A stretch of 38,258 nucleotides of DNA from Betaproteobacteria bacterium (GTDB lineage Bacteria; Pseudomonadota; Gammaproteobacteria; Burkholderiales; Rhodocyclaceae). The stretch lies in contig VGHJ01000021.1 in assembly GCA_016868295.1 (NCBI GenBank), positions 1 through 38,258 of the forward strand, read 5' to 3'. Under the pieces are notes generated by a model. It was not told the origin of the DNA. It searched no databases and was given only the letters and a program-made list of their open reading frames with translations. Each line of letters begins with the position of its first letter. Position 1 is the stretch's first letter. The position numbers and the translations under genes were made by a program. Shown here piece by piece: positions 1 through 38,258 of the stretch.

Positions 1-10
1 GTTGCTTCAT
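1..10 (-). CDS. istA: Start of IS21-type transposase istA (edge fragment)
   Basis: Only the first three codons (Met-Lys-Gln) are inside the window, reading leftward from 10. The start is chosen because GAGGAG lies at a normal distance upstream (20-25) and because istA begins just inside the terminal repeats in IS21-family elements. An ATG immediately after the GAGGAG is too close to serve. Nothing about the protein can be checked here. Confidence 0.45.
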
Positions 11-127
11 GGTGATCATCTCCTCGACTTCCCTGCTCAACAATCGAGCAGCGGAGGTTAATCACCCTGGGTAATTTTGAACGCGCAGAACTCAGAAAAT
101 CTGGGGAATTTTTAACGCGTAGCAACA
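1..127 (-). mobile_element. Left end of an IS21-family insertion sequence
   Basis: Read on the minus strand, the segment starts with TGTTGCTACGCG (127 down to 116). It carries two near-identical 20-bp direct repeats, an outer one at 101-120 and an inner one at 67-86. Both have the pattern GCGTTnAAAATTnCCCAG on the minus strand. Multiple 20-bp terminal repeats and a TG...CA terminus are the signature of IS21-family ends. A GAGGAG ribosome site (20-25) and an ATG at 10-8 follow, placed as for the transposase gene istA. A 6-bp inverted repeat (33-38/46-51) lies in the leader. The element continues off the left edge, so its other end and any target duplication cannot be seen. The exact end could be 127 or 129. 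Family assignment is by end structure only. Confidence 0.75.
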
Positions 128-485
128 CAAGAACCTCGATCTGGGCACGCTCGGCACCTTCACGCTGCCGCTCGCCTCGAGCGACCTCAACGAGAGCGAC
201 ACCATCGTGCGCGTGCAGGATGGCAACATCGTTGCCATCGGCGGCCTCATGCAGCAGATCCAGCGCGACGGCTCGAGCAAGGTGCCGGGAGCCGGCGACG
301 TCACCTCCGGCCTTGGCGGCCTGTTCAAGCAGGGCAGCAAGGAACTGACCAAACATGAAGTGGTGGTGCTGATCAAGCCCACCGTGATCCACAGCGACAA
401 ACAGTGGGCGGACGATCTCGAGCGCACTCGTGATCGCATCCAGAACATGGTGCTGCCCGAGCTGAGACAGGCGCCGCCCAAGTAG
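128..485 (+). pseudogene. mshL: mshL 3' fragment: MSHA-type pilus secretin, truncated by the IS
   Basis: This open stretch encodes about 118 residues of the C-terminal secretin domain of MshL, the outer-membrane channel of the MSHA-type IV pilus. Recognisable segments are LGTLGTFTLPLASS, ETDT-like NESDTIVRVQDG, the strongly conserved VAIGGLMQ, and GLGGLFKQGSKE followed by EVVVLIKPTVI. The frame is closed upstream by an in-frame TAG at 120-122 inside the IS terminal repeat. Homology starts at the Lys-Asn codons at 129-134, exactly where the IS ends. Most of the roughly 550-residue protein is therefore missing from this side. A GTG at 207 could start a short product, but that would lack the rest of the channel. 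The pilus is presumably non-functional unless the other half and a bypass exist. Confidence 0.85.
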
Positions 486-504
486 GCATGACTGGAGGAG
501 CGAG

Positions 505-1338
505 ATGTACTTACATCACTTTGGCCTGAACGAGCTGCCCTTCGGCATCACGCCGGATACGAGTTTTGCCTTCTCCACGACGGCGCACCAGGAAGCGCTC
601 AACACCCTGCTCATCGCCGTCAAGAGCGGAGAGGGCTTCATCAAGATCACCGGCGAGGTCGGCACCGGCAAGACGCTGCTGTGCCGGCGTTTCCTCTCGG
701 CGCTGGATGGGGAGTTCGTCACCGCCTTCCTGCCCAACCCCTACCTCGAGCCGCGCACCCTGCTGATGGCCCTGGCGGAGGAACTGGGCGTCGAGTTGCC
801 GCGGGACGCCGACCAGTATCACCTGCTCAAGTCGCTCAGCCTGACGCTGGTGGGGTTCGCCGAGCAGCGCAAATCGGTCGTGGTCTGCCTCGACGAGGCG
901 CAGGCGATGCCGCTGGAAACCATGGAGGTGCTGCGCCTGCTCTCCAACCTCGAGACGGAAAAGCGCAAGCTGCTGCAGCTGGTGCTCTTCGGCCAGCCCG
1001 AGCTCGACACCAAGCTCGCCAATCCTTCGGTGCGCCAATTGCGCCAGCGCATTTCCTTCAGCTACCGCCTCGGCGGCCTGAAGCGCAACGAGATGGAGCT
1101 GTACCTCGCGCACCGCCTGCATGTGGCGGGGCATCGCGGCGAGCGCGTCTTCAAGCCGGGCGCCAGCCGCCTCATCCACAAGGTCACCTCGGGCACGCCG
1201 CGGCTGGTGAACATCCTCGCGCACAAGGCGCTTCTGTCGGCCTACGGCGAGGGCCGCCAGCAGGTGTCGGCCGGGCACGTCAAGACGGCGATCGGCGATA
1301 CCGAGGGCGTGCGCATGCCACGCTGGGCGTTCTGGTGA
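505..1338 (+). CDS. mshM: MshM/ExeA-like AAA ATPase of the MSHA pilus locus
   Basis: 277-residue cytoplasmic ATPase of the ExeA/GspA-MshM family, which binds ATP and helps assemble or localise secretin complexes. The N-terminus YLHHFGLNELPFGITPDTSF is the family hallmark. Walker A is GEVGTGKT (residues 50-57) and Walker B is VVVCLDEA with Asp130-Glu131. A sensor-like FGQPELD segment follows, and the C-terminal helical lid includes GTPRLVNILAHKAL. Start ATG505 has a GGAGGAG ribosome site just upstream. It sits 19 nt after the broken mshL and 13 nt before mshN, the standard mshL-mshM-mshN order. Expression may now depend on a promoter in or near the IS, since the upstream operon is cut. Confidence 0.88.
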   Translation: MYLHHFGLNELPFGITPDTSFAFSTTAHQEALNTLLIAVKSGEGFIKITGEVGTGKTLLCRRFLSALDGEFVTAFLPNPYLEPRTLLMALAEELGVELPRDADQYHLLKSLSLTLVGFAEQRKSVVVCLDEAQAMPLETMEVLRLLSNLETEKRKLLQLVLFGQPELDTKLANPSVRQLRQRISFSYRLGGLKRNEMELYLAHRLHVAGHRGERVFKPGASRLIHKVTSGTPRLVNILAHKALLSAYGEGRQQVSAGHVKTAIGDTEGVRMPRWAFW

Positions 1339-1351
1339 GACCGGCGAGCCG

Positions 1352-2521
1352 ATGAGTCTCATCAACCGCATGCTGCAGGACCTGGAGGCGCGACGTGCCG
1401 CCGACCCGGGCGACATGCTTTCGAAGGACGTGCGACCCCTGCCCGCCACGCGCGAAGCCAGCTGGCTGCGGCCGGTGGCGCTGTTGGCCGTGGGCGCGGC
1501 CGTGGTGATGGGCGGCTTCATGTTATGGACCGAGATGCAGGAGTGGCCGGCCCCGCCGCCATCCGTGCCGGTGGCGAAGCCGATCGTCGCCGCGCCCGTC
1601 GCGCCGCCGCCTGCGCCCGTGCCGGTGCAGCCGGTGCCCGCCGAGGCGGCCCCTCTTCAGCCTGTCGCGGTTCCTGCCGCCGCGCCTGCAAGCGCTCCCC
1701 CTGCCACGCCGGCAGTGCCTGTCGCGCCCACGCCCGCGGAAGCGGCGAAGGCGATGCCCTCTGCAAAGCCGGCGCCCGCAGTGGCCCCCGCCGCACCGAA
1801 GGCCGAGGCGCCGGTCGAAGAGCGCGAACTCAAAGTGGCCACATCCATCTCCCTGCCGCGGGAAGCGCAGCAGGAAAGCGCGACGGCGCGGCCGACGCGC
1901 AAGGAGCCGGCCGCGCCGGCCGTCATCGAGAAGAAAGTGCGCAACGTACCTGCGAAGGAGCGGGCGGAAAGCGAATACCGCAAGGCGCTCGGCCTGCTCA
2001 ACCAGGGGCGGCAGCAGGACGCCCTGGCCGGATTCGTCACGGCCCTGCAGACCGATCCGGCCCACGTCTATGCCCGAGTGGCGGCGGCCAACCTGCTCGC
2101 GGAACAACAACGTTCAGCCGACGCCCTGGCGTTGCTCGAGGAAGGGCTGGGTGTGCTGCCAGGCCAGCCGCAACTGGCGATGCGCATGGCGCGCCTGCAG
2201 ATCGAGCGGGGCGACCTGCGCGGCGCCGCAGACACGCTGCAGGCAGCGCGCGGGGGCGGCAGCGGCAACGCCGAGTACCATGCGCTGCATGCCGCCGTGC
2301 TGCAGCGACTGACTTTTCACAAGGAGGCCGTGACCGAGTACCAGGCGGCCCTGCGCCTCGCGCCCCAGGCCGGCGTGTGGTGGATGGGCCTCGGCATCTC
2401 GCTGGAAGCCGACGGCCGCGGCGCCGAGGCGCGCGAGGCCTACCAGAGGGCGCGCGCCAGCGGCACCCTGTCGGCCGAACTCGATCGCTTCGTCGAGCAG
2501 AAGCTCCGGCAACTGCAGTAG
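1352..2521 (+). CDS. mshN: MshN-like TPR protein, MSHA pilus biogenesis
   Basis: 389-residue protein with the bitopic layout of MshN. A short cytoplasmic head MSLINRMLQDLEAR (MshN/GspB-like) is followed by one transmembrane helix at about residues 40-60. A long Pro/Ala/Val-rich periplasmic linker covers about residues 65-170. A tetratricopeptide domain follows (about 205-385; repeated A..LL..G...DAL..F and LEADGRGAEAREAYQRA patterns). The family bridges the inner membrane and secretin in MSHA-type pili. The linker has a strongly biased composition that creates long shadow frames on the other strand. The gene ends one base before the convergent comF. The usual next genes (mshE ATPase, mshG platform, prepilins) are not here, so the msh locus is either incomplete or split. 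Confidence 0.82.
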   Translation: MSLINRMLQDLEARRAADPGDMLSKDVRPLPATREASWLRPVALLAVGAAVVMGGFMLWTEMQEWPAPPPSVPVAKPIVAAPVAPPPAPVPVQPVPAEAAPLQPVAVPAAAPASAPPATPAVPVAPTPAEAAKAMPSAKPAPAVAPAAPKAEAPVEERELKVATSISLPREAQQESATARPTRKEPAAPAVIEKKVRNVPAKERAESEYRKALGLLNQGRQQDALAGFVTALQTDPAHVYARVAAANLLAEQQRSADALALLEEGLGVLPGQPQLAMRMARLQIERGDLRGAADTLQAARGGGSGNAEYHALHAAVLQRLTFHKEAVTEYQAALRLAPQAGVWWMGLGISLEADGRGAEAREAYQRARASGTLSAELDRFVEQKLRQLQ

Positions 2522-2522
2522 T

Positions 2523-3218
2523 TCAATTCGGCAGCGTCCGCGCCGCCACCCAGTTTTCGACCCGTACCGCTCCATGCAGCTTCAATGTGCGCGCGAACTC
2601 GTTCAGCGTCGCGCCGGTGGTCATGACATCGTCAACCACCGCGACGCGCTTTCCGGCCAAGTCGGCGCGGCATTCGAAGGCGTGGCGGATGTTGGCCTGG
2701 CGTTCCTTCCACGGCAGGCTCGCTTGCGGCGCGCCGTCGTGCACGCGAAAGCAGGCGTCGGAAACGAGCGGCAGGCCGAGGCGCCAGGCCAGCGGCCGGG
2801 CGATTTCCTGCGCCTGGTTGAAGCCGCGTTCCCTCATGCGCAGCGCCGAGAGCGGCAGGGGGATGATGCCATCGAGCCCGGCCGGATCGATGCGTGCCGC
2901 GAGCGCGTCGGCCAGCCAGCCGGCGAGCGGCAGGCGATGGCGGTACTTCAGGCCCTGGACGAGGTGTTCCACCGGAAAGGCGTATCGAAATGCTGCCATC
3001 GTCGCGTCGAAATGCGGTGGCGCACTCTGGCAGGCGCCGCAGACGGCCCCAGCCGCAGTGGGCAGGGCGCAGACCGGGCAGCGCGGGCCGGCCAGGTGCG
3101 GCAGGTCGGTCTCGCAGGCGGCGCAGAGCAAGCGCTCGCCGCTGGCCTGGCCGCAGACGAAGCAATCCTGCGGCAGCAGGCGCGTCAGAGCCTGAATTGT
3201 CGTCCGGAAAATTGACAA
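2523..3218 (-). CDS. comF: ComF family phosphoribosyltransferase-like protein
   Basis: 231-residue double zinc ribbon plus phosphoribosyltransferase fold protein of the ComF/GntX family, implicated in uptake or use of DNA and in natural competence. Four CxxC pairs are visible (C19/C22, C32/C35, C47/C50, C60/C63). The PRPP-binding loop [13 protein letters not shown] lies near residues 191-203, and [14 protein letters not shown] is conserved mid-protein. The start appears to be TTG3218, preceded by a GGTGGGGG-type ribosome site; no ATG fits the conserved N-terminus. It diverges from bioB and converges with mshN. The biochemical activity of the family is still not settled. Confidence 0.88.
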
Positions 3219-3240
3219 GCCCCCACCCTTGAACGATCAT
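3212..3240 (+). promoter_or_regulatory. Candidate sigma70 promoter of bioB-bioC
   Basis: TTGACA at 3212-3217 and GATCAT at 3235-3240 are separated by 17 bp, giving a start near 3247 and a 29-nt leader before bioB. The -35 is perfect; the -10 matches four of six. The -35 overlaps the comF start codon region, so the two divergent genes may interfere. No BirA-type operator was recognised. Confidence 0.45.
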
Positions 3241-3275
3241 CCCCGCTCCGATTCTATCCGAAGCTATTTCCCGCC

Positions 3276-4253
3276 ATGAAGACAGCCACCGCCGAGCGCG
3301 CGAGCAAGGACTCACTCAGGCAGAAACGCTGGACTGCAGCCGAGATCCTGGCGCTGTTCGAACTGCCTTTCAACGATTTGCTCTTCCAGGCCCAACAGGT
3401 GCACCGCGCCCATTTCGACGCCAACAGCGTGCAGCGTTCCACCCTGCTGTCGGTGAAGACCGGCGGCTGCTCGGAGGATTGCGGGTATTGCTCGCAGGCG
3501 GCGCGCCACCACACCGGGTTGGAAAAGGAATCCCTGATGGAGATAGACGAAGTGGTCGCCGCCGCCCAGGCCGCCAAGGAGAAGGGCGCCAGCCGCTTCT
3601 GCATGGGCGCCGCCTGGCGCGGGCCGAAGGACAAGGACCTCGAGCAGGTGAGCGAGATGATCCGCGCCGTCAAGGCGCTCGGCATGGAGACCTGCGTCAC
3701 CTTGGGCATGCTCAAGGAAGGCCAGGCCGAGCAGTTGAAGGCCGCCGGCCTCGACTACTACAACCACAACCTCGACACCGCGCCGGAGTTCTACGGCAAG
3801 ATCGTCACCACCCACAGCCAGGCCGACCGCTTCGACACGCTGCACAAGGTGCGCGAGGCCGGCATCAACGTCTGCTGCGGCGGCATCGTCGGCATGGGCG
3901 AGACGCGCGCCGGCCGCGCCGGCCTCATCGCCGAGTTGGCCAACATGGACCCGCCGCCGGAATCCGTGCCGATCAACAACCTGGTGCCGGTGCCGGGCAC
4001 GCCGCTGGCGTCGGCCTCCCCGATCGACCCTTTCGAATTCGTGCGCACCATCGCCGCCGCCCGCATCACCATGCCGAAGAGCCTTGTGCGCCTCTCCGCC
4101 GGCCGCCAGGAAATGTCGGACGAGCTGCAGGCGCTGTGCTTTCTCGCCGGCGCGAACTCCATCTTCTACGGCGACAAGCTGCTCACCACCGGTAACCCGG
4201 AAGCCGACCGTGACGAACGGCTCTTCGAGCGCCTGGGGTTGCGCGCCGTCTGA
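3276..4253 (+). CDS. bioB: Biotin synthase
   Basis: 325-residue radical SAM enzyme that inserts sulfur into dethiobiotin, the last step of biotin synthesis. The [4Fe-4S]/SAM motif is C65-x3-C69-x2-C72 in [12 protein letters not shown]. Further family signatures are RFCMGAAWR (conserved Cys of the auxiliary [2Fe-2S] site), [18 protein letters not shown] and RLSAGR with the unusual Arg ligand. [14 protein letters not shown] is the C-terminal signature. Length is normal for the family. It overlaps bioC by one base (TGATG), so the two are translationally coupled. Other biotin genes (bioF, bioA, bioD) are not in this window. Confidence 0.97.
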
Positions 4254-5056
4254 TGCAGGCTGACTTTTGCGCAGCCGCTGCCAGCTATGACGAGGCGGCG
4301 GTGCTGGCGAAGGAAGTCAGCCTGCGCATGACGGCGAAGCTCGAGTTCATCAGGCTCGCTCCCGCCCGCGTCGCCGACATCGGCTGCGCCACCGGCGATG
4401 GCATCCGTGCGCTGCAGGCGCGCTATCCGCAAACGCTTCCCCTGGCGATCGACTACGCTCCGGCGATGCTGGCCGAGGTGAAGCGACGCGTTCCCATGAT
4501 CGACAGGCTGCGCCGCCGCGCGCCGCGCTGCATCGCCGGCGACGTGCGGGAGCTGCCGCTCATGAGCGGCACGCTTGGGTTGGCCTGGTCCAACCTGATG
4601 CTGCACTGGCTCGACGATCCCCTGCCTGCCCTGCGCGAGCTGCATCGGGTGCTGGAGACGGGCGGCCTGCTCATGTTCAGCGCGCTCGGGCCGGACACGC
4701 TGAAGGAGCTGCGCGCCGCGGGCGCGACGACGCTGCGCCGCTTTCACGACATGCACGACTTCGGCGACATGCTGCTCGCGGCGGGCTTCGCCGATCCGGT
4801 GATGGAAATGGAGCGCATCACATTCGCCTACGCCGGCCCGCGCGGTCTGCTGCGCGACCAGCGCCGGCTCGGCGTGCGCGACGGCCTGTTCGGCGCGCTG
4901 GGTTTCCGCGAGGGGCGACGCGTCTTCCGCGCCTGGGAAGCACAGCGGCGCGACGGGCGCCTGCCGGCCACCTTCGAGATCGTCTACGGCCATGCCTGGA
5001 AGGCGGAGCCGAAGGAAACGGCCGACGGCCGTTCAATCGTTCGGTTCAGGAAATGA
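4253..5056 (+). CDS. bioC: Malonyl-ACP O-methyltransferase BioC
   Basis: 267-residue class I SAM methyltransferase. BioC methylates malonyl-ACP to disguise it as a fatty-acid primer at the start of pimelate synthesis. Motif I is VADIGCATGDG near residues 41-51. Motif II/post-I contains AIDYAPAML, and LAWSNLMLHWLDDPLPALRELHRVLETGGLLMFSALGPDTLKEL carries the family core, here cited as segments around residues 105-150. FHDMHDFGDMLLAAGF is typical of BioC rather than of general ubiquinone methyltransferases. It shares one base with bioB, and the pairing itself supports the assignment. It ends 35 bases before the convergent msrQ. Confidence 0.9.
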   Translation: MQADFCAAAASYDEAAVLAKEVSLRMTAKLEFIRLAPARVADIGCATGDGIRALQARYPQTLPLAIDYAPAMLAEVKRRVPMIDRLRRRAPRCIAGDVRELPLMSGTLGLAWSNLMLHWLDDPLPALRELHRVLETGGLLMFSALGPDTLKELRAAGATTLRRFHDMHDFGDMLLAAGFADPVMEMERITFAYAGPRGLLRDQRRLGVRDGLFGALGFREGRRVFRAWEAQRRDGRLPATFEIVYGHAWKAEPKETADGRSIVRFRK

Positions 5057-5090
5057 AACGCGCGAAGCAGAAGGCGCGCTTCCTGCGAGA

Positions 5091-5720
5091 TCAGCGCGGC
5101 CTGGAGTAGGCCGCCAGTTGCCGCTGCCGTTCGCGCGACAGGCGCAGCGCGCGAAAGCCCAGCAGCGTGCCGAGCAGCGCGGCGTAGAGCAGCGGCAGCG
5201 TGATGTCCTTCTTCACCAGCCACCAGTAGTGGACGACGCCGACGATGGCGACGGCGTAGACCGCGCGATGCAGCTGCGTCCAGCGCCGGCCGCCGAGGCG
5301 TTTCACCATCGCCGCGTTCGAGGTCGCCGCCAGCGGGATCAGCATCACGAAGGCGGTGAAGCCGGCGGTGATGAAGGGGCGCTTGGCGATGTCCTTGACG
5401 ATGGAGGACCAGTCGAAGAACTGGTCGAGCCAGAGATACGTCAGGAAGTGCAGCAGCGCGTAGAAGAAGGCGTAGAGCCCGAGCATGCGCCGCAGGCGCA
5501 TCAGCCAGTGCCAGCCGCTGAGGTGGCGCGCCGGCGTCACCGCCAGCGTGACGAGCAGGAAATTCAGGGTCCACGTGCCGAGGTGGCGCGTGATGAACTC
5601 GATCGGGGTGGCGCCGAGCCCGCCCTTCCAGCCCAGCCAGCCGAGCTGGGCCAGCGGCACGAGACATAGAACGAAGAGCGCGGCCTTGAGGGCGCCGAGC
5701 CGGGCGGGCGTCGGTTGCAT
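5091..5720 (-). CDS. msrQ: MsrQ haem-binding membrane subunit of MsrPQ
   Basis: 209-residue integral membrane protein of the YedZ/MsrQ ferric-reductase-like family, which passes electrons from the quinone pool or flavin to MsrP for repair of periplasmic methionine sulfoxide. About six hydrophobic helices are visible, with conserved histidines in FYALLHFLTYLW, RRWTQLHRAVY and IVGVVHYWW (haem ligands in the family). The start ATG5720 overlaps the msrP stop (TGATG), so the pair is translationally coupled. A much longer frame runs upstream through msrP but is only a shadow. Confidence 0.92.
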   Translation of the reverse strand: MQPTPARLGALKAALFVLCLVPLAQLGWLGWKGGLGATPIEFITRHLGTWTLNFLLVTLAVTPARHLSGWHWLMRLRRMLGLYAFFYALLHFLTYLWLDQFFDWSSIVKDIAKRPFITAGFTAFVMLIPLAATSNAAMVKRLGGRRWTQLHRAVYAVAIVGVVHYWWLVKKDITLPLLYAALLGTLLGFRALRLSRERQRQLAAYSRPR

Positions 5721-6655
5721 CAATGGAATTTTCGCAGATCCATGCCGGCGTAGAGCGAGGCCACCTGTTCGGCGTAGCCGTTGAAGGGCAGGGTCCTGCG
5801 CTTGAATAACTCGCCGATGCGGCGCTCCTTGTCCTGGCTCCAGCGCGGGTGGCTGACGTCGGGATTGACGTTGGCGTAGAAGCCGTATTCCTCGGGCTGG
5901 GCGAGGTTCCAGGTCGTCCTCGGCGCCTGGTCGACAAGGCGGATCCTGACGATCGACTTGCCGCTCTTGAAGCCGTATTTCCACGGCACGACGAGGCGCA
6001 GCGGCGCGCCGTTCTGGTTCGGCAGTTCCTCGCCGTAGAGGCCGACCGCCATGATGGTGAGCGGATGCAGCGCCTCGTCGAGGCGCAGGCCTTCGGTGTA
6101 GGGCCAGTCGAGGAAGGGCTGGCGCAGGCCGGGCATGGCGACCGGATCCATGCGGGTGACGAACTCGACGAACTTCGCGCTGCCCAGCAGCTCGACCTGC
6201 TTCAGCAGGGCGGCGAGGGGAAATCCGACCCACGGGATCACCATCGACCAGCCCTCGACACAGCGCAGGCGGTAGATGCGCTCCTCGAGCGGCGCGACCT
6301 TCAAGATGTCCTCGATGGCGAGGGTGCGCGGTTTCTGAACCAGTCCCTCGACGCTGACGGTCCACGGCCGCGTCTTCATGGCGCCGGCGCGTTCCGCGGG
6401 CTGACTTTTGCCGCCGAAGCCGAATTCGACGAAGTTGTTGTAGGTGGAGATGTCGCGCAGGCTGTTCGGCGGCTCCAGCGTGCTGTAGGGGCTCTTCTGC
6501 AGGCCGGGAAGGGCTTCGCGCGACCAGGCAGGGCCCGGCATCCCGGCGGCCAGGGCGAGGGCGCCGGCGGCCTTGATGAAGGCGCGGCGGCGCTCGAACA
6601 GGGCGCGAGGGGTGATCTCGGAGGGCGGGATGTCTTCAGGGCGCTTGATCAGCAT
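5720..6655 (-). CDS. msrP: MsrP periplasmic methionine sulfoxide reductase, molybdopterin subunit
   Basis: 311-residue molybdoenzyme of the sulfite-oxidase fold (YedY/MsrP) that reduces protein methionine sulfoxide in the periplasm. The N-terminus has a twin-arginine signal ERRRAFIK (residues 21-28) followed by an Ala/Gly-rich hydrophobic stretch, as expected for a folded cofactor protein exported by Tat. The molybdenum-ligand cysteine is C132 in [52 protein letters not shown] and HPRWSQ match the family. Thirty bases separate it from the anti-sigma gene upstream on the same strand, which suggests one operon under that ECF sigma factor. Confidence 0.95.
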
Positions 6656-6685
6656 GCCGAGTAGACCGCTTCCGCCGGCGAAAGC

Positions 6686-7444
6686 TTACGGGTTCAGCTG
6701 CTGGTAGACGGCGGTGGCGATGCGCAGCAGATCCGGTTTTTCCATCTCGCCGGAAAGGGCATAGCCGAAACGCCCGTCCAGCCAGTAGAACACGCCGACG
6801 CCGTTTTCCCGCGCGTAGCGGAAGGCGGTCTCGCGGCTGTCCTGCGTGTCGCGCCTGACATACAGCGTCAGGCGCTGGCCGCGCGCGTCCTGGTACATGA
6901 ACTGCGCCACCGGCCCGGCCTCGCCCGGCAGCAGGCGGCCGCCGACCAGTTCGAAGCCCTGCGCCGACAAATGCGGCGGCTTCAGTTCCGCCCCCAGCCG
7001 CTTGGACAGCCAGGCGACGAGATGGGCCTCCTCGGCGGCGCCGACTTCGACGGGATGGCGCACTTCGGGGCTGAAGACGGCGTGCGCGATGGCCGCCTGG
7101 CGCGGCAGGGAGGCGGTGGCGGGTGGGGAGGGCATGGTCTCACCGCGCAAGGCATAGCCGACCACACCGCCGACGGCCAGGCAGACGACTGCGGCGGCCA
7201 GACGCAGGGGAACGAGTGAAACGGGCCCTGCAGCCGCTGCTGCGAGGCGGACCGGCACGGCTTCGTTCATCACCGGATCGAAGGCATGATGCAGACGCTC
7301 GTTCTGGATCCGCCACTCGGCCACGGCCTGACGCATCTCGGGGTGGTCGTGCAGCCAGGCTTCCACCGCTTCGCGCCGCGCGGCCTCCAGCCGTCCGTCG
7401 GCGTAGGCATGCAACTCCTGCTCGTTGATCGTTTTGGCGATCAT
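6686..7444 (-). CDS. Membrane anti-sigma factor partner of the upstream ECF sigma
   Basis: 252-residue single-pass protein. Residues 1-60 form a helical cytoplasmic anti-sigma domain of the zf-HC2/RseA-ChrR type (NEQELHAYADGRLEAARR...). The usual zinc motif CxxC is absent, so it would be a zinc-free variant. A transmembrane helix spans about residues 79-98 and a periplasmic domain of about 150 residues follows. That domain contains LSKRLGAELKPPHLSAQGFELVGGRLLPG and FMYQDARGQRLTLYV, as in many anti-sigma proteins of sigma/anti-sigma/oxidative-stress operons. Its ATG overlaps the sigma stop by four bases (ATGA). It is not the multi-pass NrsF type known from Azospira msrPQ control. Confidence 0.85.
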   Translation of the reverse strand: MIAKTINEQELHAYADGRLEAARREAVEAWLHDHPEMRQAVAEWRIQNERLHHAFDPVMNEAVPVRLAAAAAGPVSLVPLRLAAAVVCLAVGGVVGYALRGETMPSPPATASLPRQAAIAHAVFSPEVRHPVEVGAAEEAHLVAWLSKRLGAELKPPHLSAQGFELVGGRLLPGEAGPVAQFMYQDARGQRLTLYVRRDTQDSRETAFRYARENGVGVFYWLDGRFGYALSGEMEKPDLLRIATAVYQQLNP

Positions 7445-7944
7445 TTGATCATCTTCAGGCGACTTTCCGCGGCTTCGCCGCCGGCGAGCAATGCGCGCAG
7501 CCTTTCGCGTCCGCGCGACAGCCGTGACATGACCGTGCCGACCGGGATGCCGAGCGCTTTCGCCGTGTCTTCATAGGAAAGATTCTCGAGGCCGACCAGC
7601 AGCAGCACTTCCCTCTGCTCGACCGGCAGCTGCGCCAGGCCGTTCGCCAGGTCGCGCAGTTCCAGCGCGTCGCCTTGGGGCGCCCGCATCGGCAGATCGG
7701 GCAGGACCTCGTCGCCCGGGAAGTCGATCGGCCGCGGGCGGCGCATCTGGCTCACGAAAATGTTGTGCATGATGGAAAACAGCCAGCCGCCGAGCTTGCC
7801 CGGACGCCACAGCGACCACTTGCCCAGCGCGCGCTCCAGCGTGTCCTGCACCAGATCGTCGGCGCGCACGGCGTCCCCGGTCAGCGCGCGAGCGTAGCGG
7901 CGCAGACGGGGGATCTCGGCGACGATGGCTTCGTGCTGGGACAT
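7441..7944 (-). CDS. ECF RNA polymerase sigma factor (sigma70 family)
   Basis: 167-residue two-domain sigma factor. Region 2 is at about residues 10-75, with LRRYARALTGDAVRADDLVQDTLERAL and GGWLFSIMHNIFVSQMRR. Region 4 is at about 100-155, with LPVEQREVLLLVGLENLSYEDTAKALGIPVGTVMSRLSRGR. It directs transcription of a stress regulon and normally its own operon. Four-base overlap with the anti-sigma gene and co-direction with msrP-msrQ indicate that periplasmic methionine oxidation, or the oxidant behind it, is a likely signal. That link is inference from context. The start ATG7944 leaves about 40 nt to the cytochrome c4 terminator region. Confidence 0.92.
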   Translation of the reverse strand: MSQHEAIVAEIPRLRRYARALTGDAVRADDLVQDTLERALGKWSLWRPGKLGGWLFSIMHNIFVSQMRRPRPIDFPGDEVLPDLPMRAPQGDALELRDLANGLAQLPVEQREVLLLVGLENLSYEDTAKALGIPVGTVMSRLSRGRERLRALLAGGEAAESRLKMIK

Positions 7945-7954
7945 GCTTGCCGGG

Positions 7955-7983
7955 TAAACAGGGGTCGAGCCCAGATTATTCCC
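7955..7983 (-). promoter_or_regulatory. Candidate autoregulated ECF promoter
   Basis: On the minus strand GGGAATAA (7983-7976) is followed after 16 bp by GTTTA (7959-7955), just upstream of the sigma gene. A GGAA-type -35 with a short -10 about 16 bp away is the usual form of ECF-sigma promoters. No second copy was found in the window to confirm it. Confidence 0.35.
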
Positions 7984-7988
7984 GACCG

Positions 7989-8018
7989 GAAAGAAAAAGG
8001 GGCGGCCCGGGCCGCCCC
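7989..8018 (-). terminator. Intrinsic terminator of the cytochrome c4 gene
   Basis: A perfect 20-bp all-GC palindrome (7999-8018, centre CCCGGG) is followed on the minus strand by TTTTTCTTTCC (7998-7988). It lies 26 bp past the cytochrome c4 stop codon, so it separates that gene from the sigma operon downstream. Confidence 0.85.
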
Positions 8019-8043
8019 TCGAGCGCCTGAAGCGCCGGCGTTC

Positions 8044-8691
8044 TCAACGCAGGCCGGCGACGTAGTCCGAAACGGCCTTGATCTCGGCGTCCGACATCTT
8101 GGCGGCGATCGCGCGCATCATCCTGTTCGGGTCGTTGGCCCGTTCGCCGGAACGGAAGGCCTTCAGCTGCGCATCGGTGTATTCGGAGAACTGGCCGCCT
8201 ATGCGCGGATACTGGACCGGGATGCCGGCGCCGGCCGGGCCATGGCAGGCGGCGCATGCAGGCAGGCCGCGGGCCGCATCGCCGGCACGGTAGAGCTTCT
8301 GAGTGGCCTCGATGGCCTTGGCCTGTGCCTGCCCGTTCTTCTGGGTCTGGGCGGCATACCAGGCGGCGACGTTCCTCATGTCCTGGTCCGAGAGCGCGGC
8401 GACCATGCCGCCCATCACCGGACTGTTGCGCTCGGCCGGCTTGCCGCCGTCGGCCTTGAAATTCTTCAGTTGCTTGTAGAGGTAGTCGGCATGCTGGCCG
8501 GCAAGCTTGGGATTGGTGGCAACGGCGCTGTTGCCGTCCGGATTGTGGCAGGCGGCGCAGACCTGGGCGGCAATTTGCTGGCCCTTGACAGTGTCCCATT
8601 TGGGGGCGGCGGTGGATGTGGGCTTGTCCGCGGCCTGGGCCGTCGCGGCAAACGCAAATGCCAGCGACAGGGCGATGAAACGAAGAACCAT
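8044..8691 (-). CDS. Cytochrome c4, di-haem periplasmic electron carrier
   Basis: 215-residue exported cytochrome with a cleavable Sec signal (about residues 1-20, ending AQA-A) and two similar halves. Each half has one CAACH haem site (C45-H49 and C146-H150). Candidate axial methionines are in NSPVMGGM and in the [10 protein letters not shown] region. Cytochrome c4 shuttles electrons from the bc1 complex to terminal oxidases such as cbb3, or to denitrification enzymes. It is monocistronic: it has its own promoter candidate upstream and a strong terminator downstream. It diverges from engB, a common neighbour in beta- and gammaproteobacteria. Confidence 0.95.
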
Positions 8692-8714
8692 GCGAGCGAC
8701 TCCCGAGGGCCTGA

Positions 8715-8742
8715 ATAGTAAAAAACTGTTATTCTATATCAA
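8715..8742 (-). promoter_or_regulatory. Candidate sigma70 promoter of cytochrome c4
   Basis: Minus-strand TTGATA (8742-8737) and TACTAT (8720-8715) with a 16-bp spacer containing a T run. The start would be near 8708, 17 nt before the ATG, with GGGAG as ribosome site. The AT-rich patch is shared with the divergent engB. Confidence 0.5.
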
Positions 8743-8791
8743 CTTACATCAGTGCTGCGCCACGTCTTCCCGGCTTCCCGCCGACGTCCCT

Positions 8792-9393
8792 ATGTCTCTG
8801 TTTGCCAATGCGGTTTTCGAGATCTCTGCGGAGAAACTGAGCGACCTGCCGCCGCCGACCGGCGCCGAGATCGTCTTTGCCGGCCGCTCCAATGCCGGCA
8901 AGTCGAGCGCCATCAATACACTCGCCGGGCAGACGCGCCTCGCCTTCGTCAGCAAGACACCGGGGCGCACGCAGCTCATCAATTTCTTCCGCTTGCGCAA
9001 CGGCGCTTTTCTGGTGGACCTGCCCGGCTACGGTTACGCCGACGTGCCGGAGAAGGTGCGGCGTCACTGGCAGAGCGTGCTGGCGGCCTATTTGGCGCGG
9101 CGCACGAGCATCTGTGGCCTGGTGATGATCATGGATGCCCGCCGGCCATTGACTGACCTCGACCGGCAGATGCTCGAGTGGTTCGGGCCGACCGGCAAGC
9201 CGATTCACATCCTGCTGACGAAAGCCGACAAGCTGACCCGCAACGAAGCCGCCAATGCCCTGCGTGCCACGCGTACGGAAATGGCGCCATGGTCGGATCA
9301 GGTCAGCGCGCAGTTGTTCTCAAGCTTGAAAAAAACGGGCGTCGATGAGGCGGAGTCCGTCATCGGCGCTTGGTTGGAGCATGAAAAAAGAAA

Positions 9394-9406
<13 letters not shown>
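8792..9406 (+). CDS. engB: Ribosome biogenesis GTPase EngB (YihA/YsxC)
   Basis: 204-residue essential small GTPase that assists large-subunit maturation. G1 is GRSNAGKS (31-38), a conserved KTPGRTQ switch I contains G2, G3 is DLPGYG (76-81) and G4 is TKAD (143-146). The C-terminal [11 protein letters not shown] corresponds to the G5 region. The open frame extends upstream through the intergenic region. ATG8792 was chosen because [13 protein letters not shown] is the usual N-terminal form and the length then matches the family. The 3' end of the gene forms one arm of a long GC hairpin that continues into the hemB leader. Confidence 0.95.
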
Positions 9407-10575
<1,169 letters not shown>

Positions 10576-10579
10576 CGCC

Positions 10580-11176
10580 TCAGGCAGGCTGGGAAAGACA
10601 GCCGGCCAGCAGCATCGGCCACTGCTGCGGCCACTGCGCCATCGGCTCGCGAGCGAAGCCGCTCTTGACGAAGAGCTGCCAGCGGCCGATGACATAGCAC
10701 AGGCACAGGTTGGCGGCCGCGGCGGCGTCCTCGCCCTGGGGCAGCTCGTTGCTCGTGGCGGCGATGCGGAGCGCCTGCTTGAGCGCCGCTTCGACGCGAT
10801 CGAGCAGCTGGTTGATGCGCGCCTGCAGGCGATCGTCCTCGTTCACCAGCGCGTCGCCGATCAGCACGCGCGTCAGGCCGCGGTTTTTCTGCGCGAATCC
10901 GAGCAGCAGGGAGACGATGAGTTCCGCCTGCCTCATGCCGGACTGCTCCTCGGCGCCGATCTTGTTGATGACGGAAAACAGGCTGTTCTCGATGAACTCG
11001 ATGAGCCCCTCGTACATCTGCGCCTTGCTGGCGAAGTGACGGTAGAGGGCGGCCTCGGAAACGTCCAGCTTTTTCGCCAGCAGGGCCGTGGTGATCTTCT
11101 CCCCTTTCGGGTCCTGCAGCATCTCGGCGATGGTTTGCAGGATCTGCAGCTTGCGTTCCCCCGATCTGGCGGCCAT
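10580..11176 (-). CDS. slmA: SlmA nucleoid occlusion factor (TetR family)
   Basis: 198-residue TetR-fold DNA-binding protein that blocks FtsZ ring assembly over the nucleoid. The helix-turn-helix is at about residues 25-55 (ITTALLAKKLDVSEAALYRHFASKAQMYEGLIEFIE in two adjoining pieces). LLLGFAQKNRGLTRVL and RINQLLDRVEAAL match SlmA. ATG11176 gives the usual MAxRSGERK start with GAGGGA upstream. An alternative ATG11200 overlaps the stop of the upstream gene by four bases (ATGA) and would add eight residues. It belongs to the argB-nucleotidase-slmA transcription unit and converges with hemB. Confidence 0.88.
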   Translation of the reverse strand: MAARSGERKLQILQTIAEMLQDPKGEKITTALLAKKLDVSEAALYRHFASKAQMYEGLIEFIENSLFSVINKIGAEEQSGMRQAELIVSLLLGFAQKNRGLTRVLIGDALVNEDDRLQARINQLLDRVEAALKQALRIAATSNELPQGEDAAAAANLCLCYVIGRWQLFVKSGFAREPMAQWPQQWPMLLAGCLSQPA

Positions 11177-11196
11177 GGTGGTCCCTCGCTCCCCTG

Positions 11197-12761
<1,565 letters not shown>

Positions 12762-12774
12762 CTAAGCCCTATGG

Positions 12775-12804
12775 AAAAAAAGCGGGAAGCCGCAGCTTCC
12801 CGCT
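12775..12804 (-). terminator. Intrinsic terminator of hsp20
   Basis: A 10-bp perfect stem (12781-12790/12795-12804, AGCGGGAAGC with loop CGCA) is followed on the minus strand by a run of T (12781-12775). It lies between hsp20 and argB, so argB needs its own promoter. Confidence 0.85.
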
Positions 12805-12850
12805 CATGCCGGCCCTCGAGGAGGAGGGGAGGGAAGGGCCGGATCGGGGA

Positions 12851-13270
12851 TCAATCAATAGTCAGTCGCTTTGCCGCGGCGGCTGCCTTCTTCGGCAGGG
12901 TCAACTCGAGCACGCCATCCGTGAACTTCGCCGCGGACTTCGACTCGTCGATGTCCTGGCCGAGCTGGAAGCTGCGCGACACCTTGCCGAAGTAACGTTC
13001 CGTGCGCAGGACGCGCTCACCTTCCTTGACTTCCTTCTCCTGCTTGCGCTCGGCGCTGATCGAAATCACCGAGCCGTCTATATTGACGTGGATGTCTTCC
13101 TTGCGGATGCCCGGCAGTTCGGCATGCACCTTGTAGGCATCGCCCTGCTCCTTGACGTCGATCTTGATCGACGGCACATCGACCGAACTGCCTAAATCGA
13201 CGGGTCGGACGAAGAAGCCGCGGAAAAAATCGTCAAAAGGATCGGAACCGGAACGCACGACATTGGCCAT
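12851..13270 (-). CDS. Small heat-shock protein, Hsp20/alpha-crystallin family
   Basis: 139-residue ATP-independent holdase chaperone. A short N-terminal arm (MANVVRSGSDPFDDFFRGFF) is followed by the alpha-crystallin domain at about residues 33-125 with VHAELPGIRKEDIHVNID, ISAERKQEKE, ERYFGKVSRSFQL and the GVLELTLPK signature. The C-terminal tail is Ala/Lys-rich. A strong AAAGGAG ribosome site precedes ATG13270. The gene has a sigma32-like promoter and its own terminator, so it is a heat-induced single-gene unit. Confidence 0.93.
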   Translation of the reverse strand: MANVVRSGSDPFDDFFRGFFVRPVDLGSSVDVPSIKIDVKEQGDAYKVHAELPGIRKEDIHVNIDGSVISISAERKQEKEVKEGERVLRTERYFGKVSRSFQLGQDIDESKSAAKFTDGVLELTLPKKAAAAAKRLTID

Positions 13271-13310
13271 GATGTCTCCTTTCGCTGTCAGGTTTAAACT
13301 CTCATTCCCA

Positions 13311-13338
13311 ATATAGGTCGGCTCCGCCGCGTTTCAAG
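13311..13338 (-). promoter_or_regulatory. Sigma32 (RpoH) heat-shock promoter of hsp20
   Basis: Minus strand: exact CTTGAAA -35 (13338-13332), 13-bp spacer, then ACCTATAT (13318-13311), six of eight matches to the CCCCATNT -10. A start near 13305 leaves a leader of about 35 nt before hsp20. Confidence 0.7.
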
Positions 13339-13350
13339 GGCGTTCCCCGC

Positions 13351-13581
13351 ATGCATAAAAAATCATATATATCAACATGTTGCAATCTTGGCGACATTTG
13401 CCCCGGATGCGGACGGGCATTTGTCTGCGGCATGGAAGGCGAAAACGGTTGCTGGTGCGCCGGGTTGCCCCCTGCGATCCTTCCTCCCGTGCGCGGGGTG
13501 GGCTGTTTCTGTCCCGAATGCCTGAGAAAAAGAATTGACAGGCTGCCGGTCAGATGCGATGGATCAGGCGAGGCAGGATGA
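13351..13581 (+). CDS. Cysteine-rich CWC family small protein
   Basis: 76 residues with 11 cysteines. The pattern CPGCGRAFVCG (C17, C20, C26), CWCAGLPP (C34, C36) and CFCPECLRKRI (C52, C54, C57) matches the Cys_rich_CWC family, a short conserved protein of unknown role that probably binds zinc. ATG13351 is used for want of a better start; the ribosome site is weak (AAGGGC, about 10 nt upstream). The gene begins only 13 bp from the hsp20 -35 box and diverges from hsp20. Its last 32 bases overlap the convergent nudB end. No function can be given. Confidence 0.7.
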   Translation: MHKKSYISTCCNLGDICPGCGRAFVCGMEGENGCWCAGLPPAILPPVRGVGCFCPECLRKRIDRLPVRCDGSGEAG

Positions 13582-13990
13582 GGATCGCATCGCGGTTGCT
13601 CCACGAAAAAACCGTGCGGGCGGCTTTGCGCCAGTCCAGCCAGCGATAGCCCAGATGCTCCTCCGGGGCGGGGGTGATCGGCACCGCATCCGGCAAGTTC
13701 AGGCTGAAGACGTGCTCGACGTTTTCCGTTACGTCCGGCGCATAGCGATGCCGCCACTGGGGGAAGATTTCATATCGATTGATCAGGCGCCAGTCGATCA
13801 GATTATCCGCACGAACCACAATGCCCGTTTCCTCTTCGACTTCCCGCACCGCGGTGTGGGCAAGCGCCTCCTCGCCCTCCTGGCTGCCGGTGACCGACTG
13901 CCAGTAGCCGGGGTGGGCGGCGCGTTCGAGCAGCAGCACGCGCAAGTCGGGCGTGTGCAGGACGACGAGTACCGATACGGGCTTCTTCAC
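13550..13990 (-). CDS. nudB: Dihydroneopterin triphosphate diphosphatase (Nudix)
   Basis: 146-residue Nudix hydrolase that removes pyrophosphate from dihydroneopterin triphosphate in folate synthesis. The Nudix box spans G35 to I57 with R49-E50 and E53-E54, all key residues present. GYWQSVTGSQE, INRYEIFPQWRHRYAPDVTENVEHVF (cited as a conserved block) and EHLGYRWLDW are typical of NudB in proteobacteria. It starts with GTG13990, overlapping the barstar stop by four bases. In related genomes nudB usually lies near aspS; here a toxin/immunity pair separates them. Confidence 0.88.
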   Translation of the reverse strand: MKKPVSVLVVLHTPDLRVLLLERAAHPGYWQSVTGSQEGEEALAHTAVREVEEETGIVVRADNLIDWRLINRYEIFPQWRHRYAPDVTENVEHVFSLNLPDAVPITPAPEEHLGYRWLDWRKAARTVFSWSNRDAILILPRLIHRI

Positions 13991-14430
13991 TCGATGTCGG
14001 CGAAGGCAGGAACGTCCTCGACGTGTGCGTCGAGCAGCACCCAGAAGGGCACCCGCCTTTCGCGCCAGTGGACTGCTGCGTCTGCGACGACCTGTACGGC
14101 GATGGAAAACTCGCCGCTTCGGCGCACCCGCAGTTCCTCGCTATTCTCCAGGGTCAGCACATAGCCCGGCGCCGGCAGCCAGGACAAATCGTTCAGGCAA
14201 TCGGCCGCCGCATCCCAGTTGCGGCCAAACCATTCCGGGAAGGACAGCGCTGACGACATACGATCGAGCAGGGCTTCCTTGCTGCGTACGCCCTTGAGAT
14301 CGATGCGACGGACCGCCAGACCGGCAGCCGAGGCGGGCGCCAGGAGACGAGGCAAGCCTTCCTGCGGCACGTGGCAGACGCAGGATTTCGTGCTGTCCTT
14401 CAGGAGAGTGGCCGCATGGTCGTGATTCAT
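13987..14430 (-). CDS. Barstar-family ribonuclease inhibitor (immunity protein)
   Basis: 147-residue cytoplasmic inhibitor. Barstar core: IDLKGVRSKEALLDRMSSAL, then FPEWFGRNWDAAADCLNDLSWLP. D73 and D77 occupy the places of barstar Asp35 and Asp39, which plug the RNase active site. YVLTLENSEEL follows. An unusual N-terminal extension of about 35 residues with Cys17/Cys19 (SCVCHV) precedes the domain. It overlaps the upstream RNase gene by four bases (ATGA) and nudB downstream by four (GTGA). Pairing with a secreted guanyl RNase strongly supports an immunity role. Confidence 0.88.
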   Translation of the reverse strand: MNHDHAATLLKDSTKSCVCHVPQEGLPRLLAPASAAGLAVRRIDLKGVRSKEALLDRMSSALSFPEWFGRNWDAAADCLNDLSWLPAPGYVLTLENSEELRVRRSGEFSIAVQVVADAAVHWRERRVPFWVLLDAHVEDVPAFADIE

Positions 14431-14828
14431 TCGACGATCCGCTTGAAACTGCGATAGTGATCGGCAGTGTAATAGTATTCGTTCGATGTTCTCACGTCGG
14501 CGACGGCCCCCGCCCCGGCAACGATGCGGCGCGCGCCCCGGTCGCGCGAACCGGGCGTCCGGACGGTGTATTCCCGGTAGTAGCCGCGTGGCCGGATCGG
14601 CAGGCGCCGTTCGTAATTTCCGAAAGTCGTGCCATCCTTCGAGTAGGGAAACGGACCGCCGCGCTCGATCAAAGCCAAGGTTTCCCGGGCTTCGCGCGGC
14701 AGGGCTTGAATCGAGATTTCATCTACCGCTGGCTGCGGGGCGCGGGCTTGGGCAATGCCCATCACCAGTGCGACCAGCAGGGGGAGCAGCCATCTTGTCC
14801 AGGAGCGGGTACAGTCCATCCGGGGCAT
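14427..14828 (-). CDS. Secreted guanyl-specific ribonuclease (barnase/RNase Sa family)
   Basis: 133-residue exported RNase. A signal peptide of about 29 residues ends at AQARA. The mature part carries LPREARETLALIERGGPFPY, then FGNYERRLP, YYREYTVRTPG, RGARRIV and YYTADHYRSF. By alignment to RNase Sa the catalytic set is E86, R97, R101 and H124, all present. The family cleaves RNA after guanosine. The mature protein has no cysteines, so it lacks the disulfide of Streptomyces RNase Sa. It is the first gene of the RNase-barstar-nudB unit, with four-base overlaps throughout. It may serve in nutrient scavenging or in competition between strains. Confidence 0.88.
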   Translation of the reverse strand: MPRMDCTRSWTRWLLPLLVALVMGIAQARAPQPAVDEISIQALPREARETLALIERGGPFPYSKDGTTFGNYERRLPIRPRGYYREYTVRTPGSRDRGARRIVAGAGAVADVRTSNEYYYTADHYRSFKRIVE

Positions 14829-14847
14829 TATCCCGCATCCGGCCCGG

Positions 14848-15175
14848 TCAGGATCGTCCCGGCTGGATCCCGTATTTCGACAGCATGTTCTGGTAGTAGC
14901 TTGTCAAGGCAGCAATGCGTGGATGCGCGGGGTCGCTGCGGCGCGCGCGATATATGCTGGTAGAGCGCATCGGCCGTGACGTCTTGAGCAGGTGGTCATT
15001 GGGAGCGAGTTCAACGGCGCTGACGACCTTTTCATAGCGGCTCTCGCCAGTGACCATGATAAGACGGTCGAGAGCGGGATGAGATGGTGCGTGCGCAGGT
15101 TCTCGAGCAGATGCTGACCGTCCTGTCCTTCGCCCAGGGCGTAATCGCACAGGATGAGGTCGAATGGGCGCTTTT
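14848..15175 (-). pseudogene. Response regulator receiver remnant, multiply frameshifted
   Basis: On the minus strand 15175-15067 encodes KRPFDLILCDYALGEGQDGQ and HLLENLRTHHLIPLSTV, a CheY-like receiver with the phospho-acceptor Asp in LILCDY. A one-base loss near 15060-15063 shifts the frame; it resumes as IMVTGESRYEKVVSAVELAPNDHLLK. A second one-base loss plus substitutions near 14978-14985 replaces the expected KPFTADALYQ. The 5' part of the receiver and all effector sequence are missing. The last frame runs on to ALTSYYQNMLSKYGIQPG, of unknown origin. It is a dead gene flanked by a repeat element. Confidence 0.75.
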
Positions 15176-15180
15176 ACCCT

Positions 15181-15330
15181 AAAAACCTCACCGCCAAGAC
15201 ACCAAGGGGACGATGTTGCACCAAGATAAATCAGTTACTGCCTTAAGCCCGATCACCCGTCAGGTGACCAGCCACTTTTCTGCAACTCCTTGGTGAACCT
15301 TGGTGTGCTTGGTGCCTTGGTGGTGAAAGC
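15181..15330 (+). repeat. CTTGGTG inverted-repeat element
   Basis: The right arm has four CTTGGTG units at 15289, 15299, 15308 and 15316, with spacers shrinking from 3 to 2 to 1 bases. The left arm has CACCAAG at 15200 and 15219 plus CGCCAAG at 15192. The 20-bp arms 15187-15206 and 15308-15327 are imperfect inverted repeats (about 17 of 20). The centre (15231-15285) has no coding sense. Such CACCAAG-rich palindromic repeats occur between genes in many environmental proteobacteria; their mode of spread is not established. Confidence 0.65.
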
Positions 15331-15348
15331 GAGGAATTGGGGGGGGCT

Positions 15349-15372
15349 GGGCCGCAAGCGGTGTTGCGGCCC
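15349..15372 (-). terminator. Hairpin after aspS, possible terminator
   Basis: A perfect 9-bp stem (15349-15357/15364-15372, GGGCCGCAA) with a 6-nt loop starts 4 bp after the aspS stop. On the minus strand it is followed by a C run rather than T, so it is not a standard intrinsic terminator. Confidence 0.4.
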
Positions 15373-15376
15373 GGGG

Positions 15377-17173
15377 TCAGACGCCTTTTGCCTGTTCGGC
15401 CTGTCTTAGCCGAATGTGCAGATCGCGCAATTGCCTTTCGTCCACCGGACCCGGCGCGCTGGTCAGCAGGCATTGGGCGCGCTGGGTCTTGGGGAAGGCG
15501 ATCACGTCGCGGATGGATTCGGCGCCTGTCATCATGGTAACGATGCGGTCGAGGCCGAAGGCGAGGCCGCCGTGCGGCGGCGCACCGTACTTGAGTGCGT
15601 CGAGCAGGAAGCCGAATTTCTGTTCCGCCTCTTCTGCGCCGATGGCGAGCGCACGGAACACCTTCGACTGGACTTCCTCGCGGTGGATACGCACGGAGCC
15701 GCCGCCGATCTCCCAGCCGTTGAGTGCCAGGTCGTAGGCCTTGGCCAGGCATTTCCCCGGATCGCTGTCGATGAACGCCTCGTGGCCGTCTTTGGGCGAG
15801 GTGAAGGGATGGTGCAGGGCGACCCAGCGCTTCTCTTCCTCGTCGTACTCGAACATCGGAAAGTCGACCACCCATAGCGGGCGCCAGCCGTTTTCCAGAT
15901 AGCCTGCCGCCGCGCCCTTCTCGTGGCCGATCTTGACGCGCAGCGCGCCGAGGGCGTCGTTCACGATCTTGGCGCGGTCGGCGCCGAAGAACACCAGGTC
16001 GCCATCGACGGCGCCTGTGCGCTCGATGATTTGAGAAATGATGTCGGCGGTGAGGAACTTCAGGATAGGTGATTGCAGGCCGTCGACCCCTTTTGCCTTG
16101 TCGTTGACCTTGATGTAGGCGAGGCCCTTGGCGCCGTAGATGCCGACGAAGGCGGTGAAATCGTCGATTTCCTTGCGCGTGAAACTGCCGCCACCCGGGA
16201 TGCGCAGGGCGGCGACGCGTCCGTCGGCCAGTTCGGCCGCCGCGCGGAACACCTTGAAGTCCACCGTCTTCATGAGGTCGGTGAGTTCGGTGAACTCGAG
16301 CTTGACGCGCAGGTCCGGCTTGTCCGAGCCAAAGCGGGCCATGGCATCGGCGTGACCGAGGCGCGGGAAGGGGTTCGGCAGATCGACGTCCAGGGCTTCC
16401 TTGAAGACGGTGCGGATCAACTCCTCCATGATCGCCGTGATCTCGGTCTCGGTCAGGAAGGAGGTCTCGATATCGACTTGGGTGAATTCAGGCTGGCGGT
16501 CGGCACGCAGGTCCTCGTCGCGGAAGCACTTGGTGATCTGGTAATAGCGGTCGTAGCCGGCCACCATCAGCAGCTGCTTGAACAGCTGTGGCGACTGCGG
16601 CAGGGCGAAAAACTGGCCGGCGTGCACACGGGAGGGCACGAGATAGTCGCGCGCGCCCTCGGGAGTGGACTTGGTGAGCATCGGCGTTTCGATGTCGATG
16701 AAACCCTGCGCATCGAGGAAGCGGCGAAAGGCCATTGCCACCTTGTAGCGCAGCATCATGTTCTTCTGCATCTGCGGCCTGCGCAGATCGATCACCCGGT
16801 GCGTCAGCCTCACGTTTTCCGAGAGGTGGTCGTCATCGAGTTGAAAGGGCGGCGTGGCCGCAACGTTGAGGATCTCGATGTCCTGGGCCAGCACCTCGAT
16901 CTCGCCGCTGGTGAGGTTGGGGTTGGCCGTGCCTTCGGGACGGCGGCGCACCAGGCCTGTGACCTTGAGGACGAACTCGTTGCGGATGCGTTCCGCCGTG
17001 GCAAACGTTTCCTTGCGGTCCGGGTCGCACACGACCTGGACGAGCCCCTCGCGGTCGCGCAGGTCGATGAAGATGACGCCGCCGTGGTCGCGGCGGCGAT
17101 GCGCCCAGCCGCACAGGGTTACGTTCTGGTCCAGTTGCGCGGCATTGACGAGTCCGCAATAGTGAGTACGCAT
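15377..17173 (-). CDS. aspS: Aspartyl-tRNA synthetase
   Basis: 598-residue class IIb synthetase. It has an N-terminal OB-fold anticodon domain (about residues 1-105; [20 protein letters not shown]). The catalytic core has motif 2 ([18 protein letters not shown]) and motif 3 ([27 protein letters not shown]). The bacterial GAD insertion lies at about 285-420. Length is normal. Whether it is discriminating or also charges tRNA-Asn cannot be decided here. It follows DUF502 by 44 bases on the same strand, and that gene overlaps fmdB, so the three form an operon. Confidence 0.97.
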
Positions 17174-17217
17174 TGAATGGTGCCCGGAAAAAAGCCGCTA
17201 CTGCGGCGCGTTATCGA

Positions 17218-17838
17218 TTATTGGTTCTGTGCCCGACCGGCGGGGTTGCGCAGCGGAGGTGCCACGACACCCATCGAGATGATGTATTTGAGGGCTTCGT
17301 CGACGCTCATGTCGAGTTCGACGATGTCCTTGCGCGGCACCATGAGGAAAAAGCCGGACGTCGGGTTCGGGGTGGTCGGCACATAGACGCTGACATAGTC
17401 CCCTCGGAGATGATTGACGACATCGCCGCCAGGCTGACCCGTCAGGAAGGCAATCGTCCAGACACCCTCTCTGGGGTATTGCACGAGCAAGGCTTTGCGG
17501 AAGGCTTCACCGCTGGACGAAAAGAGCGTGTCGGACACCTGCTTGACGCTGTAATAGACCGACTTGACCACCGGTATGCGCGCCAGCACCCCTTCCCAGA
17601 ATCGCAACAGGCGCTGGCCGATGATGTTGGCGGTGACGACGCCCGTCAGGAACACCACCAGCAGCGTGGCAATCACGCCGATGCCGGGAATGTAGATGCC
17701 GAGGAGGCTCTCCGGCCGAATGGCCGCCGGCAGCAGAAGCAGCGTCTGGTCCATCGTGCGGACGATGAGCGTCAGCACCCAGGCGGTGATCGCCAGGGGG
17801 ACCCAGATCAGCAGGCCCGTGATGAAGTATTTTTTCAT
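17218..17838 (-). CDS. DUF502 family membrane protein
   Basis: 206 residues with two N-terminal membrane helices (about 5-27 and 52-75) and a soluble C-terminal domain. Family segments are TGLLIWVPLAITAWVL, GVIATLLVVFLTGVVTANIIGQRLL, RIPVVKSVYYSVKQVSDTL, VYVPTTPNPTSGFF and MSVDEALKYIISMGVV. The start ATG17838 overlaps the fmdB stop (ATGA), which decides against a start eight codons upstream. The family is a conserved neighbour of aspS in betaproteobacteria but has no proven role. Confidence 0.88.
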   Translation of the reverse strand: MKKYFITGLLIWVPLAITAWVLTLIVRTMDQTLLLLPAAIRPESLLGIYIPGIGVIATLLVVFLTGVVTANIIGQRLLRFWEGVLARIPVVKSVYYSVKQVSDTLFSSSGEAFRKALLVQYPREGVWTIAFLTGQPGGDVVNHLRGDYVSVYVPTTPNPTSGFFLMVPRKDIVELDMSVDEALKYIISMGVVAPPLRNPAGRAQNQ

Positions 17839-18107
17839 CCGTTGCCGGCGCAGGCGCACCCGTTACAGCTTGGGCCTGGCGCCGGCGAGTTGCCGCTATC
17901 CTTGCCGGCTTCCGGCTTGGCTGCACAGCCCTTGAAGTCCGTGGCATACCAGCCGCTGCCCTTGAGCTGAAAACCGGCGGCGGTGAGCATTTTGCTGAAT
18001 GATTCCTTGCCGCACTCCGGGCAGGTCGTCAGCGGCGAGTCGTTCAGTTTTTGCAGGAATTCCTTCTGGAACCCGCAGGTGCCGCAGCGATATTCATAGA
18101 TCGGCAT
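17835..18107 (-). CDS. FmdB-type zinc ribbon protein
   Basis: 90-residue putative regulatory protein with the FmdB zinc ribbon MPIYEYRCGTCG...CPECG (C8, C11, C29, C32). Next comes the usual SKMLTAAGFQLKGSGWYATDF, and the tail is Cys/Gly-rich and disordered. ATG18107 has GGAGA upstream and a perfect TATAAT further up, so longer frames are discarded. It is the first gene of the fmdB-DUF502-aspS unit. Function in betaproteobacteria is unknown. Confidence 0.85.
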   Translation of the reverse strand: MPIYEYRCGTCGFQKEFLQKLNDSPLTTCPECGKESFSKMLTAAGFQLKGSGWYATDFKGCAAKPEAGKDSGNSPAPGPSCNGCACAGNG

Positions 18108-18128
18108 GGCAGTCTCCAAAAACATTGA

Positions 18129-18156
18129 ATTATATCCTAACGCCTTGCGCTGAAAG
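18129..18156 (-). promoter_or_regulatory. Candidate promoter of fmdB-DUF502-aspS
   Basis: Minus strand: perfect TATAAT (18134-18129), preceded after 16 bp by a weak -35 candidate CTTTCA (18156-18151). A start near 18122 gives a leader of about 15 nt. The -10 is convincing, the -35 is not. Confidence 0.5.
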
Positions 18157-18218
18157 CGCAATTCCCCGGGAGAGGCATTACATGCCCTCGCCTTGGCTTT
18201 TTTCAAGGTGGAGAGGGA

Positions 18219-19067
18219 TCAGAGCAAGCCGAGATACTGTTGATTCAGGGTCTTGCCCCAGAACAGGGCAATCACCGCGGCGCATGCCAGGTAGGGGCCG
18301 AATGGGATCGGCATGTTGCGGCCGTGCCGGGCGAAGACGATGAGCGCAATGCCGACAACGGCGCCGACCATCGAAGATATCAGGATTGTCAATGGAAGCA
18401 TCTGCCAGCCGAACCAGGCGCCGATGGCGGCAAGAAGCTTGAAATCGCCATAGCCCATGCCTTCCTTGCCCGTGGCCAGCTTGAAGGCCCAGTAAACGGA
18501 CCAGAGCGCCAGATATCCCCCTGCCGCGCCAATGACTGCGCTTCGGATATCGGTATAGGTGCCGCCCAGGTTAAGCAGCAACCCTACCCAGAGCAAGGGG
18601 AGGGTGATGCTGTCGGGCAGCAACTGCGTGTCCAGGTCGATGAAGGTGAGGACGATCATGGCCCAAACGAACAGCAGGGCGCCAACGCTTGCCCAGCTCG
18701 CTCCGAGCTTCCAGACGATTAATCCCGCTAACACGCCAGACATTGCTTCGACGAGCGGATAACGGCGACTGATGCGGGATTTGCAAGCGCTGCATCGTCC
18801 CCGAAGGATTATGTAGCTGATAAGTGGAATGTTTTCCCTTGCGCGAATGACATGGCCGCAATGGGGGCAATGCGAGCGAGGCACGGCCAGCGTGAGGCGT
18901 TCTGTTGGCTGAATGGGTTCGCCACGCAGTTCGGCACATTCATTTAACCAGTCACGTTCCATGATTTTCGGCAGCCGATGGATGACGACGTTCAGGAAGC
19001 TGCCGACAATTAAACCGAACAAGGTCGACAACGTGATACTGATTGTCGGGTCCATCAGGAAAGACAT
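18219..19067 (-). CDS. pilD: Type IV prepilin peptidase/N-methyltransferase
   Basis: 282-residue inner-membrane aspartic protease that cleaves and methylates type IV prepilins and pseudopilins. The cytoplasmic loop has both zinc CxxC pairs (C67/C70 and C92/C95). Active-site aspartates lie in FIDLDTQLLPD (D144/D146) and GMGYGDFK (D208). About seven to eight membrane helices. The start is uncertain: ATG19067 (MSFLMDP) is preferred, with 19055 and 19082 possible. It is the last gene of pilB-pilC-pilD. The usual next gene in proteobacteria, coaE, is not here. Confidence 0.93.
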   Translation of the reverse strand: MSFLMDPTISITLSTLFGLIVGSFLNVVIHRLPKIMERDWLNECAELRGEPIQPTERLTLAVPRSHCPHCGHVIRARENIPLISYIILRGRCSACKSRISRRYPLVEAMSGVLAGLIVWKLGASWASVGALLFVWAMIVLTFIDLDTQLLPDSITLPLLWVGLLLNLGGTYTDIRSAVIGAAGGYLALWSVYWAFKLATGKEGMGYGDFKLLAAIGAWFGWQMLPLTILISSMVGAVVGIALIVFARHGRNMPIPFGPYLACAAVIALFWGKTLNQQYLGLL

Positions 19068-19104
19068 GGTCGTGCCAGACATTTCGGCAGTCGTGCCGAT
19101 TGTC

Positions 19105-20333
19105 TTATACGACCGCGCCCAGCTTGAAGATCGGGAGATACATGGCCACGACCATGCCACCAATCAGCGTGCCCAACACAACCATGATCATGGGTTCCAT
19201 CAGACTGGACATGGCCTCCACGGCATCATCGACTTCAGCCTCGAAGAAGTCGGCCACTTTTCCAAGCATGGCGTCGAGTTGTCCGGACTCCTCACCAATG
19301 GAAACCATTTGCAGCACCATGTTGGGGAATACGTTTGAGTTCTGCATTGCAACCGTGAGGTTTGTGCCGGTGCTGACTTCTGACTGGATTTGCTTCGTTG
19401 CCTTTCGGTAAACGTAATTTCCCGATGCGCCGCCAACTGAATCCAGTGCTTCAACCAGCGGCACCCCGGCCGCAAACATGGTGGACAAGGTCCGGCTCCA
19501 ACGCGCCATGGTTGCCTTTCGAATGATGTCTCCGAAAATTGGCAGGCGCAGCAAGAGCCGATCCATGACGATCTGCAGCTTCTCGGAGCGTTTCCACATG
19601 TAGAAGAATCCGTACAGCGCTCCCCCAGAATTCCGAAGACGATATACCAATTCGCCACCATGAAGTCGGACATGGCGATCACCATCAGGGTAGGTGCGGG
19701 CAGATCCGCCCCAAAGCTCTTGAATACCTCCTTGAAGGAAGGGATGACGAAAATCATGATGACGGCAGTAATGACGATTGCCACGACGATGACGGCGATC
19801 GGGTAAAACAGAGCGGATTTAATCTTGCTCTTGATGGCAAGGATTTTTTCCTTGTAGGTGGCCAAGCGATCCAGCAGTGAATCCAGAATGCCAGCCGCTT
19901 CCCCCGCTGCAACGAGATTGCAGAAAAGGGCGTCGAAATAGAGCGGGTACTTGCGAAATGCCTGGTTGAGAGAAGAACCCGTTTCGACATCCGCCTTGAC
20001 ATCCATGAGAAGCTTGGCGACAGCTTGGTTCGAAGCGCCCTTTCCGACTATATCGAAAGCCTGCAGGAGCGGAACGCCTGCTTTCATCATGGTTGCGAGT
20101 TGGCGGGTAAAAAGGGTGATGTCCTTCTCGGTGATTTTCCCGCCTTTTTTGAACGTCTGCTTCTTGATTTTCGTGACCAACACGCCTTGGCGACGCAGAG
20201 TCGCCTGCACGAGGGCCTCGCCCCCGGCGCGCATCTCGCCGCGCATCAATTTGCCCGTCTTGTCTTTCCCTTCCCAGGCAAAGGTGTATTCCTTGATGCC
20301 ACGGTCTTTGGCGGTCTTGGTAGCTGTTGCCAT
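19105..20333 (-). pseudogene. pilC: pilC type IV pilus platform protein with a -1 frameshift
   Basis: PilC is the polytopic inner-membrane platform on which the pilus is assembled. Residues 1 to about 236 read from ATG20333, including LFTRQLATMMKAGVPLLQAF, the KIKSALFYPIAVIVVAIVIT helix and WYIVFGILG. The frame is then lost at a G5 run (C5 on the plus strand, 19622-19626). Adding one G restores GALYGFFYMWKRSEKLQ, which continues to the true end ...FKLGAVV with the second TMARWSRTLSTMFAAGVPL repeat. Both halves are intact apart from this base. It could be an assembly error, a mutation, or slippage. pilB lies 10 bases upstream, pilD downstream. Confidence 0.9.
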
Positions 20334-20343
20334 CTGGTGTCCC

Positions 20344-22056
20344 TTATTCGTTCGTCGTGGCCAGAACTTCCTCAAGAGACGTCAGGCCCTGCTTTACTTT
20401 GAGCAGGCCGGACTGGCGCAAATCCTTGATCCCTTCTCTCTGAGCCTGTTCTGCAATATCGATGGAGTTGCCGTTGGTCATGATGATGCGCTGGATCTCT
20501 TCAGAGACCGGCATGACCTGATAGATGCCGACACGCCCCTTGTAGCCGCTGCCCTTGCATTTCTCGCAACCGTTTGGGCCATAAGGTTGCCAGCTGCCAT
20601 CAACCTCGTGTTCATGGAAACCGGCCTGAACCAGGGCCTCCATGGGGAGGGATACGGGTTTCTTGCACGAGCACAGCTTCCGTGCCAGGCGCTGGGCCGT
20701 GATCATGATGACGCTGGAAGCGATGTTGAAAGGCGCGATGCCCATGTTTTTCATCCGTTCCAGCGTTGTAGGAGCATCGTTGGTGTGCAGGGTGGATAGT
20801 ACGAGATGGCCCGTTTGCGCCGCCTTGATGGCTATTTCGGCTGTTTCAAGATCCCGAATCTCACCCACCATGATGATGTCCGGGTCCTGGCGGAGGAAGG
20901 CTTTCAGCGCCACGGAGAAGTTCAGGCCGGCCTTGTCATTGACGTTGACCTGATTGATTCCGGGAAGGTTGATCTCTGCCGGGTCTTCAGCGGTGGAGAT
21001 ATTGATGCCGGGCTTGTTGAGCAGGTTGAGACAGGTATAGAGGGAAACGGTTTTGCCGCTGCCGGTAGGGCCGGTGACGAGGATCATGCCGTAGGGGCGC
21101 TCGATGGCGTGCATCAGCGCCTCCCTCTGTTCAGGCTCGTAGCCGAGTGCGTCGATGCCCAGCATGGCGCTGGTCGGATCCAGGATGCGCATGACGATCT
21201 TCTCGCCATGCAGCGTTGGCAGTGTGCTGACTCGAAAGTCGATGGACCGCGTCTTCGAGAGCACCAGCTTCATGCGCCCGTCCTGCGGCACACGCTTCTC
21301 CGAGATGTCCAGGCGGGAGATCACCTTGATGCGGGAGGCGATCTTTTCCTTGATAACCAAGGGGGGTTGCGCAACTTCACGCAATACGCCGTCGGTACGG
21401 AAGCGAATGCGGTAATACTTCTCGTAGGGTTCGAAATGGATGTCCGAAGAGCCTTCGTTGATCGCGTCAAGCAGGATCTTCTGGATGAATCGAACGACGG
21501 GCGCATCGTCGACGTCGGCCGTGGCAGCGTCGGAACTTGCGGCTTCTTCGGTGTCTTCCGCGAGCTGGAGGTCGAGGTCGCCACCGGCCAGTTCGTTGAG
21601 CTTCGTCTCGGCCGTTTCAGACAGCTTCTGAACCAGGGGTGCAAGCTTGCTGGCCTCGACCACGACGGGGTCGACCGCCAAGCCTGTCTGGAAGCGTATT
21701 TCGTCAAGGGCGCGCAGATTGGTCGGGTCCGCCAGCGCGACCGCGATGCGGTTTCCGCGCTTGATCAGCGGGACGACCATGTGGTTGTGCATCAGCTTGC
21801 GATCAATGGCTTCCTTGGGGAAATGCGTTTCATCGAACGCATTGAGATCCAGCAACGGGTAGCCGAACGTCTCGGCGGCGAACGTCGCTATGTCTTTGGC
21901 ATTGAGCCTGCCGCCGGCAATGGCTTGGCTGACAAACCCACCGCCCGCAGCTGCGCCTTGCGCAGCATAGGTCTCGGCCTCGGCTTCCTTGAGGCGGCCC
22001 TGCTGGACCAGCGCCCGCGCCAGGCCGCTCAGCGATGATTGGAGTGAAGCTGCCAT
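20344..22056 (-). CDS. pilB: Type IV pilus extension ATPase PilB
   Basis: 570-residue cytoplasmic hexameric ATPase that powers pilus polymerisation. It has an N-terminal T2SSE_N domain (about 1-150). The catalytic core has Walker A GPTGSGKT (329-336), an Asp box SSDIHFEP, Walker B DIIMVGEIRDLETA and His box LSTLHTNDAPT. The zinc tetracysteine motif LCSCKK...CEKCKGSGYKGR follows. ATG22056 gives a normal length. It leads pilB-pilC-pilD; since pilC is frameshifted, the product may lack its partner. Confidence 0.95.
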   Translation of the reverse strand: MAASLQSSLSGLARALVQQGRLKEAEAETYAAQGAAAGGGFVSQAIAGGRLNAKDIATFAAETFGYPLLDLNAFDETHFPKEAIDRKLMHNHMVVPLIKRGNRIAVALADPTNLRALDEIRFQTGLAVDPVVVEASKLAPLVQKLSETAETKLNELAGGDLDLQLAEDTEEAASSDAATADVDDAPVVRFIQKILLDAINEGSSDIHFEPYEKYYRIRFRTDGVLREVAQPPLVIKEKIASRIKVISRLDISEKRVPQDGRMKLVLSKTRSIDFRVSTLPTLHGEKIVMRILDPTSAMLGIDALGYEPEQREALMHAIERPYGMILVTGPTGSGKTVSLYTCLNLLNKPGINISTAEDPAEINLPGINQVNVNDKAGLNFSVALKAFLRQDPDIIMVGEIRDLETAEIAIKAAQTGHLVLSTLHTNDAPTTLERMKNMGIAPFNIASSVIMITAQRLARKLCSCKKPVSLPMEALVQAGFHEHEVDGSWQPYGPNGCEKCKGSGYKGRVGIYQVMPVSEEIQRIIMTNGNSIDIAEQAQREGIKDLRQSGLLKVKQGLTSLEEVLATTNE

Positions 22057-22157
22057 AGGCTGTCAGGGGGGTGGCTATATGCTTGATGTATTGTTCCGAT
22101 GATGCCCTTATGTCCAGGATTTGTAAAGCTATCAGTCCCTTGGCGGAACTTTTTGAC

Positions 22158-22604
22158 TCAAATCCTCGCATTGTTTTGCTCCGGCCGGAACACACGGACT
22201 GTTTTCACCATTCGATCATGCGTGTGCAGGATTTCGATTGGGACGCCGGCAATCTTCAGGGAGCCCCCCGTTTCGGGAATGTCTTGAAAATGCTCGAGAA
22301 TCAAGCCATTCAGGGTTTTCGGGCCATCCAGGGGAAAGATAAGGCCAAGCGCCCTGTTCAACTCGCGTAAGCTGTGTCCCCCATCGACCAATACGCTGCC
22401 ATTCGCTTCCCAGGAAAGCTCCCCGCCGCTGCCCGGCATGGTCGTGGTGAACTTGCCGATCATTTCCTCGATGATGTCCTCGATCGTCACCAGTCCTTGT
22501 ATTTCACCGTATTCGTCAACCACCAGGCCAACGCGCTCTCGCTTGTCCTTGAAAAACTGCAATTGCGCATAGACGGGCGTGGCGGCAGGTACGTTAACCG
22601 GCTC
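22158..22604 (-). pseudogene. C-terminal remnant of a CNNM/CorC-HlyC family transporter
   Basis: About 145 residues resemble the end of a YfjD-type DUF21/CBS/CorC membrane transporter: VPAATPVYAQLQFFKDKRER, VGLVVDEYGEIQGLVTIEDIIEEMIGKFTT, then the CorC_HlyC domain with VDGGHSLRELNRALG and GPKTLNGLILEHFQDIPE. The N-terminal membrane domain and first CBS repeat (about 290 residues) are absent. Homology begins immediately at the 3' end of ccsA (about 22595), so a deletion appears to have joined ccsA to the middle of this gene. Only a TTG (22562) could start a product. In related genomes a full-length copy lies between ccsA and pilB. Confidence 0.75.
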
Positions 22605-23421
22605 GCCCGAGAATGACCTCGAGCACGAAACGGCTGCCGACGTAGGCGAGTAGCAGGGCCGCGAATCCTGCCAGCGTCCATCTCAGCGCCTTGCGGCCAC
22701 GCCAGCCCCAGGCGAATCGGCCGACGATCAGGCCGGCAAAAATCAGCCAGGAAATAACCGAGAACAGCGTCTTATGATTGAGGGTGATCGCCTTGCCGAA
22801 GACGGTTTCTGAAAAGGCGAAACCCGAGGCCAGCGTCAGGGTGAGCAGGACAAAACCGATGGCAATGAGCCTGAACAGCAAGGCTTCCATCGTCAGCAGC
22901 GGAGGCAGGCTGGCGAGCGGACGCGTGAGTTCTCCGCGGTGCAGGCGGCGCTCGACGACCGCCATGATGATGGCGTGAAGCGCCGCCAAGGTAAACAGGC
23001 TGTATGCCACCATGGCGACGAAAAAGTGGGCTCGGAACATCGCGGAAGTGACATTGGTGATCTGGTGCTGTCCCGGGAAGAGCGCGGGAAGGAATGCACA
23101 GGCTGCCGCCAGCGGCAAGGCCAATGGCTGCAGTCCTTCCAGGCGCGCATGGAAGCTTTCCACCCAGTAAATCAGCACGGCAAGCCATAGCATGAGCGAA
23201 AGCGCGGCAGAGAAGCCGAAGCGCATCTCGCCGCCGCCGAACAGGTCGCCATAAAGAACAAGCGCGTGCAGCAACAGCGAGATGGCAAGCGCGACCCTCT
23301 CCCAAGGCCGAATGGCCTGCGAGGCCTTGGCTGTATGCGGCGTCCAGCGGGTACGCCAAAAATGGAAACCCAGCACGGCATACAGCGAGGCAGGCAGCAG
23401 ATGCGGTAAAATTCCTTGCAT
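22594..23421 (-). CDS. CcsA/YpjD-type cytochrome c assembly membrane protein
   Basis: 275-residue protein with about eight membrane helices of the CcsA/HemX-like cytochrome c assembly family (PF01578). The conserved core runs from MFRAHFFVAMVAYSLFTLAALHAIIM to FSETVFGKAITLNHKTLFSVISWLIFAGLIVGR, with histidines in RAHFF and LNHKT. The family handles haem or assists cytochrome c maturation; this short form, next to ffh in betaproteobacteria, is usually annotated as inner-membrane YpjD. It diverges from ffh with only 39 bases between. Its stop lies at the junction with the transporter remnant. Confidence 0.85.
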   Translation of the reverse strand: MQGILPHLLPASLYAVLGFHFWRTRWTPHTAKASQAIRPWERVALAISLLLHALVLYGDLFGGGEMRFGFSAALSLMLWLAVLIYWVESFHARLEGLQPLALPLAAACAFLPALFPGQHQITNVTSAMFRAHFFVAMVAYSLFTLAALHAIIMAVVERRLHRGELTRPLASLPPLLTMEALLFRLIAIGFVLLTLTLASGFAFSETVFGKAITLNHKTLFSVISWLIFAGLIVGRFAWGWRGRKALRWTLAGFAALLLAYVGSRFVLEVILGRAG

Positions 23422-23460
23422 AACACAAGTCTACCTTCTTCCCTGGGCATCCGGAACATC

Positions 23461-24816
23461 ATGCTGGACAATCTGACGCAACGGCTGTCGCGCGTGGTCA
23501 AGACGATTCGCGGGCAGGCACGGCTGACGGAGAGCAATATTTCCGATGCGCTGCGCGAGGTGCGCATGGCCTTGCTCGAGGCCGATGTCGCGTTGCCCGT
23601 CGTCAAGGACCTGATCAGCCGCGTCAAGGAGAGGGCAATTGGTCAGGAGGTGCTTGGCAGCCTGACGCCCGGACAGGCGCTTGTCGGCGTGGTCCACCGC
23701 GAACTGGCCGAATTAATGGGGGGAGCGCATAGCGGACTCAATCTGGCTGCCCAGCCTCCGGCGGTCATTCTTATGGCCGGCTTGCAAGGGGCGGGCAAGA
23801 CGACCACGACTGGCAAGCTCGGCAAGCTGCTGAGGGAGCGGCAACGCAAGAAGGTGCTGACCGTGAGCGCCGACGTGTACAGGCCGGCGGCGATCGAGCA
23901 GTTGCGTTTGGTGGCGGAGCAGGCCGGCATCGATTTCTATGCTACGCAGCCGGGCGACAAGCCGTTGGCGATTGCCACCGCAGCGCTCGACCATGCGAGA
24001 AAGCACTATTACGACGTCGTGCTGTTCGATACCGCAGGGCGGCTGGCCATTGACGAGGCCATGATGAAGGAGGTGACCGAACTGCACGCAGTCCTGCGCC
24101 CCGTCGAAACCTTGTTCGTCGTCGATGCCATGCTGGGCCAGGACGCCGTCAATACGGCGCGCGCTTTCAATGAGACCCTGCCTCTGACGGGGGTCATTCT
24201 GACCAAGCTCGATGGAGATGCGCGTGGTGGTGCCGCGCTGTCGGTCAGGCATGTGACCGGCAAGCCCCTCAAGTATGCCGGCGTCGGGGAGAAGCTCACC
24301 GGATTGGAGGAGTTTCATCCGGAGCGAATGGCCTCCCGCATTCTCGGCATGGGGGATGTGCTCGGTCTGATCGAGGAAGCCCAGCGGGGCGTCGACCAGG
24401 ACAAGGCCAAGGCCTTCGCGCAGAAAATGAAAGCCGGCAAGGGCTTCGATCTGAACGACTTCAAGGAACAGATCGGCCAGATGCGGAAAATGGGCGGTTT
24501 GTCGAATCTGCTCGACAAGCTTCCAGCCCAGTTCGCACAGGCGGCGCAGCAGGCCGGCTCACAGGTTGAGGACAAGGCCGTGCGGAGGTTGGAAGGCATC
24601 ATCAATTCCATGACGCCGGCCGAGCGCGCCAAACCGGAACTGATCAAGGCCTCGCGCAAGCGCCGCATCGCTGCGGGGGCTGGCGTGCAGGTGCAGGAAG
24701 TCAACCGCCTGCTCAACCAATTCGAGCAGACGCAGAAGATGATGAAGCAGTTTTCGAAGGGCGGCCTGCAGAAGATGATGCGGGGCATGAAGGGCATGCT
24801 GCCCGGCATGCACTGA
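23461..24816 (+). CDS. ffh: Signal recognition particle GTPase Ffh
   Basis: 451-residue SRP54 homologue that binds signal sequences and 4.5S RNA and targets nascent membrane proteins to FtsY. N domain 1-90; G domain with G1 GLQGAGKT (107-114), DTAGR, TKLDGDARGG and GVGEKLTGLEEFHPERMASRILGMGD (in two family blocks). The methionine-rich M domain (about 330-451) ends in KMMRGMKGMLPGMH. ATG23461 is chosen for MLDNLTQRLSRVVKTIRGQARLTE, the usual start; GGAA lies upstream. It converges with the transglycosylase gene. Confidence 0.97.
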   Translation: MLDNLTQRLSRVVKTIRGQARLTESNISDALREVRMALLEADVALPVVKDLISRVKERAIGQEVLGSLTPGQALVGVVHRELAELMGGAHSGLNLAAQPPAVILMAGLQGAGKTTTTGKLGKLLRERQRKKVLTVSADVYRPAAIEQLRLVAEQAGIDFYATQPGDKPLAIATAALDHARKHYYDVVLFDTAGRLAIDEAMMKEVTELHAVLRPVETLFVVDAMLGQDAVNTARAFNETLPLTGVILTKLDGDARGGAALSVRHVTGKPLKYAGVGEKLTGLEEFHPERMASRILGMGDVLGLIEEAQRGVDQDKAKAFAQKMKAGKGFDLNDFKEQIGQMRKMGGLSNLLDKLPAQFAQAAQQAGSQVEDKAVRRLEGIINSMTPAERAKPELIKASRKRRIAAGAGVQVQEVNRLLNQFEQTQKMMKQFSKGGLQKMMRGMKGMLPGMH

Positions 24817-24845
24817 GCGGGACGTTCTCCTTCCCGAGCGAGGGG

Positions 24846-25451
24846 CTATTGCCGAAGCGAAACGGCCTTGGGGGCATAGCGCCATTGGCGCTCCCATGCC
24901 GCCCGAACCGCATCCGGATACTCCGAACTGCCGAGGCTGCCGTTATAGCGGCCCAATGCCCGAAACAGGTCCCCTTTTTCGATGTCCAGGTAGTGGCGCA
25001 AGATGGTGCAGCCATAGCGCAGGTTGGTGCGCAGGTGGAACAGGTTGTCGCCGCGATTGCCGATCAGTTTCACCCAGAAGGGCATGACCTGCATGTAGCC
25101 GTGCGCGCCCGCCGTGGACACGGCATATTTCTTGAAGCCGCTCTCGACCTGGATCAGACTCAGCACCAACTGCGGATCCAGGCCGGCGCGTTCCGCCTCG
25201 TATTTGACGCTCTTCAGGAAATCGAGGCGCTCCTTCAGATTGGGCATCCGCTTGGCCAGTCGCGCGGACATCTCGTCCAGCCAGTTGACCTTTTCCTGGA
25301 TGCTGGGGAAAGCGGGCTCGGGCGAGGCGCGGTCGGAAACGCTGGCATGCAGCGCTGCCTGCACGCTGGCGGCCAGCGGCTCGTACTTCTGTGCGCCGGC
25401 GAAGCTCGTGCCGGCGACGATGAACAGAATGGCCGGGGTGAGCCTGGTCAT
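24846..25451 (-). CDS. Soluble lytic transglycosylase-like protein (SLT domain)
   Basis: 201-residue exported peptidoglycan lytic transglycosylase. Signal peptide of about 20 residues (LFIVAGTSFAGAQ). The SLT domain at about residues 80-200 has catalytic Glu103 in SLIQVESGFKKYAVSTAGAHGYMQVMPFW (two abutting motifs) and the YNGSLGSSEYPDAV substrate-groove motif. It shares one base with the proS stop (TGATG) and is therefore coupled to proS, a frequent pairing in betaproteobacteria. It may act in cell-wall turnover or in making room for envelope machines; no specific partner can be named. Confidence 0.9.
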   Translation of the reverse strand: MTRLTPAILFIVAGTSFAGAQKYEPLAASVQAALHASVSDRASPEPAFPSIQEKVNWLDEMSARLAKRMPNLKERLDFLKSVKYEAERAGLDPQLVLSLIQVESGFKKYAVSTAGAHGYMQVMPFWVKLIGNRGDNLFHLRTNLRYGCTILRHYLDIEKGDLFRALGRYNGSLGSSEYPDAVRAAWERQWRYAPKAVSLRQ

Positions 25452-27163
25452 CAGGCGCCGAGGCGGTCGCGAACGAAGGCGCCGATTTCCGCCAGGGGAA
25501 CTTTGACGGCGGCCATATCGCGACGCTCCTGGAATTCGACGACGCCTTCCTTCAGGCCGCGCTCTCCGATGGTGATGCGGTTGGGCACCCCGATCAGCTC
25601 GAGGTCGGCAAACATGACGCCCGGGCGTTCGTCACGGTCATCCAGCAGGACGTCGTAGCCGTCTGCCAAGAGTTCCGCGTACAAGGCACTGGCGGCGTCC
25701 CGCACGGACTGACTTTTGCCGTAGCCGATTGGCGCGATGGCCACTTCGAAGGGGGCGATATTGCGTGGAAAGATGATGCCGCGCTCGTCGTGATTTTGCT
25801 CGATGGCGGCCCCTACAATGCGCGTCACGCCGATGCCGTAGCAGCCCATTTCCATGATGCGCGGCTGCCCGGATTCGTCGAGGAAGGTGGCCTTCATCGC
25901 TTCCGAATACTTGGATCTCAGCTGGAATATGTGGCCGACCTCGATGCCGCGGCACAGTTCCAGCCTGCCCCTGCCGTCGGGGCTGGAATCGCCTTCCACC
26001 ACATTGCGGATGTCGAACACGTAGTCCGGCTCGCGCAGGTCGCGACTCCAGTTGACCCCGGTCAGGTGATACCCTGCCTCGTTGGCACCGCACACGAAAT
26101 CGCTCATCTGCGCCACGGTACGGTCAGCCACCACGGCGATCCCCGGGCCGATACCCACCGGGCCGATATAACCGGGACGGCAGCCGAGATGCTGCTCGAC
26201 CTCCTGGTCGCTGGCGAAGCGGAAGGGATTGAGGAAGGGGAGCTTGCTGGCCTTGACTTCGTTGAGGCTGTGATCGCCGCGCAGCAGGAGCAGGAAGAAC
26301 TGCTCGTCATGCATGACGGCAATCGCCTTGACGGTTCTCGTCACCGGCAGCCGGAGCAGTTCAGCCACGTCCTCGCAGCGTGTCTTGCCGGGCGTGGCCA
26401 CCTTCAGCATGTGTTCGGTATGGCCATTGCGTGCCACGGCGGGCGCCACGGCTTCCGCCAGTTCGACGTTGGCGGCATAGCCGGAGTCCGGGCAGAACGC
26501 GATGGCATCCTCGCCGGAATCGGCCAGGACATGGAATTCGTGCGAGCCCGTGCCGCCGATGGAGCCGGTGTCGGCCGCCACCGCGCGAAACTTCAGCCCC
26601 AGACGCGTGAAGATGCGCGAATAGGTGTCGTGCATGTTCTGATATTCGCGCTGCAGATCTTCGTAGCTGGCATGAAAGGAATAACCGTCCTTCATGAGAA
26701 ATTCGCGACCGCGCATGACGCCGAAGCGCGGCCTGATTTCGTCCCTGAACTTCGTCTGTATCTGGTACAGGTGGAGGGGCAACTGGCGGTAGCTCTTGAT
26801 TTCACGTCTGGCGACGTCGGCGATGACCTCCTCATGCGTCGGACCGATGACGAAATCGCGCTGATGGCGGTCCTTGAAGCGGAGCAATTCCGGGCCGTAC
26901 TGATCCCATCGCCCCGTTTCCTGCCACAACTCGGCCGGCACCACCGCCGGCATGAGCAATTCGATCGCCCCGGCGCGGTTCATCTCCTCGCGCACGACGT
27001 TTTCCACCTTGCGCAGAATCCGCAACCCCAGCGGCATCCATGTATAGATGCCGCCGGCCAGACGTTTGATCAATCCGGCGCGAAGCATCAGCTTATGGCT
27101 GATAACTTCAGCATCGGCCGGCGCCTCTTTCAGGGTGGCGATAAAGAATTGGCTGGCTTTCAT
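25451..27163 (-). CDS. proS: Prolyl-tRNA synthetase (bacterial type)
   Basis: 570-residue class IIa synthetase. Motif 1 lies around [29 protein letters not shown] (two blocks), motif 2 is [27 protein letters not shown], and motif 3 is [23 protein letters not shown]. Between motifs 2 and 3, about residues 220-400, sits the INS editing domain that removes mischarged Ala. ATG27163 gives the standard [19 protein letters not shown] start; the frame is open for 26 more codons upstream but without homology. It diverges from rppH. Confidence 0.97.
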
Positions 27164-27291
27164 GGGGCGTGCGCAAAAAAATCGAATTCTACCGCAGCCG
27201 ATACCGGCGCTGTCCTGCCAGGCAAGGTCCTTTTCTTGCATGATGAATTGTGAAAAAATGAAGCCAGTTCAAACATTGATGGGTAGCGATC

Positions 27292-27849
27292 ATGCTCGAT
27301 CGTGAAGGCTATCGCCCGAACGTCGGCATCATTCTGACAAACAGCAGGAACGAGGTATTCTGGGGCAAGCGGATTCGAGAACACTCCTGGCAATTCCCCC
27401 AAGGGGGGATCAAGCACGGCGAGTCGCCCGAGCAGGCGATGTACCGCGAACTGGAGGAGGAGGTTGGCCTCCGCAAGGAGCATGTCAGGATTCTTGGCCG
27501 GACGCGCGACTGGTTGCGCTACGAGGTGCCTAAGCAGTGGATCCGGCGCGAGTGGCGCAATACCTATCGCGGCCAGAAGCAGATCTGGTTTCTGCTGCGC
27601 CTGGTGGGGCGTGACAGCGATGTTTCGCTGCGCGCCAGCGATCACCCGGAATTCGATGCCTGGCGTTGGAGCCAATACTGGGTGCCGTTGGACGCCGTCA
27701 TCGAGTTCAAGCGGTGTGTCTATCAGCAGGCGCTGATCGAGCTTTCCAGGTATGTTTTCCGCTATGCAGCAGACAGGCAGCCCAAATGGGATATGGAGAG
27801 CCTGACCTCTTCGGGCATCGATCGGGCCCCTGCCGATTCAGGCGCTTAA
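27292..27849 (+). CDS. rppH: RNA pyrophosphohydrolase RppH
   Basis: 185-residue Nudix enzyme that trims 5'-triphosphates from mRNA and starts decay by RNase E. The N-terminus [17 protein letters not shown] is the family hallmark. The Nudix box spans G38-L60 with R52-E53 and E55-E57. [25 protein letters not shown] and [10 protein letters not shown] (conserved blocks) match. The last 25 residues are a poorly conserved tail. It diverges from proS across 128 bases; no convincing promoter was found there. Confidence 0.95.
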
Positions 27850-27973
27850 TGGTTTGATCGGAAGACTCCATTTTTCTCTTCTCGTGTCTTGTCCAACAAT
27901 GAGATGACCCGCCCGCCAGTCAGAGGGGCGCATCTCGCGGCCAGGCCGCACGACACGCCAAGGAGGAGAGAAG

Positions 27974-28570
27974 ATGGTTCGCGAACAATACAGGGCGCTG
28001 CCTGAAGGCCGCCTCAACCAATGCGCAAGTTATTATCAGGCTGACCTGAATAGCGGCAAGCCCGTGTCCCTGGATTCCCCGGCCATAGAGGTCATGACCG
28101 ACCTGAAGCGGGTGCAGGCGATCTCCATCGGGCCCGACGCAACGCTTACGTCGGCCGGCAAAGCCATGCGGCGCAACAACGTCAGATCGTTGCTGATTGC
28201 CGACGAGAAGCGATGCATTTTGGGCGTGATCACTTCCACGGATCTGCTCGGCGAACGGCCCATGCAATTCGTGCGCGAGCGCGGCGTTCGCTATGGAGAG
28301 GTGATGGTGCGGGATGTCATGACGCCGCGAGAGCGTCTCGAAGTGATCGACATGGAGGATGTGCGCTCGGCGGAAGTCGGTCATGTGATTGCCACGCTGA
28401 AGCGGGCGGGGCGGCAGCATGCGCTGGTTGCCGAAGAGGACGATACTGGACGGCAGATGGTGAGGGGGATATTTTCGATTACCCAAATCTCCCGTCAACT
28501 CGGTACGTCGATTCAAACCCATGAAATCGCATCCACCTTTGCCGAAATCGAAGCGGCGATTGCGCACTGA
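27974..28570 (+). CDS. CBS-domain pair protein
   Basis: 198-residue soluble protein with two CBS modules. The first is about residues 45-100 (VQAISIGPDATLTSAGKAMRRNNVRSLLIAD, GVITSTDLLGE). The second is about 110-185 (VMVRDVMTPRERLEVIDMEDVRSAEVGHVIATLKRAGRQHALV, cited in family blocks, ending GIFSITQISRQLG). CBS pairs bind adenosyl nucleotides and usually act as energy or redox sensors, but no effector domain is attached here. A strong GGAGGAGAG ribosome site precedes ATG27974. The 124-base gap before it shows no clear promoter. Confidence 0.82.
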   Translation: MVREQYRALPEGRLNQCASYYQADLNSGKPVSLDSPAIEVMTDLKRVQAISIGPDATLTSAGKAMRRNNVRSLLIADEKRCILGVITSTDLLGERPMQFVRERGVRYGEVMVRDVMTPRERLEVIDMEDVRSAEVGHVIATLKRAGRQHALVAEEDDTGRQMVRGIFSITQISRQLGTSIQTHEIASTFAEIEAAIAH

Positions 28571-28638
28571 GCTGCCCGGAGGATCGGGTATGATCATGGC
28601 CGCTGCTTCTCCCCCCTGCAGCCGCTCGAAACGCTCTC

Positions 28639-29187
28639 ATGAACCGATCAGTCGTTTTGCGAAAAACCCGGTGTTTTCCCGCAGCCTTGCTGTTGAGCCT
28701 TGCCTTGCCTCTTCCCGTAGCAGGGAGCGGCTTTTACGGAGACAAGAAATACGGAGAGTATTACGAGGAGGAGAAGAAATGGGTGGAGCTCGAATCGAAT
28801 CCGCCGGAGTTCCCCAAGCCCGATGACCTGATCGAGATCGACGCGGGCGCGGCTACCTCCAATCGCTTTTATGTCGACGGGAAAACGCTGACCGTCGGCC
28901 AGGATGGCGTGGTCAGGTATGTGATGGTGGTGAAGACATCCGCGGGCTCGACCAACGTCAGTTACGAGGGCCTGCGCTGCAGCACGAAAGAACGAAAGCT
29001 CTATGCCTTTGGCCGGAGCGACACCACTTGGAGCACAGCTCGCAATCCTGCATGGCAGGCGATCAAGGCGGGCAGCCAGCATGCCTTCCTGTACCGGCAA
29101 TACTTCTGTCCCAACCACGTGATCATCTACAGGGCCGAGGAGGGCGTGGATGCCCTGAAGCGCGGCCACCATCCGGAAGCGCGTTAG
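28639..29187 (+). CDS. CNP1-like family exported protein
   Basis: 182-residue protein with a signal peptide (about residues 1-29, VAG-SG cleavage). A CNP1-like domain follows: GEYYEEEKKWVELESNPPEFP, LTVGQDGVVRYVMVVKTSAGSTNVSYEGLRCST (blocks), then WQAIKAG and HAFLYRQYFCP. Two cysteines, in the GLRCST and YFCP segments, may form a disulfide. The family is common in betaproteobacteria, named after a Neisseria protein, with no known activity. It lies 6 bases before coq7, so the two are likely cotranscribed. Confidence 0.8.
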   Translation: MNRSVVLRKTRCFPAALLLSLALPLPVAGSGFYGDKKYGEYYEEEKKWVELESNPPEFPKPDDLIEIDAGAATSNRFYVDGKTLTVGQDGVVRYVMVVKTSAGSTNVSYEGLRCSTKERKLYAFGRSDTTWSTARNPAWQAIKAGSQHAFLYRQYFCPNHVIIYRAEEGVDALKRGHHPEAR

Positions 29188-29193
29188 CCGGAC

Positions 29194-29814
29194 ATGATCG
29201 ACAAGGCGATCATCGAGTTCGACAAGGCGCTTCGGGCGGTCTTTGTTCGGGGAACTGGCGCGCGTCCCGTTCCCGGCTTGGGGCTGCCTGACGCCGCTCT
29301 GACGGAGCGGGAAAAGCGCCATGCCGCGGCCCTGATGCGGGTGAATCACTGCGGGGAGATATGCGCCCAGGCCCTGTACCAGGGTCAGGCGATTTCCTCA
29401 TCGAACCCCGTCATCCGTCAAAGCCTCAGGCAGGCCGCGGCGGAAGAGGGCGACCATCTTGCCTGGACCGAATGCCGCTTGACGGAGTTGGGGGGGCGCA
29501 AGAGTTTCCTCAACCCCTTATGGTATGGGGGCGCCTTGGCCATCGGCATCATCGCCGGAAGGGCCGGCGACATGTGGAATCTCGGTTTTCTCGCCGAAAC
29601 GGAACGTCAGGTCGAGGCGCATTTGCAAGGCCATCTCGCCAGACTGCCGGAGAGCGACCGAAAAACCAGGACGATCGTCGAGGCCATGCAGGCGGACGAA
29701 ATCGCCCATGCCGAGACTGCGATACGGTTGGGTGCGCGGGACCTGCCGGCGGTGGTCAAGCAGGCCATGAGGCTGGCCTCGGGTGTCATGACACGTACCG
29801 CCTACTGGGTTTGA
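29194..29814 (+). CDS. coq7: 2-nonaprenyl-3-methyl-6-methoxy-1,4-benzoquinol hydroxylase
   Basis: 206-residue di-iron hydroxylase of the Coq7/CAT5 family, performing the penultimate O2-dependent hydroxylation of ubiquinone synthesis. Ferritin-like helices carry the iron ligands E55 (MRVNHCGE), E85xxH88 (EEGDH), E137 and E169xxH172 (ADEIAH). A membrane-contact stretch is at about 110-125. The oxygen dependence implies an aerobic or facultative lifestyle. It ends against the convergent osmC; the stops are adjacent (TGATCA at 29812-29817). Confidence 0.93.
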   Translation: MIDKAIIEFDKALRAVFVRGTGARPVPGLGLPDAALTEREKRHAAALMRVNHCGEICAQALYQGQAISSSNPVIRQSLRQAAAEEGDHLAWTECRLTELGGRKSFLNPLWYGGALAIGIIAGRAGDMWNLGFLAETERQVEAHLQGHLARLPESDRKTRTIVEAMQADEIAHAETAIRLGARDLPAVVKQAMRLASGVMTRTAYWV

Positions 29815-30237
29815 TCATGCCTCGACGATCTCCCAGTCGTGCGTGATGTCGGCAGTCTTGCCTAGCATGATGGAGGCCGAGCAATATTTCTCGGCCGAAA
29901 GATGAATGGCACGTTCGACCGCATCCGCCTTCAGGCCTTTGCCGCGCACCGTGAAGTGAAAATGGATCCGGGTAAACACCTTGGGATCGGTTTCCGCCCG
30001 CTCGGCCTGAATGCCGACTTCGCAACCGCTGATTTCCTGGCGGCTTTTCTTCAGGATCAGGACCACGTCATAGGCGGCGCAACCGCCCGCGCCGGCCAGC
30101 AGCAGTTCCATCGGACGCGGCGCGAGGTTGTTGCCCCCTCCCTCCGGCGCGCCGTCCATGACCGCGATATGCCCGCTGCCTGTCCTGGCCGCAAAAGCCA
30201 TCCCATCCACCCCCATCCAGCGCACCGTGCATTCCAT
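29815..30237 (-). CDS. OsmC/Ohr family peroxide-related protein
   Basis: 140-residue OsmC-fold protein. The two redox cysteines of the family are C53 (MELLLAGAGGCAAYD) and C119 (SAEKYCSASIML), which together reduce organic hydroperoxides. The N-terminal Glu/Arg elements (APRPMELLL) are present. It belongs to the YhfA-like OsmC branch, whose substrate is not settled. GGGGGA precedes ATG30237. A TAGAAT (30269-30264, minus strand) may be its -10, but no good -35 was seen. Confidence 0.88.
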   Translation of the reverse strand: MECTVRWMGVDGMAFAARTGSGHIAVMDGAPEGGGNNLAPRPMELLLAGAGGCAAYDVVLILKKSRQEISGCEVGIQAERAETDPKVFTRIHFHFTVRGKGLKADAVERAIHLSAEKYCSASIMLGKTADITHDWEIVEA

Positions 30238-30488
30238 TTGATCCCCCAGATCGATGAAACGCGATTCTATCGGAACGGCGTAGCCTGAATCCCGATCAAT
30301 GCGGCTTGTGCAATGCGGTATGCGTTTGTCGGATTTGATAAATCATGGCGAGTTTTTCCCTCATTGAACGCCTTCCACCATGTTTCAGAACAATACAAAA
30401 AATAATTAATTATCAAGACGATGATATAAATATTCGAGCGCGGCTGATCCTGGCATAAATAAAATTATGTGCGATGCGCAAAAAATTC
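30238..30488. other. AT-rich intergenic region without genes
   Basis: About 250 bases between the osmC start and the small-RNA promoter. It is clearly richer in A/T than the rest of the window, most so at 30390-30490 (runs such as AAAAAATAATTAATTA). It could hold upstream activating or nucleoid-protein binding sequence for the small-RNA promoter and the start region of osmC. No convincing open frame, tRNA or long repeat was seen. Confidence 0.5.
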
Positions 30489-30517
30489 TTGCAATGCACA
30501 AACCGGTTTGTAATAAT
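30489..30517 (+). promoter_or_regulatory. Promoter of the small RNA, with palindromic operator
   Basis: TTGCAA (30489-30494) and TAATAA/AATAAT (30511-30517) with a 16-17 bp spacer. The spacer is filled by a perfect 14-bp palindrome, ACAAACCGGTTTGT (30498-30511). A protein bound there would block RNA polymerase. CAAAC-CG-GTTTG fits the consensus reported for the TetR-type regulator PsrA, (G/C)AAAC-N2-4-GTTTG(G/C). That assignment is a pattern match only. Confidence 0.6.
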
Positions 30518-30523
30518 GAAATT

Positions 30524-30619
30524 GTTCGAGCGTGAAGTCTGGCGCTCAAGATTTTGTCTCCTCCACCCTCCTCCTTTGGTGTGGAATTCGCGCGATCCTC
30601 TTGGATCGCGCTTTTTTTT
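30524..30619 (+). ncRNA. Small RNA with anti-Shine-Dalgarno loop
   Basis: A self-contained unit of about 96 nt: promoter upstream, intrinsic terminator at its end, no open frame with a ribosome site inside. Hairpin 1: GAGCG 30528-30532 with CGCTC 30543-30547. Then a single-stranded stretch with TCTCCTCC. Hairpin 2: TCCAC 30562-30566 with GTGGA 30581-30585, further pairs inside, and a loop around TCCTCCTTT (30569-30577). Hairpin 3 is the terminator. The CCTCCTTT loop copies the anti-SD end of 16S rRNA, so it could pair with ribosome sites of target mRNAs, as C-rich-loop sRNAs do. The transcription start is inferred from the promoter. Confidence 0.62.
30590..30619 (+). terminator. Strong intrinsic terminator of the small RNA
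   Basis: Perfect 9-bp stem GCGCGATCC (30590-30598) with GGATCGCGC (30603-30611), loop TCTT, followed by eight T (30612-30619). No plus-strand protein gene lies between it and coq7, whose end faces osmC, which is why a separate transcript is inferred. Confidence 0.92.
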
Positions 30620-30660
30620 GCCCTTGCCGGGCTATGCCATTGAAGAATGAACTGGCTGAT

Positions 30661-30690
30661 TTGACATGCGAAATCAAACTGCAATACAAT
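30661..30690 (+). promoter_or_regulatory. Promoter of rplM-rpsI
   Basis: TTGACA (30661-30666), 18-bp spacer, TACAAT (30685-30690). The start near 30697 lies in GCGCGG, a GC-rich discriminator as expected for stringently controlled ribosomal genes. Leader about 37 nt to rplM. Confidence 0.8.
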
Positions 30691-30733
30691 GCGCGGCTTT
30701 CCGTATCCAGCAGTGAGTCGTTAAGGGATTCCC

Positions 30734-31162
30734 ATGAGAACGTTTTCCGCCAAGCCGCATGAAGTCAAGCGCGACTGGTTCGTCGTCGATGCGACAGACA
30801 AGGTCCTCGGCCGGCTGGCCACAGAAATTGCGCGCCGTCTGCGCGGCAAGCACAAGCCCGAATACACCCCGCATGTCGATACGGGTGATTTCATCGTCGT
30901 GGTGAACGCGGAGAAGCTGCGCGTGACCGGCGCCAAGGCCGAGCAAAAGGTGTACTACCGCCACTCGGGCTACCCGGGCGGCATATATGAGGACACTTTC
31001 ACCAAGCTGCAAAAGCGCGCGCCGGCGCGCGTGCTGGAAAAGGCGGTGAAGGGCATGCTGCCGAAGGGGCCTCTGGGTTACGCCATGCTCAAGAAACTGA
31101 AGGTTTATGCTGGCGGAAATCATCCGCACACCGCCCAGCAACCCAAATCGCTGGAGATTTAA
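30734..31162 (+). CDS. rplM: 50S ribosomal protein L13
   Basis: 142-residue large-subunit protein, an early assembly protein that binds 23S r[32 protein letters not shown] is the standard N-terminus (two blocks), followed by [18 protein letters not shown], then [10 protein letters not shown]-like [27 protein letters not shown] precedes ATG30734. It lies three bases before rpsI in the universal rplM-rpsI operon. Confidence 0.98.
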
Positions 31163-31165
31163 GGA

Positions 31166-31558
31166 ATGGCTGCGAATTATTATTACGGCACGGGGCGTCG
31201 CAAGACTGCGGTTGCGCGCGTCTTCATGAAGGCGGGTAGCGGCAAGTTCATCGTGAACGACAAACCGCTCGACGAGTTTTTCTCGCGCGAGACCGGCCGC
31301 ATGGTGGTTCGACAGCCGCTGGAACTGACTCAGCATGACAAAACATTCGACATCCTCGTCAATGTGTGCGGCGGCGGCGAATCCGGGCAGGCCGGCGCGG
31401 TCCGCCACGGCATAACCCGCGCCCTGATCGAATACGATGAGACCCTGAAGCCCGTCCTGTCCAAGGCCGGCTTCGTCACGCGCGATGCCCGCGAGGTCGA
31501 GCGAAAGAAAGTCGGCCTGCACAAGGCGCGCCGTCGCAAGCAGTTCTCCAAGCGCTGA
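31166..31558 (+). CDS. rpsI: 30S ribosomal protein S9
   Basis: 130-residue small-subunit protein. [17 protein letters not shown] at the N-terminus, [11 protein letters not shown]-like [20 protein letters not shown] in the middle, and the basic tail [11 protein letters not shown], which reaches the P-site tRNA. The rplM stop and this ATG are separated by three bases (TAAGGA ATG), so the ribosome site overlaps the rplM stop. A terminator follows 21 bases after the stop. Confidence 0.98.
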
Positions 31559-31579
31559 CCGTGCGAGATCGACGACAAG

Positions 31580-31602
31580 AGCCGCCGCAAGGCGGCTTTT
31601 TC
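31580..31602 (+). terminator. Terminator of rplM-rpsI
   Basis: AGCCGCC (31580-31586), loop GCAA, GGCGGCT (31591-31597), then TTTT (31598-31601). Flanking GACGA/TCGTC can extend the stem through the A/T tracts. Confidence 0.88.
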
Positions 31603-31671
31603 GTCTACGGGCGATTCATTGCACCCGCTTGGTTTCGTGATTAACATTCATCGTTGCCTTTGGAGATCCGG

Positions 31672-32700
31672 ATGATCAAGGTCGGCATTGTCGGTGGGAC
31701 TGGATATACCGGCGTCGAACTGCTGAGGTTGCTGGCGCAGCATCCGAACGTCGAACTGCATGCCATCACTTCCCGCGGGGAAGCCGGTACCGCCGTCGCC
31801 GACTTGTTCCCCAGTCTGCGCGGGCGGGTGGCCTTGCGATTCGTCGATCCACAAACAGCCGCCCTGGACAGGTGCGATGTGGTTTTTTTCGCCACCCCCA
31901 ACGGGATTGCCATGGGGCAGGCGCAGGCACTGCTCAAGGCCGGCACGAGAATCGTCGATCTCGCAGCGGATTTTCGCATCCGGGACGTTGCCGAATGGGA
32001 GAAGTGGTATGGGATGAAGCATGCCGCGCCCGACCTGGTCGCTGAAGCGGTCTATGGACTCCCGGAAGTAAACAGAGAAAGCATCCGGCAGGCGCGGCTG
32101 GTGGCAAACCCCGGCTGCTATCCGACAGCTGTCCAGCTTGGTTTACTGCCGCTCGCGGAGTCCGGGCTGGTGGATCTGTCGCACCTGATCGCGGACGCCA
32201 AATCCGGCGTGTCCGGTGCCGGGCGCAAGGCGGAAGTACATACGCTCTTTTCCGAGGCGTCGGACAGTTTCAAGGCCTATGGCGTGCCTGGCCATCGCCA
32301 CTTGCCTGAAATCCGACAGGGGCTTGCCCGTGCAGCCGGCAAGCCGGTCGGATTGACATTCGTACCCCACCTGACGCCCATGGTGCGCGGCATCCATGCC
32401 ACGCTTTACGCACGCATCGAGCGGGAGGCGGACTTCCAGTCCCTGTACGAGACGCGTTACCAGTCCGAGCCATTTGTCGATGTTCTGCCCTTCGGCAGTC
32501 ATCCGGACACCCGGTCGGTGCGTGCAGCCAATGTTTGCAGGATTGCCTTGCACCGGCCCCAGGGGGGAAGTACTTTGGTCGTGCTTTCGATCATCGACAA
32601 CCTGGTCAAGGGGGCTGCCGGGCAGGCCGTTCAGAACATGAACATCATGTTTGGGATCGACGAGTGCGCAGGGCTTACGCAGATACCCGTCTTGCCGTAA
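31672..32700 (+). CDS. argC: N-acetyl-gamma-glutamyl-phosphate reductase
   Basis: 342-residue NADPH-dependent enzyme of arginine synthesis, acting on the product of ArgB. Rossmann [17 protein letters not shown] at residues 5-21, catalytic Cys149 in [20 protein letters not shown] and the conserved His region in [26 protein letters not shown] follows. ATG31672 has TGGAGA upstream; an in-frame ATG 18 bases earlier lacks one. The next gene appears to start inside its last codons. Confidence 0.96.
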
Positions 32701-33434
32701 CGCTGCGCCGCGTGCGCAGCCGGTTCGGCATTTCCGCCCCCAAGGTGGCGGTGCGCACCCACATTTCCTGGTATTGGCGTGCGATGGCGACCGTCGCCGT
32801 GCTATCGATTTCCTTTGCCCTGGCCGGATGGATCTACGATGCTGGCAGAAAAATTGCCGGTTTCGACAGGCAGGAATCGGAACAGGAATTGACCGCCCTG
32901 CGCGATCGCCTGGTGGAACTCGAAAAGGAAGCGGCCAAGCTGCGTGCGATGGCGAGCGCTGGCGAAAGCCACGTTCAGATCGAGCGTACTACGCAGCAGC
33001 AACTGGCTCGCCAGGCGAAATCGCTGGAGATGGAAAACAGCCGACTCAAGGAGGACCTTGCCTTTTTCGAGAACCTTGCTGCGGCAGAGGGAAAGGAGCC
33101 CGGCTTCACCATCAATCGTCTGCAGGTCGAGCCGAATGGCAATCCCGGGCAGTATCGCTATAGACTGCTGGCGGCGGCCCAGGGTGGCAAGAAGGATCGG
33201 GAATTCAAGGGGAGCGTGCAGTTGATGGTCGGACTACATCAGGATGGCAAAAGTGCTATGATGCTCCTCCCCGAGCCAGGCGATTCGGCCAGGCATCGTT
33301 TCAATATCAGTTTCAAGCACTTCCAGCGGGTGGATGGCACGTTCCAGGTGCCGACAGGGGCGCGCATCACCAGTGTCGAAGCAAGGCTCATACAGGATGG
33401 CGTGACGCGGGCATCACAGACGATTACGCTTTAA
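32664..33434 (+). CDS. DUF6776-type membrane/coiled-coil protein
   Basis: About 256 residues. A basic N-terminal segment ([16 protein letters not shown]) is followed by one membrane helix (about 40-62, [21 protein letters not shown]). A coiled coil follows (about 72-145; [39 protein letters not shown]), then a periplasmic beta-rich domain. The start is uncertain. GTG32664 overlaps argC by 37 bases and has GGGA upstream; GTG32712, 11 bases after argC, would be closer to the usual family N-terminus. It sits nine bases before the bactofilin gene, which suggests a shared envelope role. Confidence 0.75.
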
Positions 33435-33443
33435 CGGAGGCCG

Positions 33444-33854
33444 ATGATGTTTCTCAAAAGCGACAAGACCAGCAAGCCGCAGAGCAGAATCGACAGCCTG
33501 ATCGGCGCTGGCACCAAGATCGAAGGCGATGTGACCTTCGTCGGAGGCTTGCGGGTCGATGGCGAGATCAAGGGAAATGTCCGGTCCACAGGAGACGGCG
33601 GCGGCACCCTCGTGGTGAGCGAGCATGCCCGCATCGAAGGGGAAATCCACGTTTCCCACCTGGTTATCAACGGCACGATTATCGGGCCGGTCTATTCGAG
33701 CGAGTTCCTTGAACTTCAGCCTCGTGCGCGCGTCACAGGTGACGTGCAGTACAACGGCCTGGAGATGCATCTCGGGGCCATCGTTCAGGGCCGGCTGGTG
33801 CATCGGGGCGGCACCGGCAAGGCGGTCGAACTGAAACTCGCATCGAGCAATTGA
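33444..33854 (+). CDS. Bactofilin family cytoskeletal protein
   Basis: 136 residues with the bactofilin beta-helix core at about residues 14-120. The periodic hydrophobic pattern reads IGAGTKIEGDVTFVGGLRVDGEIKGNV, then LVVSEHARIEGEIHVSHLVINGTIIGPV, and ends ELQPRARVTGDVQYNGLEMHLGAIVQGRLV (family blocks). Bactofilins polymerise without nucleotide and position envelope enzymes. CGGAGG precedes the tandem ATG at 33444/33447. Its stop overlaps the erpA promoter. The two genes upstream and the M23 peptidase nearby fit a cell-wall context, as bactofilins often pair with M23 enzymes. Confidence 0.92.
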   Translation: MMFLKSDKTSKPQSRIDSLIGAGTKIEGDVTFVGGLRVDGEIKGNVRSTGDGGGTLVVSEHARIEGEIHVSHLVINGTIIGPVYSSEFLELQPRARVTGDVQYNGLEMHLGAIVQGRLVHRGGTGKAVELKLASSN

Positions 33855-33879
33855 CGCTGGTCTTGCCAGCCCCTATATT
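33851..33879 (+). promoter_or_regulatory. Promoter of erpA
   Basis: TTGACG (33851-33856), 17-bp spacer, TATATT (33874-33879); start near 33886, leader about 23 nt with TGGAG. The -35 overlaps the bactofilin stop codon. Confidence 0.65.
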
Positions 33880-33908
33880 CTTCAAATCCGAATTTTCTGG
33901 AGCCTCAC

Positions 33909-34256
33909 ATGAATGCCGTTACCGAGATGTCTCCCCTGGTCTTCACGGACAGCGCTGCCAACAAGGTGCGCGAACTGATTGAAGAGGAGGGCAATGCCGA
34001 GCTCAAGCTGCGCGTCTTCGTCACCGGGGGCGGATGTTCGGGCTTCCAGTACGGCTTTACCTTCGACGAAGTGCAGAACGAGGACGACACCGTCATGCAG
34101 AAAAACGGCGTGATGCTGCTGATCGACCCGATGAGCTATCAGTATCTGGTGGGCGCCGAGATCGACTATACGGAGGGCCTGGAAGGTTCCCAGTTCGTCA
34201 TCAAGAACCCGAACGCCACCTCGACCTGCGGCTGCGGCTCCTCGTTCAACGTATAA
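33909..34256 (+). CDS. erpA: Iron-sulfur cluster insertion protein ErpA
   Basis: 115-residue A-type carrier that delivers [4Fe-4S] clusters to apoproteins, for example isoprenoid-synthesis enzymes. The three cluster cysteines are C43 ([12 protein letters not shown]), C107 and C109 ([10 protein letters not shown]). [31 protein letters not shown] matches ErpA closely (two blocks). It has its own promoter candidate and a terminator facing anmK. Confidence 0.96.
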
Positions 34257-34282
34257 CCACCATCATCTTCTGCGGCATCGCT

Positions 34283-34313
34283 CGGGGGGGGCCTAGGCTC
34301 CCCCGGGTTTTTC
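34283..34313 (+). terminator. Terminator between erpA and anmK
   Basis: CGGGGG (34283-34288) pairs with CCCCCG (34300-34305) around a GCCTAGGC centre, followed by GGTTTTTC. It overlaps the last bases of anmK, and the long G run (34284-34291) makes pairing register uncertain. Confidence 0.65.
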
Positions 34314-35433
34314 AGCGGGTGTAAAGCGCGCCCAAAACCCGCGCTCCCCGTGCGCCCGTGACCGCGGGCAGATTACCCGACCGTTCCATGAGCCGCTGCC
34401 TGGCCAGCCAGGCGAACGCCATCGCCTCGACCCAGTTCGCGCCCATTCCAATCTCGTCCGTGGCGAACACGCGGCTTGCCGGCAGGCATTCGCCGATCCG
34501 GCGCATCAGCGCACGGTTGTGCGCGCCGCCTCCGCAAACCGCCACCTCGTCCGGCGCACTGCACCAGCGCCGAATGGCATCAGCCATGGTGCGCGCGTCA
34601 AGTTCCAGAAGCGTGGCTTGAACGTCTTCGGGCTTTGGCGTTCCCGAGAGCCGCGATGCAAGCCAGGGCAGGCCAAATTCCTCGCGGCCGCAACTCTTCG
34701 GCGGTGGCGCATGAAAGAAGGGGTGGGCCAGCAGGGCTTCCAGCAAATCAGGAATGGCGCGTCCACTGGAAGCCCAGGCACCGTCCTTGTCGTACGGTTC
34801 GCCCAAGGTGCGCTGAATCCAGGCATCGAGCAGCATATTGCCAGGGCCGCAATCGAACCCGGTGGTGGCCGATGCCGGATCGAGGTTGGTCAGATTTGCA
34901 ATGCCGCCGATATTCAGGATGACCCGGTGCCGATCATGTGCACGGAATACGGCATCGTGAAATGCCGGCACCAGCGGCGCTCCCTGCCCTCCGGCCGCAA
35001 TGTCACGCCCGCGGTAACCTGCGACGACGCTGATGCCACTCAATTCGGCGAGCAGGTCCGGGTTTCCTATCTGCAGCGTATAGCCGGCAGCGGGATTGTG
35101 GCGGATCGTCTGGCCATGGCAGCCGATGGCGCGGACATCTTCTCTCGACAGACCGGCCGTTCTTAGCAGGTCCGCCACGGCCTGGTGATACTGGCGAGCC
35201 AGATCGTTGCCCAGCAGGGCGGCACGATGCAGTTCGTCTTTCCCGGCCTCATGCAACTCGAGAATTTTCGCCGCCAGTGAGCGGGAGTAGGGGGCAAAGC
35301 GCGATGCGACGAGCTTGGGCGGGCCGCAGCCGAAATCGACCAGGACGGCATCGATCCCGTCGAGGCTGGTACCCGACATGATCCCCACGAAGAGGTCGGC
35401 GCTTGCGTCCTTTGGGGGGGTGCCGGGCATCAT
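34312..35433 (-). CDS. anmK: Anhydro-N-acetylmuramic acid kinase
   Basis: 373-residue sugar kinase that recycles cell-wall 1,6-anhydroMurNAc to MurNAc-6-phosphate. ASKHA-fold signatures: FVGIMSGTSLDGIDAVLVDF, GCHGQTIRH, TLQIGNPDLLA, VILNIGGIANLT, GFDCGPGNMLLD and VCGGGAHN near the C-terminus. The start is one of two adjacent ATG codons at 35433. It follows the M23 peptidase by 22 bases on the same strand, a pairing that joins wall hydrolysis with muropeptide recycling. Confidence 0.96.
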   Translation of the reverse strand: MMPGTPPKDASADLFVGIMSGTSLDGIDAVLVDFGCGPPKLVASRFAPYSRSLAAKILELHEAGKDELHRAALLGNDLARQYHQAVADLLRTAGLSREDVRAIGCHGQTIRHNPAAGYTLQIGNPDLLAELSGISVVAGYRGRDIAAGGQGAPLVPAFHDAVFRAHDRHRVILNIGGIANLTNLDPASATTGFDCGPGNMLLDAWIQRTLGEPYDKDGAWASSGRAIPDLLEALLAHPFFHAPPPKSCGREEFGLPWLASRLSGTPKPEDVQATLLELDARTMADAIRRWCSAPDEVAVCGGGAHNRALMRRIGECLPASRVFATDEIGMGANWVEAMAFAWLARQRLMERSGNLPAVTGARGARVLGALYTR

Positions 35434-35455
35434 CTCGCCGTATGCGAGAGGCCCG

Positions 35456-36784
35456 TCAGTTCAGCAGCGCGAGATTGAGGCCGCGCATCCGTTCCAGACG
35501 ATAGGTCAGCGGTTCGGCATGCTGCCTGAATTGGGCCAGTTGATGCTGCCCCAGCGGCGGTGCGCTGGGCAGAGCGACGGAAAGCGGATTCTGATGGACG
35601 TCGTTGATGCGGAATTCGTAGTGCAAATGCGGTCCCGTGGCCCAGCCCGACTTGCCCACGTAACCGATGATATCCCCTTGCGACACGCGCACCCCCTTGC
35701 GGATGCCGGGCGCAAAGCCGTTCAAGTGGCCATAGTGCGTCGTGTAACGGCCATGGTGCCGGATGACGACCAGATTGCCGTAGCCCCCCTGCTTCCCGAC
35801 GAACTCGACAATGCCGTCTCCGGTGGTCTTGACCCGGGTGCCGATCGGCGCGCCGTAATCCACCCCCTTGTGGGCACGCCAGGTCTGCAGGATCGGATGG
35901 AAGCGGGAACCGGTGAAGCCGGAGGTGACGCGTGAAAATTCCAGCGGGGAGCGCAGAAACGCCTTGCGGATATTCTTCCCGTCGGCCGTGTAATAGCCTT
36001 GGCCCTCCTTGCTCTCGAACCAGATCGCGCTGAAGGCCTTGCCGTTATTGACGAATTCCGCTGCCAGGATGCGTCCGGTGCGCGCGGGCTGGCCTTGGCT
36101 GTACAGCATCTCGTAGACGACGCTGAAGCGATCGCCGCGGCGAAGATCACGGTGAAAGTCGATGTCGCCGCCGAAAATGTCCGCCATCTGGATGGCGACG
36201 CTGTCCGGCATGCCGACGGCGTCGGTGGCCGCGAAGAGCGAACTGCGAATCTCCCCGGACCTCATCTGGACCTGCACGGCCAATGCCAACGGCTGTTCGC
36301 CGGCAAACAGGCGACCATCTCGACGCTCGACCACGAGTACATTGTCCTTGGGGCCGTTCAGGGGGAAGCTCAGATGGACGAATTCGCCCGACTCACCCGT
36401 TCGGGCCGTGACCACCTTGCCGGGACGCATCTGCCTGAAAATCGACTGGGTTTCCGGCTGCCGGCGCAGGAAGGCGAATGCTTCTTCGTCCTGTATACCC
36501 AGGCGGGACAGAAGGGAGGCGACCGTGTCGCTCCGCTGAATGCGTTCCTCGCGGACGATGGGGCTTTCCAGCGGCTCGCGCTTGTCCGTCAGGCTGAAGG
36601 ACAGCGGCTCGACGACAGTATGCTGATAGGCGCGGATTTCAGCGCTGTCCGGTGCAATGCCGAAGGCGGCGACCATGCCGAACAACGAGACGCCTGCCAC
36701 GAGCGAAGCCGCCCAGAAGTGGTGCGGGCGGTTTTCGCGTACGGCTTGGAGTTGCGCTAAAATTCGCGTCTTTTCGTTATTCAT
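35456..36784 (-). CDS. M23 family peptidoglycan endopeptidase (MepM-like)
   Basis: 442-residue membrane-anchored metallopeptidase. It has a short cytoplasmic head, one membrane helix (about 24-42), and a LysM/OapA-like middle ([27 protein letters not shown]). The C-terminal LytM/M23 domain has the zinc residues in [28 protein letters not shown] and GPHLHYEF, so it should be active. ATG36784 begins [11 protein letters not shown]; an open frame continues far upstream antisense to tyrS but is a shadow. It leads the M23-anmK unit and diverges from tyrS. Confidence 0.93.
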
Positions 36785-36811
36785 GCAGGCGCGCGGGAAA
36801 AAGCTCGAGCG

Positions 36812-36840
36812 AGTGTAGCAAAAAACCCGACCAGACCCAA
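36812..36840 (-). promoter_or_regulatory. Candidate promoter of M23 peptidase-anmK
   Basis: Minus strand TTGGGT (36840-36835), 17-bp spacer with a T run, TACACT (36817-36812); start near 36805, leader about 20 nt. Confidence 0.5.
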
Positions 36841-36856
36841 CCCGGGGCAATTCACC

Positions 36857-38062
36857 ATGACGGACGTCCAGAAAGCTCTTTCCCTCATCAAACGCGGCGC
36901 GGACGAGCTGCTCATCGAGGCCGAGCTGATCGACAAGCTCAAGTCCGGCCGCCCCCTGCGCGTCAAGGCGGGCTTCGATCCCACGGCGCCGGACCTGCAT
37001 CTCGGCCACACCGTGCTCATCAACAAGCTGCGCCACTTCCAGGAACTCGGCCACCATGTCATGTTCCTCATCGGCGACTTCACCGGCATGATCGGCGACC
37101 CGACCGGGCGCAACGCCACCCGCCCGCCGCTCTCGCGCGAGCAGATCCTGGACAACGCCAAGACCTACCGGGAGCAGGTGTTCAAGATCCTCGACCCGGA
37201 GAAGACCGAGGTCTGCTTCAACTCGACGTGGTTCGAGCCGATCGGCGCGGCCGGCATGATCAAGCTGGCCGCCTTGCACACCGTGGCGCGCATGCTGGAG
37301 CGCGACGATTTCGCCAAGCGCTACGCGAACAATCAGCCCATCGCCATCCATGAGTTCCTCTATCCGCTTTGCCAGGGCTACGACTCCGTGGCGATGCGCG
37401 CGGATGTCGAACTGGGCGGCACCGACCAGAAGTTCAACCTGCTGGTCGGGCGCGAACTGCAGAAGCATTACGGGCAGGCGCCGCAGTGCATCCTGACCAT
37501 GCCTCTCCTGGAAGGGCTGGACGGCGTCAACAAGATGTCCAAGTCCTATGGCAACTATGTCGGCATCAACGAGCCGCCGCGCGAGATCTTCGGCAAGCTG
37601 ATGTCGGTCTCGGACGAGCTGATGTGGCGCTACTACGAACTGCTGTCCTTCCGCTCGAACGAGGAGATCGCGCAGTTCAGGAAGGAAGTCGGCGAGGGGC
37701 GCAACCCGCGCGACATCAAGGTCCTGCTGGCCCAGGAAATCGTCGCGCGTTTCCATTCGCGCAAGGATGCGGAAGAGGCCCTGGCGGATTTCGAGGCGCG
37801 CTTCAGGCAGGGCGCCATTCCTGACGACATCGAGCAAACCGCCATCGAATGCGGTCCAGAGGGCATGCCGATCGCGCAGGTGCTCAAGCAGGCCGGGCTG
37901 ACTGCCAGCACGTCGGAGGCCTTGCGCATGATCGAGCAGGGCGGCGTCAGATTGGACAGCGAAAAACTCTCCGATCGCGCCCTGGTTTTGAAGGCCGGCA
38001 GCAGCGTCGTTTTGCAGGTCGGCAAGCGCAAGTTCGCGCGGGTCGAACTGCGCCCGAAATAA
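36857..38062 (+). CDS. tyrS: Tyrosyl-tRNA synthetase (TyrRZ-type)
   Basis: 401-residue class Ic synthetase. HIGH-type motif HLGHT (48-52) and KMSKS (226-230) in NKMSKSYGN are both intact. [31 protein letters not shown] (two blocks) and [28 protein letters not shown] match the tyrosine pocket. The C-terminal S4 RNA-binding domain is at about 335-401 ([18 protein letters not shown]). It immediately precedes an rRNA operon promoter, a frequent arrangement in betaproteobacteria. Confidence 0.97.
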
Positions 38063-38075
38063 TTCCCAGAAACTG

Positions 38076-38103
38076 TTGACCGGCGCTTGTCCGTCTGTAT
38101 AAT
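38076..38103 (+). promoter_or_regulatory. rRNA operon promoter
   Basis: TTGACC (38076-38081), 16-bp spacer, perfect TATAAT (38098-38103), followed by the GC-rich discriminator GCGCGG typical of stringently controlled stable-RNA promoters. It resembles the rplM promoter start region (GCGCGGCTTTCCG in both). Confidence 0.85.
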
Positions 38104-38130
38104 GCGCGGCTTTCCGCTGCTCTGCAGCAT

Positions 38131-38170
38131 TGTTCTTTAACAACTGAACAGCCGATAGGTGTGGGCGCTT
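38131..38170 (+). promoter_or_regulatory. rRNA leader antitermination site (boxA and boxC)
   Basis: TGTTCTTTAACAA (38131-38143) differs by one base from the boxA TGCTCTTTAACAA bound by NusB-S10. GTGTGGGCGCTT (about 38159-38170) matches the boxC element seen in E. coli rrn leaders. The remaining 88 bases to the edge are rRNA leader; the 16S gene itself is outside the window. Confidence 0.88.
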
Positions 38171-38258
38171 GGTGAGTTGGGCGCATGGTTTTTTGTCATG
38201 CGGATCGATGATATTGAGTGCTCATACTGTAAGAAGTGAAGTTTCAGCTTGGAAAGAA

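Follow-up and report, generated by a model that had tools for sequence, protein, structure and literature searches.

Upstream of rplM, the gene for 50S ribosomal protein L13, a small RNA (sRNA) unit lies in a gap between protein genes of the window, i.e. the whole stretch of 38,258 nucleotides that was analysed. The preliminary description had proposed a promoter, an RNA of about 96 nt and a 9-bp terminator followed by eight T at this place, and the consensus scan, the fold and the Rfam search all confirmed such a unit. Its features and their context are:

30489..30517, plus strand: promoter-like site of the sRNA, TTGCAA, 17-nt spacer, extended -10 TGT-AATAAT; 9/12 in the consensus scan
30524..30619, plus strand: predicted full-length sRNA, ~96 nt; start inferred, 7 nt past the -10
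30528..30547, plus strand: 5' hairpin (SL1) of 6 bp, from the fold; sequence not conserved
30555..30619, plus strand: RF02278 domain with anti-Shine-Dalgarno (anti-SD) strand, anti-SD hairpin and terminator, from Rfam; predicted processed short form
30556..30564, plus strand: first anti-SD stretch GTCTCCTCC (site 1), from the alignment of 42 sequences
30562..30585, plus strand: middle hairpin with TCCTCCTTT in the loop (site 2), from fold and alignment
30590..30619, plus strand: intrinsic terminator, 9-bp stem and 8 T; perfect stem 30590-30611, helices 2-3 covary
30661..30690, plus strand: separate promoter-like site before rplM (context), TTGACA-18-TACAAT, 11/12
30734..31162, plus strand: rplM, 50S ribosomal protein L13 (context), TIGR01066, 212.3 bits

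The region 30523-30619 folds with -37.8 kcal/mol, compared with a mean of -22.26 kcal/mol for 200 dinucleotide shuffles (z -4.84), none of which folded as low. The predicted order is 5' hairpin, weak 4-bp stem, hairpin with TCCTCCTTT in its loop, and terminator; the 5' hairpin at 30528-30547 had been missing from the preliminary description. The middle loop consists of exactly TCCTCCTTT (30569-30577), as had been claimed. The upstream stretch TCTCCTCC (30557-30564), described before as single-stranded, is so only in part: its first seven bases are unpaired in the Rfam consensus, while in the fold 30556-30559 belong to the weak 4-bp stem and 30562-30564 to the middle stem. Three promoter-like sites as good as that of the sRNA occur in 29500-32200, compared with 1.0 in shuffles, which taken alone is weak evidence.

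Positions 30555-30619 of the plus strand match the Rfam family RF02278, "Betaproteobacteria toxic small RNA", with 59.9 bits at a gathering score of 50. The alignment covers positions 1-64 of the 64 in the model, including the anti-SD hairpin and the terminator, and its E-value of 8.9e-10, obtained with the whole window against 4227 Rfam families, excludes chance for the sRNA. RF02278 is among two Rfam matches over the cut-off in the window; at 9387-9478 on the minus strand the anti-hemB sRNA (RF02837) was found with 72 bits (cut-off 49.5). Up to E = 1 the sRNA has four Rfam matches. Membership in NmsRb (RF02877; 33.7 bits, gathering score 52, alignment spanning 30523-30617), mmgR (RF00519; 23 bits, gathering score 41) and SorY (RF02651; 21.4 bits, gathering score 111) was rejected due to these scores. 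LhrC and CcsR, to which the sRNA had been compared, are absent from the four matches, and Rfam may have no models of them; both serve as analogies. The sRNA upstream of rplM is thus a member of an already catalogued family and a known regulator, with membership and architecture established here, and the earlier view of an undescribed-looking RNA does not hold: a preprint names a homologue in Aromatoleum aromaticum (PMC11722255; statements on the literature, here and below, refer to the excerpts of the cited papers that were at hand). A literature search for papers on sRNAs of Rhodocyclales found none.

The source genome has no second RF02278 match at E ≤ 0.001. A sole copy, with a score below that of many relatives, could be a decayed one that has lost its expression. 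However, core, loop, terminator and extended -10 are all intact, and we regard decay as hardly conceivable.

Among named records, the L13 proteins closest to that of the source genome come mainly from Rhodocyclaceae assemblies, which suggests Rhodocyclales as its order. In the same family, RF02278 was found over the cut-off in 76 of 101 genomes and at E ≤ 0.001 in 96; the corresponding numbers are 94 and 160 of 250 genomes for the order and 3 and 78 of 276 for the class, each count including the source genome. The class is Gammaproteobacteria of GTDB, which we take to include the betaproteobacteria. Searches of more than 40 genomes used stricter filters, by which weak matches are lost, and 14 control genomes gave zero matches. 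One genome of the order search (G281) has nine matches at E ≤ 0.001, and several others have four to eight.

For conservation, 42 distinct strand-corrected sequences were aligned with 14 base pairs and also used to build the covariance model R1. Sequence conservation is established by this alignment: CUCCUCCANCCUCCU is nearly invariant, and 30558-30564 are invariant or at least 90% conserved, while the T at 30557 is variable. Pairing was found in 96.1% of the cells (shuffles 83.5), with 90 two-sided cells (shuffles 24.8) and a covariation score of 0.462 (shuffles 0.212). Two-sided changes affect nine pairs (shuffles 6.8), a number reached by 7 of 500 shuffles, whereas the 20 further pair types (shuffles 18.2) were reached by 54 of 500 and count against covariation. 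Sliding the partners by 1-3 columns reduces pairing to 31-46%, a comparison in which the structure is favoured because it was derived from the same alignment. The two-sided cells fall, with a single exception, within the terminator, the stem of which covaries. Helix 1, the anti-SD hairpin, is paired in 99.0% of its cells and shows almost no variation, so that its evidence is sequence conservation. Conservation as a unit, which the preliminary description had named as a test, thus applies to loop and terminator, while the consensus scan recognises the promoter in a smaller number of sequences: a site of at least 9/12 precedes 33 of 92 core-bearing sequences, among which duplicates are possible, compared with 10.4 in shuffles (sd 2.7, maximum 18; with a fallback to mononucleotide shuffles whenever no dinucleotide walk was possible). 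For the 5' hairpin, fixed 36-nt folds, too short for longer 5' hairpins, gave z ≤ -1.5 against mononucleotide shuffles in 14 of 31 sequences; neither of the same-genus relatives L122 and L139 is among these.

The position beside rplM is also conserved, which this analysis adds to the description of the family. Of at least 588 rplM loci, the 80 best were searched with R1; its 42 matches at E ≤ 0.01 are spread over 40 loci, and in these 40 a match lies upstream of rplM on the strand of rplM. Twenty of the 80 loci contributed sequences to R1 and hence match by construction, the match in L080 is marginal (E 0.008), and L087 and L074 each have a weak second match at another position. With Rfam, 40 of the loci were scanned, and RF02278 was found over the cut-off upstream of rplM on the same strand in 23. 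On the negative side, 35 loci whose upstream sequence reaches 700 b or more have no R1 match at E ≤ 0.01, and five others have less than 700 b. One of the R1-negative loci (L059) retains the CU-rich core with no T run behind it. Within the same family, the RNA precedes rplM by ~91-183 nt in 24 of the 30 best-scoring places. Neither the linkage to rplM nor a gammaproteobacterial branch turned up in a literature search that left out most subscription journals; the word rplM is absent from the excerpts of PMC11722255 and PMC5688073, and that of PMC13104608 holds nothing on the link. As a separate observation, 6S RNA (RF00013, 68.2 bits; L079:2583-2760) precedes rplM in a Neisseria locus that lacks RF02278 over the cut-off, and loci of Cupriavidus, Pandoraea and Burkholderia (L042, L061, L087, L103) have RNase P RNA upstream of the sRNA, its end being ~840-910 nt away.

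In 40 of 80 loci the element precedes rplM in the same orientation, as would be expected of an rplM leader or attenuator with a terminator that governs whether transcription continues into the ribosomal protein operon. However, the terminator is separated from rplM by a promoter-like site (30661-30690) that is stronger than that of the sRNA itself (11/12 vs 9/12), and some genomes carry many copies, such as the nine in G281. In addition, the related Neisseria pair is without rplM within its 3-kb stretch, and ncS27 of Burkholderia cenocepacia is classed among independently transcribed sRNAs (PMC5688073). Due to the separate promoter-like site and the many-copy genomes we reject a leader as highly improbable and consider the RNA as a gene of its own.

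Most matching genomes of the class search (75 of 78) are outside the order of the source genome. The 27 best-scoring of these loci (L004-L030), all below the RF02278 cut-off, were fetched, and 20 were rescanned (all except L011, L020, L023, L025-L027 and L030). The element is ~99-365 nt ahead of a same-strand rplM in 22 of the 27; the fetched stretches of the other five (L011, L015, L018, L025, L030) contain no rplM. Since one rplM is expected per genome, this placing is not due to chance, and we therefore infer that the loci below the cut-off are true relatives. Their core is in most cases CTCCTCCATCCTCCTTTGGTGG. L015 and L018 adjoin an OsmC-like gene, one of which is also found in this window; both also have a glycine riboswitch match below the cut-off (~70 bits vs 110). 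Tandem copies occur outside the order too: L012 and L030 both contain two cores, and three matches lie at G233:C3:217943-218301. At L022:1501-1576 on the minus strand, the element also matches ncS54 (RF02871) below the cut-off (36.2 vs 43 bits).

R1 contains no sequence of the genus Neisseria; it does hold Pseudogulbenkiania (L074) and Andreprevotia (L102), which presumably belong to the same order as Neisseria. In a Neisseria genome R1 finds two tandem places, both of which Rfam assigns to NmsRb (78.5 and 104.5 bits), with RF02278 scoring 35.6 and 31.8 bits, below its cut-off. The recovery of this pair by a Neisseria-free model supports shared descent and suggests that RF02278, NcS27, S17 and NmsR are one old lineage under several names. 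We think it rather probable that they are branches of one anti-SD lineage whose ancestral home was just upstream of rplM before betaproteobacteria and other Gammaproteobacteria (in the GTDB sense) split, that further copies arose from this home, and that a wide gammaproteobacterial branch has gone unnoticed behind the betaproteobacterial name and the Rfam cut-off. For this window, the result is the annotation of a known regulator. If the common lineage is true, the place beside rplM and the relatives beyond the betaproteobacteria unite separately named RNAs, and shared ancestral targets become testable.

We consider it very probable that the locus is a stand-alone sRNA gene of the RF02278/NcS27/S17 type with its own promoter and terminator, the product of which is processed and represses selected mRNAs at their ribosome binding sites (RBS). 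For the related RNAs NcS27, S17 and NmsRA/B, pairing with the RBS has been shown or predicted (PMC5688073, PMC5362039, PMC9973317, PMC10987360, PMC11722255), and it is from these relatives that expression, processing, Hfq use, mRNA repression and a metabolic role are proposed here. The transcript would be started by its own promoter and ended by its own terminator and, as for NcS27 and S17, probably cut near 30555, which would leave ~65 nt. Its CU-rich strand and loop would then base-pair, probably assisted by Hfq, with selected mRNAs at their purine-rich ribosome binding sites and thereby block translation, so that catabolism and transport would be lowered as growth slows. The hfq gene is present in the source genome (E 6.4e-30), and neisserial siblings are reported as Hfq binders (PMC9973317). 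The earlier interpretation of a stand-alone sRNA with C/U-rich stretches that copy the 16S 3' end holds in this respect, as in relatives for which binding to ribosome sites has been shown or predicted; its novelty does not.

The loop that copies the 16S 3' end could also act globally: as a mimic of the 16S anti-SD it would titrate Shine-Dalgarno sequences, and all translation would slow. The family is indeed named after toxicity in E. coli, where growth inhibition was reported (PMC4603805, PMC5688073). On the other hand, defined targets are known: S17 of Bordetella pertussis directly represses BP2158, as supported by compensatory mutations (PMC11722255), and the NmsRs act directly on six TCA-cycle enzymes (PMC5362039). 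Furthermore, exponential growth of E. coli is not impaired by S17 (PMC11722255), so "toxic" may not be general, and whether overexpressed NcS27 slows growth depends on the substrate (PMC10987360). A global action is thus very unlikely, and repression of selected mRNAs is the preferred reading.

Candidate targets were predicted from complementarity. The 10-nt loop complement AAAGGAGGAG occurs at four places in the genome compared with 16 for the reversed control, a rarity that argues against many perfect targets; one of the places is the antisense of the sRNA itself, and of the other three only one has a start codon 20 nt or less away. Nine places, vs two in the reversed control, carry AAAGGAGG with an ATG 4-10 nt behind it, which reflects Shine-Dalgarno use and not targeting; six of the nine have frames of at least 190 codons in the fetched stretch and three have frames of only 22-75. 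Products were named by family search for three of the nine places, and for the nine duplex energies there is no background to compare with. In L150, a predicted target encoding a phenylglyoxylate dehydrogenase gamma subunit (NF045762), the RBS is covered by a 12-nt stretch perfectly complementary to 30568-30579, and paaK (L151; TIGR02155) and a TRAP DctP solute-binding gene (L148) have complements of 9 and 10 nt. As predictions from sequence, aromatic catabolism and transport would fit the reported role of NcS27. Counting against them, the matches, for which there is no proper background, are indistinguishable from ideal Shine-Dalgarno sequences.

Compared with NcS27 of B. cenocepacia, one of four RF02278 RNAs in that species (PMC4603805, PMC5688073), the sRNA is of similar length (~96 nt vs 92 nt) and design, with two core hairpins, CU-rich unpaired stretches and a 5' part that is lost, here by prediction, on processing (PMC5688073); in NcS27 the CU-rich stretches are predicted to cover ribosome sites (PMC4603805, PMC5688073). 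Overexpression of ncS27 attenuates growth and silencing raises it (PMC5688073); a review links NcS27 to metabolism shutdown on nutrient deprivation and to genes of phenylalanine and tyrosine catabolism (PMC10987360). The position is also shared. As here, RF02278 precedes rplM in two loci of Burkholderia (L087 and L103), and for strain J2315 the position is taken from papers, in which ncS27 sits between BCAL3348a, which adjoins it, and BCAL3349 (PMC4603805), with BCAL3348 given as a ribosomal protein gene (PMC5688073). In contrast, the Burkholderia copies are ~650 nt from rplM, and Burkholderia genomes have three to five homologues each (PMC5688073) vs one here; Herbaspirillum seropedicae has four RF02278 RNAs (PMC7011215). 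For S17, 27 nt are reported as 100% conserved in species that include A. aromaticum of the Rhodocyclales (PMC11722255, preprint). S17 adjoins coq7, which here lies near the sRNA at 29194-29814, and is processed by RNase E; its long form of ~190 nt has a possible 32-residue ORF, and it is abundant in virulence mode (PMC11722255). NmsRA and NmsRB of Neisseria (RF02877; NgncR_162/163), the structural similarity of which to RF02278 RNAs was already noted in PMC5688073, carry two anti-SD stretches as the sRNA does, and the gonococcal siblings block the RBS via the single strand of SL2 and SSR1 (PMC9973317). They form a tandem without rplM in their stretch, whereas the RNA described here is a single copy beside rplM.
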